Shown piece after piece: positions 1-64,000 of a stretch of 64,000 nucleotides of DNA. Each line of letters starts with the position of its first letter. Position 1 is the first letter of the stretch. The notes under the pieces are model-generated. The model saw only the letters and a list, made by a program, of their open reading frames with translations. It had not been told where the DNA came from and searched no databases. The DNA lies in NCBI RefSeq assembly GCF_000018865.1, contig NC_010175.1, forward strand, positions 3,162,001 to 3,226,000. Direction: 5' to 3'. The translations under genes and the position numbers were made by a program. Origin of the DNA: Chloroflexus aurantiacus J-10-fl. Lineage in GTDB: Bacteria > Chloroflexota > Chloroflexia > Chloroflexales > Chloroflexaceae.

Positions 1-1813
1 TCTCAGGCATACGCCAGAGGCTCGAAAGGATTAAGTCGCGTACCGATAACAGTTCTTTCGGGAGACGGTCGTATAGTTTGATGAACAGTTCTTCGTGCAG
101 TAATATCTCTTGCTGCCACTCACCGACGTTACACTCCATCACCTGTTCAAACTGCTCGGCGCTAAAGCTGAGACCACGCCAGTCGATGTCTTCATACCGT
201 GGTACCCAGCCAATCGGTGTTTCGACACTGACGGCCTGGCCGTGGGCACGTTCGATGATCCACTTTAACACTCGCATATTCTCGCCAAAACCTGGCCAGA
301 TAAACTTACCGTTTTCATCTTTGCGGAACCAGTTGACGCTGAAGATTCGCGGTGGATTGCGCAAGCGACGGCCAAAACTCAGCCAGTGATTGAAGTAGTC
401 GCCCATATGGTAGCCGGCGAATGGTAGCATTGCAAACGGATCACGGCGAACAACACCCTGTTGCCCCATCGCTGCTGCGGTTGTTTCTGAACCCATCGTG
501 GCGGCCAGATACACACCATAGGTCCAGTTGAACGCCTGATAGACCAGTGGCACCACCCGGCTACGTCGACCACCGAAAATGAAAGCCTCAATCGGCACCC
601 CATTCGGATTTTCCCACTCCGGATCAATGGCCGGGTTCTGCCTGGCCGGTGCTGTAAAACGTGCATTCGGATGGGCTGCCAGGCGGCCACATCCCGGTGT
701 CCAATCACGCCCCTGCCAGTCGATCAGGTGTGCCGGTGGTTCATCGGTCATGCCTTCCCACCAGACATCGCCGTCATCGGTGAGCGCAACATTGGTGAAG
801 ATGGTATTGGCGCGGCAGCTTTCCATCGCATTGGGATTGGTTTTATATGATGTGCCCGGCGCAACACCAAAATACCCTGCTTCAGGATTGATTGCGTAGA
901 GTTTGCCATTTGCACCGGGTTTGATCCAGGCGATGTCGTCGCCGACGGTTGTAATTTCCCATCCCTCTCGCTTGAAGGTGTCAGGCGGGATGAGCATGGC
1001 AAAATTGGTTTTTCCGCATGCCGAGGGGAACGCTGCCGCTACATAGGTCTTGCGTCCAGATGGTTCTTTTACTCCCAGGATCAACATGTGTTCGGCAAGC
1101 CAGCCCTCTTGCCGGGCCATGACCGACGCAATCCGCAATGCGAAGCACTTTTTACCAAGCAGAGCATTACCGCCATACCCCGATCCGAAACTCCAGATCG
1201 AACGCTCTTCGGGAAAGTGAACAATATATTTGGTTGGATTGCAGGGCCAGGGTACGTCGGGCTGACCCGGTTCCAGCGGCATTCCAACGCTATGGAGGCA
1301 TGGGATGTACTCGCCGTCCTCACCCAATACGTCGTAAATTTTAGTTGAGACGCGGGTCATTATGTGCATGTTGACCACGACATATGGCGAGTCGGTTAAT
1401 TGAATACCAATGTGGGCAATGGGTGATCCGATTGGCCCCATGCTGAAGGGAATAACGTACAGGACACGGCCCCGCATACTCCCTTTAAACAATTTGAGCA
1501 GGATTTCCTTCATCTCTTTCGGCGGCATCCAGTTATTAGTGGGGCCAGCATCGTCTTTCGAGATGCTACAGATGAAGGTACGATCTTCAACGCGAGCAAC
1601 ATCTGAGGGGTCTGAGCGGGCGAGAAAGCTGTTGGGGCGTAGTTTGGGATTGAGTCGAATGAATGTTCCGTTTTCTACCATCTGGTTGCAGAGCGTGTCG
1701 TACTCTGCCGGTGTTCCGTCACAAAAATGAACTTGTGCCGGTTCGCAGAGTGCGACAATGTCTGAAATCCACTCGCGTAACCGGTGGTGTTTAATGTATG
1801 CCGGAAATTGCAT
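1..1813 (-). CDS. pckG: phosphoenolpyruvate carboxykinase (GTP), C-terminus cut by window edge
   Basis: Converts oxaloacetate and GTP to PEP, GDP and CO2, linking the C4 pool to gluconeogenesis in the cytosol. About 604 codons are visible; the family is about 600-620 residues, so only the very end lies outside the window. The kinase loop [13 protein letters not shown] sits near residue 265 and carries the reactive Cys and P-loop Lys of GTP-type PEPCK. FIFGGRR and a Trp/Asn-rich C-terminal half also fit. The ATG at 1813 follows an AGGAAGG ribosome-binding site. It is divergent from secG. The GTP-type family assignment is firm; physiological direction is inferred. Confidence 0.95.
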
Positions 1814-2037
1814 ACGAAGCCTTCCTTTCGCTCACGGCACCATTGGCGGGCGATGACTGTGACACATTGAACAATGATAATCATAACATGGCGAGAAACA
1901 ATGATGAGTGCAGAACCGAGTGCTATTTCGCATGAAACCAATAACGATTGGATTGATGATCAGGTCTCTCGCATCTGTTTCGGCTGGTCGTTATTCCAGT
2001 ACCGTGGCGATTGCGAACGTATCGCAAGTGAATATGG

Positions 2038-2043
2038 TATACT
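2038..2043 (+). promoter_or_regulatory. extended -10 promoter of secG
   Basis: TATACT preceded by TGG (TGn extended -10) about 55 bases before the secG start, with no good -35 at 17 bases. A GAGGAG ribosome-binding site follows near 2086. Confidence 0.5.
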
Positions 2044-2098
2044 ATAGCGCCTGCCGATCCGGTGGCGTTGCATAAAGACTCTACTGAGGAGACGTCGA

Positions 2099-2314
2099 AT
2101 GGAAACAGCCCTGTACATTGCGATCCTCGTGATCAGTGTGGTGATGAGTGTCCTGGTCATTTTGCAGTCGCGTGGTGGTGGGATTAATCGTGATAGCAGT
2201 TCAATCTATCGTACCCGCCGAGGCATCGAGAAGACACTGTATCAGGCCACGATTGCCCTTGGGGTTACCTTTCTGCTGTTGGCCCTGATCACGAGCCTGC
2301 CGATTTTCAATTAG
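2099..2314 (+). CDS. secG: preprotein translocase subunit SecG
   Basis: Small membrane subunit of the SecYEG channel, which stimulates SecA-driven export. The 71 residues form two hydrophobic segments (about 3-20 and 50-69). The cytoplasmic loop between them carries the family-typical LQSRGGG and an Arg-rich stretch. Length matches the family. Start chosen after GAGGAG. The next gene, a solute-binding protein, begins 3 bases after the stop, so the two are probably co-transcribed. SecY is encoded far away in the ribosomal cluster of this window (60.1 kb). Confidence 0.88.
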   Translation: METALYIAILVISVVMSVLVILQSRGGGINRDSSSIYRTRRGIEKTLYQATIALGVTFLLLALITSLPIFN

Positions 2315-2317
2315 GGT

Positions 2318-3982
2318 ATGGCGCGTCGTATTCGCTGGCAAATCGCGATTGCCCTCTTCGGCATTGCGCTGATAGTCGCTTTGTTTGGTCGACTCGCCGC
2401 ACTCAGTGCATCGACCGATAATCCGGCAACTGGTGGTGTGTATATTGAGGCTGTCGTCGGCTCGCCGATCACGCCCATTCCTCTGCTCAATGATCCGGTC
2501 GCCGATCCGGTTGGGCGCACGTTGATCAGCCTCCTCTTTGAAGGATTAACCCGTATTGGGAGTGATGGCTTGATCGAACCTGCCCTGGCTGAAGGCTATA
2601 CTGTCGATGCCACCGGCGAAATCTATACGTTCAACCTGCGACCAGGGCTGCGCTGGCACGATGGTACCCCCATCACCGCTGACGATGTTGTTTTTACCTT
2701 TCGGACGTTGCAGACATTGGATGTAGCGGGTGAACCGGCACTTGCCGGCTTCTGGCGCACTGCTTTAATTGAGCGTGTCGATACTCGCACAGTACGGGTG
2801 ACGTTATCAGGGCCATTTGCTCCCTTTCCAAGCCTTGCCCGCGTGCCGATCCTCCCCGCTCATCTGCTCCGTGGTCTTTCGCCTGCTGAATGGCCGGCCA
2901 GCGAGTTTGCCCGTCGTCTGGTGGGTAGTGGGCCGTTTCGGCTGGCTGAATTACGCTCCGATGCGGCTATCTTGACCGCCAACCCGACATACTACAATGG
3001 TCGGCCCTTTCTCGATCAAATAGAGTTGCGGTTTGTAAGTACCGCCGAAGCCGCGATTGCCGCTTTGTCACGTGGTGAAGTGAACGGCTTTGCAGAACGC
3101 TGGGGAACCAATCTTGCAACTATCGATCTTCCTGGGGAAGAGCAGCAAATTGTCTTGCCGATGGATGAATATACCCTGCTCACATTCAATCTGCGTTTGC
3201 CGTTGTTCCAGGATATTCCCCTGCGCCGGGCACTGGCACTCGGCCTTGATCGTGATGCTTTGATCGAGACGGTTGTTAATGGGATGGCGCAGCCGATAGA
3301 TACCCCTCTCCTGCCAGGTACCTGGGCCGATGATCCTGCCCTGCGTCGTATGCCGGCTGAACCATCCGTAGCCGCCGAACGTCTGGCTGAAATTGATTTT
3401 GAACCGGGCGATGACGGTATTCGCCAGCGTGGAAGACAGCGTCTTAGCTTTACATTGCTGGTTGACCGCGATGAGCGGCGTGTAGCAGTGGCAGAGGCTA
3501 TCGCTGCCCAGTGGCGATCTATCGGTGTGGAAGTGTTTGTTGAGTCGGTTGACGTCACAACTTTGACCGAGCGCCTACGCCAGGGCGATTTTATGGCTGC
3601 CATCCATACCTGGACGCGGATCGGGCCTGACCCCGACCCCTATAGCCTCTGGCACTCCAGTCAGGCTGATGACGGCCTCAATTATGCCGGATTAGAGGAT
3701 AGTCGCATTGATACTTTACTCGAACAGGCGCGGGCTGAGCCTGAACTGATAGCCAGGGCTGAGTTTTATCACGCTTTTCAACAGCGCTGGCTGGAACTGT
3801 CACCGGCAATTACCCTCTACCAGCCGATGTACGTGATGGTAACGACGGCAAACCTGCAAGGGCGCGCCTTCGCTAATCCCGATCTCGGCCCCCATACACT
3901 CTTCGGGATCGAGGATCGTTTTCGTGATGTGCAGCGTTGGTTTGTGAATAGCTTCCGCCGTATCGAAGGTGATTTGCCGTAG
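2318..3982 (+). CDS. ABC transporter substrate-binding protein, family 5 (peptide/nickel type)
   Basis: Predicted extracytoplasmic ligand-binding protein of an oligopeptide-type ABC importer, 554 residues. Residues 1-32 form a basic then hydrophobic signal or anchor. Family-5 features follow: LLFEGLTR, RPGLRWHDGTPITADDVVFT, PTYYNGRPFLD and LRRALALGLDRDALI. The C-terminal lobe runs to residue 554. No permease or ATPase gene is adjacent, so its transporter must be encoded elsewhere. No lipobox Cys is visible at the N-terminus; it may be anchored by the uncleaved segment. Starts 3 bases after secG, so translational coupling is likely. Ligand unknown. Confidence 0.85.
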   Translation: MARRIRWQIAIALFGIALIVALFGRLAALSASTDNPATGGVYIEAVVGSPITPIPLLNDPVADPVGRTLISLLFEGLTRIGSDGLIEPALAEGYTVDATGEIYTFNLRPGLRWHDGTPITADDVVFTFRTLQTLDVAGEPALAGFWRTALIERVDTRTVRVTLSGPFAPFPSLARVPILPAHLLRGLSPAEWPASEFARRLVGSGPFRLAELRSDAAILTANPTYYNGRPFLDQIELRFVSTAEAAIAALSRGEVNGFAERWGTNLATIDLPGEEQQIVLPMDEYTLLTFNLRLPLFQDIPLRRALALGLDRDALIETVVNGMAQPIDTPLLPGTWADDPALRRMPAEPSVAAERLAEIDFEPGDDGIRQRGRQRLSFTLLVDRDERRVAVAEAIAAQWRSIGVEVFVESVDVTTLTERLRQGDFMAAIHTWTRIGPDPDPYSLWHSSQADDGLNYAGLEDSRIDTLLEQARAEPELIARAEFYHAFQQRWLELSPAITLYQPMYVMVTTANLQGRAFANPDLGPHTLFGIEDRFRDVQRWFVNSFRRIEGDLP

Positions 3983-4036
3983 AGAGGCTGTTTGCCGGTC
4001 TACATGTCTACACTTCCGCTCTAGTCAGATGGTGTA

Positions 4037-4061
4037 TCGCCTGTCTCACAGCGACAGGCGA
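4037..4061. terminator. hairpin in convergent gap
   Basis: TCGCCTGTC and GACAGGCGA form a perfect 9-bp stem with a 7-base loop that contains the stop codon of the minus-strand gene. It lies between two convergent genes, so a bidirectional terminator role is plausible. Neither side has a strong T-run. Confidence 0.4.
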
Positions 4062-4822
4062 AGATCGTATAGGTCAAACACCGGTCCCTCTACACAACGT
4101 CGCTGCCAGCCATGACGGGTTTCGATCTGGCAGGCCCGACAGACCCCTATCCCACACGGTAGTGATCCGGCCACCACAACCTGGGCCAGTCCTGGTTGCC
4201 AGCGCAGGCGCGTTGATCGAATGACGTTTGCCGCCAGTGCCAGCATCGTGGGTGGTAATGCCAGGCCGATCTGATCGGCCCACCGTAGCGGACTCTGTGG
4301 TGATGACGTAAGCAGATCGAATAATGTTGCCTCGCCGGCCTGGCTGATCTGAATTTCTACTGTCGGTGGCAGGAGAAAAGGAGGGGGTAGAAAACCGGTG
4401 TCTCCAGCCATAAACAGCGCAATATTCTGTCTGCCGGCCTGCTGGCGGGCCAGGAAGAGCAAAGCCGGTAGGGCTGCGCCGGTGCCTGCCAGCAAGAGGG
4501 TCTGGGTTGTTGGCTTGAGGGAGAAGTGTTTCCCACCCGGCACGCAAAGATCGAGCGCAGTTCCCGGCGATAGATCAGACAACCAGATCACCGCCGGATC
4601 GCGAGGATCGATGAGAAATTCGACCGTGCCGGTGGCCGGATCGGCACCAGCCAGAAAGAGTGTTGTCCACAGCAGCGGGTCAAGTCCCGGTTGGGAGTGA
4701 CGCACCAGAGCAACCTGGCCGGGCTGAGCATGGCGAGCCAGCGATGCTGCCTTTACGCTCAACCAAATCAATTGCTCAAACTGGCGGTACGTGTGGATCG
4801 TTGCTGTGTGGTACAGGTGCAT
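4046..4822 (-). CDS. PyrK-like FAD/[2Fe-2S] oxidoreductase subunit
   Basis: Resembles the electron-transfer subunit of class 1B dihydroorotate dehydrogenase: a ferredoxin-reductase-like FAD domain, a nucleotide-binding domain with LLLAGTGAALPALLFLA near the middle, and a C-terminal [2Fe-2S] site. The cluster motif CGIGVCRAC followed 11 residues later by RCVEGPVFD is classic for PyrK. The usual RxYS FAD motif is degenerate (VRHSQPG). 258 residues from the ATG at 4822; an ATG at 4891 in the same frame is possible, and neither has a strong ribosome-binding site. No pyrD is adjacent; a DHOD-like gene lies 7 kb away on the same strand. It may instead serve another flavoenzyme. Confidence 0.75.
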   Translation of the reverse strand: MHLYHTATIHTYRQFEQLIWLSVKAASLARHAQPGQVALVRHSQPGLDPLLWTTLFLAGADPATGTVEFLIDPRDPAVIWLSDLSPGTALDLCVPGGKHFSLKPTTQTLLLAGTGAALPALLFLARQQAGRQNIALFMAGDTGFLPPPFLLPPTVEIQISQAGEATLFDLLTSSPQSPLRWADQIGLALPPTMLALAANVIRSTRLRWQPGLAQVVVAGSLPCGIGVCRACQIETRHGWQRRCVEGPVFDLYDLRLSL

Positions 4823-5122
4823 ATTGTGATTCCGAAGATACAGAAGCCATCTCTTCCATGCGTGTAGAGTGCAATCTGCTCGATAATGCACAAATGTCTG
4901 AAGAGGGGCCTGATCGTTAGAACAGCTTGGGCAGAAACTGTTATCAATCTGATAGCTTTATATAATTCACTGGTTGTCGAGCCAGTAATGACCGCCAGTA
5001 CATATTCCAGTATATACGTTTTACGGTGTCAACGCACACGTCATGCATTGTACCGAACTGGCGTTATAATACGACACACAAACTTTCTGATAGCACACAG
5101 GCAACATCAAAATAGTTCAGCT
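4823..5122. other. divergent spacer with one promoter candidate
   Basis: No gene supported. The plus strand has a consensus TATAAT at 5065-5070, placing transcription about 45 bases before the ATG at 5123. This argues against the longer reading that would begin at 4886. No convincing -35 was found. Confidence 0.5.
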
Positions 5123-7234
5123 ATGGCGAATCTTCCCCTGCCCACGACTGAGACACATACACCTGCCGGCCAGGCCTGGTGGCACAAACCTTTATCCGGT
5201 ACCGGTTGGCTTTCACGCCTGACGTTTGGTGAACTGTTGCTTCTGGCTGGTAGCCTGCTTCTCTACCTCTATACCCGCCTGACCGATCTGACCAGCTTCC
5301 CGATCTATTTTTTCTGCGACGAGGCCATCCACAGTGTACTGGCGCGTGATCTGATTGCCAACGGTTTTCGCGATGGTGAGGGCACCCTATTTCCGACCTA
5401 CTTTCGCAATGTGGAAAAATGGAACCTGGGTTTGAGTGTTTACCTCCATGCCCTCAGTATCATCCTGTTCGGGTTTGAGCCATCGGTCTGGATGACCCGT
5501 GCCACCTCCGTTATCGCGAGTGTTCTGGCACCGGTGGGCATTGCATTGCTGTTGCGTTTCGGCTATCACAGCCGGCGCTGGTGGCTGGGAATCCTGGTAT
5601 TGTGTACGTTGCCGGCCTGGTTTCTCCATTCCCGTACCGCCTTTGAAACGGTACTGATGGTCGCCTGTTATGCGGTGTTTCTGGCGACGTATGTGCTCTA
5701 CCGTTTTTACGATGATCGCTGGTTGGTTGTGGTGATCCTGTTCGGTGCCGCCACCTTCTACAGCTATGCCAATGGGCAGGGGGTGATGCTGGTGAGTGGT
5801 GTGCTCTTGCTGATCAGCGATCTCCGCTACCATCTCAGCCGCTCACCGCAACGGATTGGGATTGCTTCTATCGCGATCCTGCTCGCTGCCATCCCGTGGT
5901 TGCGTTTTCGCTGGCTGCATCCTGAAGCGCTGTTTGAGCATTTCCGTTCCCTCAACTCCTATTGGATACAATCCATCCCACTCACCGAGAAGCTGCAACG
6001 CTTTGGGAGCCTGTACCTGCAGGGCCTTGATCCGCGTTACTGGTTCTGGCCTAACACAGTAGACCTTGATCGGCATCGGTTTCCTGACGCCGGTCATCTC
6101 CCGCTCTTCCTGCTTCCCTTCATCGCTATTGGCCTGGTCGTTTGTCTGTGGCGTTGGCGGGATGTGCGCTACAGACTACCTCTCATTGCCCTGCTTGCGG
6201 CACCTTTCAGCGGTGCGCTGGTTGGGCCGGCCATCACCCGCATGCTGGCGATGGTCATTCCGGCAACCCTGCTGGCTGTCATCGGGCTGGATATGCTTCT
6301 TGCCTTCCTGAGCCATTCGCGACAACGCTTCGTGACCGTCATCCTCGGCGTCATCCTCGTCATCAGCAGTCTGACGATGACCCACTATGCCATCCTTGGT
6401 GGTCCGCTCTGGTTTCGCGATTACGGCCTCAACGGGATGCAGTACGGGGCGCAGCAGCTTTTTGGCGAGACGATTCCTGCGCTGCTTGACCGTGATCCGC
6501 ACATTATCCTTCGCATTTCGCCAACGTGGGCGAACAATCCAAACAGTTTTGCCAGCTTTTTTCTCACCCCTGCCCAGCAGCGTCGTATCGAATTTATCAA
6601 CATCGATGCCTACCGCTACCAGCGCCGCGATCTTGATCGGCAACGCGACGTGTTCATTATGACTGCCGGTGAATACTGGCTGGCCCAGCAGAGTGGGAAG
6701 TTTATCCTGTCGCCACCGGAACAGATCATTCCCTACCCCGATGGTCAGCCAGGGTTCTATGTGGTACGGCTAGAGTACGTTGCCAATATCGACGAGATTC
6801 TGGCCGCTGAACGTGCTGAGCGGCAGCGGTTGGTTGAAATTCCGTACACGCTGGAAGGTCAGTCAGTGGTTGTTGCCCATTCCCCATTCGACATTGGCAG
6901 CGTCCCTAACCTCTTTGATGGTGAGCCGTTGACGCTGGCCCGTGGTTTTGAAGCCAACCCGCTTGTCATTGAACTGCGGTTTACCAACCCGCGTCCACTG
7001 CGCCAGGTGGGATTGACCCTCGGCAGTATGGATCTCGATCTGCGGGTAACCGTCACCACGCCTGACGGTGAGACCAAAACCTTCAATCAATCATACCGTG
7101 GGCTGCCGCCAGATCCGACGGTGTACCTTGATATACCAGAGCTGCTCAGCGCACAGCAGGTGCGCCTGGAGATTTTACAGGTGGGAGTTGGTGAACCGGC
7201 CCATGTCCATGTCCGGGAAGTGATGCTGAAATGA
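5123..7234 (+). CDS. GT39/ArnT-like membrane glycosyltransferase
   Basis: Predicted polytopic membrane enzyme that moves a sugar from a polyprenyl-phosphate donor to an acceptor on the outer face. 703 residues from the ATG at 5123, chosen because a consensus -10 box lies just upstream inside the longer frame. After a first membrane segment (about 23-40) comes a loop with the acidic motif CDEAIH, typical of the first extracytoplasmic loop of PMT/ArnT enzymes, then about ten more hydrophobic segments to about residue 400. A soluble C-terminal domain with beta-rich, carbohydrate-binding-like sequence fills residues 450-703. Acceptor unknown; cell-envelope or protein glycosylation is the likely role. 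Confidence 0.75.
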   Translation: MANLPLPTTETHTPAGQAWWHKPLSGTGWLSRLTFGELLLLAGSLLLYLYTRLTDLTSFPIYFFCDEAIHSVLARDLIANGFRDGEGTLFPTYFRNVEKWNLGLSVYLHALSIILFGFEPSVWMTRATSVIASVLAPVGIALLLRFGYHSRRWWLGILVLCTLPAWFLHSRTAFETVLMVACYAVFLATYVLYRFYDDRWLVVVILFGAATFYSYANGQGVMLVSGVLLLISDLRYHLSRSPQRIGIASIAILLAAIPWLRFRWLHPEALFEHFRSLNSYWIQSIPLTEKLQRFGSLYLQGLDPRYWFWPNTVDLDRHRFPDAGHLPLFLLPFIAIGLVVCLWRWRDVRYRLPLIALLAAPFSGALVGPAITRMLAMVIPATLLAVIGLDMLLAFLSHSRQRFVTVILGVILVISSLTMTHYAILGGPLWFRDYGLNGMQYGAQQLFGETIPALLDRDPHIILRISPTWANNPNSFASFFLTPAQQRRIEFINIDAYRYQRRDLDRQRDVFIMTAGEYWLAQQSGKFILSPPEQIIPYPDGQPGFYVVRLEYVANIDEILAAERAERQRLVEIPYTLEGQSVVVAHSPFDIGSVPNLFDGEPLTLARGFEANPLVIELRFTNPRPLRQVGLTLGSMDLDLRVTVTTPDGETKTFNQSYRGLPPDPTVYLDIPELLSAQQVRLEILQVGVGEPAHVHVREVMLK

Positions 7235-7281
7235 GGTCAGGTGCAGTGCAGGTGAACAACAGATCTGACAGCATCCGGTAA

Positions 7282-7309
7282 TTGGCTGGTAATTCCGCAT
7301 TCGTATACT
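7282..7309 (+). promoter_or_regulatory. promoter of the 367-aa gene
   Basis: TTGGCT and TATACT separated by 16 bases, about 60 bases before the ATG at 7372. Confidence 0.45.
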
Positions 7310-7371
7310 ATATCGCAGCCAGATCGCGGTACAACGTATGTATCCACCAGCACAGTCTTTGGAGATCGAAC

Positions 7372-8475
7372 ATGTCAGATCCACTCGCGCCGTATTATTT
7401 TCCATGGCCATTTGGGCAGCAACGCTTCGATGAATTGATCTCACAACCAGACATCTTTGCCGGGGCATTCAAAGAATCCATCCTCGCAAATCTCAACTAC
7501 CGTTTAATGGGTACCGGCCTGGCTCAGTCGGGTAACATCCTGATCCAGTCGGTTGCGCTGGACCAGAACGTGCTGACCGTCACCTTTTCGCCCGAAGGTA
7601 ACCGGCTGTTGGGTCTTGGACAACTCTCCGTAATGGGGAATGGTTCCCGCCCAATCCTGGTTGATGCCGCGGGGCGGACTGTTGAAATCGCTCGTCTGAC
7701 GCCGAATGTGGTCCAGCGGTTAGCAGCCATCAGTGGCGTTGTGGTCAGTGTTGCAAACGTGATTTCAGCGGCTGATCTGGCACATCGTATGCAGCAGATG
7801 GAGACAAAACTTGATCTGCTGATTGCGTATCGGCGGATAGATCAGGAGGCTAAGCTCGAAGGAGTCTTCTACGCCGCTCGTGAACTGTGTGCCGGGCCAA
7901 TCTCGCCAGATGAACGTCGGCAATTACGGCAGTTGCGGCAGGAACTCCGTGAGCTACGGATTGTGCTGCGCAAAGAATGGCAACGTGAGCTGGAACAGAT
8001 TGCGCAACAGCAGGTGACGGGGTTTGATGTATTCTTTGAGCTGCTCGGGCGAAACTGGAATGGTGCGATGAACATCATCGGCAATGCGTTTCAGGGACGT
8101 GGTGAACAGAAAGATGCTGCTCTGCCTCAATTGGTCAATCAAGTACAGCAACGGGCGCAGCAAAACGAACGTGAGCTGTATCAACAGCGATGGCGTGCGA
8201 AATTTGATCCGACCCTGAGCTATCCGTTCCTCATCGAGTTTATACTGCGGCTCGAGGTGGTGCTGGCAATGGCGAGTCGTGATGAAGTCGCGTACAGCCA
8301 ATCGCTGCGTGATGAATTAGCCGCAATCGAACAGGTCGTCAATTATCTGGACGAGCAGAATCAAAACCTCGGTCTTGGCTATCAGTTTATTGCCGATTAT
8401 CGCAGATTGCTTGGCGATTATCGGCAGTTTGGTCAGGCGTTGGGTAGTAATCTGTTTATCCAACAGTTGCCATAA
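7372..8475 (+). CDS. hypothetical protein with central coiled coil
   Basis: No family recognised. 367 residues from the ATG at 7372, set by TTGGAGA eight bases upstream. The N-terminal 130 residues look like a compact alpha/beta domain (VTFSPEGNRLLGLGQL). They are followed by a charged, Gln/Arg/Glu-rich helical stretch (about 140-300; for example RRQLRQLRQELRELR) likely to form coiled coils. The C-terminal 70 residues are helical. No signal peptide or membrane segment, so cytoplasmic. It has its own promoter and no operon partner, and could be a structural or scaffold protein; function unknown. Confidence 0.7.
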   Translation: MSDPLAPYYFPWPFGQQRFDELISQPDIFAGAFKESILANLNYRLMGTGLAQSGNILIQSVALDQNVLTVTFSPEGNRLLGLGQLSVMGNGSRPILVDAAGRTVEIARLTPNVVQRLAAISGVVVSVANVISAADLAHRMQQMETKLDLLIAYRRIDQEAKLEGVFYAARELCAGPISPDERRQLRQLRQELRELRIVLRKEWQRELEQIAQQQVTGFDVFFELLGRNWNGAMNIIGNAFQGRGEQKDAALPQLVNQVQQRAQQNERELYQQRWRAKFDPTLSYPFLIEFILRLEVVLAMASRDEVAYSQSLRDELAAIEQVVNYLDEQNQNLGLGYQFIADYRRLLGDYRQFGQALGSNLFIQQLP

Positions 8476-8887
8476 ATAACAGTATGGAAACGCATTGTGT
8501 ATGGGCTTTCGTCGACTGGTGTCTGACGAGGAACAGTTATTGGTGATGCCGGGTGAGGTCTGTCGTTGTCGTTATTGGAATATGATCGTGTTGCACTTGT
8601 GCAGCAGTGAAAGAGCGATAGGAATCATTCAGGTATCGTATCGGGGTTGATGTGCAACAATTGAGTCATCGTGGACGTGGATTAAGAGCAATCTGATGCG
8701 GCGACAGGGGCACGGCATGCCGTGCCCCTACCCTTTCTCATAGAAGTGCATCGTTCAGGTACGACACCAGGGTGATGATTGGATAGCGTGTCAGGCTTTC
8801 TTTGATACCGGATTGGATATGATACGCAGTATAACGACAATATCTCGTCCGTAAGAGTCAGCTTTGCCACAACAAGGAGAAGAGCAT
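8476..8887. other. 412-base spacer
   Basis: No gene supported. Contains one REP-like palindrome at 8706-8729, listed separately. The last 15 bases hold the AAGGAGA ribosome-binding site of the RCC1 gene. Confidence 0.5.
8706..8729. repeat. REP-like palindrome
   Basis: AGGGGCACGG-CATG-CCGTGCCCCT, a perfect 10-bp stem around CATG. The AGGGGC/GCCCCT arms match the hairpin in the repeat at 31895-31927, so it looks like a member of a dispersed palindrome family. Confidence 0.6.
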
Positions 8888-11260
8888 GTGAAAACACACT
8901 CGCTTATCACCCTGATGTTGAGTCTAGTACTGCTGAACAGTAATGGCCCCGGAATAGGTGTCTGGCATCGTCCCCAATATCCGTTTGCTACGTTGGAAAG
9001 CACCAATTTACTCACCCTGCAAAATCCCGGGTATCAGCCATTTGTGACCGATACCACAATTCATATGACCTCCCTGCCATCTCTTCGTAACATTACTGCT
9101 ATCGCTACTGGTCGTTATCACACCTGTGCGCTGACAACGGGTGGTGGGGTCAAGTGCTGGGGTGATAACTCCTCTGGGCAACTGGGTGACGGTACGATGA
9201 ACGACCGTAATACGCCAGTAGATGTAGTAGGTTTGGAGAGCGGTGTGGCAGCCATCGCTGCCGGTGGGAGCCACACCTGTGCGTTGACCACAAACGGTGG
9301 GGTTAAGTGTTGGGGCGCTAACGTCTCCGGTCAATTAGGCAATGAGACGCAGATACCTTACAGCGCGCCGGTAGATGTGGTGGAGCTGGGGCGTGGAGTC
9401 TTCGACATCACTGCCGGTTGGGAACATACCTGTGCGCTGACAACGGGTGGTGGGGTCAAGTGCTGGGGTGATAACTCCTCCGGACAATTAGGAGACGGTA
9501 CGACGAACGATCGTAACACACCGGTGGATGTAGCAGGTTTGGAGAGCGGTGTGGCGGCCATCGCTGCCGGTGAGGGACACACCTGTGCATTGACCACAAG
9601 CGGTGGGGTTAAGTGTTGGGGTGATAACCTCGAAGGTCAATTGGGTGGTGGAACGATATATTCTCACATCACCCCGGTGGATGTAGCAGGTCTGGAGAGC
9701 GATGTGGCGGCCATCGCTGTTGGTTGGGAACACACCTGTGCGCTGACCACGGTCGGTGGAGTGAGGTGCTGGGGGAATAACTCCTCTGGGCAACTGGGTG
9801 ATGGCACAATGACTGAGCGTAATGTTCCGGTGGGTGTGATAGGGTTGGAAAGTGGTGTGACGGCCATCACTGCTGGTGGGGGACATACCTGTGCTTTGAC
9901 CACAGGCGGCGGGGTTAAGTGCTGGGGAAATAATTTTTATGGTCAACTGGGAAATGTCACTGCGCATCAACCCGGTATACCGGTGGATGTGGCGGGTCTG
10001 GGGATTGGTGTAGTAGCTATCGCTGCTGGCGGAGCGCATACCTGTGCGCTGACTACGAGCGGTGGAGTCAAGTGCTGGGGCTATAATTATGATGTTCAAC
10101 TAGGGGATGGAACCACGACCGCTCGCAGCACACCCGTGGATGTAAGTGGGTTGGAGAGTGATGTAGTGACCATCACTGCTGGTGGAGCGCACACCTGTGC
10201 GTTGACTACAAGTGGTGGGGTTAAGTGCTGGGGAAGGAACTTCAATTTTCAACTAGGTGATGGCACGATGATTGATCGCAACACGCCGGTGGATGTGATA
10301 GGGTTGGGAAGTCGTGTGACGGCTATCACTGCCGGTGGGAATCACACCTGTGCGCTGACCACGAGTGATGGGGTCAAGTGCTGGGGGAGTAATCTTTATG
10401 GTCAATTGGGGCACGGTACGATGAATTTTTACGGCACGCCTGTAGATGTGATAGGACTGAACGGCGATGTGACGGCTATTGCTGCTGGTTGGTGGCATAC
10501 TTGTGCGTTGATGACTGATGGTGGAGTAAAGTGTTGGGGCGCTAACGATAGTGGTCAACTAGGGGACGGCACCAGGAGTGACCGTAGTATACCGGTAGAC
10601 GTAAGCGGCTTGGGGAGTGGTGTTGCTGCTATCACTGCGGGTTTATTCCATACTTGCGCGTTAACGACGAGCGGTGGGGTCAAGTGCTGGGGCAGTAATT
10701 CATCATGGCAACTGGGAAATATTACGGTGGGCCAACCCTATATACCGGTGGATGTATTTGGTCTGTGGAGTGGTGTAACAGCTATCACTGCCGGTTTGCA
10801 TCACACCTGTGCGCTGACTACGGGCAGCGCACAGGTGCAGTGCTGGGGTGGTAATTATGATGGTCAACTAGGTGATGGCACGACGAACTTGCGTAGATTT
10901 CCTCAGACAGTGATAGGACTGGAAGGTAGTGAGACAGCTATCGCTGCAGGTGGGGCACACACCTGCGCGCTGACTGTGAGTGGTGGGATGAAGTGCTGGG
11001 GCGATAACTTCTACGGTCAATTGGGTGATGGCTCGATGCACGACCGGAGTACGCCGGTAGATGTGATCAGATTGGAGAGTAACGTCGATGCCATCGCAGC
11101 AGGTTTCTTTCATACCTGTGCATTAACTACGGATAAAGGGGTGAAGTGTTGGGGCGATAACTTCTACGCTCAATTAGGTGATGGACGTCCTTTGTGGAGA
11201 AGTGTCCCTGTCGATGTCGTGGACAGGTTGAACGTGTTTCTGCCGCTGACAATGAAGTGA
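8888..11260 (+). CDS. secreted RCC1-repeat protein, 14 repeats
   Basis: 790 residues from a GTG at 8888, chosen because AAGGAGA lies 7 bases upstream and the product then begins with a clean signal peptide (residues 1-22). The rest is 14 repeats of about 51 residues with the pattern AIxAG-xxHTCAL-GGVKCWGxNxxGQLGDGT-PVDV. That is enough for two seven-bladed RCC1 propellers. Each repeat has two conserved Cys (HTCAL and KCWG), suggesting one disulfide per blade outside the cell. The chain ends in a hydrophobic FLPLTMK. RCC1 in eukaryotes is a Ran exchange factor; here only the fold can be inferred, and surface binding is likelier. Confidence 0.88.
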   Translation: MKTHSLITLMLSLVLLNSNGPGIGVWHRPQYPFATLESTNLLTLQNPGYQPFVTDTTIHMTSLPSLRNITAIATGRYHTCALTTGGGVKCWGDNSSGQLGDGTMNDRNTPVDVVGLESGVAAIAAGGSHTCALTTNGGVKCWGANVSGQLGNETQIPYSAPVDVVELGRGVFDITAGWEHTCALTTGGGVKCWGDNSSGQLGDGTTNDRNTPVDVAGLESGVAAIAAGEGHTCALTTSGGVKCWGDNLEGQLGGGTIYSHITPVDVAGLESDVAAIAVGWEHTCALTTVGGVRCWGNNSSGQLGDGTMTERNVPVGVIGLESGVTAITAGGGHTCALTTGGGVKCWGNNFYGQLGNVTAHQPGIPVDVAGLGIGVVAIAAGGAHTCALTTSGGVKCWGYNYDVQLGDGTTTARSTPVDVSGLESDVVTITAGGAHTCALTTSGGVKCWGRNFNFQLGDGTMIDRNTPVDVIGLGSRVTAITAGGNHTCALTTSDGVKCWGSNLYGQLGHGTMNFYGTPVDVIGLNGDVTAIAAGWWHTCALMTDGGVKCWGANDSGQLGDGTRSDRSIPVDVSGLGSGVAAITAGLFHTCALTTSGGVKCWGSNSSWQLGNITVGQPYIPVDVFGLWSGVTAITAGLHHTCALTTGSAQVQCWGGNYDGQLGDGTTNLRRFPQTVIGLEGSETAIAAGGAHTCALTVSGGMKCWGDNFYGQLGDGSMHDRSTPVDVIRLESNVDAIAAGFFHTCALTTDKGVKCWGDNFYAQLGDGRPLWRSVPVDVVDRLNVFLPLTMK

Positions 11261-11710
11261 AGTTGATAAAGGATACCGACATAGTCCACGTGTTCTGACA
11301 CCTTCATATTTGATAGATTTTGGCGTAGCGTCTACCCGAAGTATCCTGTCGTGTGAGGTTGGCGAAGGTAATGTTTGAGCCTAACCTTGTGTTATGCCTG
11401 TTCGTTTAAATCGTCATCAAGCGATACGCATCCACAATGCATCTCCTGATGGCGGCAATCACGTGGCAGTACCATCGCGTGCTGCCGAAATAATGCCATC
11501 GTATTGAGACTCGTCTCGAACAAATCTCTCTACGGATAGCTGTATTTTCCAGGAAGGTGTTAATAATATTGTTGGCGAATCCTGTGTTACGTTCCCTGCG
11601 TCGTAGTTACGTTGTGAACGGATCACCATTGCAACTTGTATCCTGACGCCGTTGAGTCGTATACCAGACCATTATCTGATAGTGTTTGTTCAGCAATGTT
11701 GAGATACCTT
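11261..11710. other. 450-base convergent spacer
   Basis: Lies between two gene ends. No gene, repeat family or clear terminator was recognised. Confidence 0.4.
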
Positions 11711-12547
11711 CTATATGGTTTCTGATTTGAAGTTGTCTCCCCGCAAACTACCGGCAATCGTCTGCCCACGTCGCAGATCGGTAACCAGCGCACTGGCTAA
11801 GGCCACGGCCCGTGCTCCGGCGCGTAGCATGGCCTGAGCATGGGCTGGCGTTGTCACACCACCCATACCGATCACCGGTACCTGTACCGTCGTGGCAACA
11901 CTGGCGACAATCCGCAGGGCAATGGGAAAGATGGCCGGTCCGCCCAACCGCCCGTACACCAGTTCGCCGGATGGTTGGGGCATACACCCCGGCATACCAC
12001 CGATCAGCGCAAGCGCATCGGCTCCCGCCGCAGCACAGGCTGTAGCTACGGCAACCGGATCGGGCAGTTCTCCAGGGAGACGTACCAGCAACGGTAGCAC
12101 TGTTGCCTGTCGTACCGCGCTGACACGCTGGGCCGCTTCAACCGCAGTGAGTGCAGGTAGGGCCAGTTCAAAACCGGCGATGCCCGGCGTATCGTTCAGA
12201 TCACTGGCAACGGCTGCTGCATCCGGGCCGGCCAGACTCACCAGAATCGGAACGTGGTACGTTGCCCAACGTGGCGCCAGCCGTTCGCGTACCTGCCTGA
12301 CGCCGAGGCTAAAACCGCCGTGATGGTAGAGCGTACCCGCAGGTGTAGCCAGCAACTGTGGCTGGCCACGTCGTCCGCTCATCGTCACTGTCGAACTGAT
12401 GATTGCACCCAGACCGTGATCAGCGTCTGCCCGCTGCAACCCTAACCAGCGCGCTACACCGACCACGTCACCCAGGCTGCCGGCAGCCGCAATGACCGGT
12501 GAAGCAATCGTCAGGCCATACGGATTGTGTGGTGCCAGTTCAATCAT
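11711..12547 (-). CDS. dihydroorotate dehydrogenase-like protein lacking the catalytic motif
   Basis: TIM-barrel flavoprotein related to class 1 PyrD, 278 residues against a usual 300-310. Conserved pieces: TPAGTLYHHGGF (TPAG-GL region), GGPAIFPIALRIV and PVIGMGGVTTPAHAQAML (FMN phosphate site). The segment that normally reads NxSCPN, with the catalytic base Cys, is ELALPALT here. The usual Lys of KLSPN is Arg in RLPGELPD. Orotate-forming activity is therefore doubtful. The ATG overlaps the murE stop by 8 bases, so translation is coupled; it is the last gene of a cell-wall operon. Either a divergent paralogue with another substrate or a variant working with the PyrK-like protein at 4 kb. Confidence 0.7.
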   Translation of the reverse strand: MIELAPHNPYGLTIASPVIAAAGSLGDVVGVARWLGLQRADADHGLGAIISSTVTMSGRRGQPQLLATPAGTLYHHGGFSLGVRQVRERLAPRWATYHVPILVSLAGPDAAAVASDLNDTPGIAGFELALPALTAVEAAQRVSAVRQATVLPLLVRLPGELPDPVAVATACAAAGADALALIGGMPGCMPQPSGELVYGRLGGPAIFPIALRIVASVATTVQVPVIGMGGVTTPAHAQAMLRAGARAVALASALVTDLRRGQTIAGSLRGDNFKSETI

Positions 12548-14069
12548 GCGACCGATGGTATCCTAACTCGGCCAGTGCCTGCCGGGCTTCGCGCTCTTCG
12601 TTCCACGGCAGTGAAAAGTCGGCGTAGATAATGCTACCCTCATGTCCTTTGCCCAGCAACAACACCAGGTCACCGGGTTGTGCGGCGGCCATGGCAGCCC
12701 GAATGGCCTGTGCCCGATCAGGAATACAGAGGTACCCACTACCGGGTCGTTTGCCGGCCCGTTCGGCACCGGCAGCGATCTGGGCAATGATTGCCTCGCG
12801 ATCCTCGCCACGTGGATCTTCATCGGTCAGCACCAGCAAGTCACACATCCGACCGGCAATTTCTCCCTGAATAGCCCGTTTGGCAACATCACGCTCGCCG
12901 GCACTGCCGAAAACCGCGATCATTCGCCCCTGCACCTGGGGCCGCAGCATGGCAAAGATCTGCTCGAACGAATCGGGATTATGAGCATAGTCTACAATCA
13001 CCGCGAATGGTTGCCCGGCATCAATTGGCACCATCCGGCCACGTGGTGCCCGCACGCCGGCCAGGGCGGCAGCGGCTGCCTCGAGCGCAACGCCCTGACT
13101 GAGAGCGACTGTCAGCGCGGCCAGCGCATTACTGGCGTTGAATCGCCCCGGTAGCGGAACGGTCAGATCGGTGGTGCCCCAGGGTGACGTTACCCGCACC
13201 ACACTGCTCATCGGCCCACTGTGGAGTATCTGTCCCTGGACATCTGCCGGCTCGTGTAAACCATACCGTAGCCGCACCGCATCGGCAGGTGCAGCATCAA
13301 GGAAATACGCATGATTTGGATCGTCAGCATTGACAATTGCCCAGCGCGAACCACTGCGTTCGCCAAGTAGCGCAAAGAGCTGGGCTTTGTCGGCCCGATA
13401 CTGCTCGAATGTGCCGTGGTAATCGAGATGTTCGTGGCCGATATTAAGCATTACAGCCACAGCGAACGCACAGCCAACCAGCCGCCCCCAGCGTGGCGAG
13501 AGAGCGTGGGATGTCGCTTCAATAACGGCTGTATCGCAACCGGCAGTGACCATCTCGCGCAGCAATGCCTGCACCTCTGGTGCTTCCGGTGTGCTCTGAC
13601 GGGTATCGTTAGGCCAGCGGCGATTCCCAATCTGAAAATCGACGGTGCTGATCATGCCCACCATACGTCCGGTAGCAGCGAGGAGCTGGGCCGTCACATC
13701 GGTCGTTGTGCTTTTTCCTTTGGTACCGGTAATCCCGATTGTGGTCAATTCACGTCCGGGATAGTCGTAGAACGCAGCCGCCAGTGGTGCCAGGGCCACC
13801 CGGCTATCGGCGACCACCACTACCGGCACGGCAACCGGTCGTTCATCCCAATACCGTTGATCGACCACCACGGCCACAGCTCCCCGTGCGATAGCCTGGT
13901 CAATAAACTGGTGACCATCACTGTGCTGCCCACGGATGGCAACAAACAGACTCCCCGGCTCAACACGCCGCGAGTCGTAGGTGAGCGATTGCACAGGCAC
14001 GAGTGGTTCGCCAATTAGCCGTTGGACAGCTACATTGTTCAGGAGACTGGCAAGTGTTTTTGCCGTCAT
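12540..14069 (-). CDS. murE: MurE-type UDP-MurNAc-dipeptide:diamino acid ligase
   Basis: ATP-dependent ligase adding the third residue of the peptidoglycan stem peptide in the cytoplasm. 509 residues with the three Mur domains: N-terminal UDP-binding (1-100), central ATPase with GITGTKGKSTTT near 112, EATSHAL and NIGHEHLDYHGTFEQY, and C-terminal domain with VDYAHNPDSFEQ near 340. The substrate-selecting motif reads DEDPRGED rather than the DNPR of DAP enzymes. Chloroflexus peptidoglycan is reported to contain ornithine, so Orn is a candidate. Start set by GGAGG nine bases upstream; 5 bases separate it from the FemAB-like gene. Confidence 0.9.
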   Translation of the reverse strand: MTAKTLASLLNNVAVQRLIGEPLVPVQSLTYDSRRVEPGSLFVAIRGQHSDGHQFIDQAIARGAVAVVVDQRYWDERPVAVPVVVVADSRVALAPLAAAFYDYPGRELTTIGITGTKGKSTTTDVTAQLLAATGRMVGMISTVDFQIGNRRWPNDTRQSTPEAPEVQALLREMVTAGCDTAVIEATSHALSPRWGRLVGCAFAVAVMLNIGHEHLDYHGTFEQYRADKAQLFALLGERSGSRWAIVNADDPNHAYFLDAAPADAVRLRYGLHEPADVQGQILHSGPMSSVVRVTSPWGTTDLTVPLPGRFNASNALAALTVALSQGVALEAAAAALAGVRAPRGRMVPIDAGQPFAVIVDYAHNPDSFEQIFAMLRPQVQGRMIAVFGSAGERDVAKRAIQGEIAGRMCDLLVLTDEDPRGEDREAIIAQIAAGAERAGKRPGSGYLCIPDRAQAIRAAMAAAQPGDLVLLLGKGHEGSIIYADFSLPWNEEREARQALAELGYHRSHD

Positions 14070-14074
14070 TGACG

Positions 14075-15133
14075 TTATCCTCCAATCTTTCGTCGCGCCA
14101 ATGGATAGAGTAATGGCAACAGGACCAGATCGAAAGCCGGCATAAAACGAACGATTCGACCACCAAAACCTTTTTTGAAGCGGTAGACACCAATCAGCGG
14201 GTCTTGTTGCGCAGCCTGCTCGAGGGCTGTGCGCACAGCTTCATCAGCGACCGTCGCCGCTTGCCCAAGCGCATCGGGAATGCCCCACAGGTCGTAACCG
14301 ATACACCCTTGCTCGCGTGCCCAACGCATGGCGTGCCACGCCAGCAGATGATTGGCACCACTGCGTAAACCCTCTGCTGTTGAACCACCGTACAGGTAGC
14401 GACCGTAGCGCGCATCGGCGAAGACCAGATGGGACGCGACCGGCATGCCATTCAATTCAGCAACCAAGAGGCAACTATGTGGCTGATGCAACTGCCAGGC
14501 GGTCGTATAGTAAGCAGCGCTATGAATCGCAAAGGCGGCCCGCTCACCGGTTGCTCGCATAATATCATAGAACGTTGACAGATCGGCCTCGCCGCCGGTC
14601 CGTACCGTCACCCCAATGCGCTCGGCCCGCCGAATATCGGCCCGATGACCTTTCGAGTACGCGGTAAATATGGTTTCTACAGGTGGTTGCAGGTCAACGA
14701 GGATCGTACTGCGTGGTTGGATCGGTTCAGCGACTACCAGCCGATGTCGGGTAAACCAGGTCTGGAGATGGGGAGCCTGAGCGTCATCTTCACGCACGTT
14801 TGGCTCAAGCCGGATCGCGACCGCCAGCATCTGGCGTCCGAGCCGACGCATGCCATCGATCAGGTGATTATCGAGCGCCGGATCGCCGGACAGGAGGGGA
14901 CCACGCGGTGTGTAACCAAAGGCCAGGCCGGCGTAGCGGCGGAAGAGCACCTGGGCACCGGCGCGGATAGTGCCATCGTCGTCGTAAACTGCGATGCGTC
15001 GGCAATGCCAGCCGAAGCGGGCTTTCAGAGCACCCCACGGACTGGCCTGCAACACATTTCCCTGGGGATGGGAAGCAACAAAGGCATCCCACTGCGCGGC
15101 AGATGGAACATCAACCCGCCACCGACCCTTCAT
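14075..15133 (-). CDS. FemAB/FemX-like peptidoglycan bridge aminoacyltransferase
   Basis: Predicted tRNA-dependent transferase that adds amino acids to the stem-peptide diamino acid of lipid II. 352 residues with two GNAT-like halves. Near the start it has GNVLQASPWGALKARFGW, then PRSTILVDLQPP and KGHRADIRRAERIGV (about 160), and in the second half GMPVASHLVFADARYGRYLYGGS and GANHLLAWHAMRWA, the Fem signature region. The ATG at 15133 overlaps the upstream stop as ATGA and has GGGTGAG in front, so it is preferred over the ATG 12 bases earlier. Direct link to murE supports a cell-wall role; the amino acid added is unknown. Confidence 0.8.
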   Translation of the reverse strand: MKGRWRVDVPSAAQWDAFVASHPQGNVLQASPWGALKARFGWHCRRIAVYDDDGTIRAGAQVLFRRYAGLAFGYTPRGPLLSGDPALDNHLIDGMRRLGRQMLAVAIRLEPNVREDDAQAPHLQTWFTRHRLVVAEPIQPRSTILVDLQPPVETIFTAYSKGHRADIRRAERIGVTVRTGGEADLSTFYDIMRATGERAAFAIHSAAYYTTAWQLHQPHSCLLVAELNGMPVASHLVFADARYGRYLYGGSTAEGLRSGANHLLAWHAMRWAREQGCIGYDLWGIPDALGQAATVADEAVRTALEQAAQQDPLIGVYRFKKGFGGRIVRFMPAFDLVLLPLLYPLARRKIGG

Positions 15134-15939
15134 AAACTCACCCATTGCCGTTCGGCATAGCGCATTGTCGGTGAAGCGACACGCGCCGCATATTCGGTTA
15201 CCGCAGCCGGCATCGCTGCTGCATTGCCGAAGAGGACGCCCAACTGGCTGGAATAGGCGGAAATTGCCCTGATCTTTGCCTGGAGCAGTGTCTCATCAAG
15301 TGGAATGTAGCGTGGAGCATACAACTCACGACCGATCATTGCCAGGCGTTGTTCAACCGCTGACGGCTGACGGGCATACGGAAAGTCTTCATAGCAGGCG
15401 AAATGGATAGCGGCTGCGCACAAACTGGTCGTTGCTGCGCTGAAGACCAGTTGATGATCGACGTGCATACCCACCGCCAGCGGCACATAGAACGTGGCTC
15501 GCGGATAGCGTTTGATCAGAGTCGCGATCAGGGTCGCCACCACATCGGTAAGGGGATCATCGACGACCGGTGTTGCAAAGAGACTCTGCTCGTCGGCATA
15601 CGCATCAGGTCGGCGGTAGATGGCGTCCAGTGCCGGCAGTAATAGTGCATCAGCGCCAAGCACTCCCAGCGCGGCAGCGTCTTCGACGCGACGATGAGCC
15701 ACCACTGCCGATGGTGGTAAGCCCCAGCGCTGATGGAGGGTTTGTGCAAACGGGCTGAATTCCGTATGACTCGGCGGAGAGCCGCTACAGATATTAACAA
15801 CCAGCACCCGTTCGCCGGTTGCAGTCAGGCGGGCAATCAAGCCGCCACAGGAAAGCGCCGCATCATCAAGATGCGGCGACAACACAATATGGCGATAGCC
15901 ATCAGGCAAGGCCATGGCCTGATCGGTAACCAGGGGCAT
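15130..15939 (-). CDS. PIG-L/LmbE family zinc deacetylase
   Basis: 269-residue predicted zinc-dependent N-acetylglucosaminide-type deacetylase. SPHLDDAALSCGG near residue 22 gives the His-x-Asp-Asp metal and base site, and GMHVDHQLV near 157 supplies the second metal His and the catalytic His. No signal peptide, so cytoplasmic. Members act on GlcNAc-PI, mycothiol or bacillithiol precursors, or lipid-linked sugars. Its place directly before the FemAB-like gene and murE (4-base overlap) suggests an envelope glycan or precursor substrate, but this is inference. Confidence 0.82.
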   Translation of the reverse strand: MPLVTDQAMALPDGYRHIVLSPHLDDAALSCGGLIARLTATGERVLVVNICSGSPPSHTEFSPFAQTLHQRWGLPPSAVVAHRRVEDAAALGVLGADALLLPALDAIYRRPDAYADEQSLFATPVVDDPLTDVVATLIATLIKRYPRATFYVPLAVGMHVDHQLVFSAATTSLCAAAIHFACYEDFPYARQPSAVEQRLAMIGRELYAPRYIPLDETLLQAKIRAISAYSSQLGVLFGNAAAMPAAVTEYAARVASPTMRYAERQWVSL

Positions 15940-15945
15940 ACATCC

Positions 15946-16857
15946 TCAGAGGGTATCAAGGTCGAGTTCAGCGAGCGCATCCTGGGCAACCTGGGCGCGC
16001 ACCTCGTCGCGTGAACGGGCGATCCGCTTCAGAATGCGGCGGGCATCGGAGCCACCAACCTGCCCAAGCGCCCAGATTGCAGCCAGTGCAATCTCGGTAT
16101 CTTCATCATCGACCAGCGGTAACAATGCAGGGAGCAACTCACGTCCATCTTCACCGATCTCACCCACAGCGCGTGCTGCTTCGTAGCGCAGTGATGGCGA
16201 TGGACTCTTCAACTCACGCAAAATGTACGGAAACCACTGCGGTCGCATCGAGCGGCCCATTGCCAGGACGGCGCTCTCGCGCATATAGATGTCGTCCATA
16301 CTATAGGCACGGGCAACCAATGCCTGCGCTTCTTGTGAATCGGCAAAATACCCCAATGCCTCAACTGCACGCCGGCGTACTTCTGATGGTTGTTCAGGGT
16401 CAGAAGCAGTCTGGAGCAATGCGTTAAGCAGTCGCTGGGCAGCACTGAGCGATAATTCACCGATTTCAGCCCGATAGGCAAAGCGGGCCAGACTGATCAC
16501 TGCGGCTGCCCGCACTTCGCCAGCCGGATCGTGGATCATCTGGATCAGACGATCCATCATCTGCTCGTGATCATCTTCCCACAGCCCTTCAATCGCCAGC
16601 ACCCGAATCTCAGCATCGTGATCGGCCAGGCAGGCACGAAACACCGGTCGGTAATCAAGCTGAATCTGCTCTTCAGCCAGCTCGGCCAGCAAGTGCATAA
16701 TATGGCGTCGGCGATCCAGACTAAACCGCTGCCACTGCTCCCAGAAGATGTACACACTCTCTGGTCCCAGGTTGGCCAGCAATTTCAGATCGACGCGGGT
16801 TGGGGCAGTCTCAGCAGTATCAAGTTGAGCGACACGCTCGGCAAAACTCAGCGTCAT
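15946..16857 (-). CDS. HEAT-repeat protein
   Basis: 303 residues, almost entirely paired helices of about 31-35 residues. Typical units include GEVRAAAVISLARFA, SEVRRRAVEALGYFA, PSLRYEAARAVGEIG and TEIALAAIWALGQVG. This forms a right-handed solenoid for protein binding. No catalytic motif, signal or membrane segment. It lies 6 bases before the PIG-L gene and downstream of the 649-aa unknown, with a strong hairpin in the spacer between them. PBS-lyase-type HEAT proteins often act on phycobilins, but Chloroflexus lacks them, so an assembly or scaffold role is likelier. Confidence 0.8.
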   Translation of the reverse strand: MTLSFAERVAQLDTAETAPTRVDLKLLANLGPESVYIFWEQWQRFSLDRRRHIMHLLAELAEEQIQLDYRPVFRACLADHDAEIRVLAIEGLWEDDHEQMMDRLIQMIHDPAGEVRAAAVISLARFAYRAEIGELSLSAAQRLLNALLQTASDPEQPSEVRRRAVEALGYFADSQEAQALVARAYSMDDIYMRESAVLAMGRSMRPQWFPYILRELKSPSPSLRYEAARAVGEIGEDGRELLPALLPLVDDEDTEIALAAIWALGQVGGSDARRILKRIARSRDEVRAQVAQDALAELDLDTL

Positions 16858-16881
16858 GGTAAACCTGTATACGATGACAAT

Positions 16882-16914
16882 CAGGCGGCGATCAGGGTTG
16901 GTGATCGCCGCCTG
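16882..16914. promoter_or_regulatory. 13-bp perfect intercistronic hairpin
   Basis: CAGGCGGCGATCA and TGATCGCCGCCTG pair perfectly around a 7-base loop between the 649-aa gene and the HEAT gene. There is no T-run downstream on the minus strand, so an mRNA-processing or stability element is as likely as a terminator. Confidence 0.55.
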
Positions 16915-16920
16915 TCACAT

Positions 16921-18870
16921 CTACTCATCTTCTTCAATATAGCGTCCACTTCGGCGGCGCAACGTCGGTTGAGGCAGATCGATATCGTCCGTCGTCTCCT
17001 CTTCCTCCGTATCATCCCGATCAACCTGTGGCATGGTGAAGAGATAATCACCAGAGGCAGTGGGATCTGCCGCAATTGACGCATGACTATCGAGCAGGGC
17101 CTGCAGGAATGAGCGCGAAGCCGGGCGCAGAACATTGTATGCGACATAAATATCGGCGAATGAAACCCGATACACCGGCTGCTCGCGGGTTCCACCCCGC
17201 TCGCCCATCGTCTCGCAGACGTGCTCAAGGATCATCTCGGCCTTCCGCCGTTCACTCATTGGGAAAGCCTTCAGATTACGCAGCTTCCCATAGCGGTTCT
17301 GCGTTGGTAAGAGATCATCATCCACTGCGCAATAGAAGGTCAGGTTCGCAAAAGCAAACCGGTTCTTCTTCTCATCGAAGGTCAGCAGGCGCTCGGTTGT
17401 CTCACCGGCCTCTTCGTAGGTGATGTTAAAGACATTGACCGCATCGGTGCGGCTAATCGTGATCAGGGCACCGGGTACGAGATACTCACGGAAGAAGTCC
17501 TCAAGCCCTTGTAACCAGCCACCACGATTACCGGTGGGATAGCGCACTTCAACCAGGTAGTTACTGTAATGTTGCGGTGATTCAAACCGAAGGACCGCAG
17601 TACGCTGGTCAGGTAAGAGGGGAGCAGGTAAGAGCGTTGCCAATGCCGCATCGAGCGGGAGCAACCCATACTCCCATTCAAAGAAGGTTAGCAAACGAGT
17701 GACACTGCCGCTGGAGATGATCGACTCAGCGCTTTGATCGGCCAGACTATCATCGAAGCCCTCGATGAGATACGAGGTCAACTGCCCCATCTCAGCCGCT
17801 TTAACTCGCTTCGAGCCAATCGTTGGCAAGCCCTTCGTTGACCAGATGTTTGCACCCTCAACACCGACAAACTCAAAATCCTTCTCGCGTGACAGACGGT
17901 AATTCAGCGAGAAGCGAAACGTCTCGTAATCCGACTGGCGCGGATTGTGATAGTAGAGGTCGGCAATAATTTCGGTGTCGAGGAGCGGCTCGTTCCGTTC
18001 CAGAATATAGTCGCGAATCTTACGCAGATCGTTCTTCCCGAAGCCGATCAGACCCGACTCAGGGTAGTGTAGTCGCCCAAAGCTCACAATCCGACGCAGC
18101 GGGTCCTGTGCCAGGCGTTCGGCCAGAATCCGTTCGAGCGCTGGGCCATGCTCGGCAACGATCTCGGCGGGTGAACGACTGAGGTCGATGGTCAACCCAT
18201 CAACAGTCATAATGGTCGAATGCTCACCGGGAGTCGGCTCAGAAGCTACGACTGCCGGTTCTGCCGTGACTGCTGCCGCCTCGACCGGTTCGGCAGGTGT
18301 TGTCGGCGGCACTTCAACCGTTGCTGGTACTTCGCTCAGCGGCTGTGCCATTGTAGTTTCAGCAGCCGGTTGCTTAGGCATCACCACCGTCTCGGTCACT
18401 TCCACCGACGGTTTTTCGGCTGGTGGCGAGGGCATCTGCGCAGCGGCAAGCAGCCGTGCCTGCTCGATCCAGTAATCGGAAATATAGACCGGTTCATTCG
18501 TCGTAATCGCGGGTGGCGATGTCGAAACTACGACGCTCAAATCATCAACCGGCAATGGATGCTCAGGCTCATAGAGCCGTTGCTTAAATGTATGCGGATC
18601 GGTTGTATCACGGGGAATATAACGCCCCTGCCGCGAGGTGACATAGATCACCTGACCCTGCACCTCTTCGCGGGTGAAGCGTTCATCAGCCGCCAGTGCT
18701 GCTTCCAGCTCGGCCTGCACCTGAGCAGGATCGCGCTGCAGGCGCGTCGCAAAAAATTCAACCAGATTACTCAGGGTCTGGCGAATAGGAGCATCAACGG
18801 CGAAGAGGACACCCTGCGCGGTCATAAGCCGCCATACTTCATCGGCCAGCGTTCCTGTCGTGGCAGTCAT
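16921..18870 (-). CDS. large conserved-looking protein of unknown function
   Basis: 649 residues, no family recognised. Residues 1-125 look like a winged-helix-type domain (RLMTAQGVLFAVDAPIRQTL; ADERFTREEVQGQVIYVTS). Residues 140-240 are a low-complexity Pro/Ala/Val/Glu linker. Residues 240-600 are a second folded part that includes a helix-turn-helix-like stretch (LNYRLSREKDFEFVGVEG then IWSTKGLP) reminiscent of the HARE/RpoE-delta fold. The tail (610-649) is acidic then Arg-rich. No signal or membrane segment. The start overlaps the preceding 49-aa gene as ATGA. It may be a DNA- or RNA-binding regulator, but this is only a resemblance. Confidence 0.7.
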   Translation of the reverse strand: MTATTGTLADEVWRLMTAQGVLFAVDAPIRQTLSNLVEFFATRLQRDPAQVQAELEAALAADERFTREEVQGQVIYVTSRQGRYIPRDTTDPHTFKQRLYEPEHPLPVDDLSVVVSTSPPAITTNEPVYISDYWIEQARLLAAAQMPSPPAEKPSVEVTETVVMPKQPAAETTMAQPLSEVPATVEVPPTTPAEPVEAAAVTAEPAVVASEPTPGEHSTIMTVDGLTIDLSRSPAEIVAEHGPALERILAERLAQDPLRRIVSFGRLHYPESGLIGFGKNDLRKIRDYILERNEPLLDTEIIADLYYHNPRQSDYETFRFSLNYRLSREKDFEFVGVEGANIWSTKGLPTIGSKRVKAAEMGQLTSYLIEGFDDSLADQSAESIISSGSVTRLLTFFEWEYGLLPLDAALATLLPAPLLPDQRTAVLRFESPQHYSNYLVEVRYPTGNRGGWLQGLEDFFREYLVPGALITISRTDAVNVFNITYEEAGETTERLLTFDEKKNRFAFANLTFYCAVDDDLLPTQNRYGKLRNLKAFPMSERRKAEMILEHVCETMGERGGTREQPVYRVSFADIYVAYNVLRPASRSFLQALLDSHASIAADPTASGDYLFTMPQVDRDDTEEEETTDDIDLPQPTLRRRSGRYIEEDE

Positions 18871-19016
18871 TCACTCTCCTCCGTCACCAGCTTGCAAAGA
18901 ATTTCGAGATATTGCAGCAGCAGCTCGTGTACATCTTTGGGTTCACCACTCGCCCGTAACCATTGGAGTAAGCGATCAATGGCCGTCTCGCCAAACACAA
19001 TCGTCTTCGCGTCCAT
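18867..19016 (-). CDS. 49-aa protein translationally coupled to the 649-aa gene
   Basis: Short frame coding for 49 residues, beginning MDAKTIVFGETAIDRLLQWL and ending in an acidic helix. Mostly helical by appearance and not hydrophobic. Its TGA overlaps the next ATG as ATGA, and GGGGGA precedes its start (an ATG three bases earlier, at 19019, is an alternative). A good promoter sits about 90 bases upstream, making this the first gene of the operon. Function unknown; a binding partner of the 649-aa protein is plausible. Confidence 0.6.
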   Translation of the reverse strand: MDAKTIVFGETAIDRLLQWLRASGEPKDVHELLLQYLEILCKLVTEESE

Positions 19017-19107
19017 CATTCCCCCGTAATACATCATAGACAACAGGAAACAGAGAGGCGCAACTTGCCTCCCTGCTATCCGTAGGGTGTACGATATAGC
19101 TTATCCT

Positions 19108-19136
19108 ATTGTAGCATTGCTCAGCGCGATATGCAA
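19108..19136 (-). promoter_or_regulatory. promoter of the 49-aa to DHOD-like operon
   Basis: On the minus strand TTGCAT and TACAAT are separated by 17 bases, with transcription expected near 19101. It lies just past the stop of the ROK gene and would serve the seven tightly packed minus-strand genes down to 11711. Confidence 0.6.
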
Positions 19137-19145
19137 ATGGGAAGC

Positions 19146-20117
19146 TCAATCCGACAGGCTATCGAGTGCCATCGCGACAGCGCCAATTGCGACGCTATCG
19201 GGGCCAAGGATTGACGCTACCACCGGTACGGGACGGGCGAACTGTGGGGCGATGAAGTCGTTCACTCTGGTCGCAATCGCTTCCACGAAGCGATCACCAC
19301 CGATCCGCACAACGATTCCTCCCAGGACAACCATCTCTGGATCGAGCAGTGCAATCACTTGCGCAATCCGGGTGGCCATGAGATCAACGGTATGCTGTAC
19401 TACCTTGCGGGCAATCGGATGATCGCTAAAAATATCTTCCAGTCGATCCGCGGCAAGCCCTGCGGCGGCTGCCCGGCGGATTAATCCTCCTATCGAAACC
19501 AGCTCTTCCAGGGTCTCCGGGCGACCATCGCCATCCCAGCCGTGGGCAACCACTGCATGCCCGATTTCGCCGGCCATTGAGTGGGCGCCATGGTACAGGC
19601 GACCGTTCAGCACTGCGCCCCCGCCAACGCCACTGCTCAGGTGAAAGTAAAATAGATGCTGGCATCCTTTGCCGACACCAAAGGTTGCCTCTCCCAGGGC
19701 GATCAGATTCGCATCGTTGTCAATGAGCGTCACGGCATCAAACGCCTGCTCGAAACGCTCTTGCAAGGGGTAATTTTCCCACCCCGGTCGCCGTGGGGCC
19801 AGCCGTACCGTGCCATGGCGGAGGTCAACCGGGCCGCTAAAGCCTACGCCAACCCGTACCAGGCGCTCGACGGTAACACCTTCCTGCGCCATCAAATCTC
19901 GCGCCAGATCGATAACCCGGCGTACCGTTGTCTCTGGGTCTTCATGATCAATCGACTCGAGAGCGGCATTCTGGTAGGTGTGGTGCTGCAAGTCGACCAA
20001 TGCAGCTCGTAATCCGTAACTGCCCAGGTCGATCCCAAGGATGTAGCCTTGATTCCCAAGGACGCCCCAGAGGTTCTGCGTCAACCGTTCTCGAATAAGG
20101 GCAGGCAGATCTTTCAT
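19146..20117 (-). CDS. ROK-family protein (glucokinase/regulator fold) without the zinc motif
   Basis: 323 residues with the ASKHA sugar-kinase fold: phosphate-1 motif ILGIDLGSYGLRAALVDL near 28, GVGFSGPVD, the catalytic-region IDNDANLIALGEATFG near 128, GSGVGGG-type HLSSGVGGGAVLNG, and GEIGH. ROK proteins normally follow GEIGH with CxCGxxGCxE, which binds structural zinc. Here the stretch is AHGWDGDGRPETLEELVS with no Cys. The N-terminal 25 residues are too short for the winged helix of ROK repressors, so a kinase is likelier, but activity is uncertain. An extended -10 promoter overlaps the end of the lamin-tail gene upstream. Confidence 0.8.
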   Translation of the reverse strand: MKDLPALIRERLTQNLWGVLGNQGYILGIDLGSYGLRAALVDLQHHTYQNAALESIDHEDPETTVRRVIDLARDLMAQEGVTVERLVRVGVGFSGPVDLRHGTVRLAPRRPGWENYPLQERFEQAFDAVTLIDNDANLIALGEATFGVGKGCQHLFYFHLSSGVGGGAVLNGRLYHGAHSMAGEIGHAVVAHGWDGDGRPETLEELVSIGGLIRRAAAAGLAADRLEDIFSDHPIARKVVQHTVDLMATRIAQVIALLDPEMVVLGGIVVRIGGDRFVEAIATRVNDFIAPQFARPVPVVASILGPDSVAIGAVAMALDSLSD

Positions 20118-20168
20118 AGGGCTGTTCCTCTCTGCATTTCAGCGAATGGTCGGCACCGGTGTTGTGAG

Positions 20169-20174
20169 ATTATA
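20169..20174 (-). promoter_or_regulatory. extended -10 promoter of the ROK gene
   Basis: TGC-TATAAT on the minus strand, overlapping the stop codon of the preceding gene; no -35 match at 17 bases. Confidence 0.45.
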
Positions 20175-22644
20175 GCACATCATGTTCTCTGCGCGCAGTC
20201 CGTTGTGGTGTTGGTTCAGTAACAAAGAGCAGGAAGGAGATAACTCCCAATATTGCCGCTGCGATCCGTGACCACGACCAACCCGGTTGCGTACAGTCTT
20301 GACAGATATTTGCTTGCACAGTTGATGGTGTTGCGGTTGGCGAGGGAGCAGCAGTCACACTCAGGTAGCCGGGCTGCGGTGAACGGAGCGCTAACGAAGC
20401 CGGTCGTCGTTCGGTTGGTCGTAATCCTGGCGTTGTGATAACCGGCTGTGCGCTGTCGGTTGCGTCAGGCGCAACGACAGCAGATGCGCCGGCGTGTTCC
20501 CACTCCGTTGCTATTGGTACCATCAGCGGTTCGCGCTCGATAACCTGATCAACCGCTGCTGCAACGTAGGTAAAGGTGTCAATTGGTGTTCCCGCCGGAT
20601 CGTGCAATGTGACCGTGTCGCCACTGTTGTTGAGAAATGCACGAGTGATGGGTATGCGGAGTGTTGCCCCCGCTTCCAGGTGTAATCCTGATAGCAGGCG
20701 ACGCTGGCCATTGCTATCGCTGAAGAACCATCCTTCCAGGTTGACCGGTAGGGTGTGTTGTGTACTTAGCTCAATCCATTCGTTCTGCCCAACTGCGGGA
20801 GCCGGTAGCAGCGCACGAATCACGACTGACCCAACCGGCCATGGGGTCGGCGTGGCCGTTGGGATTGTGGTTGAGGTAAGGGTTGCAGTTGGGGTGCGGG
20901 TTGGTGTCGGGGTGCGCGTCACCGTCGGGGTGCGGGTTGGTGTCGGCGTGCGGGTTGGTGTCGGGGTGCGGGTTGGTGTCGGCGTGCGGGTTGGTGTCGG
21001 CGTGCGGGTTGGTGTCGGGGTGCGGGTTGGTGTCGGCGTGCGGGTTGGTGTCGGCGTGCGCGTGGCAGTGGGGTAACCGGTGGCGGTAGTGGTTGCGGTA
21101 TCGGTAATGATCGGGGCGTCTGGCTCTGTGATCACGTTTGGCGTGCCCGGTGTGGCCTGGGCGAGCGCCTGCCACTGCTCTGCTCCATCGCCCAGGCGGG
21201 CGTAGACGGTGCTCGCGGTCAGCGCAGGATAGTCAATCGCCTGACTCATTGCCATCGTTCCCCAGCCCAGACTCAACCGGGCGCCGCTGTCGGGCAGGGT
21301 GCCTTTGGCGAGAGGGAGCAGGAGGTGCGCACCGGCGGGGATGGTGGTGTCCGGTAGCTCGCGCACCACCCGACTACCACTACTGCTGATCCGCTCCAGC
21401 CACCATCCGGCCAGCGCGACCTCCCCCGGTCCGCGATTGTAGAGTTCGACCCATTCCTGATCACCGGTGGCGGCGATTTCGTTCAGCACGACCTGGTCAA
21501 AGGCGGCTGGTGGGGTGGCGGTAGGGGTGAGCGTTGCCGTCTCAGTGGCAGTGGGTATGCTGGTGGCAGTCGTGGTGGGAGATGGGGTGCTCGTTGGTTC
21601 CCCCAGCACATTTGCCGTGCCCGGTGTGGCCTGGGCGAGCGCCTGCCACTGCTCTGCGCCATCGCCCAGGCGGGCGTAGACGGTGCTCGCGATCAGCGCC
21701 GGGTAGTCAATCGCCTGACTCATTGCTATCGTTCCCCAGCCCAGACTCAGCCGGGCACCGCTGTCGGGCAGGGTGCCTTTGGCGAGGGGGAGCAGGAGGT
21801 GCGCGCCGGCGAGGAGGATGGTGTCCGGCAGTTCGCGCACGACCCGACTGCCGCTGCTGCCGATCCGCTCCAGCCACCATCCGGCCAGGTCGACCTCGTT
21901 CGGCCCGCGATTGTAGAGTTCGACCCACTCCTGATCACCGGCGGCGGCGATTTCGTTCAGCACTACCTGGTCGAAGGCGGCTGGTGGGGTGGCGGTGGGG
22001 GTGCCTGTGACAGTTGCCGTCGCGGTGGCAGTGGCCGTCGCCGAAGGGGTAGCCGTCTCAATCGCCGCGCTGGTGGTGGTGACGACGGTTGCCGCCGCTG
22101 TGATGGTTGTACTCGTCGCTGTGATCGGGTCGGGTGACACCGGCAAGCCGGTTGTCTCCGTTGTGGGTGAACTGGTGTGGGCCGGCAGTGGTGGTACACC
22201 GCTGTTCCACGCTCCCGGTGAGGGCGCACCGGTTTGCCAGGTGTCGCTGCCGTCTGGCTGACGGGCAATTGTCTGGTCACGACTGACGATGGTCAGCGGG
22301 CTTTGATCAACAATCTGACCTGACGTATCGCTCAACTGCGCCCGATCAGGATCGTTATTGTTGAGAATCGCGCTGGACAGGGTGATGACGAGGAGACTGC
22401 CACCTTCAATAACCACACCTGCACCAATGAGTGTGTGTGGGCCGCCGATGACCGCATCATCGATCCGCCAGCCGCTGAGATCGACCGGTAGCGAACCCGG
22501 ATTGTACAGCTCGACCCACTCCGGGCCAACTGCCGGATTGTGCATGACCTCATTGATGAGCACCTGCGGCGTCTGCGCTTCGATTGCTCGCCAGTTGTTG
22601 CCGATCACCAGCACGACGATCAAGCCAATGATAAACCAGCGCAC
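20170..22644 (-). CDS. secreted, membrane-anchored lamin-tail-domain (LTD) protein
   Basis: 824 residues from a GTG at 22644, chosen because CCGGAGGG precedes it and residues 1-25 then form a signal peptide. Four lamin-tail-like Ig domains are seen, each with the (V/I)LNE(I/V)...EWVELYN signature: [19 protein letters not shown], two near-identical LNEIAA(A/T)[12 protein letters not shown] copies, and a divergent [20 protein letters not shown]. Thr/Pro-rich linkers separate them, the longest a run of PTPTRT hexapeptides before the last domain. A C-terminal hydrophobic segment ([15 protein letters not shown]) plus basic tail anchors it. Likely a cell-surface adhesive or nuclease-associated protein; no enzyme motif. 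Confidence 0.82.
20892..21065. repeat. 18-bp tandem repeats encoding Thr-Pro stalk
   Basis: About ten copies of GTGCGGGTTGGTGTCGGS (plus-strand view), in frame within the LTD gene and coding PTPTRT. One copy is diverged (GTCACC). Gain or loss of units would lengthen or shorten the stalk without a frameshift. Confidence 0.85.
21137..21985. repeat. 474-bp direct duplication of an LTD domain
   Basis: The stretch from 21137 to about 21510 recurs nearly unchanged from 21611 to about 21985, coding LTD domains 2 and 3. High DNA identity points to a recent intragenic duplication. Confidence 0.8.
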
Positions 22645-22691
22645 GGTTTCCCTCCGGTTGGTTTGCTTCCTACTATAGAAACCGTGCAAAC

Positions 22692-22709
22692 CCGCGAAAA
22701 GGTACGCGG
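22692..22709. terminator. A/T-flanked hairpin between nfi and LTD gene
   Basis: CCGCG and CGCGG enclose an 8-base loop, followed on the plus strand by seven T. Genes on both sides run minus, where the T-run is weak, so assignment is tentative. Confidence 0.35.
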
Positions 22710-22724
22710 TTTTTTTCGACTTTT

Positions 22725-23417
22725 TTACAACAGTGGCGGAGAATCTGAGGTGAGCGGTGCGTCGTCGTGCGAAGCCAGGCGATGGGCCAGGCGCGTCGGT
22801 TCGGGCAGGCGAAATCTGGTGGTACAGGCCATCACCAGATCGGGGGCGCGCTCAAGGCTGACTCGATGACCGGGAGAGATGAAGACCGGTCGGGCAGTAG
22901 CGCGGGTGCGTACCACCCATCCAATCAGATCATCGCCATCGTACAACGGACTGCGATCACCGCGTTCAGGCAAGGGTTCGGTAAATCGCCCGATCAGACG
23001 TTGCTTTGCGCAACCGATTGCCGGTAGATCGAGGAGCACACCGATATGACAGGCAATGCCGCACCGGCGCGGATGGGCAATGCCGTGACCATCGCAGATG
23101 ATCAGATCAGGCGTCGTCCGCAATTGTCTGATCGCAGCGATAATTGCCGGTGCCTCGCGAAAAGCAAGCAGACCGGGCACGTAGGGAAAGGTCACCGGTT
23201 GCCGCACCAATGCATAATCAACCGGTGCCAGATCGGGTAACCGCACAACCACAACCGCCGCCCGAATGAGCGTACCATCGGCTTCAAAACCGGCATCGAC
23301 CCCGGCAACGAGCTGTAATTCGCTGTAGTCGTCGTGCAAGCGTACACGGGCACGGAGTTCCTGCTGCTCGGCGATGGCTGCGGCGACTCGCTCATCACTG
23401 GTATCAATCGTCGGCAT
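22725..23417 (-). CDS. nfi: endonuclease V
   Basis: Cleaves DNA one base 3' of deaminated bases such as inosine. 230 residues from the ATG at 23417, overlapping the upstream stop by 14 bases; a much longer upstream reading would overlap the preceding gene and was rejected. Active-site pieces are all present: AGVDAGF (Asp), PYVPGLLAFREAPAI (Glu) and LIICDGHGIAHPRRCGIACH (Asp), followed by GCAKQRLIG. Length fits the family. Coupled to a sulfite-oxidase-fold gene without an obvious functional link. Confidence 0.92.
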   Translation of the reverse strand: MPTIDTSDERVAAAIAEQQELRARVRLHDDYSELQLVAGVDAGFEADGTLIRAAVVVVRLPDLAPVDYALVRQPVTFPYVPGLLAFREAPAIIAAIRQLRTTPDLIICDGHGIAHPRRCGIACHIGVLLDLPAIGCAKQRLIGRFTEPLPERGDRSPLYDGDDLIGWVVRTRATARPVFISPGHRVSLERAPDLVMACTTRFRLPEPTRLAHRLASHDDAPLTSDSPPLL

Positions 23418-24018
23418 ACCGTTCTTCACGCCAGGGATCAGCGTTGTTGTTGTAGCCGTAACGCTCCCAGAATCCCAGCCGATCATGGTCGAGAAATTCA
23501 ATCCCCCGCAGCCATTTGGCGCTCTTCCAGAAATACTTCTTTGGCACCAGTAGCCGCAGCGGATAGCCATGTTCTGGGGTCAGCTCCTGCCCCTCATATT
23601 TGTATGCCAGCATCACATCATCGTCAAGGAGGGCTTCAAGCGGTAGGTTTGCAGTATACCCCTGCTCACTATGCGCAATCACAAAGCGGGCCGATGGCTT
23701 CAGCGGTGGAATATGGCGGAGAAACTCGCGGAAGCTAACCCCTTCCCAGGTTGTATCGAGCTTGCTCCAGCGTGTTACACAATGAATATCGGTTTTGATG
23801 GTGGTGGTTGGCAAAGCGCGAAATTCGCGGAAGCTGAAGCGCACCGGTTCCGCTAATTCACCCCAACAGCGCAGATCCCACTGCTCCTCAACATTGGTAT
23901 ACTTAGGAACAGAACCGTAGTGCAATACTGGAAATTTCTCGGTAACATACTGGCCCGGCGGGACGCGATGACTCTGATCGGATTGAGCCTGGTCTTTCCG
24001 CTTGAAAGGGTTGAACAT
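23404..24018 (-). CDS. molybdopterin-dependent sulfite-oxidase-fold oxidoreductase
   Basis: 204-residue protein of the SO/YedY fold. The Mo-ligating Cys lies in IHCVTRWSKLDTTWEGVSF near residue 80. LPLEALLDDDVMLAY and HGYPLRLLVPKKYFWKSAKW complete the cofactor pocket. It lacks the signal peptide and dimer domain of true sulfite oxidases and the Tat signal of MsrP, so it is probably cytoplasmic. Substrate unknown. AAAGGAGGG precedes the ATG. It is divergent from the Rieske gene, sharing a 74-base gap, and overlaps nfi. Confidence 0.85.
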   Translation of the reverse strand: MFNPFKRKDQAQSDQSHRVPPGQYVTEKFPVLHYGSVPKYTNVEEQWDLRCWGELAEPVRFSFREFRALPTTTIKTDIHCVTRWSKLDTTWEGVSFREFLRHIPPLKPSARFVIAHSEQGYTANLPLEALLDDDVMLAYKYEGQELTPEHGYPLRLLVPKKYFWKSAKWLRGIEFLDHDRLGFWERYGYNNNADPWREERYADD

Positions 24019-24092
24019 TCGTCCCTCCTTTGAGACTATCGATAGGATTATCTTTTCAAACGGTATTATACCGCAAATGCACGGGGGTGAGT

Positions 24093-25208
24093 ATGACGAC
24101 CTTTGTTCGTGCTTCCATTGATCGCCCGGCCTACACCCTGCCCAGAGTCTGGTTTACCAGTCCTGACGTGTTTGCCCGCGAACAAGAGCGGATTTTTGCC
24201 ACTCAGTGGATGTGCGTTGGCAGGAGCGCCGACATTCCAGAAGCCGGGAGCTACTGTCTGATCGAAGTTGCCGGCGAGAGTCTGATCCTGCTCCGCAACC
24301 ACGATGGTCAAATCTACGCTCATTATAACGTCTGTCGTCACAGAGGTGCACGTCTCTGCACTGAGATGCAAGGTCGCTTTCACGAAACGATCATGTGCCC
24401 GTACCATGCCTGGACATATCGCCTCGACGGGACGCTTGCGGCTGCTCGTTATATGCAGGATGCGCCCGGCTTTCGGCGGGATGACTGGCCTCTCCTCAGT
24501 GCGGCGGTAGCTGAATGGGACGGTTTCATCTTTGTGTCGTTAGCTGACCAGCCACAACCATTCACAGAAGCGTTCGCACCGTTGATCGGCAAGTTTCAAG
24601 CCTGGGAGATGGCGCGCTTGCGGCGCGGTGCCCGCATTACTTACGAGGTGGCTGCGAACTGGAAGCTGATTGTGGCGAATTATTCTGAATGTTACCATTG
24701 TCCGCTGATTCATCCCGAACTGGTTGCTATCTCGCCCTGGCAAAGCGGACGGAATGATCTGACCAGTGGCCCATTTCTCGGCGGTTATATGGAACTTACC
24801 CACGAAAGTATGACTCTGAACGGACAGACCCGGCGACCGCCCCTGCCCAACCTGCCGGTCGAAGATCATAAACGTGTCTATTACTATTCTATCTTCCCCA
24901 ACCTGCTGCTGAGTCTGCATCCCGATTATATGATGGCGCATCGCCTGATCCCACGCCGACCCGATGCCACAACGATTATCTGCGAGTGGTATTTTGACCC
25001 TGATGTGATGGCTGCTTCCGACTTTGATCCCTCGGATGCAGTCGAGTTTTGGGATCGAACCAATCGCCAGGACTGGCACGTCTGTGAATTATCCCAGCAG
25101 GGCATCAGCTCGCGTGCTTATCGTCCTGGCCCCTATGCCCAATCGGAAGGGTTGCTTTGGCAATTTGACCAGGAATACCTGCGGGTGATGGGAGAGCAAA
25201 GCGCATGA
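24093..25208 (+). CDS. Rieske non-heme iron oxygenase, alpha subunit
   Basis: 371 residues from the ATG at 24093 after GGGGGTGAG. The N-terminal Rieske [2Fe-2S] site reads CRHRGARLC...CPYHAWTY (about residues 84-107, CxH and CxxH). The mononuclear iron site NYSECYHCPLIHPEL (about 197-211) gives the two His ligands. SRPBCC fold follows to the end. Resembles ring-hydroxylating or choline/carnitine-type monooxygenases. No reductase or beta subunit is adjacent; the next gene is a glycosyltransferase 38 bases on. Hydroxylation then glycosylation of a lipid, sterol-like or carotenoid compound is an attractive but unproved pairing. Confidence 0.88.
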   Translation: MTTFVRASIDRPAYTLPRVWFTSPDVFAREQERIFATQWMCVGRSADIPEAGSYCLIEVAGESLILLRNHDGQIYAHYNVCRHRGARLCTEMQGRFHETIMCPYHAWTYRLDGTLAAARYMQDAPGFRRDDWPLLSAAVAEWDGFIFVSLADQPQPFTEAFAPLIGKFQAWEMARLRRGARITYEVAANWKLIVANYSECYHCPLIHPELVAISPWQSGRNDLTSGPFLGGYMELTHESMTLNGQTRRPPLPNLPVEDHKRVYYYSIFPNLLLSLHPDYMMAHRLIPRRPDATTIICEWYFDPDVMAASDFDPSDAVEFWDRTNRQDWHVCELSQQGISSRAYRPGPYAQSEGLLWQFDQEYLRVMGEQSA

Positions 25209-25246
25209 TGGTGCAGGAATCGGGTATTGTTATCTAACGAGACAGT

Positions 25247-26476
25247 ATGCGCATGTTGATGATTACCTATGGTAGTCGGGGTGACGTACAGCCCTTTATT
25301 GCGCTTGGTGCTGCGTTGTATCGGGCCGGTCACACCCCTGTTCTGGCTGCACCCGCACGTTTTGCATCCCTTGCGGCTGATCATCACATCACATTTCTGC
25401 CTCTGCCCGGCAATGTTGAGGTACTGGCTCGTCAGATCGCCGATGAGTCACGCCAGCAACCGCTGCGTCTGATTGGCATCATCTCCCGTTTTGCATTACC
25501 GTTGGGCATTGAAGTAGCCCGGCGTATTCAAGCAGCGGCTCGCTCCGCCGACATGATCGTCCATTCATTTTTGACCGTCGCTCTCGGTCATCTCTACGCA
25601 ACCCAATACGGGTTGCCTGAATGTGCCGTCGATCTCTTTCCCTTCTTCGACCCGCCAGCCGACATCGCCAACATTGCGTGGCCTACTGATCGGATTGGAT
25701 TGGCCGGTCGTCGGCTCAGCCATGTCTTTGCCCACACCATCTTTCGTTATACCCAAAGCCTGAGCTACCGCATCCTCCACCGCCGAGCGCCTGATATTGG
25801 GCCATCACGCTTGCCATGGGCGGCACCGGGACGCCAGTTTGGATTGTTACAAGCCTACAGTGCCGTTCTGGTTCCGCCGGGGTCTGCCCCGCTGACAGTG
25901 CAAACCGGTTCGTGGTGGTTAGAAGCGACGAACTGGCAACCGCCGCCTGATCTGCAAGCCTTTCTGGCTGCTGGCCCACCACCGGTAGTGATTAGCTTTG
26001 GCAGTATGGCTACGCATGATGCTCCACACATTGCGCGCATCGTGCTGGAAACGCTTCAGCGTACCGGACAACGCGGCATTATTCAGCGCGGATGGGCGGG
26101 TCTTACGCCACATCAGGTTCCTGATACCATCTATCTCGCCGATGAAATGCCACACGACTGGCTGTTGCCCCGTGCCAGCGCAATGATCCATCACGGTGGC
26201 GCAGGCACTACAGCGAGTGCCCTCCGCGCCGGCATTCCATCGGTGATCGTTCCCTTCGCTGCCGATCAGCCGTTCTGGGCCTGGCGTGCGCACAAGACCG
26301 GTGCCAACCCACCACCAATCCCGGTGTCGGCATTATCGGTTGAGCGATTGAGCTTAGCGTTGCAGCAAGCGCTTGATCCGGTACATCGTGCTCGCGCTGC
26401 GATGGTCAGTGGTCGCATGCGTGCCGAGGGTGGTGTCGCTGTTGCTGTTCAGCGTATTGAACAATGGGCAGCGTAG
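25247..26476 (+). CDS. MGT-type glycosyltransferase (GT1 family)
   Basis: 409-residue GT-B enzyme. The N-terminal acceptor domain opens MRMLMITYGSRGDVQPFIAL, as in sterol- and macrolide-type UGTs. The C-terminal nucleotide-sugar domain has VVISFGSMA and the donor motif IHHGGAGTTASALRAGIPSV ... PFAADQPFWA (about 308-345). No membrane segment. Starts 38 bases after the Rieske gene on the same strand, so probably co-transcribed. Chloroflexus makes glucosylated carotenoids, so a carotenoid or other lipid acceptor is possible; the acceptor cannot be read from sequence. Confidence 0.85.
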   Translation: MRMLMITYGSRGDVQPFIALGAALYRAGHTPVLAAPARFASLAADHHITFLPLPGNVEVLARQIADESRQQPLRLIGIISRFALPLGIEVARRIQAAARSADMIVHSFLTVALGHLYATQYGLPECAVDLFPFFDPPADIANIAWPTDRIGLAGRRLSHVFAHTIFRYTQSLSYRILHRRAPDIGPSRLPWAAPGRQFGLLQAYSAVLVPPGSAPLTVQTGSWWLEATNWQPPPDLQAFLAAGPPPVVISFGSMATHDAPHIARIVLETLQRTGQRGIIQRGWAGLTPHQVPDTIYLADEMPHDWLLPRASAMIHHGGAGTTASALRAGIPSVIVPFAADQPFWAWRAHKTGANPPPIPVSALSVERLSLALQQALDPVHRARAAMVSGRMRAEGGVAVAVQRIEQWAA

Positions 26477-26818
26477 TAGTCAGTTTTGGGTGAATGGAAT
26501 GTCGAGTTGATGAACAGGTGGGTTGGTGAGCGACTGGTTAAGGAGGCTGGCGGGTTAAGGGATCGGCGGGTTAAAACCCTGCATCAATTCATCGAAGCCC
26601 CTGCGGGGCTAACCTGCCGGCGGGGAGGGTTCTCTGCCCCAACGGGGCTTGCAGGTCGTGAGGGAGGGCTTCAGCCCGCACGCCAGCCCCAACGGAGCTT
26701 GCATGTTGTCAGGCAGGGCTTCAGCCCTCCTGACTCCAGCACGGTGCTGACTGGTTGATGGCCAATTGCTTGACGAGCGTTCTCACGGGGCAAACACGCC
26801 GATCATACGAGGAAGATT
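26477..26818. repeat. 342-base spacer with GGGCTTCAGCCC-type repeats
   Basis: Non-coding. Holds GCCCC-TGC-GGGGC-like palindromes and two imperfect copies of a unit of about 50 bases (26638 and 26688) containing CCCCAACGGNGCTTGCA and AGGGCTTCAGCCC. Short in-frame stretches over it are repeat artefacts. Confidence 0.6.
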
Positions 26819-29800
26819 TCACCGATCAGGCATCAGATCGAACAAAAGGATACCTTCATCACGGGTGCTCACCGCCAGTTGTGTGCCATCAGACGTTACG
26901 GCAACGGCCAGCACCGCACCGTACTCTGCCAGATCGATCTCCCGCAGCAGCGTTCCGTCGTCCAGACGGTAGAACAGCAGATGCCCGCTAATCGTGCCGG
27001 CAATCAGAAGGGTGTGATCAGGGGTCACGGCCAGGCTGGTGAACCAGCCCCAATTCTGGGGAACTTCAATTTGCAAGACCTCGTTGTTGTTGCGGGTGAC
27101 GTCTCGCACGCGCAGCAGACCATCGCTACTGGCGCTTAGCAAAAGATTATTGACGAAGATCAGGCTGGTCACCGGCCCATTATGACCACGCAGAATCTGG
27201 GGCTGCCCACCACGCGCCATTTCCCAGACCGCAATCTGCGGTGCGTCAGCAGGTTGATTGGTCACCGCAGCCAGATATGCTCCATTGTCACTGAACGCAA
27301 GTGAATAGATCGGCCCCGACAACCCGCTCAGCCGACGCAAAAATTGCCGGCTGGATGTTTCCCATAGATAGACCTCACCCTGTTCGTTTCCCACCGCAAT
27401 CATGCTGCGATCCGGGCTGACCGTCAGGTTGAGGGGAAATCCGTTCATGCCGCTCAACTGCTCGTTGGGCCGACTACCGGTCAGATCAATGGTTACAATC
27501 TCGCCGGCTTCGCTGATTGCCACAACTTCAGCATCGCCGATGAAATCAATGTACTGGGCTGTTGCTGCACCACCATCCAGGCTCGTCGTGCGACCGCTAT
27601 CGAGCATGTGAACGCGCACAGCGCCATTCGCTCCGCTTGCCACCAGACGTTGACCATCGGGGCTATACCGTACCCCAGTCACTACCCCCTGAGTCACTTG
27701 AAAACTTTGCAAAACCTGCGTGGATTCGACGTCCCAGATGACCAGATTCCCGCCCATATCACTCGACGAGAGGATGCGGGTGCCATCTGGACTCCAGCTC
27801 AGTCCAAGCAAGCGCAAACCACGCTGCTGCAACACCCCACGCTCAGCACCACTCGTCGGACTCCACAGACGAACGCTACCATCAAGACTCGCGCTGGCCA
27901 GCAGGCGACCGTCAGGACTGTACGCAACCCCGCGAATTACTACCCAACCATCATGCCCCCGCAACTCGCGCTGGACATTGCCGGTTGCTGCATCGAGCAG
28001 ATAGACATTGCCATTGACTGAGCCAACTGCGATTTGGCGGCCATCGCCAGAAAAAGCGATACCGGTCAGCCAGAAGGGGGCGTTAGTTGTGGGATCAACC
28101 GGTGCGCTGAAGCTAAAAGCATCAATCTGCTGTCCACTGCTCACATCCCACAACCGGGCCGTACCATCGCGTGAGGCTGAAGCCAGCCATTGCCCATCAG
28201 GGCTAAACGCAACGTTGCCGGGGAGATCGGTGTGACCACGCAGGATGGCTGTTGTCTGCCCGCTTGTCACTTCCCAAATCCGAATCGTCTGGTCAACGCT
28301 AGCCGACGCCAGCAAGCGACCATCGGGGCTAAACGCCAGTGAGCGAATCCAGTCGCTGTGTCCACGGAGTTGTGCAATTTCACGGCCAGTACCGGTATCC
28401 CACAGCCGTACCACCGGGTCATCCTGAGCACCGGAAGCCAGAATTGCCCCATCGGGGCTAAATGCCAGCGAACTGACATCGCCCTCGTGACCGCTCAGCG
28501 TCGCCTGAACGAGAAAAGAGGAAGCATCGCGCAACTGAATCGCCGATCCTACCGCCACCGCTACTAGCAAGCCATCAGGACTGTAAGCCGCTGCCCCCAG
28601 ACTATCTTCCCGCAGTTGCGCCGTTTGAGTAATCGCGTTGACCTGTTGCAACAAATCAACCGCCGGCGCTTCATTTGTCGTCGGCGCAGGCGCAACAGTC
28701 GATTGCGTTGCGACCGTATTACCGGGTAAGCCAAACAACGAAGCATTCGTCATGTACAGACCCACCAGCACCGCCAGCAGCACACACACCCCTACCGCAA
28801 CCACTGCCAGGCCACCGACGATTGCCAGCAGACACGAGGTACTGATCAACGGGCGGGGCGGAGCGGTGGGCGCGGCTACTCCTGCCGCCGGTGCTGCCGT
28901 CGTCGTTGGTGGTGGTGCCGGTGGTAATGTCGTGGCCGGTGCAGCCGTGGCAATCGTCGCGGGTTGTGGTGGAGGTGCGGCAGGAACGGTGGCGGACGGC
29001 GCAACCGGCTTTTCAATCGGTGCCGTAGCCCCCATTGGCCTGCCCGCCATCAGGCGCACCGTCTCCAGCGCACTACGCATCTCGCTTGCCCGCTGATACC
29101 GGTTCGCCGGCTTCATCTCCAGCGCGCGCAGCGTGAGTTGTTCGGCCAATACCGACACCTGTGGATTGAGCGCACGCGGCGAATTGAGCGGCATTCCGCT
29201 CTGCCGCTGATTGGCGGGCGGTGGCGGCCAACCGGTAAGCAGATGGTACAGCACCGCGCCAATCGCATAAATATCACTCACCTGTGCCGGCTCAACACTG
29301 TGATCATACAGTTCAGGTGCCCGGTATGGCGTCGTCTCAGCCCCAATATGGCGGACACAGGCAAAGGGGGCCAGGCTCAACCCACCTTCTGGTGACGACC
29401 AGAGATCGCAGGTGCGCAGATCACCCAGCAAGAGCGGCGGCTGGTGATGGTGCAACCGATCCAGCACCATCAACAACCGATCAACGATAGCCAGGGTTTC
29501 ACTCTCTGGCAATGGTGATCCGCGCTCACGCGCAAAGCGCTCCAGGTCTGAACCACCAGGATCATCGGCGACCAGATAACACACCTGATCCAGGACAAAA
29601 TAGTCGCGCAGTGCCAGCAACCCCGGCATCTGTATCTGCGCCAGTTCCCGTGCCAGCCGCAGCACATCATCAACCGCAGCCTGATTGGGTTGCGGCAGTG
29701 CGGTAATCAACACCCGCAGCGAAGAGCGCTGATCAATCGCTCGATACAACCCGGCATCAGGATAAGCATCGAGCGCAACCGTGATCCGGTAGTGTCCGTT

Positions 29801-29824
29801 GAGCAGAGAATCGATGGCGAGCAT
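26819..29824 (-). CDS. membrane pseudokinase with WD40 propellers
   Basis: 1001 residues from the ATG at 29824 (TAAGGG upstream). Residues 8-265 have a Ser/Thr-kinase fold, but catalytic motifs are degraded. The VAIK Lys region reads VLITALP, the HRDLKPEN loop is LGDLRTCDLW, and DFG is replaced by APF, while the APE (RAPELYD) and DIYAIGAVLYHLLTG helices remain. Then come an Ala/Pro/Thr-rich linker (265-335), a transmembrane helix (about 345-370, LAIVGGLAVVAVGVCVLLAVL) and about 14 WD40 repeats, probably two seven-bladed propellers (for example GHSDWIRSLAFSPDGRLLAS). Layout implies an internal pseudokinase and external sensor propellers. Phosphotransfer is unlikely. Confidence 0.85.
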   Translation of the reverse strand: MLAIDSLLNGHYRITVALDAYPDAGLYRAIDQRSSLRVLITALPQPNQAAVDDVLRLARELAQIQMPGLLALRDYFVLDQVCYLVADDPGGSDLERFARERGSPLPESETLAIVDRLLMVLDRLHHHQPPLLLGDLRTCDLWSSPEGGLSLAPFACVRHIGAETTPYRAPELYDHSVEPAQVSDIYAIGAVLYHLLTGWPPPPANQRQSGMPLNSPRALNPQVSVLAEQLTLRALEMKPANRYQRASEMRSALETVRLMAGRPMGATAPIEKPVAPSATVPAAPPPQPATIATAAPATTLPPAPPPTTTAAPAAGVAAPTAPPRPLISTSCLLAIVGGLAVVAVGVCVLLAVLVGLYMTNASLFGLPGNTVATQSTVAPAPTTNEAPAVDLLQQVNAITQTAQLREDSLGAAAYSPDGLLVAVAVGSAIQLRDASSFLVQATLSGHEGDVSSLAFSPDGAILASGAQDDPVVRLWDTGTGREIAQLRGHSDWIRSLAFSPDGRLLASASVDQTIRIWEVTSGQTTAILRGHTDLPGNVAFSPDGQWLASASRDGTARLWDVSSGQQIDAFSFSAPVDPTTNAPFWLTGIAFSGDGRQIAVGSVNGNVYLLDAATGNVQRELRGHDGWVVIRGVAYSPDGRLLASASLDGSVRLWSPTSGAERGVLQQRGLRLLGLSWSPDGTRILSSSDMGGNLVIWDVESTQVLQSFQVTQGVVTGVRYSPDGQRLVASGANGAVRVHMLDSGRTTSLDGGAATAQYIDFIGDAEVVAISEAGEIVTIDLTGSRPNEQLSGMNGFPLNLTVSPDRSMIAVGNEQGEVYLWETSSRQFLRRLSGLSGPIYSLAFSDNGAYLAAVTNQPADAPQIAVWEMARGGQPQILRGHNGPVTSLIFVNNLLLSASSDGLLRVRDVTRNNNEVLQIEVPQNWGWFTSLAVTPDHTLLIAGTISGHLLFYRLDDGTLLREIDLAEYGAVLAVAVTSDGTQLAVSTRDEGILLFDLMPDR

Positions 29825-29914
29825 AGCAGCCCTTAGCAAATACAAAACTTCTTAGAGTCAACCTGTGGACATCAGCACTGGTTGCTTTGGTCTATCATCA
29901 GTATACGGGATGTC

Positions 29915-31306
29915 TCAATCGGCTGCTACGCTCATGTACGGTTGCAACACAAGATCACCGCGCGCCTGCGCCTCGGTAATCCGCTCGACGCACCGATTGG
30001 CGCTGATCACCGCTCCCTCAATCGAAGCCAGAAAATGTTGGCGCGTGTAATCACCGGCCAGGAAGAAATTGCGTACCGGCGTCGCCTGATCCGGTCGGTA
30101 CTTATCAACACCCGGTAACGCCTGATACACCGAATTAGGAATCCGCACAATCGTATACTTCAACAACTTCGCCTCACGGGCATTCGGATGCAGCCTGACA
30201 AACTCACTCATCACAAACTGCACCAGCTCATCATCGGGCAACGTAATCAGCTCGGCTGCCGGCGCAACCACAAACTGCATAATACTCCGTTCCCCCTTAT
30301 GGTACTCCGGAGCCACCATAGCCATATCAGCGTACACACTGAGGTGCGTGCCGGCACTAAAAAGCAAATTATCCACTCCCGCAATACGGCGGTCGAAGAA
30401 GAGCTGCATCGTAATCACCGGCGAACCCTTCAGATGACTCAAATTGGCAAAGTAGGGCAACTCACGGAGCGCCGGCGGAATCACCTTACGCAGATTGTGT
30501 ACCGGCATCGCCGACACATACACATCGCCGGTCACCAGCCGGCCATCGTCCAGCCGAAAACCGGTAACCTGATTTGTCTCGCTATCATACTCAATAGCCG
30601 ACACGCGGGCATTCAGCTCAACCTTCCCTCCCAAACGCTCAATCTGCGCAATCAAAGGCCGCCAGATATTGGTATCAGGCGAACCCTTCACCAACGCCAT
30701 CCGTGGCGCTTCCTTCTCGTGCGCAAAGTGCAGCATAGCGGTCAAGGGGAGCTTGGCCGAAACCCGGTCGGCACGTTGAAAGTTCAGCGCCAGCGCCATC
30801 GTATGCATCACTTCATCGAGCGAACGCTGACCCATCCCGTGCCGTAAATGCCACGAGGCATACGTCTCATTATCCTGCGCATCAACATACGCCTGATCAC
30901 CGAGAATAACCCGCAGCAATCCCAGCCCCATCCGCAACTTATCCCGCAGCGGTAACGGCTTAAACGCCAGCACACCGGCCAGACCGTTAAACGGCGTCGG
31001 CAGCCACGGCACAAACCGGATCGGTGCCAGCCCATGGCGTTCAGAGGCAAAAATCATCTCTGCCGGTTTCCAGTTAAACGTATCGCCAAGGCCATACCGC
31101 TCCAAAAACGCCAGCAAATTATGGTATGCCCCAAAGAAAACGTGCAACCCACTCTCGATCCAATCACCATCGGCATCCTGCCACGCCGACACCTTACCAC
31201 CGGGCACATCCCGCTTTTCGAGCACAATCACATCATGACCACGCTCAACCATCGTGCGGGCAACCACCATACCGGCTGGCCCGGCACCTGCAATAACGAT
31301 TCGCAT
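29915..31306 (-). CDS. FAD-dependent carotenoid-type desaturase (phytoene/zeta-carotene desaturase-like)
   Basis: 463 residues. The N-terminal dinucleotide motif VIAGAGPAGMVVARTMVERG and ESGLHVFFGAYHN match the plant and cyanobacterial CrtP/CrtQ (PDS/ZDS) group rather than bacterial CrtI. The C-terminal FAD contact FFLAGDYTRQHFLASIEGA is also typical. AGGAAG precedes the ATG. It would insert double bonds into phytoene or zeta-carotene at the membrane, fitting a carotenoid-rich phototroph. A hydroxysqualene-type (HpnE) oxidoreductase is the main alternative. No other crt gene is adjacent. Confidence 0.75.
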   Translation of the reverse strand: MRIVIAGAGPAGMVVARTMVERGHDVIVLEKRDVPGGKVSAWQDADGDWIESGLHVFFGAYHNLLAFLERYGLGDTFNWKPAEMIFASERHGLAPIRFVPWLPTPFNGLAGVLAFKPLPLRDKLRMGLGLLRVILGDQAYVDAQDNETYASWHLRHGMGQRSLDEVMHTMALALNFQRADRVSAKLPLTAMLHFAHEKEAPRMALVKGSPDTNIWRPLIAQIERLGGKVELNARVSAIEYDSETNQVTGFRLDDGRLVTGDVYVSAMPVHNLRKVIPPALRELPYFANLSHLKGSPVITMQLFFDRRIAGVDNLLFSAGTHLSVYADMAMVAPEYHKGERSIMQFVVAPAAELITLPDDELVQFVMSEFVRLHPNAREAKLLKYTIVRIPNSVYQALPGVDKYRPDQATPVRNFFLAGDYTRQHFLASIEGAVISANRCVERITEAQARGDLVLQPYMSVAAD

Positions 31307-31730
31307 AGGACTGCGCTTCCTGTTCTATGTGCAAAAATGAACAACCTTCGCCTTTATCTTTATAGCACGGCTACGAATCCCACGCAAGGCAAATGAACAG
31401 CTATTGCACAACGTCCCCTCTCCATCACTGACCATGCGTCGGATCGCAGACATACTTTTACCGCTTCCTGCACCTTCCAGCCTTCGCGCAGGCCGTACCA
31501 GCCCACCGCCCATCGCCATAAACGAGAGAATTCCTCTCGCCCCTCGCCCACAACATCCGACCACAATCAGCACGCCACCGCGCGCAGTAATACCAAACCT
31601 GATCGCCGCGCAAGCGTGACCCATTCACCTATCACCCTCGCGCCACCCGAAACGACACACCACGTTTCCGCTGCCACACCGTCGTATCACACACCGACGT
31701 GGATTCGTCTTCCCGACCGGGTTGCATGGT

Positions 31731-31784
31731 TTGGAGTGCGGTAGCCATGCTGCCGCGCCAGTCGTACTCACGATCCGGCGCGGA
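31731..31784. repeat. dispersed repeat C, copy 1
   Basis: TTGGAGTGCGGTAGCCATGC then TGCCGCGCC and CGATCCGGCGCGG. Related copies are at 35629, 35785 and 44474. The core GCGGCAG-CCATG-CTGCCGC is a hairpin. Confidence 0.75.
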
Positions 31785-31804
31785 TTGCAGCGGACTCCCG
31801 TGCC

Positions 31805-32031
31805 GATACGTAACCCTGATGATGAGGATGACCGAACGCAGGCTGGCAGCCTGCCCCACAGCGTGCTGGTGCCGGTGGTGTGTAGGGGCGGGTTCCGTAG
31901 GGGCGGGTTCTCAACCCGCCCCTACGGACGGTGCCTGTGCCATTCACCTTGCCATACACGGGAATTCGGTGAATGGGAATGCCTCTCATCGTGTGCAATG
32001 GATGGTTTTTCAGATGTGATCTCATCCTCTC
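31805..32031. repeat. dispersed repeat B, copy 1
   Basis: About 230 bases, from AACCCTGATG to CAGATGTGATCTCA, largely shared with 35197-35438. Contains the 15-bp perfect hairpin at 31895-31927. Confidence 0.75.
31895..31927. repeat. 15-bp perfect REP-like hairpin
   Basis: CCGTAGGGGCGGGTT-CTC-AACCCGCCCCTACGG inside repeat B. A diverged version is in the second copy near 35300. Confidence 0.8.
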
Positions 32032-32049
32032 AAAATTTGATCTGAGTGG

Positions 32050-32055
32050 TACAAT
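32050..32055 (+). promoter_or_regulatory. extended -10 promoter of the GH gene
   Basis: TGG-TACAAT, about 40 bases before the ATG at 32091 and 19 bases after the end of repeat B. Confidence 0.4.
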
Positions 32056-32090
32056 ACCTGTGTCCAATTACTCGTACACCTGCTGCCAAC

Positions 32091-33233
32091 ATGCTCATGA
32101 TACGTTCACTAGCTGCCGGCCTGCGCATCTACCTTCTCATCGCAACCCTGATACTGCTCAGCGGACTCCAGTTCTTCCTACCGCGCCTGCCTCGACCGAT
32201 CAACCTGCCACCATCACGCACGGTAGCGACGACCAATCCTCTCATCGGCGTTCATACCCGTCTCACCGGCATCGGCGACGAAGCCTACATCCGACGTACT
32301 CTGGCCCAGGTCAACGAGATGGGGGCAAGCTGGATCGTAGAACTCTTTCCCTGGGCCTACATTCAGCCCCGTTCACGTTACGGTTTCGACTGGACAGGTG
32401 CCGATCTGGTGATTGCCCACGCCAGAGCGCAGGGTCTCAATGTCGTGGCCCGCCTCGACATCGTACCGGCCTGGGCACGCCCACCCAACACCACCGATCG
32501 TTACCTTGATCGTGCCCACTTTGCCGATTTTGCCCATTTTGCGGCGGCGTTTGCCGAACGCTACGCTCCGCAGGGCGTGCGTCATATCATCATCTGGAAC
32601 GAACCCAACTTACGGTTCGAGTGGGGTGAACGACCGCCCGATCCCGGTGCATACACCGATCTGCTCAAACAGACCTACCCGGCGATCAAAGCAGCCGCAC
32701 CAGAGGCCATCGTCATCGCCGGCGCACTATCGCCTGGCCCCAGCCTGGAAGGCGGCAATCTGCGCATGGACGATATGCAATTCCTGGCCTCGCTCGCCGA
32801 CGCTGGAGCATTCCCCTTTTTCGACATGTGGGCCGTCCACGCCTACGGCGGCCAGGAACCGCCAGATGCTGAACCCGGCGTTGACCGGGTCAATTTTCGC
32901 CGCATCGAACTGGTACGCGAACTACTCGACCGCCTGGGCGGCAGCGACAAGCGCATCATCATCACCGAAGGCGGCTACAACGACCATCCGCGTTGGAGTG
33001 GTGCAGTGCGTCCTGCTGATCGGATACGCTGGACAATCGCCACCTACGAACAATCACGCCACTATCCCTGGCTGGAAGCCACCATCCTCTGGCAATTCAG
33101 CACACCATTTCTCACCCGCTCGTATCCCGATGCCTGGAACTTCGTGCATCCCGATGGCACACCGCGGGCGATTTACCTGGCAGTACAGGAATATGCTCGT
33201 ACCGGTAGGCTACCGGATGACGTGGAGAAGTGA
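32091..33233 (+). CDS. membrane-anchored clan GH-A glycoside hydrolase
   Basis: 380 residues from the ATG at 32091, preferred because a -10 box lies just upstream; a GTG at 32046 is the alternative. Residues 1-30 form a signal or anchor segment. The TIM-barrel body has the retaining GH-A signatures: acid/base Glu in IIWNEPNLRFEW (about 165) and nucleophile Glu in RIIITEGGYNDHP (about 295), with AVHAYGG between. Closest in style to GH39/GH5-type enzymes; the sugar is unknown. It acts outside the cytoplasmic membrane, possibly in exopolysaccharide turnover. Confidence 0.8.
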   Translation: MLMIRSLAAGLRIYLLIATLILLSGLQFFLPRLPRPINLPPSRTVATTNPLIGVHTRLTGIGDEAYIRRTLAQVNEMGASWIVELFPWAYIQPRSRYGFDWTGADLVIAHARAQGLNVVARLDIVPAWARPPNTTDRYLDRAHFADFAHFAAAFAERYAPQGVRHIIIWNEPNLRFEWGERPPDPGAYTDLLKQTYPAIKAAAPEAIVIAGALSPGPSLEGGNLRMDDMQFLASLADAGAFPFFDMWAVHAYGGQEPPDAEPGVDRVNFRRIELVRELLDRLGGSDKRIIITEGGYNDHPRWSGAVRPADRIRWTIATYEQSRHYPWLEATILWQFSTPFLTRSYPDAWNFVHPDGTPRAIYLAVQEYARTGRLPDDVEK

Positions 33234-33710
33234 TCATCTTGATCTATATCGTGTGTTGATGGCGATGATTCTATTGACGACGCTCTGATTTCTGATACCA
33301 TTCTCTTATGCTTCAAATAAAACCTGTCTCAAAACAACTGCACAGTTACCGTTATTGTGAGTAACGGCAACGGGTGCAATATTGTAAGTGAGGCAAACAC
33401 ACGCCACCAGTTTCGTGGCAAGGTAAGTCGTCCTGGTCAAGCAGAAACCCCCAGCTCTTGCGATCTCTGTCTTGATCAAACCAGAACGGTAGCCTGGGCT
33501 CCTGCCTATACCAGCGACGAAGATCATATCAGCAACGTAACCCAGAGGTTCAAGAGCATATGATGTCGAAGAATGGTTGAAGTACCTTCTGGCTGACTAC
33601 AATGCAATCTCTCAACTCATCTCACTTCGTACCAGAATCACTACCGTCCTTTGCGTCATCGTCTGGCGACATTATTGGCAACAACCGGGATTTCAAAAAG
33701 GGAACTGTCA
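33234..33710. other. 477-base spacer
   Basis: No gene, repeat or promoter recognised apart from the AAGGGA ribosome-binding site at its end. Confidence 0.4.
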
Positions 33711-34781
33711 ATGGCAGATACACCTTCACCACTACCATCACTCTTTTCCCTGATCAGGGAAACCCTTGCTCCCGATGTCCAGCCCTTTCTTGCCAGCAAG
33801 GCAACCCTCGTTGACATCAGCCACACCCTCGAAGATTGCATCATCCGTAATCAGTTGCCGAGTGTTATCTTCACCGGCTTTCAAGAAAGCAGCCACTGGC
33901 GGGAGGAGACGCAACGCTATCTTGAGCTGGCCAATATTGCCAGCTCGATTTGCATTTTTGCCGGTGGCATCCCGCCGGTACCCGAAGAGCGCCATATCGC
34001 AGTGACGCTGGCATCAGACGATCCTCTGCGGCAGGAGTGGTTTTTGCTTGTACTGACCGAATGGTTTTGCGCTGTGTTATGCGGTCTTGATAATCAGGTA
34101 CCGGTTGAGCGTGAGGCTGACCGCAGCTTTGCCACCCTGCTCACGTTTCAGCCTGAAGTGGTGGATGCTGTTCTTAATCGTCTTATTCCCGTTGTCGAGC
34201 GCTACCGACCTGATCGTGCTGCCGAACTGGATCATGCCCGCACCCAGTTCCCGCCGTGCAATCCACGCGGCCCATACCTCACCCAGATTGTCGCCGATAT
34301 GGTCGCTCACCTGCAACGGCGCTATGATAACCAGCGTCAGTTGACAGACCAGCTCAAAGAGCTTAACGAGCGTCAATCTACGCTCGAAGAAACGATTGCC
34401 CAACTGGCCGCGCCGGTTGTGCCGCTGTTTGAAGGGGTTCTGCTCATGCCGCTTGTCGGGACTATTGACTCTCGGCGAGCACAGCATGTAATGGAACACC
34501 TGCTATCAAGTATTGCCGAACAGATGGCCGATGTTGTTATCATCGACATTACCGGTGTGCCAATGGTTGATACTGCGGTCGCTAATTATCTGCTCCAGAC
34601 CATCAGAGCTGCCCGTTTGCTTGGCGCACAAGTGATTATCACCGGTATCAGTGCCGCCATCGCTCAAACTATGATCAATTTGGGTATTGATCTCGGTGAT
34701 GTGCGTACCCGCAGTACGTTGCGTGAAGGCATCATGACTGCACTGGAGTTGAGTGGTATGGAAATACGACCACGTTCGTAG
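33711..34781 (+). CDS. DICT sensory domain - STAS (RsbR-type) regulator
   Basis: 356 residues from the ATG at 33711 after AAAAAGGGA. Residues 5-110 look like a DICT domain: LVDISHTLEDCIIRNQ, VIFTGFQESSHWREETQRYL, then IASSICIFAGG. A helical linker (210-240) leads to a C-terminal STAS domain (about 240-350) of RsbR/RsbS type with VIIDITGVPMVDTAVANYL, where Thr residues take the place of the usual phospho-Ser/Thr sites. Probably cytoplasmic, coupling a signal to partner-switching control. The STAS/HATPase genes at 39.8-41.1 kb are candidate partners. The 148-bp repeats begin right after its stop. Confidence 0.82.
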   Translation: MADTPSPLPSLFSLIRETLAPDVQPFLASKATLVDISHTLEDCIIRNQLPSVIFTGFQESSHWREETQRYLELANIASSICIFAGGIPPVPEERHIAVTLASDDPLRQEWFLLVLTEWFCAVLCGLDNQVPVEREADRSFATLLTFQPEVVDAVLNRLIPVVERYRPDRAAELDHARTQFPPCNPRGPYLTQIVADMVAHLQRRYDNQRQLTDQLKELNERQSTLEETIAQLAAPVVPLFEGVLLMPLVGTIDSRRAQHVMEHLLSSIAEQMADVVIIDITGVPMVDTAVANYLLQTIRAARLLGAQVIITGISAAIAQTMINLGIDLGDVRTRSTLREGIMTALELSGMEIRPRS

Positions 34782-34782
34782 A

Positions 34783-35000
34783 AGGTATTTCGCCACCCTG
34801 AACCAGCTTACATCAGTGGAAGCCACCCGGCGCTGGTGGTTCCCGTCCCCGGCGGGTGCGGGTAAGGGTGGGTCGGGTCTGTACACCCAGGGAGCGCACG
34901 CCTCCGGCTCACTCACCACCTGCGCCCAGCAGGGTATCGCCACCCTAAACCAGCTTGCATCAGCGGAAACCATCCGGTGCCAGTAGTTCCCGCCCCCGGC
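34783..35000. repeat. 148-bp repeat array, left part
   Basis: One full unit (34783-34930) beginning just after the DICT-STAS stop, then 70 bases of a second unit (34931-35000), which breaks inside the unit's CCCGCCCCC/GGGGGCGGG hairpin. Confidence 0.75.
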
Positions 35001-35196
35001 GGGCTATGCATTACCCATAACTATACGCATGGTGTCAATCATGTGCTATCGTGAGCAACATGTCAGGGAACAGTCGTATCGTGAGCGGTACGTATTAGGA
35101 ACGGAACGCGGCATGATTGCAGTGGGAGACGTCGTGCCGAACCGTGGGGCAGGGTGCTTGAGCTAATGTCATCACGCTGTGCTATCGTGCGCCTGT

Positions 35197-35438
35197 CGCC
35201 TACGCGACCCTGATGGTGGGAATGGCTGAACGCAGGCCAACAGCCTGCCCCACAGCGTGCTGGTGCCGGTGGTGCGTAGGGGTGGCTTCCGTAGGGGCGG
35301 GTTCTAAACCCGCCCCCACAGATGAACCCGCCCCCACAGATGGTACCTGTGCCGCTCACCTTACCATACAAAGGATGCGGTGAATGGGAATGTCCTGCAT
35401 CGCGTGCAATAGATGGTTGTTCAGATGTGATCCCAGCC
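35197..35438. repeat. dispersed repeat B, copy 2
   Basis: About 240 bases matching 31805-32031, with the GTAGGGGCGGGTT-CTA-AACCCGCCCCCAC hairpin slightly decayed and followed by a duplicated AACCCGCCCCCACAGATG. Confidence 0.75.
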
Positions 35439-35628
35439 GCTACGCTCAACCCTCCCGCGTAGCCTATACATTACCCATAACTGGTGTCAACCACGTGCGT
35501 ATCAGGCAGATATGATCGCTATTGGTGCTGTTTTGAGCGACTGGCCCGGTGGTAGTGCGCCGCTTCAGCCGTACCAACACGTGCTGGATGAATTGCCGTA
35601 CCCGCTCGTCATGCGCGTATCGCACGGT

Positions 35629-35684
35629 GTGGAGTGCGGCAGCCACGCTGTCGCGCTAGCCGCGCTCACTATCTGGCGCGTGGT
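35629..35684. repeat. dispersed repeat C, copy 2
   Basis: GTGGAGTGCGGCAGCCACGC...CTATCTGGCGCGTGG. Aligns along its length with the copy at 35785. Confidence 0.75.
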
Positions 35685-35784
35685 GGAGCGGTGCCCCGGA
35701 TGGTCATAGCACGAACAAATAGCTGTATCTCGTTCCCATCCCGCACACCGACAGGGATACCGCTTCCAGCCCGAATTGCCCTCG

Positions 35785-35840
35785 TATGGAGTGCGGCAGC
35801 CATGCTGCCGCGCCGGTCGCGCTCACTATCTGGCGCGTGG
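35785..35840. repeat. dispersed repeat C, copy 3
   Basis: TATGGAGTGCGGCAGCCATG with intact GCGGCAG/CTGCCGC hairpin and CTATCTGGCGCGTGG tail. Confidence 0.75.
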
Positions 35841-36091
35841 CATACCGTTACCCATCTTGGTCACGGGGGTGCTGAATGTATACTCATACCGATCATCGAG
35901 TCGGTCCGGCATGCATGCGATACCTGCGCGTAGATGTTTAGTTGCACCAGGTTCGTGCCTGCACAACAGCGACCACGGCCAGCACTTGACGGTGGTGGAG
36001 GTGATGCCTCCACGCAGGCTAGAAGCCTGCGCCACGGGGAGCACTTGCATCCCGGCTTAACGCAGCGTGGCATGTGGGTAATGCGTAGCCC

Positions 36092-36714
36092 AGCGGGGGC
36101 GGTCTGTACACCCAGGGAGCGCACGCCTCCGGCTTACTCACCACCTGCACCTGTCCGTCGCACCTGTGTCTATCAGGGTGTCGCCACCCTGAACCAGCTT
36201 GCACCTACGGAAGCCACCCGGCGTCGGTGGTTCCCGCCTCCAGCGGAGGCGGGTGAGGGTGGGGGCGGGTCTGTACACCCAGGGAGCGCGAGCCTCCAGC
36301 TCACTCACCACCTGCGCCCAGCAGAGTATCACCACCCTGAACCTGCTTCCACCAGCGGAAGCCACCCGGTTCCAGTGGTTCCCGCCCCCAGCGGGGGCGG
36401 GTGAGGGTGGAGGCGGGTCTGTACACCCAGGGAGCGCGAGCCTCCAGTTCACTCATCACCTGCGCCCAGCAGAGTATCACCACCTTGAACCAGCTTCCAT
36501 CAGCGGAAGCCACCCGGTTCCAGTGGTTCCCGCCCCCAGCGGGGGCGGGTGAGGGTGGAGGCGGGTCTGTACACCCAGGGAGCGCGAGCCTCCAGTTCAC
36601 TCACCACCTGCGCCCAGCAGGGTATCGCCACCCTGAACCAGCTTACACCAGCGGCAGCACCCGGCACCGGTGATTCCTGTCCCCAGCGGGGACGGGTAAA
36701 GGTTGGGGCGTGCC
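36092..36714. repeat. 148-bp tandem array, main part
   Basis: Unit starts at 36175, 36323, 36471 and 36619 are exactly 148 bases apart; the stretch before 36175 is the right half of a broken unit and the last copy is partial. Each unit carries CCACCCTGAACC(A/T)GCTT, a CCCGCCCCC-AGC-GGGGGCGGG hairpin (for example 36381-36401) and CTGTACACCCAGGGAGCG. Middle units differ by only a few bases. Confidence 0.85.
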
Positions 36715-36831
36715 GCATATCACCACTAGACGCAGCTCCACTATGATGCGCTTGCCACACATTAAGCTGGCGCCACCCCTGAATGTGAAGGCTCTCAAAC
36801 CAGTTTATACGCCTGTGCCGACTCACCAGCA

Positions 36832-36859
36832 GCTCGCTGCTAGCACGCTAGCAGCGAGC
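36832..36859. repeat. 13-bp perfect palindrome
   Basis: GCTCGCTGCTAGC and GCTAGCAGCGAGC, separated by only AC. Could extrude as a cruciform; no gene close by uses it as a terminator. Confidence 0.6.
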
Positions 36860-37362
36860 CGGCGCGGGTCTGACAATCTGAAAGAAGCACCATAACCCAA
36901 GTTGCTACCTACGCTGTGAGCAAGCCACGAAAGGCTACCTGCGATGATGAACAGCACGACGCTGCGCACAACATCGTGCAGCGTACCTGAACGGTATGCA
37001 TCGTTTGGGTCGCAGCCAGTTCCGTAGACGCACTACGTCACACACATCTGGTATGACCATCCTCCGTGTCGCTGTGGTGATATAAGAGAGCACCTTGGGT
37101 GACGATCTATCCGCGTGCATCCGCCTCACCCGCGTCCATCCGTGTTCCACCCATCCCCCCGTCGCGATCAACGATCCGCACCGCTGTGGTGACGTAAGGG
37201 GGCAACTGGGATTACCGTATCAAAATGTGACATCACCCATCTGCTCATAGGCACGACGTGTATTTACGCTACGAGTTTATGAGATGACTCCTCAAAACCA
37301 GTTCCGTGTATCGACAACAAGAGAATAGCGAGCACAATGATCTGCAAGTTTTCCACCTCTGG

Positions 37363-37368
37363 TATAAT
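37363..37368 (+). promoter_or_regulatory. extended -10 promoter of the aminotransferase gene
   Basis: TGG-TATAAT about 70 bases before the ATG at 37440; no -35 match at 17 bases. Confidence 0.5.
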
Positions 37369-37439
37369 CGCCGCAAGTGTACCTGCAACACCGATGTCTG
37401 CACCAGGTTTATGAACCTATATCCAGACAGGAGAGCTAC

Positions 37440-38663
37440 ATGTCTGCCAGAATGGATTACCGTTTTGCCCGCCGTCTCGCCTCGCTCGAAGCCTCAGCCA
37501 CTGCTGCAATGACTGCTCGCGTTGCCCAAATGCGCGCTGCCGGCATTAAGGTCATTTCGTTTAGTGTTGGTGAGCCTGATTTCGATACCCCCGAACCAAT
37601 CAAGCAGGCTGCCATTGCCGGTATCCAGGCCAATCATACGCACTATACGCCGACCGGCGGAACGCTTGAGCTGCGTAAAGTGATCGCCGCTCGCGTAAGT
37701 GCCGATCAGGGGCTTTCCTACGGGATCGGGCAGGTTACCGTCACCACCGGCGCCAAAGAAGCGCTCTACCTCGCCTTTCAGGCCCTGTGTGACGAAGGCG
37801 ATGAAGCACTTATCCCGGCACCCTACTGGGTAAGCTACGTGGAGCAGGCGAAACTGGCCGGCGCTACTCCGGTTACTCCTCAGACCAGTGAGCAGACTGG
37901 TTTCAAACTCACTCCTGATCAGCTCCGCGCCAGTTTGAGTGAGCGAACACGGATCGTCGTGCTCAATTCCCCCTCGAACCCGACCGGTGCCGTCTACAGT
38001 GCCGAGGAGCTGGCTGCGCTGGCTGCCGTGCTTCGTGATCATCCGGCGATCATCATCACCGACGAAATCTACGATGCGATTTCGTATGTGCCATACACTC
38101 GTCTGTTACGGGTAGCACCTGATCTCGCCGAACGAACCCTGGTGGTCAACGGTGCAGCGAAGGCGTATGCCATGACCGGCTGGCGGGTTGGGTACGTGGC
38201 CGGGCCACAGCCGATTATCGAAGCAATTAAGGCAATTCAGAGCCACACCAGCACCCACACATCGAGTATCTCGCAGGACGCGGCCCTGGCGGCGTATACA
38301 CCCAACCCAGACATCGAAGCAACCGTTGCCGCAATGACGGCTGAATTCCAGCGTCGGCGCGATCTGATCCTCGGTCTGCTGGCTGAAATCCCCGGTGTGA
38401 CCTGTACTGTACCTGATGGCGCCTTCTACGTCTTCCCTAACGTAAGTGCGTTGCTCAACCGGCCACTGCGTAACGGCAAGGTCTGCACAACCAGCGATGA
38501 ACTCAACCTCTACCTGCTCGAAGAGGCACACATCGCCTGTGTCGCCGGCGAAGCCTTCGGCGCACCCGGCTATCTACGCCTGTCGTATGCCACCGGGAGC
38601 GAGGAGATTCGCGTTGGCATGCAACGCTTCCGTGAGGCCGTCCTTGGCAACGATGCTGCCTAG
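37440..38663 (+). CDS. class I aspartate/aromatic aminotransferase
   Basis: PLP enzyme of 407 residues, most like the aspartate aminotransferase Ib group (aspartate or prephenate to oxaloacetate or arogenate). Start after ACAGGAGAG. Visible sites: SVGEPDFDTPE near 32, YTPTGGTLELR, PAPYWVSYVEQ, NSPSNPTGAVYS near 175, DEIYDAI, and the PLP Lys in NGAAKAYAMTGWRVGY near 240; the arginine of RLSYATG near 385 binds the substrate carboxylate. Monocistronic by spacing, or co-transcribed past a hairpin with the PfkB gene. Confidence 0.9.
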   Translation: MSARMDYRFARRLASLEASATAAMTARVAQMRAAGIKVISFSVGEPDFDTPEPIKQAAIAGIQANHTHYTPTGGTLELRKVIAARVSADQGLSYGIGQVTVTTGAKEALYLAFQALCDEGDEALIPAPYWVSYVEQAKLAGATPVTPQTSEQTGFKLTPDQLRASLSERTRIVVLNSPSNPTGAVYSAEELAALAAVLRDHPAIIITDEIYDAISYVPYTRLLRVAPDLAERTLVVNGAAKAYAMTGWRVGYVAGPQPIIEAIKAIQSHTSTHTSSISQDAALAAYTPNPDIEATVAAMTAEFQRRRDLILGLLAEIPGVTCTVPDGAFYVFPNVSALLNRPLRNGKVCTTSDELNLYLLEEAHIACVAGEAFGAPGYLRLSYATGSEEIRVGMQRFREAVLGNDAA

Positions 38664-38671
38664 ACATTGTT

Positions 38672-38696
38672 GGCGGCTACCGGGAAGGTAGCCGCC
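38672..38696 (+). terminator. 10-bp hairpin after the aminotransferase gene
   Basis: GGCGGCTACC-GGGAA-GGTAGCCGCC, a perfect stem ending 13 bases before the next ATG. The T-run is weak (TGATTCATTT), so read-through or attenuation of the PfkB gene is likely. Confidence 0.5.
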
Positions 38697-38709
38697 TGAT
38701 TCATTTCCT

Positions 38710-39711
38710 ATGACCTGTCAGGCTACTCATCTCCCCGATCCAGCGCTTCTCGCCGGGCATCGCATTATTGTGATCGGGGATATTACACTCGACGAATATC
38801 TTTACGGTCGTGCGACACGCCTCTCCCGTGAAGCACCTATCCCGGTGCTTGAATTTTTGCGGCGGGAAACCATTCTCGGTGGAGCAGCCAATCCGGCTCG
38901 CAATATCGTCGCGCTCGGTTCTCAAGCCAGCCTGATTACCATTGTCGGCAACGATGAAGAGGGCAAACACTTGCGTGATCTGCTACAGGCAGCACACATT
39001 GATGATAGCGGCGTCATTACAGTTACGGATCGCGTCACGACGCGCAAAACACGTATTCTGGCCGATGCCGCTCCCCGCCTGCCGCAACAGGTTGCCCGGC
39101 TGGACTATCTCGACCGTCAGCCTTTGTCTGCTGAGATTGAAGAACAGGTGATTGCCGCACTGGCTGGACAATTACCGGGCGCAGATGCCGTGATCTGCTC
39201 TGATTACCAGCTTGGCCTGCTCACACCGCGCGTAGTCGATGCGGTACGAACGCTTTGCCGTCAACACGATGTCATCTTTGCCGTTGATGCGCAAGGCCAT
39301 TCACATTATTATCGCCACGCCGATCTCTTCCGTTGCAACGACGCGGAAGCCGCTGCTGCCCTGGGTATGCCATTCATCGACGAAGCGGTGATTGCCGAGG
39401 GGGTTACCCGCCTCTATCACGATCTTGCCGCTCATCTCGTCATTGTTACTCGTGGGCCGGCTGGATTGGTCTTGATTGGCGATCACGAACCGTATCAACA
39501 TATTCCGGCCTACCACATCAGCGAAGTGTTCGATACTACTGGTGCCGGAGATACCTTTATTGCTGTGGCAACGCTGGCCCTGGCTGCCGGTTGTCGGGGC
39601 AGCATTGCCGCTATGTTGGCGAATATCGCTGCTGCGCTGGTTGTGCGACGGTTTGGCAACGCAGTCGTTACTCCTGCAGAGCTACGGGCAGCTATAGCTG
39701 CAACAAGATAA
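38710..39711 (+). CDS. PfkB-family carbohydrate kinase (RfaE/HldE N-domain-like)
   Basis: 333-residue ribokinase-fold sugar kinase. The start HRIIVIGDITLDEYLYGRAT and REAPIPVLEF plus GGAANPARNIVALGS are characteristic of heptose-7-phosphate kinases (RfaE domain I). The catalytic anion-hole motif DTTGAGDTFIAVATLALA lies near residue 275. There is no nucleotidyltransferase domain. Since Chloroflexus lacks LPS, the product may feed another glycan. Only a weak ribosome-binding site precedes the ATG, and a hairpin covers the upstream region. Confidence 0.83.
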   Translation: MTCQATHLPDPALLAGHRIIVIGDITLDEYLYGRATRLSREAPIPVLEFLRRETILGGAANPARNIVALGSQASLITIVGNDEEGKHLRDLLQAAHIDDSGVITVTDRVTTRKTRILADAAPRLPQQVARLDYLDRQPLSAEIEEQVIAALAGQLPGADAVICSDYQLGLLTPRVVDAVRTLCRQHDVIFAVDAQGHSHYYRHADLFRCNDAEAAAALGMPFIDEAVIAEGVTRLYHDLAAHLVIVTRGPAGLVLIGDHEPYQHIPAYHISEVFDTTGAGDTFIAVATLALAAGCRGSIAAMLANIAAALVVRRFGNAVVTPAELRAAIAATR

Positions 39712-39732
39712 GAGCAGGCCTTGCGCCTGCTC
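39712..39732. terminator. hairpin between convergent genes
   Basis: GAGCAGGC-CTTGC-GCCTGCTC, a perfect 8-bp stem starting right after the PfkB stop; no T-run. Confidence 0.4.
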
Positions 39733-39763
39733 CCTGCCACCTGCCCCTTGTGTGAACGCTGGA

Positions 39764-40132
39764 TTATTCAAGTGTGTTCAAACGCCTAAATGCACTGATT
39801 GCCTCATCTTCCGTTTGATAGATTTCGGCGTACTGTGCCAGCCCTACCATGCGAAAAATTTTCTGAAAATGGGGCGATAAACCACTTACCGCCAGTCGCT
39901 GTCCGTTTTGATTGACTTCGGTCACAATACCGATCAGAATTGCGATTCCGGCACTGTTAATGTAATCATTCTGGCGAAAATTGAATAAGATGAACCGTTC
40001 ACCCCTGGCCGTAACTTGACGATAGGCGTTATTGATCTTTTCCTCAGCAAAAGTTGTCACATCCCCGATCAGATCAATAACCGCAACACCGTCACGTTGA
40101 CGAATATTGACTGTTAATTCATCCTCTAGCAT
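39764..40132 (-). CDS. STAS-domain anti-sigma factor antagonist
   Basis: 122 residues from the ATG at 40132 (GAGGAG upstream). Single STAS domain as in SpoIIAA/RsbV: VIDLIGDVTTFAEEKIN, then NFRQNDYINSAGIAILIGIV, where the Ser of INSAG aligns with the phosphorylated Ser of antagonists. It would bind a HATPase anti-sigma partner when unphosphorylated. Last gene of a three-gene minus-strand set with two HATPase genes. Confidence 0.88.
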   Translation of the reverse strand: MLEDELTVNIRQRDGVAVIDLIGDVTTFAEEKINNAYRQVTARGERFILFNFRQNDYINSAGIAILIGIVTEVNQNGQRLAVSGLSPHFQKIFRMVGLAQYAEIYQTEDEAISAFRRLNTLE

Positions 40133-40162
40133 GGATCGCTCCTCATATGGAACCATTCCAGG

Positions 40163-40594
40163 TCACGATACATCAACTACTACATTAGTGGGATGGCGGT
40201 AAAAAATCAATCGAACACAGGTACCGGTTAGCGCATCAGGTACAACAGTTACCTCATCAGCCAGTGCAGCCATAAGCATCAGTCCTCGTCCACGAAATGA
40301 CGTGTAGGGACAGATCGGCCACTCAACCGGCTTTTTTGGTAGTACGGGTGGATCTGTTCCTTCATCGCACACTTCAATGATAAGATGCTGTTCATCAATG
40401 GTACAGACAACCCGTACTTTACGTTGCGGATCAGCATGATTACCGTGTTCAATGGCATTGGTACAGGCTTCACATAGCGCCGTTTTAATGTCCTCGATCC
40501 GTTCTGGTGCCAGACCAAATCGTTTTGCCAGTGAAGCAACCGCATCACGTGCAATCACTTCATAGCCGAGAATACTGGGGATCGTGAGCTGCAT
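40163..40594 (-). CDS. RsbW-like anti-sigma factor/serine kinase (HATPase)
   Basis: 143-residue GHKL ATPase. The N-box reads EACTNAIEHGNHADPQRKV near residue 43 and the G-box region SFRGRGLMLMAALADEV near 103, with CDEGTDPP as the G1 motif. No membrane segment. Predicted to phosphorylate the STAS antagonist encoded 30 bases downstream and to bind an unseen sigma factor or other target. Confidence 0.87.
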   Translation of the reverse strand: MQLTIPSILGYEVIARDAVASLAKRFGLAPERIEDIKTALCEACTNAIEHGNHADPQRKVRVVCTIDEQHLIIEVCDEGTDPPVLPKKPVEWPICPYTSFRGRGLMLMAALADEVTVVPDALTGTCVRLIFYRHPTNVVVDVS

Positions 40595-40617
40595 ATCTTC
40601 TCAGCCTGCTACTTGTA

Positions 40618-41076
40618 CTAAGTGGATGGACGCTCGAGATGGACAACCATTCGTACCTGATTACCCCCACCCGGTGCCAGTGTAAACTCTACCTCATCCA
40701 TCAATTCACGCATCAGCCATATTCCCCAGCCTCCCTTATCTGCCCGCTGGAAGGCATCGGTAATACGTGGTTGTATGTGCGTTCGTGCCGGGTCTAACGC
40801 CTGTCGGCCCTGATCGGCAACACTAATGATCAGCTCATCAGGTCGTACCATCAGTACAACCACAACCTTCATTGCCGCGTCAGCCTGATTACCGTGTTCA
40901 ATTGCATTGGTTACAGCCTCGCCAATCGCTGTGCGCAGGGCATCGATCCGCTCAGCAGGAAAACCCATACGTCTCGCCAGCGCAGCCGCAGTATCCATTG
41001 CAATTCGTTCATATCCCAGCCGACTCGGTAGGCGCAGTTCAATAACCTGTTCAATTGCGCCCTCTCTGTCATTCAT
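40618..41076 (-). CDS. second RsbW-like HATPase
   Basis: 152 residues from the ATG at 41076 (GGTAGGGA upstream); a TTG at 41112 would add 12. Same fold as its neighbour: EAVTNAIEHGNQADAAMKV, VADQGRQALDP and DKGGWGIWLMRELMDEV. The two HATPases are diverged paralogues in tandem, so one antagonist may serve two anti-sigma factors. First gene of the set. Confidence 0.85.
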   Translation of the reverse strand: MNDREGAIEQVIELRLPSRLGYERIAMDTAAALARRMGFPAERIDALRTAIGEAVTNAIEHGNQADAAMKVVVVLMVRPDELIISVADQGRQALDPARTHIQPRITDAFQRADKGGWGIWLMRELMDEVEFTLAPGGGNQVRMVVHLERPST

Positions 41077-41223
41077 GCCGTCTATCCCTACCACGGACCA
41101 ATGAAGTTCCAATTGATAGTTGTATCATAGCATAGTGACAGGTAAAATTGTTACCAGATTTCACCAGAAATGTTTCAAGAGACTGCTTAATACAGATCGG
41201 GATGCACAGGTTACGCTTAAAAA

Positions 41224-42777
41224 TCACAATGGAATGTTGCCATGCTTACGGGCTGGCAGACTCTGACGCTTCGTGCGTGCCAGGCGTAAGGCGCGAATCA
41301 GGGCCGGTCGTGTCTCACGCGGTTCGATAACCGCATCAATATACCCACGTTCGGCGGCAACATACGGATTGGCAAAACGATTCTGGTAGTCTTCAACCAG
41401 TTCGGCCAGCCGTGCTGCCGGATCATCTGCTTCAGCCAGCTCTTTGCGAAAGATAATGCGTACCGCTGCATCAACACCCATCACGGCAATTTCAGCGGTT
41501 GGCCAGGCAAAGTTGAAGTCGGCGCGAATGTGCTTGCTCGCCATCACATCATAGGCTCCGCCATACGCTTTACGGGTAATAACCGTTAATTTCGGTACAG
41601 TTGCTTCACAGTATGCGTACAGAAGTTTGGCTCCATGACGGATGATTCCGCCGTATTCCTGCTGTGTGCCCGGCAAGAAGCCCGGTACATCCACGAATGT
41701 AACCAGCGGAATGTTAAACGCATCGCAAAAGCGTACAAAGCGCGCTGCCTTCACGGAACTGTCAATATCCAGCGTACCGGCCATTTGCAGCGGTTGATTG
41801 CCAACCACCCCAACCACGTGACCATCCAGACGGGCAAAGCCGATGACGATGTTCTTTGCCCATGCCGGTTGCACCTCGAAGAAGAACCCATCATCTACCA
41901 CGGCCTCAATAACCTTAATCATGTCGTAGGCTTTGCGTGGATTGTCGGGAATGATGCTTTGCAAATCTTCGTCCATCCGCTCCGGATCATCGGTTGGCGC
42001 CTGATACGGCGGGTCTTCCATGTTGTTGGATGGCAAAAATGAGAGCAGTGTCCGCAACTGATCGAAGCATTCATCTTCACTGTCGGCGGCAAAATGCGCC
42101 ACTCCACTGCGGGTATTGTGGGTCATCGCCCCGCCTAACTCTTCAAAGCCAACCTCTTCGCCGGTGACGGTTTTGATCACATCCGGCCCGGTAATGAACA
42201 TCTGGCTAATGTTTTTGACCATAAAGATAAAATCGGTCATTGCCGGCGAGTAGACTGCCCCACCTGCACATGGCCCGGCAATAATCGATAATTGTGGTAT
42301 CACACCACTACTGAGGACGTTACGGTAGAAGATCTCGGCATAACCACCCAGGCTTACCACACCTTCCTGAATACGTGCTCCACCACTATCGTTGATGCCG
42401 ATGCAGGGCACACCCATGCGCAAAGCCAGATCCATGACTTTGCAAATCTTCTCGGCAAACACCTCGCCTAATGACCCACCAAACACAGTGAAATCCTGGG
42501 CAAACACACAAACGGGTCTACCATCAATCGTACCGTGCCCGGTGATCACGCCGTCACCCAATGGTTTGCGCCGTTCCATACCAAACGCAGAGGTACGATG
42601 AACAGCAAATGCGTCAAGTTCGACGAAGGAACCGGGATCAAGTAGACGATCAATTCGCTCTCGCGCCGTTAATTTCCCTCGTTCGTGTTGCCGGGCGATT
42701 GCCACCGGGTCTTGATTTCGTGCCCGTTCGCGTCGTTCACGCAATGCAGCAATCTTTTCTGCGGTTGTCTGCGTCAT
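41224..42777 (-). CDS. pccB: acyl-CoA (propionyl-CoA) carboxylase, carboxyltransferase subunit
   Basis: 517-residue crotonase-fold carboxyltransferase that moves CO2 from carboxybiotin to propionyl-CoA (or acetyl-CoA). Start at 42777 after GGGGAAT. N-half: [44 protein letters not shown] and [13 protein letters not shown] (oxyanion holes). C-half: [45 protein letters not shown] and [11 protein letters not shown]. The conserved Asp (in CDAFNIPL), Asp rather than Ile, is the usual sign of propionyl-CoA preference. In Chloroflexus this step feeds methylmalonyl-CoA in the 3-hydroxypropionate bi-cycle. The biotin subunit is not in the window. Confidence 0.9.
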
Positions 42778-43065
42778 GGCATTCCCCATTTCTTTCATCA
42801 ACTGACGTTACCGGTAATATGCGAACTCATCATAGTATGGCGAATAGAACACTCTGAGGGATGAAGGCCGTACCTGTTCCTTACCCTACGTAGTGCGCTG
42901 TGTAATATGCAGAAGTTCTCCATGATCACATGGTACACACATCCATAATTATTGCCGGGCCTGCTGCATAACTATTGCCTTGTGATACGTGCTTACACAG
43001 ACCACTGCTCCCACCCGTTGTGATTGATCTGTCTGCTGGACCGCCGTATGTGTCAGTTAGCTTCT

Positions 43066-43815
43066 CTACCCGACCTCTTCCCTGCGCCGTCCTTCCCAGA
43101 TGACAGTCCATAGAAATGCTGGAACAGCATCAATGATACGCCGCCAACGTCTCGGCTGCATCACTAACCGGAATGCCCATTCTAACCCCATCCGGCGGAG
43201 CCACCGTGGTGCGCGTGGTACCCTGCCGGCCAGATAATCGAAGGTACCGCCCACACCGATAGCCAGCGGCACCTTGATAAATGGCTGGTTACGTGCAATC
43301 CACAACTCTTGTCGTGGATGACCATACGCTACCAGCAGGATATGTGGTTGCGCTTGCATAATGATCTGGCGCTGCTGCTCATCATATTCCGCTGCCGGTG
43401 AGCCGGCATAGCAGCCAACAATATGCAGCCCCGGCCACCGCGATCTGAGCACGACTGCCGCTGCTTCCGCAACACCCGGTGCTGCACCGAGCAAGAACAT
43501 GCGATAGCCATGCGTTGCGGCGAGTTGGGCCAGACCAAGCGTTAATTCAACCCCCGTTACCCGGCCACGCAACGGTGTACCCTGCCAGCGCGCCGCCACC
43601 AGCACCCCAAAGCCATCCGGCGTGTTCAGATCTGCTGCCTGCAATACTGCCCGAAAAGCTGGATTTCGGCGTGCCTCCATGATAAATTCCGGGTTCACCG
43701 TACAAATCTGATGCCAGCCTCCATCTTGCAGAAAGCTATGTGCCCTCTCCAATGCTTCTGCCTCGGTGACATCATCAATCGGTATTCCCAGTATCGTGAT
43801 CCGACCGCTCTGCAT
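43066..43815 (-). CDS. WecG/TagA/CpsF-family glycosyltransferase (GT26)
   Basis: 249 residues. Typical motifs: VTEAEALERAHSFL, ICTVNPEFIMEARRNPAFRAVL, LNTPDGFGVLVAARW near 67, and AYGHPRQELWIARNQ ... IGVGGTFDYLAGRVPRAPRWL near 165-205. Enzymes of this family add ManNAcA, ManNAc or a related sugar to a polyprenyl-linked GlcNAc at the membrane, in teichoic acid, enterobacterial common antigen or exopolysaccharide synthesis. The C-terminal 40 residues are aromatic and basic, suited to membrane contact. Isolated on its strand. Confidence 0.9.
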   Translation of the reverse strand: MQSGRITILGIPIDDVTEAEALERAHSFLQDGGWHQICTVNPEFIMEARRNPAFRAVLQAADLNTPDGFGVLVAARWQGTPLRGRVTGVELTLGLAQLAATHGYRMFLLGAAPGVAEAAAVVLRSRWPGLHIVGCYAGSPAAEYDEQQRQIIMQAQPHILLVAYGHPRQELWIARNQPFIKVPLAIGVGGTFDYLAGRVPRAPRWLRRMGLEWAFRLVMQPRRWRRIIDAVPAFLWTVIWEGRRREEVG

Positions 43816-43996
43816 CAGGCACCTGTTATTCTATCTGCTATTGCTTCTCATCATACCGCATCCGGCTACAAATGCTGTTTGTTGCATTACCTGTATGCGT
43901 TGTGGATGAAACCTCTCGACAGGACGCAATACGGGTTGTATAGTGTACTCAAGCATCAAATCTCCTTGTCCATTCTTGCAATACGGGAGTTTGCCA

Positions 43997-44365
43997 TTGA
44001 ATAACGAAATCTTTTGCTTCGTAATGTTTTGCGGATTGCCGATCATTGGTGTTGGAATAATTGCACTTAGTTATATACAGCGTATCTCACAGTTTCAAGA
44101 GGTATTGGCAAACGGGATCGAAACCACAGCCGTGGTTGTGCGGAAATATGGACGTTATCGGATCGTCGTAGAATATCGTGACTATGAAGGGAAAATGTAT
44201 CGCCGAGATTTTGAGGTCCTCCCTTCTGAATATCATCGTTTCACACAAGGTGAAGCTGTTGGTATCTTCTACTCTACGAGGCGTCCGCATATCTTTGCCT
44301 TCAAAGAAACTATCGAACAAGCACGCGCAGCAGCCCAATCCAGGCGTGAACCTCCTGCACCCTAG
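43997..44365 (+). CDS. small membrane protein with beta-rich C-domain (DUF3592-like)
   Basis: 122 residues from a TTG at 43997, chosen because CGGGAGT lies 7 bases before it; an ATG at 43943 would add a non-hydrophobic tail. Residues 6-28 are one membrane helix (FVMFCGLPIIGVGIIAL). The rest is a beta-rich domain (TTAVVVRKYGRYRIVVEYRD, VGIFYSTRRPHIF) as in DUF3592 proteins. Function unknown. Base composition is lower in G+C than that of its neighbours. Confidence 0.65.
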   Translation: MNNEIFCFVMFCGLPIIGVGIIALSYIQRISQFQEVLANGIETTAVVVRKYGRYRIVVEYRDYEGKMYRRDFEVLPSEYHRFTQGEAVGIFYSTRRPHIFAFKETIEQARAAAQSRREPPAP

Positions 44366-44473
44366 AACTTATTTCATAATTAAAGTTGTACTGTCGCGCT
44401 CTAATAACTATCTCCGGTGCCATCACGCGCTGAATAGGTTGCCTTGATCGCTTATCATCCGCGTGTGGCGTAG

Positions 44474-44529
44474 TTTGGAGTGCGGCAGCCATGCTGCCGC
44501 GCCAGCCGTACACACGATCCGGCACGTGT
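44474..44529. repeat. dispersed repeat C, copy 4
   Basis: TTTGGAGTGCGGCAGCCATG with the GCGGCAG/CTGCCGC hairpin and a CACGATCCGGCACGTG tail like copy 1. Confidence 0.75.
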
Positions 44530-44658
44530 CACGTCGTTGACCCGGCTGGTCACGCGGAGGCCAGGTTTGCTCGTCATGAACATCGAATCGAGTGGCAATG
44601 AAGAAGATACCTTCTCGTAGATGTTTTTTGAAATAGGTTCTAAACCTATCCACAGTGT

Positions 44659-44687
44659 TTGACAAAGCCCGAAGCCGGTGCTATACT
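44659..44687 (+). promoter_or_regulatory. promoter of the str/S10 super-operon
   Basis: TTGACA and TATACT with a 17-base spacer, a near-perfect housekeeping promoter and the strongest in the window. Transcription is expected near 44694, giving a leader of about 150 bases before rpsL. Confidence 0.8.
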
Positions 44688-44843
44688 CCATAACTGCTGC
44701 GAAGAAATGCGCAGCGAAATCTTTGTGCGCCATGCGGCCCACTTCTAAGGCGCAGTGGCATACTGCGACCAGATCTTTGGGCCAGTTATTATTTTGTCTG
44801 CAAGAGATTGTTGTTAGCAGGCCGGTTTGAAGGAGAGCATTAC

Positions 44844-45284
44844 ATGCCGACCATTAACCAACTTGTTCGGAAGCCGCGCAAGCCGGTGGTAAAGAAGACC
44901 AAAGCCCCGGCCCTGCGCTTCACCTACAACTCGCTGAAGGGGAAGCTGACTCGCGGCCGCGGATCGCCACAAAAGCGCGGCGTCTGCACGAAAGTGACCA
45001 CCATGACGCCGAAGAAGCCTAACTCGGCGCTGCGGAAAATCGCTCGCGTGCGGCTCTCCAACGGCCTTGAGGTGACGGCATACATTCCCGGTGAGGGTCA
45101 CAATCTGCAAGAACACTCGGTTGTGCTGATCCGCGGCGGTCGTGTGAAGGATTTGCCCGGTGTGCGCTACCACATCGTTCGCGGTACGCTTGATACCCAG
45201 GGTGTGAATGGGCGCAAGCAGGGTCGCAGTAAGTACGGTACGAAGAAGAACCAGCCGGTTGGCAAGGGTGGTGGTAAGAAGTAG
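44844..45284 (+). CDS. rpsL: 30S ribosomal protein S12
   Basis: 146 residues; start after AAGGAGAG. Decoding-centre protein with [17 protein letters not shown] (the Lys linked to streptomycin resistance) and [16 protein letters not shown], which carries the Asp that can be methylthiolated. Longer than the 124-residue E. coli protein because of a basic Gly/Lys-rich tail of about 20 residues. First gene of the str operon. Confidence 0.97.
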
Positions 45285-45296
45285 GAGAGGTGCGTT

Positions 45297-45770
45297 ATGC
45301 CCCGTCGCGGTAATATTGAACGACGACCAATTCCACCTGATGCACGCTACAATAGCGTTCTCGTTCAGAAATTTATTAATAAAGTCATGGAGCGCGGCAA
45401 GAAGAGTCTTGCCGAGCGCATCGTGTATCAGGCGCTTGATCTGGCTGCCGAGCGGCTTAAGAAGCCGCAAATGGAGATTTTTGAGCAGGCGCTGCGGAAT
45501 GCCAGCCCTTCAATTGAAGTGCGACCGAAGCGCGTTGGCGGTGCTACCTACCAGGTGCCGGTTGAAGTTAAGAGCGACCGTCGCTATTCGCTGGCTATGC
45601 GCTGGCTGTTGATGTCGGCTCGTGCTCGCACCGGTAAGCCGATGGTTGAACGCCTCGCTGCCGAGTTGATCGATGCCTATAACAATACCGGTACGACGAT
45701 TAAGCGTAAGGAAGATGTCCATCGCATGGCGGAAGCCAACCGTGCTTTCGCTCACTATGGCCGGCTCTAA
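45297..45770 (+). CDS. rpsG: 30S ribosomal protein S7
   Basis: 157 residues, standard length. Binds the 3' domain of 16S rRNA and nucleates the head. [36 protein letters not shown] and [11 protein letters not shown] are family signatures. GGAGAGG precedes it, 12 bases after rpsL. The following gap holds a small GGCAAC-TACG-GTTGCC hairpin (45796-45811). Confidence 0.97.
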
Positions 45771-45835
45771 TCCCGGCTATCGGCAAGATGTTTATGGCAA
45801 CTACGGTTGCCTCACGTTAGGAGTATGTGACGGGT

Positions 45836-47944
45836 ATGCCACGTCAGATCGAACTCGACAAGGTACGCAATATCGGCATTATCGCCCATATTGACGCGGG
45901 TAAGACCACAACGACCGAGCGGATTCTGTTTTATACCGGCCGCACGTATAAGATCGGTGAGGTTCACGAAGGTACCGCGACAATGGACTGGATGCCGCAG
46001 GAGCAGGAGCGCGGGATTACGATTACCGCCGCTGCGACGACTGCGCCCTGGCGCCTGGACGGCGTAGAGTATCGGATTAACATTATCGATACTCCCGGCC
46101 ACGTCGATTTTACTGTAGAGGTGGAACGATCACTGCGCGTGCTCGATGGCGGCGTCGTCGTGTTCGACGGCGTGGCTGGTGTTGAACCTCAATCAGAAAC
46201 GGTTTGGCGACAGGCCGATAAATACAATGTGCCGCGCATCTGTTTTGTTAACAAGATGGATCGCGTCGGTGCCAGCTTCGAGCGCTGTGTGCAGATGATT
46301 AAGGATCGCCTCGGCGCGAAGCCGGCTATCGTCCAGTTGCCGATTGGGGTTGAGGACTCGTTCCGCGGCACCATCGACCTCTTCAAGATGAAGGCCACGG
46401 TCTATTACGATGACCTTGGTAAGGATATTCGCGAAGAGGAGATCCCTGCCGAACTGCGCCCCGCTGCCGAGCAGGCTCGCAATGAGTTGATCGAGATGAT
46501 CGCCGAAACCGACGATGAGTTGACGCTGCTCTACCTCGAAGGGCAGGAGTTGACCGTCGAAGAGCTGAAGCGCGGTCTGCGCAAGGCGACTATCGAGCGC
46601 AAGCTGGTGCCGGTGCTCTGTGGTGCGGCGTTGCGTAATAAAGGTGTGCAGAAGCTGCTTGATGCAGTGGTTGAATATCTGCCGTCGCCGCTCGACCGCC
46701 CGGCTATTACCGGTACGCTCCCCGGTCAGGTGATGGGTGATGAAGGGGTTGAGGTTATTACTCGCCCGGTCAGTGACGACGCACCATTCACGGCGCTCGT
46801 TTTCAAGATTGTCGCCGATCCGTATGTTGGGAAGCTGGCCTACTTCCGCGTCTACGCCGGTAAAATCACCAAGGGTTCTTACGTCCTGAATTCGACCCGC
46901 AATCAGCGTGAGCGCCTTGGCCGTATCCTGCGCATGCATGCCAACCATCGCGAGGATATTGAAGAGGTGTATGCCGGCGAAATTGCCGCAATGGTCGGCC
47001 CGAAGAATTCATACACCGGTGATACAATCTGTGACCCCGACCATCCGATTGTGCTCGAAAGCATCCGCTTCCCTGAACCGGTGATTGAGCTGGCTGTCGA
47101 GCCGAAGACGAAGGCCGATCAGGATAAGATGTCGATTGCTCTCAGCCGCCTGGCTGAAGAGGACCCGACCTTCCGTGTCTACACCGATCCGGAGACCGGT
47201 CAGACGATTATCAAGGGTATGGGCGAGCTTCACCTCGAAGTGATCCTTGACCGGATGCGCCGTGAATACAAGGTCGAGGCGAATCAGGGTAAGCCGCAGG
47301 TCTCTTACCGTGAAACGATTACGATCCCGGTCGATCAGGAGACGCGCTTTGTGCGCCAGACTGGTGGTAAGGGTCAGTACGGTCACGTGAAGATCAAGTT
47401 TGAGCCGCTGCCTCCTGGAAGTGGCTTCGAGTTCGTGAATGCCATCGTTGGTGGTGTCATTCCGAAAGAGTACATTCCCGCCGTCGAGCAGGGTTTGCGT
47501 GAAGCGATGCAGACCGGTGTAATTGCCGGCTATCCGGTGGTTGATGTCAAGGCCACGCTGTACGATGGTTCGTACCACGAGGTCGACTCATCGGAAATGG
47601 CCTTTAAGATCGCCGCCTCGATGTGTCTGAAAGATGCTGTGCGTCGCGGCAAACCGCAATTGCTCGAACCGATCATGAAGGTTGAGACGGTCACTCCCGA
47701 AGAGTTCCTCGGTACGGTAATCGGCGATTTCAACTCTCGCCGTGGTCGGATCGAGGGAATGGAGGCCCGCGGTAATGCGCAGGTGGTTCGTGCCTTCGTG
47801 CCGCTGGCAAATATGTTCGGTTATATGACCGATCTCCGTTCGGCAACGCAGGGTCGGGCAACGTCGTCAATGGAATTCGACCATTACGAGCCGCTGCCTG
47901 AAGCGTTGGCGAAGGAGATTATCGAGAAGCGTAGTGCGAATTAG
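45836..47944 (+). CDS. fusA: elongation factor G
   Basis: 702-residue translational GTPase for tRNA-mRNA translocation. G1 [20 protein letters not shown]3 [17 protein letters not shown] and G4 NKMDRVGA lie in the first 150 residues, followed by domains II-V to [17 protein letters not shown]. The ATG at 45836 gives the conventional N-terminus, but AGGAG sits 12 bases before it and only 3 bases before an in-frame GTG at 45827, so the true start is uncertain by three codons. An intrinsic terminator follows. Confidence 0.97.
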
Positions 47945-47955
47945 TGAGGGGATCG

Positions 47956-47988
47956 GGGACGGTCGCCCCGTGCGGTCGTCCCTTTTTT
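47956..47988 (+). terminator. intrinsic terminator after fusA
   Basis: GGGACG ... CGTCCC stem (47956-47961 with 47977-47982) with a GC-rich interior, directly followed by six T. It ends 8 bases before the methyltransferase ATG, so it probably partially attenuates the downstream genes. Confidence 0.7.
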
Positions 47989-47996
47989 CGACGACG

Positions 47997-48893
47997 ATGG
48001 AGCTGCGCCTGTTAACACCGCCGCGCTGGGCCGATTATGAGCTGCTCGATTCAGGGCACGGTGCCAAGCTGGAGCGGTTCGGGCCATACGTGTTGGCCAG
48101 ACCGGAAACACAGGCGATTTGGACGCCCCGCTTGCCGGCGTCCGCGTGGCAGCAGGCCGATGCAACCTTTCGTCGTTCGCGTGGCGAAGACGGGCCAGGC
48201 GAGTGGCATCAACACCATTCCTTGCCCGAACGCTGGCCACTTGATGCCAATGGGGTTCGTTGCTGGGTTCGTCTGACACCGTTTCGTCATACTGGTGTCT
48301 TCCCGGAACATAGTGCCCATTGGGACTGGCTGGCTCGCCAGGTGCAACGCCGCTCGCAACCGCGAGCACTGGTATTGTTTGGATATACTGGCTTGAGTAG
48401 CCTGCATCTTGCGCGCTGTGGTGCTCACGTTACCCACGTTGATGCTTCTAAGCCCGCAGTGCGTTGGGCACAAGAAAATCAGGCGCTGGCCGAACTGACG
48501 GATCGCCCCATCCGGTGGCTGATCGATGATGTCGGTAAATTTGTTGCCCGTGAATTGCGGCGTGGTAATCGGTATGATCTGATCTTGCTCGACCCGCCAG
48601 TCTTCGGGCGTGGGCCAAACGGTGAAATCTGGCGCTTACACGAACAATTACCGCATTTGCTGGCCCAATGCGCTCGTTTGCTGAGCCAGCAACCACTCGG
48701 AGTGTTAGTGTGCGCCTATGCAACGACTATTTCAGCGTTGACCATCGGTAATTTGCTTGCAGAGACGATGGCACCGTTTGCCGGTTATGTGAGTGCTGGT
48801 GAGTTGGCAATTCCTGAACAAACAACGCATCGGCTGCTACCAACCGCTATCTACGCCGCCTGGTCTGATCGGGAAATAGCCATCTCTGGCTGA
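47997..48893 (+). CDS. class I SAM-dependent methyltransferase (RlmI/RlmK-like)
   Basis: 298 residues from the ATG at 47997. The Rossmann core starts with ALVLFGYTGLSSLHLARCG (motif I, about 145) and VTHVDASKPAVRWAQEN; the catalytic region is LILLDPPVFGRG, as in 23S rRNA cytosine-C5 methyltransferases of the RlmI group. The PUA domain of RlmI is replaced by an unrelated N-terminal 130 residues. Position between fusA and tuf suggests a translation-linked substrate, probably rRNA, but that is inferred. An intrinsic terminator lies directly in front. Confidence 0.8.
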   Translation: MELRLLTPPRWADYELLDSGHGAKLERFGPYVLARPETQAIWTPRLPASAWQQADATFRRSRGEDGPGEWHQHHSLPERWPLDANGVRCWVRLTPFRHTGVFPEHSAHWDWLARQVQRRSQPRALVLFGYTGLSSLHLARCGAHVTHVDASKPAVRWAQENQALAELTDRPIRWLIDDVGKFVARELRRGNRYDLILLDPPVFGRGPNGEIWRLHEQLPHLLAQCARLLSQQPLGVLVCAYATTISALTIGNLLAETMAPFAGYVSAGELAIPEQTTHRLLPTAIYAAWSDREIAISG

Positions 48894-48939
48894 TGATAGG
48901 GATTAAGTAGATCGCGCAAGAACGCGGAGGAATCAAACA

Positions 48940-50145
48940 ATGGCCAAGCAGAAATTCGAGCGGACGAAACCGCACATTAACGTCGGCACCATCGGTCACG
49001 TTGACCACGGCAAGACGACTCTGACCGCTGCGATTACCAAGGTGTTGTCGCTCAAGGGTGCAGCTCAGTTTATGGCGTATGACCAGATCGACAACGCCCC
49101 CGAAGAGCGCGCCCGTGGCATTACGATTGCCATTCGCCACGTCGAGTATCAGACCGACAAGCGCCACTATGCGCACGTCGACTGCCCCGGTCACGCCGAC
49201 TATATCAAGAATATGATTACCGGCGCGGCCCAGATGGACGGCGCCATTCTGGTGGTGAGCGCTCCCGATGGCCCGATGCCGCAGACCCGCGAGCACATTC
49301 TGCTCGCCCGCCAGGTGCAGGTGCCGGCCATCGTGGTCTTCCTGAACAAGGTCGATATGATGGACGACCCGGAGCTGCTGGAGCTGGTCGAGCTGGAGCT
49401 GCGCGAGCTGCTTAGCAAGTACGGCTTCCCGGGTGATGAGATTCCGATTGTGCGCGGCAGCGCCCGCAACGCGCTGGAAAGCCCGAGCAAGGACATCAAC
49501 GCCCCAGAGTACAAATGTATTCTGGAGCTGATGAATGCGGTGGACGAGTACATTCCAACGCCGCAGCGGGCAGTGGATCAGCCGTTCCTGATGCCGATTG
49601 AGGACGTGTTCGGGATTAAGGGCCGTGGCACGGTGGTGACGGGCCGGATCGAGCGCGGCAAGGTGAAGGTCGGTGACACGGTTGAGATCGTGGGCATGAC
49701 CAACGACGCGCCGCGGCGGACGGTGGTGACCGGTGTAGAGATGTTCCAGAAGACGCTGGACGAAGGGATTGCCGGTGACAACGTCGGCTGTCTGCTGCGT
49801 GGCATTGAGCGCACCGATGTGGAGCGCGGGCAGGTGTTGTGCGCACCGGGCAGCATCAAGCCGCACAAGAAGTTCGAGGCGCAGGTCTACGTGTTGAAGA
49901 AGGAAGAGGGTGGCCGCCACACGCCATTCTTCTCGGGGTACCGCCCGCAGTTCTACATCCGCACGACCGACGTGACGGGGGCGATTGGTCTGCCGGCGGG
50001 GATGGAGATGGTGATGCCGGGCGATAACGTGGTGATGACGATTGAGCTGATCGTCCCGGTGGCTATCGAAGAGGGCTTGCGCTTCGCTATCCGCGAAGGT
50101 GGCCGCACTGTCGGTGCTGGTGTCGTAACCAAGATCCTGGATTAG
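48940..50145 (+). CDS. tuf: elongation factor Tu
   Basis: 401-residue GTPase delivering aminoacyl-t[21 protein letters not shown] (G1), RGITI (effector), [12 protein letters not shown] (G3) and [12 protein letters not shown] (G4) lie in domain I; domains II-III are standard to the end. CGGAGG precedes the ATG. An opposite-strand open frame covers the whole gene and is a codon-bias artefact. Confidence 0.98.
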
Positions 50146-50166
50146 CATAGCGTAAACCGGTGACGG

Positions 50167-50189
50167 GGGCGTGGTCTCCACCACGTCCC
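50167..50189 (+). promoter_or_regulatory. hairpin in tuf-rpsJ gap
   Basis: GGGCGTGGT and ACCACGTCCC pair with one bulged T around CTCC. It is followed by GTTGATTGG and no T-run, so processing or attenuation is possible. Confidence 0.45.
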
Positions 50190-50207
50190 TGTTGATTGGA
50201 GAAAAAG

Positions 50208-50516
50208 ATGGCTAAACAGAAAGTTCGTATTCGCCTGAAGGCGTATGACCATAAGATCCTCGATCAGTCTGCACGCCAGATTGTCGAGGCAGCCGAGCGA
50301 ACAGGTGCGCTGGTTGCCGGACCTGTTCCGCTTCCTACCAAGATCGAGCGCTATAGCGTGATCCGGTCTGGTTTTATCGATAAGGACTCTCAAGAGCAGT
50401 TTGAGATTCGCACGCACAAGCGACTGATCGATGTGCTTGATCCAAGCCAGCAAACGATTAATGCTTTGATGAAACTCAATCTGCCGGCTGGCGTCGATAT
50501 TGAGATTAAGTTGTAG
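50208..50516 (+). CDS. rpsJ: 30S ribosomal protein S10 (NusE)
   Basis: 102 residues; start at 50208 after [25 protein letters not shown] and the loop [19 protein letters not shown] are conserved. It sits in the 30S head and also acts with NusB in antitermination. Head of the S10 block; 110 bases separate it from rplC. Confidence 0.97.
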
Positions 50517-50535
50517 AAGAAAATAGACGTAAGTG

Positions 50536-50569
50536 CTCTGATGACACTTTCGTTCTTTGTCAATCAGAG
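50536..50569 (+). promoter_or_regulatory. 11-bp hairpin in rpsJ-rplC gap
   Basis: CTCTGATGACA pairs with TGTCAATCAGAG with one bulged A and an 11-base pyrimidine-rich loop. No T-run follows. Confidence 0.5.
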
Positions 50570-50626
50570 GAACGAGCGTCGGAAATGCAGCCGCTGCGCA
50601 AAGACGCACGCTGCGGAGGTGCATCA

Positions 50627-51259
50627 ATGATTCACGGATTGTTAGGTCGTAAAATCGGGATGATGCAGTACTTCACCGCGCAAGGCATGGCCATTCCGGT
50701 GACGGTCATTGCTGCCGGTCCCTGCATCGTCACCCAGATTCGCACACCGGAGCGCGATGGCTACAGCGCTGTGCAGCTCGGTTATGAAGAAGTTGAGCCG
50801 CGCAAGCTGACCAAACCGCAACAGGGGCACCTGAAGGCATCGGGTGGCAAGATGTTGCGCTATCTGCGCGAATTCAGCGCCGATGATCCCCAGGCCCATA
50901 CCCCTGGTGAAGTGGTGACGGTTGAGTTGTTCCGGCCCGGCCAGAAAGTTGACATCTCTGGCACATCAAAGGGTCGCGGCTTTGCCGGTGTCGTCAAACG
51001 TCACGGCTTCCGCGGTGGTCCAAAGACGCACGGTCAGAGCGACCGCCATCGTGCCCCTGGTTCTATCGGTGCTGGTACAACCCCGGGCCGTGTATGGAAA
51101 GGTCAACGCATGGCCGGTCGTATGGGTGGCACTCGGGTTACCATCCAGAATCTGGAGGTTGTCGAGGTGTTGCCCGAACAGAATTTGCTACTGGTGAAGG
51201 GCTCCGTTCCTGGCGCCCGCAATGGCCTGCTTCAGATCCGCAAAGCGGTGAAGGGCTAG
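50627..51259 (+). CDS. rplC: 50S ribosomal protein L3
   Basis: 210 residues from the ATG at 50627 with TGCGGAGG upstream; an in-frame ATG at 50585 was rejected. Binds near the 3' end of 23S rRNA and shapes the peptidyl-transferase centre with the extended loop [20 protein letters not shown]. Next gene 12 bases on. Confidence 0.97.
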
Positions 51260-51271
51260 AGGAGAAAAACG

Positions 51272-51940
51272 ATGCAGGCAACACTCTATAATCAGGCCGG
51301 CGAACAGGTGGGCGCCATCGAGGTTAGCGATTACATTTTCGGCATTGAGCCGAACGTGGCTGTTATGCATCAATATGTTGTGATGCAAAACGCCAATGCC
51401 CGCCTTGGTACTCACAACACACGTGGTCGCGGCGAGGTAAAGGGATCAACGCGCAAGCTCTATCGCCAAAAGGGCACCGGACGTGCCCGCCAGGGTTCGA
51501 TCCGTGCACCCCATCACAAGGGTGGTGGTGTAGCCCATGGTCCCCATCCACGCTCGTATCGCCTGGCTATGCCGCGAAAGATGCGTCGGCTGGGTGTACG
51601 CTCGGCACTGTCGGCGAAGTTTGCTGCCGATCAAATTCGCTTTGTTGATGAGCTGACATTTGAACGGCCGCGCACCAAAGATTTTATCGCCTTCCTCAAG
51701 GCGCACGGCCTTGCCGACAAGAAAACCCTGGTCGTGATTGATAGCAAGAGTCCGGCGAATGAAAATCTGCGCCGCTCGGCCAACAACTTGCCGCAAGTGA
51801 AAACATTGCTGGCACACTACCTCAACGTGCGTGATCTGCTGGTCTACGATCACATCGTGATGCCCAAAGCTGCCGTTGAAGTAGTGGAAAGCTATCTCGG
51901 CGAGCGCACTCGCGTGGCAACGCCGGCGCAGGAGGAATAA
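51272..51940 (+). CDS. rplD: 50S ribosomal protein L4
   Basis: 222 residues. The conserved tunnel loop runs through STRKLYRQKGTGRARQGS, and RSALSAKFA follows. In E. coli L4 represses its own operon; no E. coli-like leader is evident here. GAGGAG precedes the ATG. Confidence 0.97.
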   Translation: MQATLYNQAGEQVGAIEVSDYIFGIEPNVAVMHQYVVMQNANARLGTHNTRGRGEVKGSTRKLYRQKGTGRARQGSIRAPHHKGGGVAHGPHPRSYRLAMPRKMRRLGVRSALSAKFAADQIRFVDELTFERPRTKDFIAFLKAHGLADKKTLVVIDSKSPANENLRRSANNLPQVKTLLAHYLNVRDLLVYDHIVMPKAAVEVVESYLGERTRVATPAQEE

Positions 51941-51942
51941 CC

Positions 51943-52227
51943 ATGCTGACGCCGTATGATATTCTGATCCGTCCGCTGATCACCGAGAAGAATACCAGTC
52001 TCATGGAACTCAACAAGTATACGTTTGAGGTACACCGTGAGGCAACCAAACCGCAAATTAAGCATGCGGTCGAGACGATCTTCAACGTGAGGGTTACGAA
52101 AGTCCATACCATGAATGTTCGTGGTAAACTTCGTCGGCGTGGTCGCTCGATGGGCTATACTCGCGATTGGAAGAAGGCGATAGTAACCCTTGCCGAAGGC
52201 GATCGGATCGAGATCTTCGGATCATAA
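51943..52227 (+). CDS. rplW: 50S ribosomal protein L23
   Basis: 94 residues, standard. DILIRPLITEKNTSLMELNKY opens the fold; the protein lines the tunnel exit and docks trigger factor and SRP. Only 2 bases after rplD with GGAGGA overlapping its end. Two hairpins fill the gap to rplB. Confidence 0.96.
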   Translation: MLTPYDILIRPLITEKNTSLMELNKYTFEVHREATKPQIKHAVETIFNVRVTKVHTMNVRGKLRRRGRSMGYTRDWKKAIVTLAEGDRIEIFGS

Positions 52228-52284
52228 ATCACTGCCGGAATGAAGGTAGTGATTGGCGACGGTTCGCACTGAAGAGCCGTCGCC
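52227..52284 (+). promoter_or_regulatory. two adjacent hairpins in rplW-rplB gap
   Basis: First stem AATCACTGCC with GGTAGTGATT (one G-U pair; 52227-52254). Second stem GGCGACGGT with GCCGTCGCC (one G-U; 52255-52284). Together they occupy nearly the whole 75-base gap before the GAGGGAG ribosome-binding site. Confidence 0.55.
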
Positions 52285-52302
52285 CGTAGAGGGAGAACAA
52301 CA

Positions 52303-53127
52303 ATGGGAGTTCGTATCTACAAACCAACCTCGGCCGGTCGCCGCAATATGTCGGTTTCGACCTTCGAGGAGATTACAAAGAAAGAACCAGAGCCACGCTT
52401 AATCGAACCGTTGCGCAAGAAAGCTGGCCGTAATAACCAGGGCCGGATTACCGTGCGCCATCGCGGTGGTGGCCATAAGCGCTTCTATCGCATTATCGAT
52501 TTTAAGCGCAACAAGTTTGGCGTGCCCGCGAAGGTACAGGCTATCGAGTACGATCCGAATCGTACCGCTCGCATCGCGCTGCTGGCGTATGCCGACGGCG
52601 AAAAGCGCTACATCATCGCGCCACTTGGTCTGAAAGTCGGCGACACGGTGATGAGCGGCCCTGATGCGGAAATTCGGGTCGGCAATGCATTACCGCTGAG
52701 CGCCATCCCGCTCGGTACCCAGATCCACAATATCGAGCTTGAAATCGGGCGTGGTGGTGTGTTGGTTCGTTCGGCAGGTACTGCGGCCCAATTGATGGCT
52801 AAAGAAGGTGATTATGCCATCGTGCGCATGCCCTCTGGTGAGATGCGCATGATCCACCTGCGCTGTATGGCAACTATCGGCCAGGTTGGTAATGTTGATC
52901 ACCAGAACATTCGTCTCGGCAAGGCTGGTCGTTCACGCTGGCTGGGCCGTCGTCCGCGCGTGCGCGGTGCTGCTATGAACCCCCGCGACCATCCCCACGG
53001 TGGTGGTGAGGGCCGGGCACCTCGCGGTATGAGCACGCCAAAGACGAAGTGGGGTAAGCCGGCACGTGGCGTCAAGACGCGTCACAATCCGCGCTTCGAC
53101 CGTTTCATTGTTCGCCGGCGCAAGTAA
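52303..53127 (+). CDS. rplB: 50S ribosomal protein L2
   Basis: 274 residues. Needed for subunit joining and peptidyl transfer; the catalytic-site His is in [15 protein letters not shown] near residue 230. [19 protein letters not shown] is the N-terminal signature. Followed by an unusually wide 233-base spacer with a 14-bp hairpin. Confidence 0.97.
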
Positions 53128-53146
53128 CGCTGTCTTGTCGGGTGAT

Positions 53147-53183
53147 AATCGTTGTTGCCCTGCCATATCGGGCAACAACGATT
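53147..53183 (+). promoter_or_regulatory. 14-bp perfect hairpin in rplB-rpsS gap
   Basis: AATCGTTGTTGCCC and GGGCAACAACGATT pair perfectly around a 9-base loop, 20 bases after the rplB stop. No T-run follows. The remaining 180 bases of the spacer hold no gene. Confidence 0.6.
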
Positions 53184-53360
53184 GGTTGTCGGATGTGCTG
53201 AGAGTCTTTACAGTCGCCGAAACAGGTTCACGGAGACTATAAACGGGCGTGGAGAGATTGTACAACCGCTTGCGGTTAATCTCGTTGAAGCGTCAAACGT
53301 GGCTGGAGAAAGGCAGCCTTCCAGGTCTGCACTTGTCGCAGGACTGGTAAAGCAGGAACT

Positions 53361-53648
53361 ATGTCCCGCTCGTCGAAGAAGGGGCCATACGTCGATATTA
53401 AATTGCTCGATAAAATTGAAGCGATGAACAAGGCCAATGAGAAGCGGGTGATTCGCACGTGGTCGCGCGATTCGACCATCTTCCCGCAGATGATTGGTCA
53501 TACAATTGCGGTGCATGATGGCCGTCGGCACGTGCCCGTCTATATTACGGAAAACATGGTCGGGCATAAGCTGGGCGAATTCGCGCCCACACGCTTCTTC
53601 CGTGGCCATGGTGGCAAAAAGGCCGATAAGCGCGGGAAAGTGAAGTAG
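53361..53648 (+). CDS. rpsS: 30S ribosomal protein S19
   Basis: 95 residues. [39 protein letters not shown] and [14 protein letters not shown] are typical. Pairs with S13 in the head. The start is preceded by a weak AGGAACT, which fits a structured or regulated spacer upstream. Confidence 0.96.
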
Positions 53649-53667
53649 CTCCCGCTGATAGGCTCGA

Positions 53668-53695
53668 TTGCATCTTACCAGAAACGTGGTAAAAT
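53668..53695 (+). promoter_or_regulatory. candidate internal promoter before rplV
   Basis: TTGCAT and TAAAAT are separated by 16 bases, overlapping a TTACCA-GAAACG-TGGTAA hairpin, about 45 bases before the rplV ATG. It could boost the distal half of the cluster. Confidence 0.4.
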
Positions 53696-53739
53696 AGCAC
53701 GCTTGTGGTGATGCTTCGGGTAGCGATACGAGAAGAGCA

Positions 53740-54081
53740 ATGGAAGCAAAAGCTGTTACCCGCTATGTGCGAATCTCACCATTGAAGGTTCGCCTTGTCA
53801 TGGATGTTGTGCGCGGTATGAATGTCGATCGTGCGCTGGCAACTCTCCGCTATATGCCACAAAAGGCAGCACGTGAGGTTGCTCGCACTATTAAGTCGGC
53901 TGCTGCAAATGCCGAACACAACTTTGACATGGATCGCGAGTCGTTGTACATCAAGACCATCTATGCCGATCAGGGTCCGGTCTTGAAGCGCATTATGCCA
54001 CGGGCGCGTGGTATGGCGAATCGCATCCGCAAACCGACCACTCACATTACTGTGGTGGTAGCCGACAGGTCGGAGTACTAG
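53740..54081 (+). CDS. rplV: 50S ribosomal protein L22
   Basis: 113 residues. [23 protein letters not shown] starts the fold (split here as [10 protein letters not shown] and [10 protein letters not shown]), and the tunnel hairpin [20 protein letters not shown] carries the macrolide-linked loop. Followed 15 bases later by rpsC. Confidence 0.96.
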
Positions 54082-54096
54082 TAGAGGGAGGCTCGC

Positions 54097-54828
54097 TTGG
54101 GGCGCAAAGTACATCCGATTGGCTTCCGGCTCGGCTATATCAAGGACTGGCAATCGAAGTGGTTCGCCGAAGGCGAAGAGTACACTCGTCAGCTCCACGA
54201 AGATATCGAGCTGCGCAAGCTGATTAGCAAGGAATTGCAAAGCGCTGGCGTGTCGCGGATCGAGATCGAACGCTCGGCCAATAAGATCGAGATTTCGGTC
54301 TACACGGCTAAACCCGGCATTGTGATCGGGAAGCGCGGCACGAATGTTGACACGTTGAAGAGTGCATTGGAGCGCAAGACCGGGAAGAAGATTAAGCTTA
54401 ATATCAAAGAAATCCATCAACCCGAACTTGACGCTCAGTTGGTCGCGGAGAGCATTGGTGAACAGATCACCAGGCGCGTGAGCTATAAGCGCGCAATGAA
54501 GCAGGCGGTTCAACGCGCCATGCGTCTTGGAGCACAGGGAGTAAAGGTGCGGTGCTCGGGTCGCCTCGGTGGCGCCGAGATGTCGCGTGTACACGAAGAG
54601 GCTGAGGGTCGCGTGCCACGCCATACGCTGCGCGCTGATATCGATTACGCCCAGGTACATGCGCACACTACCTATGGCCGGATTGGTGTGAAGGTCTGGA
54701 TTTACAAGGGAGAGGTCTTCCCGAACCAGGTCGCCAAGTCCCCGGCTGAACCAGCAACGACCGCGCCCACGCCCGCTCCCGAGCGGCGTGAACGTCAGCC
54801 GAGGAGGAATAGCAATGCTTCTGCCTAA
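54097..54828 (+). CDS. rpsC: 30S ribosomal protein S3
   Basis: 243 residues from a TTG at 54097; AGAGGGAGG 4 bases upstream and the conserved [18 protein letters not shown]-terminus settle this start. The KH domain has [15 protein letters not shown]. The C-terminal tail (about 215-243) is Pro/Ala/Arg-rich. Part of the mRNA entry helicase. Overlaps rplP by 14 bases. Confidence 0.96.
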
Positions 54829-55270
54829 GCGCACGAAGTACCGCAAGATGCAGAAAGGGCGTAGCCCCGGCCTCTCGTACCGCGGCAACAATGTCGTGTT
54901 CGGCGAGTATGGCCTGATGGCCCTCGAACCAAGCTGGATTTCCAGCCGCCAGATCGAGGCTGCCCGTCGTGCAATTACGAACTACGTCAAGCGTGGTGGT
55001 AAGGTCTGGATCCGTATCTTCCCAGACAAGCCTGTCACCCGCAAGCCGGCTGAAACCCGTATGGGTGGTGGAAAAGGTTCAGTTGACCACTGGGTTGCTG
55101 TCGTTAAGCCTGGTCGGATCATGTTCGAGCTGGCCGGTGTTCGCGAAGATGTAGCTCATGAGGCCCTGCGTCGCGCTGCGCAAAAATTGCCGATTAAGTG
55201 CAAGGTGATTGATCGCGAAGAGCAGGGAACGATGGCAAAGCCCGAGGAGGTGAGCAGTGAAAGCGAATGA
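54815..55270 (+). CDS. rplP: 50S ribosomal protein L16
   Basis: 151 residues; ATG at 54815 after GAGGAGG inside the end of rps[17 protein letters not shown] and [19 protein letters not shown] are signatures. An acidic tail of about 14 residues extends past the usual 137-140. Contacts A-site tRNA. Overlaps rpmC by 14 bases. Confidence 0.96.
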
Positions 55271-55463
55271 ACTGCGCGCCCTCGATGATGCGCAACTGCG
55301 CGAGAAGTTGGCCGAGTATAAGGTCGAGTTGTTCAATTTGCGCTTCCAAAAGGCTACCGGCAAGTTGACCAACACGGCACGGCCGCGATTGGTGAAAAAA
55401 GAGATTGCGCGCATTCTCACCATTCTGCGCGAACGCGAGTTGGCGCAGGCTGAGCTCGGCTAA
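55257..55463 (+). CDS. rpmC: 50S ribosomal protein L29
   Basis: 68 residues from a GTG at 55257 with GAGGAGG upstream, inside rplP. Two-helix protein at the tunnel exit; [20 protein letters not shown] and [20 protein letters not shown] are typical. Confidence 0.95.
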
Positions 55464-55481
55464 CGAATTATGGAGCAGGGC

Positions 55482-55751
55482 ATGATGACCGTAGAACAAA
55501 AGCGCAAGACGACAAAGGTGGGTCGTGTCGTCAGCGATAAAATGAACAAGACGGTAGTCGTGGCTGTGGATTATCTCAAGCCACATCCCCTCTACCGCAA
55601 GATTATTCGACGCACGAAGAAGTTTCACGCCCACGATGAAGAAAATGTCTGTAAAGTGGGTGATACGGTACGGATTGAAGAAACCCGTCCGCTGAGCCGC
55701 ACAAAGCGCTGGCGGGTGGTGGAAATTCTGAAGCGTGGCGAGGAGGAATAG
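55482..55751 (+). CDS. rpsQ: 30S ribosomal protein S17
   Basis: 89 residues from the ATG at 55482, where GGAG lies 6 bases upstream; ATGs at 55470 and 55485 are alternatives. OB-fold core [19 protein letters not shown] and the loop [20 protein letters not shown] match the family. Confidence 0.95.
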
Positions 55752-55753
55752 CC

Positions 55754-56122
55754 ATGATCCAGCCTCAAACACGGCTTAAGGTTGCCGATAATACCGGGGC
55801 AAAAGAGATCATGTGTATCCGGGTCCTCGGAGGTTCACGGGTGCGCTACGGTCGGGTTGGCGATATTATCGTTGCCTCGGTAAAGGTTGCTACACCCGGC
55901 GGCCAGGTCAAGAAGGGCGATGTCGTCAAGGCGGTAATTATCCGCACGGCCAAAGAATATGGTCGGCCTGATGGCTCTCATATCCGCTTTGATGATAATG
56001 CAGCGGTGCTGATCGGTAAGGAAAATAACCCTCGCGGCACCCGTATCTTTGGCCCGGTGGCCCGTGAGCTGCGCGAGAAGCAGTTTATGCGAATCGTGTC
56101 GCTCGCCCCGGAGGTGCTGTGA
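55754..56122 (+). CDS. rplN: 50S ribosomal protein L14
   Basis: 122 residues, exact family length. [25 protein letters not shown]-type [12 protein letters not shown] and [19 protein letters not shown] are signatures. Two bases after rpsQ; the stop shares one base with the rplX start. Confidence 0.97.
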
Positions 56123-56454
56123 TGCATGTGAAGACTGGTGATGAAGTGCTGGTGATTGCCGGCAAAGATAAGGGGCGCCGGGGAAAAATTAAGCGCGCCC
56201 TGCCGGCTGTCAACCGGGTTGTTGTCGAAGGGATTAATATCGTTAAGCGCCACCAGAAGCCGCGTGGCCCTGGTCGCCCTGGCGGTATTATCGAAATGGA
56301 AGCGCCGCTCCACGCATCGAACGTGATGCTGATTTGTCCGAGCTGTGGCCGTGCCTCACGCACAGGCAAGCGCTTCCTTGAAGAGACTGATCACAAAGGC
56401 CGACCACGCAAGGTACGCTATTGCAAGGCCTGTGATGCTGTAATTGATAAGTAG
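56122..56454 (+). CDS. rplX: 50S ribosomal protein L24 with zinc-ribbon tail
   Basis: 110 residues. The KOW motif is VKTGDEVLVIAGKDKGRRGK. The C-terminus has CPSCGRASRTGKR ... CKACDAVIDK, a four-Cys zinc ribbon. The ATG overlaps the rplN stop (TGATG); GGAGG 7 bases upstream supports it over the GTG three bases earlier. Early 50S assembly initiator. Confidence 0.95.
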   Translation: MHVKTGDEVLVIAGKDKGRRGKIKRALPAVNRVVVEGINIVKRHQKPRGPGRPGGIIEMEAPLHASNVMLICPSCGRASRTGKRFLEETDHKGRPRKVRYCKACDAVIDK

Positions 56455-56508
56455 TCTGTTCAGGGCCGGCGCAGCGGAGTCTGTCGCCAAGCCCCTGGAG
56501 AAAGCGCC

Positions 56509-57051
56509 ATGACCGTTCGATTACGAGAAAAGTATCAGAAAGAGGTCGTCCCTGCATTGATGGAGGAGTTTAAGTTCAAATCCATCATGCAAGTGCCACG
56601 CCTCGTCAAGATTGTGGTGAATGTTGGCGTCGGCGAGGCGGTGCAGAATGCGAAGGCGATTGAAGCCGCCGTTAATGACCTCGCAACGATTACCGGTCAG
56701 AAGCCGGTAGTTACGCGGGCTAAGAAGTCGGTTGCATCGTTTAAGCTGCGCGCTGGGATGCCGATTGGGGCAATGGTTACCTTGCGCGGAGATCGGATGT
56801 ACGACTTCCTGGATCGACTCTGCTCGCTGGCCCTGCCGCGAATTCGCGATTTTCGTGGTGTCAGCCGAAGCTCGTTCGATGGCCGCGGAAACTACAGTCT
56901 GGGTCTGCGCGAGCAGATTGTGTTCCCAGATATTGATTACGATAAGATCGATAAGATTCGTGGGCTAGAGGTGGCAATTGTCACCAGTGCACCGAATGAT
57001 GAGCAGGCGTATGCATTGCTCAAACGACTCGGCATGCCATTTCGTGATTAG
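56509..57051 (+). CDS. rplE: 50S ribosomal protein L5
   Basis: 180 residues. Binds 5S rRNA and P-site t[42 protein letters not shown] and [17 protein letters not shown] are typical. The upstream 54-base gap holds an imperfect CAGGG/CCCTG stem; the downstream gap holds a two-tier hairpin. Confidence 0.97.
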
Positions 57052-57052
57052 T

Positions 57053-57086
57053 TTGAACTAAGAGCGCATTGCGCTGACTGGTTCAA
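57053..57086 (+). promoter_or_regulatory. two-tier hairpin in rplE-rpsN gap
   Basis: Outer stem TTGAAC with GTTCAA, inner stem AGCGC-ATT-GCGCT, together filling most of the 56-base gap before GAGGAGG. Confidence 0.5.
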
Positions 57087-57107
57087 CGCATTTGAGGAGG
57101 TATTCCT

Positions 57108-57293
57108 TTGGCTAAGAAGTCGTGGATTGTTAGGGCCCAGCGGCCACCAAAGTTTTCGGTACGCGCCTACAATCGCTGCAAGATTTGCGGTCGGTCACGG
57201 GCCTATATCCGCAAGTTCGGGATGTGCCGTATCTGCTTCCGCGAACATGCGTTGAAGGGCCTCATTCCGGGCGTCGTCAAATCGAGCTGGTGA
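57108..57293 (+). CDS. rpsN: 30S ribosomal protein S14, zinc type
   Basis: 61 residues from a TTG at 57108 with GAGGAGG 7 bases before. The zinc ligands are Cys24, Cys27, Cys40 and Cys43 (CKIC ... CRIC). This is the short, zinc-binding form, not the 100-residue zinc-free type. Sits in the 30S head. Confidence 0.96.
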
Positions 57294-57348
57294 GTGCTGT
57301 GCGGCAATCAAAAGTGCTATTGACGCCCGATTGGTGAGGAGGCATACC

Positions 57349-57750
57349 GTGAGTGTAAATGATCCTATCGGCGATATGCTCACACGCATTCGCAATGCGT
57401 GTATGGCACGCCATACGACAGTATCGATGCCGGCATCGAACATGAAAGAGGCGATTGCCCGCATCCTCAAGCGTGAAGGTTTTATTCGAGATTATGCCGT
57501 GATTGATGATGGTAAATCGCATAAGACCATCACGATCACGCTGAAGTATCTGCCCGACCGCCGGCCAGCCATTACTGGCTTACGGCGGGTAAGCAAGCCG
57601 GGGCTGCGCATCTATACCAAGCGTACCGACATTCCACGAGTGCGCGGCGGTCTTGGGCTGTGCATCCTGTCAACGCCCAAGGGAGTGCTCGCCGACCACG
57701 AAGCCTGGCGCGAGCGCGTCGGTGGCGAAGTGCTCTGCTACGTTTGGTAA
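57349..57750 (+). CDS. rpsH: 30S ribosomal protein S8
   Basis: 133 residues from a GTG at 57349 after GAGGAGG; a GTG six codons earlier in frame was rejected. [20 protein letters not shown] and [20 protein letters not shown] are typical. In E. coli S8 represses the spc operon. A central 16S assembly protein. Confidence 0.96.
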
Positions 57751-57768
57751 CGCGCACGGAGGAGTATC

Positions 57769-58332
57769 ATGTCGCGAATTGGAAAACGACCGATTACCGT
57801 GCCGAAAGGTGTTCAGGTTACCATCGGCGAGCAGAATCTCGTGACGGTGAAGGGGCCGAAGGGAACCCTGAGCCAGCAATTGCATCCCGAGATGATTATT
57901 CGCCAGGAAGGGGACGTTATTACCGTACAGCGCCCCTCTGATGGGAAGTTGCACCGCGCTTTGCACGGCTTGACCCGTACCCTGATTCACAATATGGTGG
58001 TGGGTGTCACCCAGGGCTGGCAACGAGCGCTTGAAATTAACGGCGTTGGCTATCGTGCTCAGCTCGAAGGGAAAACCCTGGTGCTCAACCTGGGTTTCTC
58101 GCACCCTGTTCGTATCGAGCCACCACCGAACATTAGCTATATCGTTGGTGAACGTAAGTCGGCCAATGACCCGCTGGCTCTGACAGTTGTTGGTATTGAT
58201 AAGCAACAGGTAGGTGAGGAGGCGGCACGGATCCGTAGCCTGCGCCCACCGGAGCCATACAAGGGCAAGGGCATTAAGTACGCAGAAGAGAAGATTCGCC
58301 GCAAGGCCGGGAAGGCTGGGAAGGCGAAGTAG
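57769..58332 (+). CDS. rplF: 50S ribosomal protein L6
   Basis: 187 residues, two tandem alpha/beta domains. MSRIGKRPITVPKGVQVTI and the C-terminal RSLRPPEPYKGKGIKYAEEK signature are clear. CGGAGG precedes the ATG. Ends in a Lys/Gly tail. Confidence 0.97.
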   Translation: MSRIGKRPITVPKGVQVTIGEQNLVTVKGPKGTLSQQLHPEMIIRQEGDVITVQRPSDGKLHRALHGLTRTLIHNMVVGVTQGWQRALEINGVGYRAQLEGKTLVLNLGFSHPVRIEPPPNISYIVGERKSANDPLALTVVGIDKQQVGEEAARIRSLRPPEPYKGKGIKYAEEKIRRKAGKAGKAK

Positions 58333-58336
58333 TCGG

Positions 58337-58366
58337 GATAGCTGCGGTTATTGTGCCGCAGCTATC
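58337..58366 (+). promoter_or_regulatory. 11-bp perfect hairpin in rplF-rplR gap
   Basis: GATAGCTGCGG and CCGCAGCTATC pair around an 8-base loop 5 bases after the rplF stop. A second, weaker GCGACAG/CTGTCGC stem follows (58379-58404). No T-run. Confidence 0.6.
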
Positions 58367-58422
58367 ACCCCGCAGCGAGCGACAGGGGATGGAATCTCTG
58401 TCGCGGCAGTGTTGAGGATCGT

Positions 58423-58785
58423 ATGGGAAAACGAACACCACGTGAACTCCGGCTTCGCCGGCACAATCGCATCCGAAAGCGTGTCTTTGGCACGCCTGAA
58501 CGGCCACGCCTTAACGTGTTTCGGAGCCATGTTCATATTTACGCACAAGTGATTGATGATACTGTTGGTCATACGCTCGTGGCTGCTTCTACTAACGAGA
58601 AGGGATGGAGTGGCAGCCCTGAGTTGACAAAAACCCAAGAGGCAGCGCTAGTCGGTAAGCTGATTGCCGAGCGAGCGCTACAGGCCGGGATAACGAAGGT
58701 GGTCTTCGATCGCGGCGGCTATAAGTATCACGGACGGGTGAAAGCGCTGGCCGAAGCGGCCCGCGAAGCTGGTCTGAACTTCTAG
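58423..58785 (+). CDS. rplR: 50S ribosomal protein L18
   Basis: 120 residues from the ATG at 58423, preceded by TTGAGGAT; an upstream in-frame extension crosses the hairpins and was rejected. 5S rRNA-binding protein with [20 protein letters not shown] and [20 protein letters not shown]. Confidence 0.96.
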
Positions 58786-58814
58786 TTGCCCAAGGGCAGC
58801 GTAGCGGAGGAACT

Positions 58815-59351
58815 GTGAAACGAGAACGTATTAACCCCGAAACGCTGGAGCTCGAGGAGCGCGTCGTCCAGATCAACCGCGTGTCAAAGGTCGTGAAGGG
58901 CGGTCGGCGCTTTAGCTTCAGTACGGTTGTTGTCGTCGGTGATGGCAAAGGCCACGTCGGTATCGGAATGGGCAAGGCGGCAGAAGTGCCGGACGCAATC
59001 CGGAAAGGCGCCGAGGCCGCGAAGCGTAATTTGATTCGTGTGCCGCTGGTGCATGCAACCGTTCCCCACGAGGTCGTGACGAAATTTGCGGCTACGAAGG
59101 TCATGTTGCGCCCGGCAGCACCTGGAACGGGTGTTATCGCAGGTCGTGGTGTCCGTCCGGTTGTCGAAGCAGCCGGAATTAAAGACCTGCTCTCAAAGGT
59201 CTACGGTAGCAACAATCCGGTAAATGTTGTGAAAGCAACATTTAAGGCGCTCAGCGAGATGACATCGCTGCACGAGATGGCGAGCCGGCGCGATATGACG
59301 CCTCAAGAGCTGATGGAGCGCCGGACACGACGGGAAACGGAGGCAGCCTGA
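58815..59351 (+). CDS. rpsE: 30S ribosomal protein S5
   Basis: 178 residues from a GTG at 58815 after [27 protein letters not shown] and the S5 signature [20 protein letters not shown] are present. Affects accuracy and mRNA entry. The stop shares one base with rpmD. Confidence 0.97.
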
Positions 59352-59548
59352 TGGGTAAGCTGCGCGTAACGTATGTGAAGAGCGCAATTGGCTATGCGCG
59401 CGACCAGAAGGAGACCCTGGCCGCGCTGGGCTTGCGCCGGTTGAATCAGAGTGTACTCAAACCGGATAATCCATCGGTGCGCGGGATGCTGTTTAAGGTG
59501 CAGCACCTCGTGAAGGTGGAAGAGGTTGAGGACGAGGTGCAGGCATGA
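59351..59548 (+). CDS. rpmD: 50S ribosomal protein L30
   Basis: 65 residues. [20 protein letters not shown] and [20 protein letters not shown] match the family. Starts within the rpsE stop (TGATG) and ends overlapping rplO as ATGA, so tightly coupled. Confidence 0.95.
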
Positions 59549-60057
59549 AACTTCACGATTTACGACCCGCCGAGGGTGCGCACCGAAAGCGTAAGCGAAT
59601 TGGTCGCGGCCACGGCTCGGGTAAAGGAAAAACCGGCGGTAAGGGTATGATGGGGCAAAAGGCCCGCAGCGGTCCCGGCCCTTATCGCACCTTTGAAGGT
59701 GGTCAGAACCGTCTGGTCAAGCGGATGCCCTTCAAGCGGGGCTTTGTTAATAAGTTCCGCGTTGAATATGAAGTGGTCAACGTTGGCAGCCTGGTCGATT
59801 GGCCAGTCGATCTTGAGGTCACACCCGAAACGCTCCTGGCACGCCGTCTGGTACGCCGGAAGCGAATGCCGGTGAAAATTTTAGGTGATGGTGAACTCAC
59901 GCAACCACTGGTTATCAAGGCGCACAAGTTTTCGGCCAGTGCTCGCCAGAAGATCGAAGCTGCTGGTGGGAAAGCCATCGATCTCACATGGGTTGTTGAA
60001 CGCCATTCACGCTCACGCGGGCCAAATCCGAGCATGCGCAATGCCCGCCAGTCGTAA
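59545..60057 (+). CDS. rplO: 50S ribosomal protein L15
   Basis: 170 residues, longer than the usual 144-150 because of a C-terminal extension rich in Arg and Ser. [20 protein letters not shown] and the Gly-rich [21 protein letters not shown]-terminus are typical. Overlaps rpmD by 4 bases. Confidence 0.96.
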
Positions 60058-60066
60058 TCGGTCATG

Positions 60067-60093
60067 TGGCGAGAACCTCACAGGTTCTCGCCA
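60067..60093 (+). promoter_or_regulatory. 12-bp perfect hairpin in rplO-secY gap
   Basis: TGGCGAGAACCT-CAC-AGGTTCTCGCCA begins 10 bases after the rplO stop and ends 18 bases before the secY ATG. No T-run, so an mRNA-processing or translational element is possible. Confidence 0.6.
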
Positions 60094-60111
60094 TTCATAG
60101 GAAGTAGTATC

Positions 60112-61464
60112 ATGCTACAGGCTGTACTTCGTGCTATTCAGTTGCCCGATCTACGGCGTCGCATCCTCTTCACACTGGGGATGCTATTCCTGTTTCGTCT
60201 GATCGCGCATATTCCGGTACCTAACATCAATCCGACAACACTCGAGCAGTTGCGCCAGGCGCTGGCAACCAACCAACTGGCTCAGTTACTGAATCTCTTT
60301 GCCGGTGGGGCACTGGAGAATTTCTCGGTTGCAGCAATGGGGGTTTACCCCTACATTACGGCTCAAATCATTATACAGTTGCTGCAACCCTTGATCCCTG
60401 CTCTTCAGGAATTGCAGAAAGAAGGCGAACAGGGTCGTCTGCGGCTGAATCGCTATCAGTTGTGGTTGACTGTTCCGCTGGCTTATTTGCAGGCGTATGG
60501 TCAGACTCTGACCCTCGAACGCACGATTAATCCAAACAACGACCCGACACTGTCGTTGTTCCGTACTCCGTTCGATCTGGGTGCCAACTTTTTGCCCACA
60601 TTTACTGTACTGACGACGATGGTCGCCGGTACCATGCTACTGATCTGGTTGGGTGAGCAGATCAATGAACGTGGTATTGGTAATGGTATCTCGATCATCA
60701 TCTTCGGGGGGATTGTTTCGCGCCTACCGGGATTGATCATCCAGGGCTTCCAGATCAGCCAGGCGGGTGATTTCAGTACCATTTTGGGTCTGATAGGCTT
60801 TGTGGCAATTGCACTGTTGACAATTGTTGGTATTGTCCTGGTGCAGGAAGGTCAGCGTCGGATTCGTGTCCAGTACGCCCGACGTGTGCGCGGCAATAAG
60901 GTCTACGGTGGTCAGAGCAGCTTCATCCCGCTGAAGGTGAATTCGGCTGGTATGATCCCGTTGATCTTCGCTCAAAGCATTATCATCTTCCCTGGCATTG
61001 TGGCATCGTGGTTCTATCGCCCCGGTGCCGAAGGGATTGGGAATGCCATTGCTGGCTTTTTCTACAATACCTTTAACCCAACCGGTCAGGGTGGTGGCAT
61101 TGTCTACATGACGCTGCTCTTCCTGTTGACAGTGGGATTCACCTATTTCTATACGGTTGTCATCTTCACCCAGCAGGACCTGGCCGAAAATCTACAGCGC
61201 AACGGTGGTTTTATTCCCGGCATTCGCCCGGGCAAGAAGACGGAAGAGTATTTGATGAAGGTGCTCAACCGTATTACTCTGGCCGGTGCGCTCTTCCTGG
61301 GCCTGATTGCCGTGCTTCCGTTCCTGACCCAATCGATTACCGGCGTCCAGATTGGTTTGGGTAGTACGGCGCTCTTGATCGTGGTCGGTGTTGCGGTAGA
61401 CACAATGCGTCAATTAGAGGCGCAGTTGATCATGCGCGACTATGAAGGTTTTCTGACCAGATAG
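60112..61464 (+). CDS. secY: preprotein translocase subunit SecY
   Basis: 450 residues with ten membrane helices. Channel subunit of SecYEG. Start at 60112 after ATAGGAAG. LFRLIAHIPVPNINP, GVYPYITAQIIIQLL (plug region), ERGIGNGISIIIFGGI and SFIPLKVNSAGMIPLIFAQS are hallmark motifs. Its SecG partner is encoded at 2.1 kb of this window. Confidence 0.97.
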   Translation: MLQAVLRAIQLPDLRRRILFTLGMLFLFRLIAHIPVPNINPTTLEQLRQALATNQLAQLLNLFAGGALENFSVAAMGVYPYITAQIIIQLLQPLIPALQELQKEGEQGRLRLNRYQLWLTVPLAYLQAYGQTLTLERTINPNNDPTLSLFRTPFDLGANFLPTFTVLTTMVAGTMLLIWLGEQINERGIGNGISIIIFGGIVSRLPGLIIQGFQISQAGDFSTILGLIGFVAIALLTIVGIVLVQEGQRRIRVQYARRVRGNKVYGGQSSFIPLKVNSAGMIPLIFAQSIIIFPGIVASWFYRPGAEGIGNAIAGFFYNTFNPTGQGGGIVYMTLLFLLTVGFTYFYTVVIFTQQDLAENLQRNGGFIPGIRPGKKTEEYLMKVLNRITLAGALFLGLIAVLPFLTQSITGVQIGLGSTALLIVVGVAVDTMRQLEAQLIMRDYEGFLTR

Positions 61465-61467
61465 TCG

Positions 61468-61498
61468 TTGCACACAAACCGGGAAAATGTAGTACAAT
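61468..61498 (+). promoter_or_regulatory. candidate internal promoter before adk
   Basis: TTGCAC and TACAAT are separated by 19 bases directly after the secY stop, about 110 bases before the adk ATG. The 147-base gap is otherwise without a gene. Confidence 0.45.
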
Positions 61499-61611
61499 AA
61501 AGCTCGTTGCTCGCCGGCATGCCGGTTGGGCAGCGTCTTTGTGAGACAGGCAGATGGTCATACCGTGCAACAGATAATGTGCGGTTTTTGAAGTTGAGCG
61601 AGCGCCGAGTC

Positions 61612-62280
61612 ATGACCAACGTTATCTTACTAGGACCACCCGGTGCCGGCAAAGGCACCCAGGCCAAAACCCTTGCCGATCGCACGGGACTTACGCATGT
61701 AGCGAGTGGCGATCTCTTCCGTGCAGCCCTACGCGAAGGGACTGAATTGGGTATGCTGGCTAAGTCCTACATGGATCGGGGGGAATTGGTACCTGATGAA
61801 GTCGTGATTCGGATGATCCTTGAACGCATTCAACAACCTGATTGCGCGTCAGGGGTTATCTTTGACGGTTTTCCGCGCACGCAAGAGCAGGCGCGGGCAC
61901 TGGAAGTGGCGCTCGCCGACCACAACGCACGTATCGATGCTGTTCTCTTTCTGGCCGTACCACAAGATGTCTTGCTGCGCCGCATTGCCGGTCGGCAGAC
62001 GTGCCGCACCTGTGGTGCGATCTTCAATATCTATTACTTCCCGTCGCATCGGCCAGGTATCTGCGACGCCTGCGGCGGCAAACTCTATCAACGGAGCGAT
62101 GACTCGATCGAGACGGCGCAGCACCGATTAGATGTCTATTTTGCTCAGACAATGCCGCTGATTGAATACTATCAGCGACAGGGTATTCTGCACGAAATCG
62201 ATGGTCAACGTGAGATCGCGCTCGTGACAGAGGCAATGCTAAAAGCGCTCAGCCCATATCTGGCTCCAGCGCAGCCGTAG
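61612..62280 (+). CDS. adk: adenylate kinase, zinc-LID form
   Basis: 222 residues from the ATG at 61612; an in-frame ATG at 61507 was rejected because it precedes the P-loop by 40 unrelated residues. GPPGAGKGTQAKTLADRTG (P-loop), FDGFPRTQEQARAL and a LID with CRTC ... CDAC zinc ligands make this the long, zinc-bearing type. Balances AMP, ADP and ATP. No map gene follows, unlike many spc operons. Confidence 0.97.
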   Translation: MTNVILLGPPGAGKGTQAKTLADRTGLTHVASGDLFRAALREGTELGMLAKSYMDRGELVPDEVVIRMILERIQQPDCASGVIFDGFPRTQEQARALEVALADHNARIDAVLFLAVPQDVLLRRIAGRQTCRTCGAIFNIYYFPSHRPGICDACGGKLYQRSDDSIETAQHRLDVYFAQTMPLIEYYQRQGILHEIDGQREIALVTEAMLKALSPYLAPAQP

Positions 62281-62292
62281 GTTAGGAGACAT

Positions 62293-62514
62293 ATGTCAAA
62301 GAAGAAAGACGTCATCGAGATGGAGGGTACCATCACGGAACCATTGCCAAACGCAATGTTCCGGGTACAGCTCGATAATGGGCACGAAGTACTGGCTCAC
62401 ATCTCGGGCAAGATGCGGATGAACTACATTCGTATCTTGAAGGGAGACCGGGTGCTGGTTGAATTATCGCCATATGACCTGACCCGGGGACGTATTACGT
62501 ATCGTTATAAGTAG
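62293..62514 (+). CDS. infA: translation initiation factor IF-1
   Basis: 73 residues, single OB fold. [20 protein letters not shown] and [19 protein letters not shown] are family signatures. GTTAGGAGA precedes the ATG, 12 bases after adk. Confidence 0.97.
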
Positions 62515-62530
62515 GGGGCGCGACGCAGCA

Positions 62531-62548
62531 CGGCGGCGTCCGCCGCCG
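62531..62548 (+). promoter_or_regulatory. GC hairpin in infA-rpmJ gap
   Basis: CGGCGGC-GTCC-GCCGCCG, a 7-bp stem just before the AAAGGAGG ribosome-binding site of rpmJ. Could modulate access to it. Confidence 0.4.
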
Positions 62549-62562
62549 CAAAGGAGGCAACA

Positions 62563-62679
62563 ATGAAAGTGCGAGCGTCGGTAAAGCCGCGCTGCGAGTA
62601 TTGCAAGGTGATTAAGCGCAAGGGCGTGATCCGGGTGATCTGCTCGCGTACACCGAAGCATAAACAGCGGCAAGGATAA
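62563..62679 (+). CDS. rpmJ: 50S ribosomal protein L36
   Basis: 38 residues, a short frame beginning [20 protein letters not shown] with a C-terminal [12 protein letters not shown]. The zinc ligands are Cys11, Cys14, Cys27 and His32, so this is the zinc form. AAAGGAGG lies 6 bases upstream. Confidence 0.95.
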
Positions 62680-62775
62680 CAACGACTAATTGTTAACCAT
62701 TCATACGGGTAAAGTGGTGCATGCTCGCCGGTATCAGTTGGCCGGCAGAGTGTATCAGGAGCAAAGAGGTCTGGC

Positions 62776-63159
62776 ATGGCACGTATTGCCGGGGTTGATA
62801 TTCCCCGCAACAAGAAGATCGAGATTGCGATCACCTACATCTACGGTATTGGGCGCTCGAACGGCATGGAGATTCTGCGCAAGGCAAATGTGAATCCAGA
62901 ACGCCGGGTGCGCGACCTGACCGAAGAAGAAGTTGGGCGTATTCGCGAAATTGTTGATCGCGAATATCGGGTTGAAGGCGATCTGCGTCGTGAGGTACAG
63001 TTGAATATCAAACGCCTGATGGATATTGGCTGCTACCGGGGCCTGCGCCACCGCCGTGGTATGCCGGTACGTGGGCAGCGCACTCGCACCAATGCGCGTA
63101 CACGCCGTGGGCGGCGCGGTCAGGCGATCGGTATCAAGAAGAAGGCGACCAAGAAATAG
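62776..63159 (+). CDS. rpsM: 30S ribosomal protein S13
   Basis: 127 residues. [54 protein letters not shown] and a Lys-rich tail are standard. Contacts S19 and forms bridges to the 50S. The preceding 96-base gap has a CGCCGG/CCGGC-type stem. Confidence 0.97.
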
Positions 63160-63179
63160 TTGCAATTAAGGAGTGAGGC

Positions 63180-63590
63180 ATGCCCGCCAAGGGAAAAACG
63201 ACTACCACGACACGCCAGCGCGGTAAGCGCCGTGAGCGAAAGAATGTGCCGCGGGGTCAGGCGCATATTCAGAGCACGTTCAACAATACAATCGTTACAA
63301 TTACCGATCCGCAAGGCGCGGTCGTATGTTGGGCCAGTGCCGGTCAGAGTGGATTTAAGGGTTCGCGGAAGAGCACACCTTATGCCGCTCAGGTGGCTGC
63401 GGAGAATGCGGCACGCAAAGCAATGGAAAATGGTATGCGCTCGGTTGAGGTCTTTGTGAAAGGCCCTGGCGCCGGACGCGAAGCCGCTATCCGTTCGTTG
63501 CAGGCTGCCGGTTTGCAGATTACTGCAATTACCGACGTGACACCGATTCCACATAACGGCTGCCGGCCACCGAAGCGGCGACGGGTCTGA
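63180..63590 (+). CDS. rpsK: 30S ribosomal protein S11
   Basis: 136 residues. [39 protein letters not shown] and [10 protein letters not shown] are signatures; the N-terminal 20 residues are basic and Thr-rich. Platform protein. AAGGAG precedes the ATG. Followed by a 193-base structured spacer. Confidence 0.97.
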
Positions 63591-63620
63591 TTGGACGTTT
63601 TCGCTGTTGTTATGCTGCAC

Positions 63621-63747
63621 TGTGAGACGACCGCACCTGGAACCGGAGGGCTTAGTTCCCGGACGCCCACTGCGGTAGTGTCTGCCGCCGGCAGCACTGG
63701 CGCCCATCTCACAGGCTGGAACAGAGATGCGTAGCTTATAACTACGC
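63621..63747 (+). ncRNA. candidate structured leader of rpsD
   Basis: Closing stem TGTGAGA (63621-63627) with TCTCACA (63707-63713) encloses arm CCGCA/TGCGG (63631-63635 with 63671-63675), capped by GGAAC/GTTCC, and arm AGTG-T-CTGCC-GCC-GGCAGCACT. A separate GCGTAG/CTACGC hairpin follows (63729-63747), then AAAGGAT and the rpsD ATG. The branched form resembles ribosomal-protein leaders; S4 is a known autoregulator in other bacteria. Inferred by eye only. Confidence 0.45.
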
Positions 63748-63783
63748 CAGTGAAGGATTAGTGAACAAAGGATACATAAGACT

Positions 63784-64000
63784 ATGGCGCGATATATAGG
63801 ACCAGTCGGCAAGGTAAGCCGACGACTCGGCATCGGAATTACCGAAAAAGGTCTGCGCATTCTGAATAAGCGGTCGGATCCGCCGGGACAGCACGGTGCT
63901 GCGGCCCGTCGCCGGCAGTTGTCCGATTATGGCATGCAGTTGCGCGAAAAACAGAAGGCAAAATTTCTATACGGCGTCCTTGAGCGCCAGTTCCGCCGCC
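63784..64000 (+). CDS. rpsD: 30S ribosomal protein S4, N-terminal part
   Basis: The first 72 codons are present; the gene runs off the right edge. [40 protein letters not shown] and [20 protein letters not shown] are clear S4. The N-terminus has no Cys, so it is the zinc-free form. Primary 16S binder, and in many bacteria a repressor of the alpha operon. Confidence 0.96.

Follow-up and report, generated by a model that had tools for sequence, protein, structure and literature searches.

A conserved structured RNA in the rpsK-rpsD spacer of a Chloroflexaceae clade: a probable S4 leader with a distinct fold

Leader RNAs of ribosomal protein genes are well suited for studying how unrelated RNAs come to be bound by the same protein, and the S4 leader of the gammaproteobacterial alpha operon is one of the families in Rfam. 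Further S4 leaders have been described in Bacteroidia, Clostridia, Flavobacteria and Fusobacteriales (PMC7247131, Table 1). According to the sections of that paper drawn on here, the leaders of Bacteroidia and Flavobacteria (Eckert and Weinberg 2020) are described as hairpins and have rpsD, rpoA and rplQ as their regulated set, no rRNA mimicry is reported for these two groups or for the gammaproteobacterial leader, and the leaders of Firmicutes and Fusobacteriales carry a conserved GUAA imitating 16S rRNA. The word 'chloroflexi' is absent from that paper, and none of the open-licence papers found in literature searches describes an rpsD leader in Chloroflexi in its title or abstract opening. 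An RNA named 'Chloroflexi-1' (RF01698) is listed in C. aggregans in the part of PMC2864571 consulted.

Here, we describe a leader RNA of about 105 nt between rpsK and rpsD of Chloroflexus aurantiacus J-10-fl and its relatives, which, from its sequence, is probably an S4 leader with its own fold, distinct from the families in Rfam 15. At gathering scores, Rfam 15 gave no match, to RF01698 or to any other family, in the window (the whole 64,000-nucleotide stretch of DNA that was analysed) or in the 27 loci scanned, and at E<=5 the region 63400-64000 returned only a minus-strand match to another family (E 4.5). The first-pass annotation had raised the possibility of an undescribed S4-responsive leader, and the word undescribed agrees both with the Rfam result and with the S4 leaders given in the sections of PMC7247131 used here, where this one does not figure.

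With the gammaproteobacterial leader, the element shares its operon (S13-S11-S4-alpha-L17), the lack of 16S rRNA mimicry (PMC7247131, in the sections used) and, if the pseudoknot proposed below is right, a leader tied to a cistron's start region (PMC10931766, in the part consulted). In E. coli the site is upstream of rpsM, whereas the Chloroflexaceae element lies between rpsK and rpsD and has its own covarying stems, a GGNNCCG/CGCCC loop and no Rfam match. The Bacteroidia and Flavobacteria leaders resemble it in the genes concerned, as an rpsD-rpoA-rplQ operon follows the leader here too, and in the lack of mimicry; in contrast to those hairpins, the present fold is branched and has a two-part arm, a separation based on the published description, as far as consulted, and on the Rfam scan. 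The Firmicutes and Fusobacteriales leaders share the presumed ligand, S4, but a conserved GUAA like theirs, looked for in our alignment of 25 Chloroflexaceae leaders, was not found.

The leader RNA and its conserved fold

The window comes from a genome of 5,258,541 bases in a single contig, in which the spacer between rpsK (ending at 63590) and rpsD (starting at 63784) measures 193 nt. The features of the locus are listed below in window coordinates.

63180-63590, plus strand: rpsK (ribosomal protein S11), the upstream gene, an open reading frame; S11 protein found in 60 of 61 genomes
63613-63717, plus strand: leader RNA core, match of covariance model R1, 90.3 bits (positions 1934-2038 of locus L001)
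63620-63629, plus strand: closing stem P1, 5' strand; changes on both sides in 8 of 10 pairs
63705-63714, plus strand: closing stem P1, 3' strand, from alignment covariation
63630-63636, plus strand: stem P2, 5' strand; changes on both sides in 6 of 7 pairs
63670-63676, plus strand: stem P2, 3' strand, from alignment covariation
63639-63645, plus strand: 5' side of the internal loop, GGNNCCG, its G, G, C, C and G invariant in 25 of 25 leaders of alignment A1
63664-63668, plus strand: 3' side of the internal loop, CGCCC (copy 1), invariant in 25 of 25 leaders of A1
63648-63660, plus strand: apical hairpin P2b (63648-63650 with 63658-63660), with a loop length that differs strongly among genomes
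63677-63698, plus strand: hairpin P3, an optional arm, from sequence
63700-63704, plus strand: junction strand GCGCC (copy 2), abutting the 3' strand of P1; may pair with the rpsD start region
63729-63747, plus strand: hairpin P4, GCGTAG/CTACGC, 5' of the ribosome-binding site
63767-63773, plus strand: probable Shine-Dalgarno sequence AAAGGAT, judged from the sequence
63784-64000, plus strand: rpsD (ribosomal protein S4), running beyond the window, with rpoA and rplQ downstream
63786-63790, plus strand: GGCGC, made of start-codon base 3, all of codon 2 and base 1 of codon 3; complementary to the junction strand at 63700-63704

A closed multi-branch structure had been read by eye from the 193 bases at 63591-63783, and a branched structure is indeed found there. 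The closing stem recognised at that stage, TGTGAGA/TCTCACA, is present (63621-63627 with 63707-63713) and reaches its full length at 63620-63629/63705-63714 if a C·A mismatch (63628/63706) is allowed; both inner arms are present as well (63630-63676 and 63677-63698). The extra hairpin noted before the ribosome-binding site exists in this genome as P4 but is not constant among carriers of the element, a hairpin of this type being absent from the short tails of L032, L034, L037 and L024. Folding energy of the whole spacer was dropped as evidence: its z score was -0.66, with 51 of 200 shuffles equal or better, so that folding of the single sequence is insufficient for a claim of structure. The core (63619-63714) reached a z score of -2.44, with none of 200 shuffles as good. 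Scores of the eight carrier cores folded ranged from -1.17 to -3.47, and the lowest-energy folds of two of the eight (L032 and L019) deviate from the consensus arms.

The main evidence for the structure is comparative. Alignment A1 holds the leaders of 25 carrier genomes, picked by eye and with a pattern, and its fold comprises P1 (10 pairs), P2 (7 pairs), the GGNNCCG/CGCCC internal loop, P2b, the optional P3 and the junction sequence GCGCCC, with 23 invariant columns. The compensatory changes that the first-pass annotation had proposed to look for in relatives are present: across the 25 genomes, both sides change with pairing kept in 17 of 26 pairs (74 cells), 90.3% of the 650 pair cells are paired, and 0 of 500 shuffles attained any of five covariation measures. 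These shuffles ignore relatedness, and the measures that are more robust by the tool's own account (the counts of changing pairs and of pair types) also beat all of them. When the pairing partner was slid to other registers, only 34-48% of cells were paired. The weak columns of A1 are 16-169 (unpaired in 12 of 25), 37-116 (11 of 25) and 36-117 (9 of 25), and seven of the 26 pairs never vary; the four G-C pairs that RNAalifold predicts between GGNNCCG and CGCCC likewise show no variation. Run without a given structure, RNAalifold recovers most pairs of A1, and 16 of its 24 pairs change on both sides. The covariation result was unchanged after four further genomes had been added, with the alignment fitted to the model. 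Additionally, G·U cells are more frequent than A·C cells (34 vs 23, or 33 vs 14 without column pair 16-169), which favours the plus strand as the RNA strand; the fold is thus most likely read from the coding strand.

Outside the paired core, the position of P3 is taken by an arm-sized segment in 15 of the 25 carriers and by a short linker in the other 10, GCGCCC occupies the junction in all 29 carriers, its last C opening the 3' strand of P1, and the tail from P1 to the AUG measures 28 to 76 nt in 24 of the 25 (L022 left out). On this comparative sequence evidence, which we regard as decisive, the leader is a conserved structured RNA. Its placement upstream of rpsD is consistent, as the copies of the 25 carriers and all four held-out copies lie in the rpsK-rpsD spacer, and we consider it almost certain that the element is a structured cis-regulatory RNA. 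An element for RNase processing or mRNA stability that parts the expression of rpsK from that of rpsD, with no protein ligand, would accommodate the long stem P1 inside the operon, the variable outer parts and the further sequence inserted in some spacers (L024 and L030); a pure processing site, however, would have no need of the invariant internal loop and junction strand, with their 23 invariant columns, and we judge this reading improbable next to that of a regulatory leader.

Within the conserved arm, A1 columns 36, 116 and 118 correspond to window positions 63646, 63661 and 63663. In the genus Chloroflexus, GGA stands opposite GGA here, possibly forming tandem G·A pairs, and the majority of the other carriers show C-G and A-U pairs together with a bulged G, so that the GGA/GGA of Chloroflexus represents a concerted change.

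Distribution and descent of the element

With S11 as the query against 61 genomes of the order, we obtained a match in 60 and took all 60 loci; S4 follows S11 in every one of them, across spacers of 18 to 413 nt. The remaining genome, G009, gave no S11 match and lies outside the spacer survey, and a search of its genome with R1 gave no match. The pattern step skipped 27 spacers shorter than 130 nt, and eight of the other 33 were left out as lacking the pattern (L045 and L048-L053 of the sister families, and L060). R1 run on all 60 loci produced strong matches in the same 25 only, and a weak match in L042 (E 0.1) was discarded, as it lies outside the rpsK-rpsD spacer of that locus. At E<=0.1, the core is the sole R1 match in the window genome.

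Whole-genome searches with R1 placed the element in 29 of 41 Chloroflexaceae genomes and 8 of 18 genera, with one copy in each carrier; the other 12 genomes of the family are without it. Four of the carriers (G061-G064) were outside the training set of R1, though of genera represented in it, and scored 60.9-70.7 bits, every match lying in the rpsK-rpsD spacer. Of 400 phylum genomes searched, R1 matched 20, all of them Chloroflexaceae, and none outside this family under strict filters that weak relatives could escape. In a tree of joined S11 and S4 sequences from the 60 genomes, all 25 carriers fall into one group of 26 (support 100/97), in which L060, from a 71%-complete genome, is the lone non-carrier. 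The element is also seen in Oscillochloris sp. ZM17-4 (L094) and Ca. Viridilinea halotolerans (L096). As the carriers form one clade, the sequences indicate a single origin, or a single retention, of the element within Chloroflexaceae.

This distribution is narrower than the first-pass annotation had assumed. The idea of a general Chloroflexi version does not hold, since the element is confined to one clade of Chloroflexaceae, and neither does its expected presence in relatives of the genus Roseiflexus: the rpsK-rpsD spacer of Roseiflexaceae measures 18-21 nt in 9 of 9 genomes, and a different, 16S-like element occupies this place in some other Chloroflexota. An alignment of Chloroflexus with Roseiflexus, as then proposed, would therefore fail.

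Copy number and spread bear on two further readings of the element. The invariant nucleotides predicted to be unpaired within a multi-branch fold would suit a metabolite riboswitch or other ligand-sensing RNA, yet the element matches no Rfam family, and each carrier genome has a single copy, always in front of a ribosomal protein gene, which makes this reading very unlikely. A functionless mobile or repeat-derived hairpin could be suspected from the long inserts in some spacers, one of which (L024) is an inverted repeat, but is hardly credible given the single copy per genome, the compensatory changes and the retention across the whole clade. A regulatory leader for the ribosomal protein operon remains our preferred reading.

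The spacers of L022 (338 nt), L030 (413 nt) and L024 (226 nt) contain extra sequence, which in L024 is a long inverted repeat; in all three it lies upstream of the leader or in variable loops and leaves the core undisturbed. Chloroflexaceae outside the carrier clade (L017, L020, L021, L023, L035, L036, L038, L039, L040 and L042) have spacers of 36-127 nt with neither this element nor the 16S-like one, and those of L040 and L042 share, by eye, a possible hairpin of their own type.

Candidate ligand and the helix-16-like leaders of other Chloroflexota

Mimicry of 16S rRNA would be an independent indication of S4 as the ligand, and none was found in the Chloroflexaceae leader. A look-alike of helix 17, GACGGUACC, was promising by eye and was rejected after local alignment tested against dinucleotide shuffles. 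Among the 25 leaders, local alignment to 16S reached p<0.05 only in L030, at 16S 214-229, outside the S4 site. The best match was the helix-17 stretch in three leaders (L027-L029, which are near-identical; p about 0.3), helix 16 in L031 (p 0.33) and 443-458 in L006 (p 0.55), and R1 compared with the 16S gene gave no match above 10.6 bits (E 0.31).

The two sister families in the order present a different picture. When their whole spacers were aligned locally to 16S, the best match overlapped helix 16 (16S 376-414) in 13 of 15 leaders, a count to be read with six of the 13 being near-identical and four of the 15 singly reaching p<0.05. We take helix 16 of 16S rRNA to be part of the S4 binding site in the five-way junction. 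PMC10931766 (in the part consulted) describes how uS4 binds the 16S 5' domain at its five-way junction. Four more helix-16 look-alikes before rpsD (L106, L116, L117 and L131, one of them from Anaerolineae) were found among the 23 of 80 loci whose upstream sequence was inspected, and the pattern applied to all 80 recovered one. In total, a helix-16-like leader (GAUGA...GUAAAC) stands directly 5' of rpsD in L045-L046, L048-L059, L106, L116, L117 and L131.

Model R2 was built from A2, an alignment of 13 helix-16-like leaders in which one of the six near-identical L048-L053 sequences was used and L047, which is without GUAAAC, was left out. It describes an element of about 48 positions with two helices and GUAAA. 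In A2, the number of covarying cells and the covariation score exceed the shuffles, but the count of pairs changing on both sides (198 of 500 shuffles) and the further pair types (348 of 500) do not. In 69 kb, the three best R2 matches fell on helix 16, one in each of the three 16S gene copies that the window genome has (E 0.0025, the next match having E 0.53), partly by construction, as the leaders were chosen partly for likeness to helix 16; the local-alignment result in 13 of 15 leaders is less biased. Among the 400 phylum genomes, R2 had 11 matches, of which 10 lie between rpsK and rpsD and one, in G152, was rejected as that genome's own 16S gene, leaving 10 leaders in 400 genomes. None of the 11 R2-positive genomes belongs to the family of the carriers, and those helix-16-like loci that were scanned gave no match in Rfam 15. 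The two leaders thus share the position directly before rpsD and the bacterial order, but one is a two-helix look-alike of 16S helix 16 with GUAAA, and the other held no R2 match in the four carriers tested (L001, L008, L013 and L016). The helix-16-like leader is perhaps as interesting as the one in Chloroflexaceae.

By analogy, the helix-16-like leaders lend independent, though indirect, support from within the phylum to S4 control of rpsD at the rpsK-rpsD position, and it is mainly because of these look-alikes at the same position that S4 is named as the ligand of the Chloroflexaceae element. With the analogy taken into account, we consider S4 the most likely ligand, against which stand the lack of rRNA mimicry and the 12 of 41 family genomes that manage without the element. 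A ribosomal-protein leader bound by S11, S13, L17 or alpha instead would draw on the genes around it, with rpoA and rplQ downstream and rpsK upstream, and on the same lack of a 16S mimic. The gene directly behind the element, though, is rpsD in the 29 carriers, the helix-16 look-alikes occupy the same position in the sister families, and in other phyla S4 is known to regulate this operon or rpsD (PMC10931766 and PMC7247131, in the parts used); ligands other than S4 accordingly appear unlikely, if slightly less so than the processing element considered above.

The rpsD start region and a proposed mechanism

The junction strand GCGCC (63700-63704) is complementary to GGCGC within AUGGCGC at the rpsD start, and both 5-mers are invariant in all 29 carriers. 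The parts follow one another as the 5' strand of P1, the arms, GCGCC, the 3' strand of P1 with no base between, the tail and the start region, which is the order of an H-type pseudoknot. The bases concerned are all invariant in the 29 carriers and hence without covariation. Codon 2 of rpsD is GCG in 29 of 29 carriers vs 2 of 35 non-carriers, a comparison in which the carriers are one clade and represent few independent events; the two exceptions are L040 and L042, with GCG and without the element, and L060, inside the carrier clade and likewise without it, has GCC. Among 64 fourfold sites of rpsD, the third base of codon 2 is the only invariant one, with 0 parsimony changes vs a median of 8 on a simple distance tree.

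As proof of the pseudoknot in its own right, this invariance is weakened by a control gene, rpsM, which also starts with Met-Ala-Arg and, among the genomes in which the gene was located, has GCA as codon 2 in 24 of 24 carriers and in 9 of 10 others. The next-fewest changes among the fourfold sites of rpsD fall on codons 3 and 8, and together with the frozen codon 2 of rpsM this means that a general constraint on start regions could explain the invariance. Specific to rpsD is that the identity GCG coincides with the element and that L060, without the element, has GCC. Three crudely called open reading frames of the window begin ATG-GCN, too few to judge codon 2 usage. Overall, we give the pairing of GCGCC with the start region as a pseudoknot, as suggested by complementarity and conservation, somewhat less than an even chance.

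Regarding the level of control, a consensus scan of 63400-64000 found no terminator-like site on the plus strand, which makes translation a likelier level than transcription termination. A minus-strand terminator-like site (63747-63729) was set aside as being at chance level (1 found, 0.7 expected). We consider it likely that the element is a cis-acting mRNA leader acting on translation, that it controls rpsD and probably rpoA-rplQ as well, and that S4 is the most likely ligand. S4 in excess of free 16S rRNA would bind the invariant internal loop or junction, and bound S4 would repress initiation of rpsD translation. Less certainly, GCGCC (63700-63704) and GGCGC (63786-63790) may form an H-type pseudoknot stacked on P1 that would keep the start codon from productive use, in functional analogy with the S4 pseudoknot of the E. 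coli alpha operon.

Within one order, the same site thus presents three states, namely a 16S look-alike, nothing, and a new fold that is not a mimic; the tree helps to order these states, and loss and re-invention of S4 control thereby become testable. A more far-reaching scenario, which we regard as doubtful, is that of a new fold class of S4 leader replacing rRNA mimicry. An ancestral Chloroflexota copy of helix 16 would have been lost in the line of Roseiflexaceae and Chloroflexaceae, and one Chloroflexaceae clade would then have gained a non-mimicking RNA whose pseudoknot closes over the start codon of rpsD and draws codon 2 (GCG) into the structure, thereby converging on the entrapment known from the E. 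coli alpha operon.

Elsewhere in the same cluster, the spacer between rpmJ and rpsM (62680-62775) is also long, at about 96 nt, and contains a possible small hairpin by eye.
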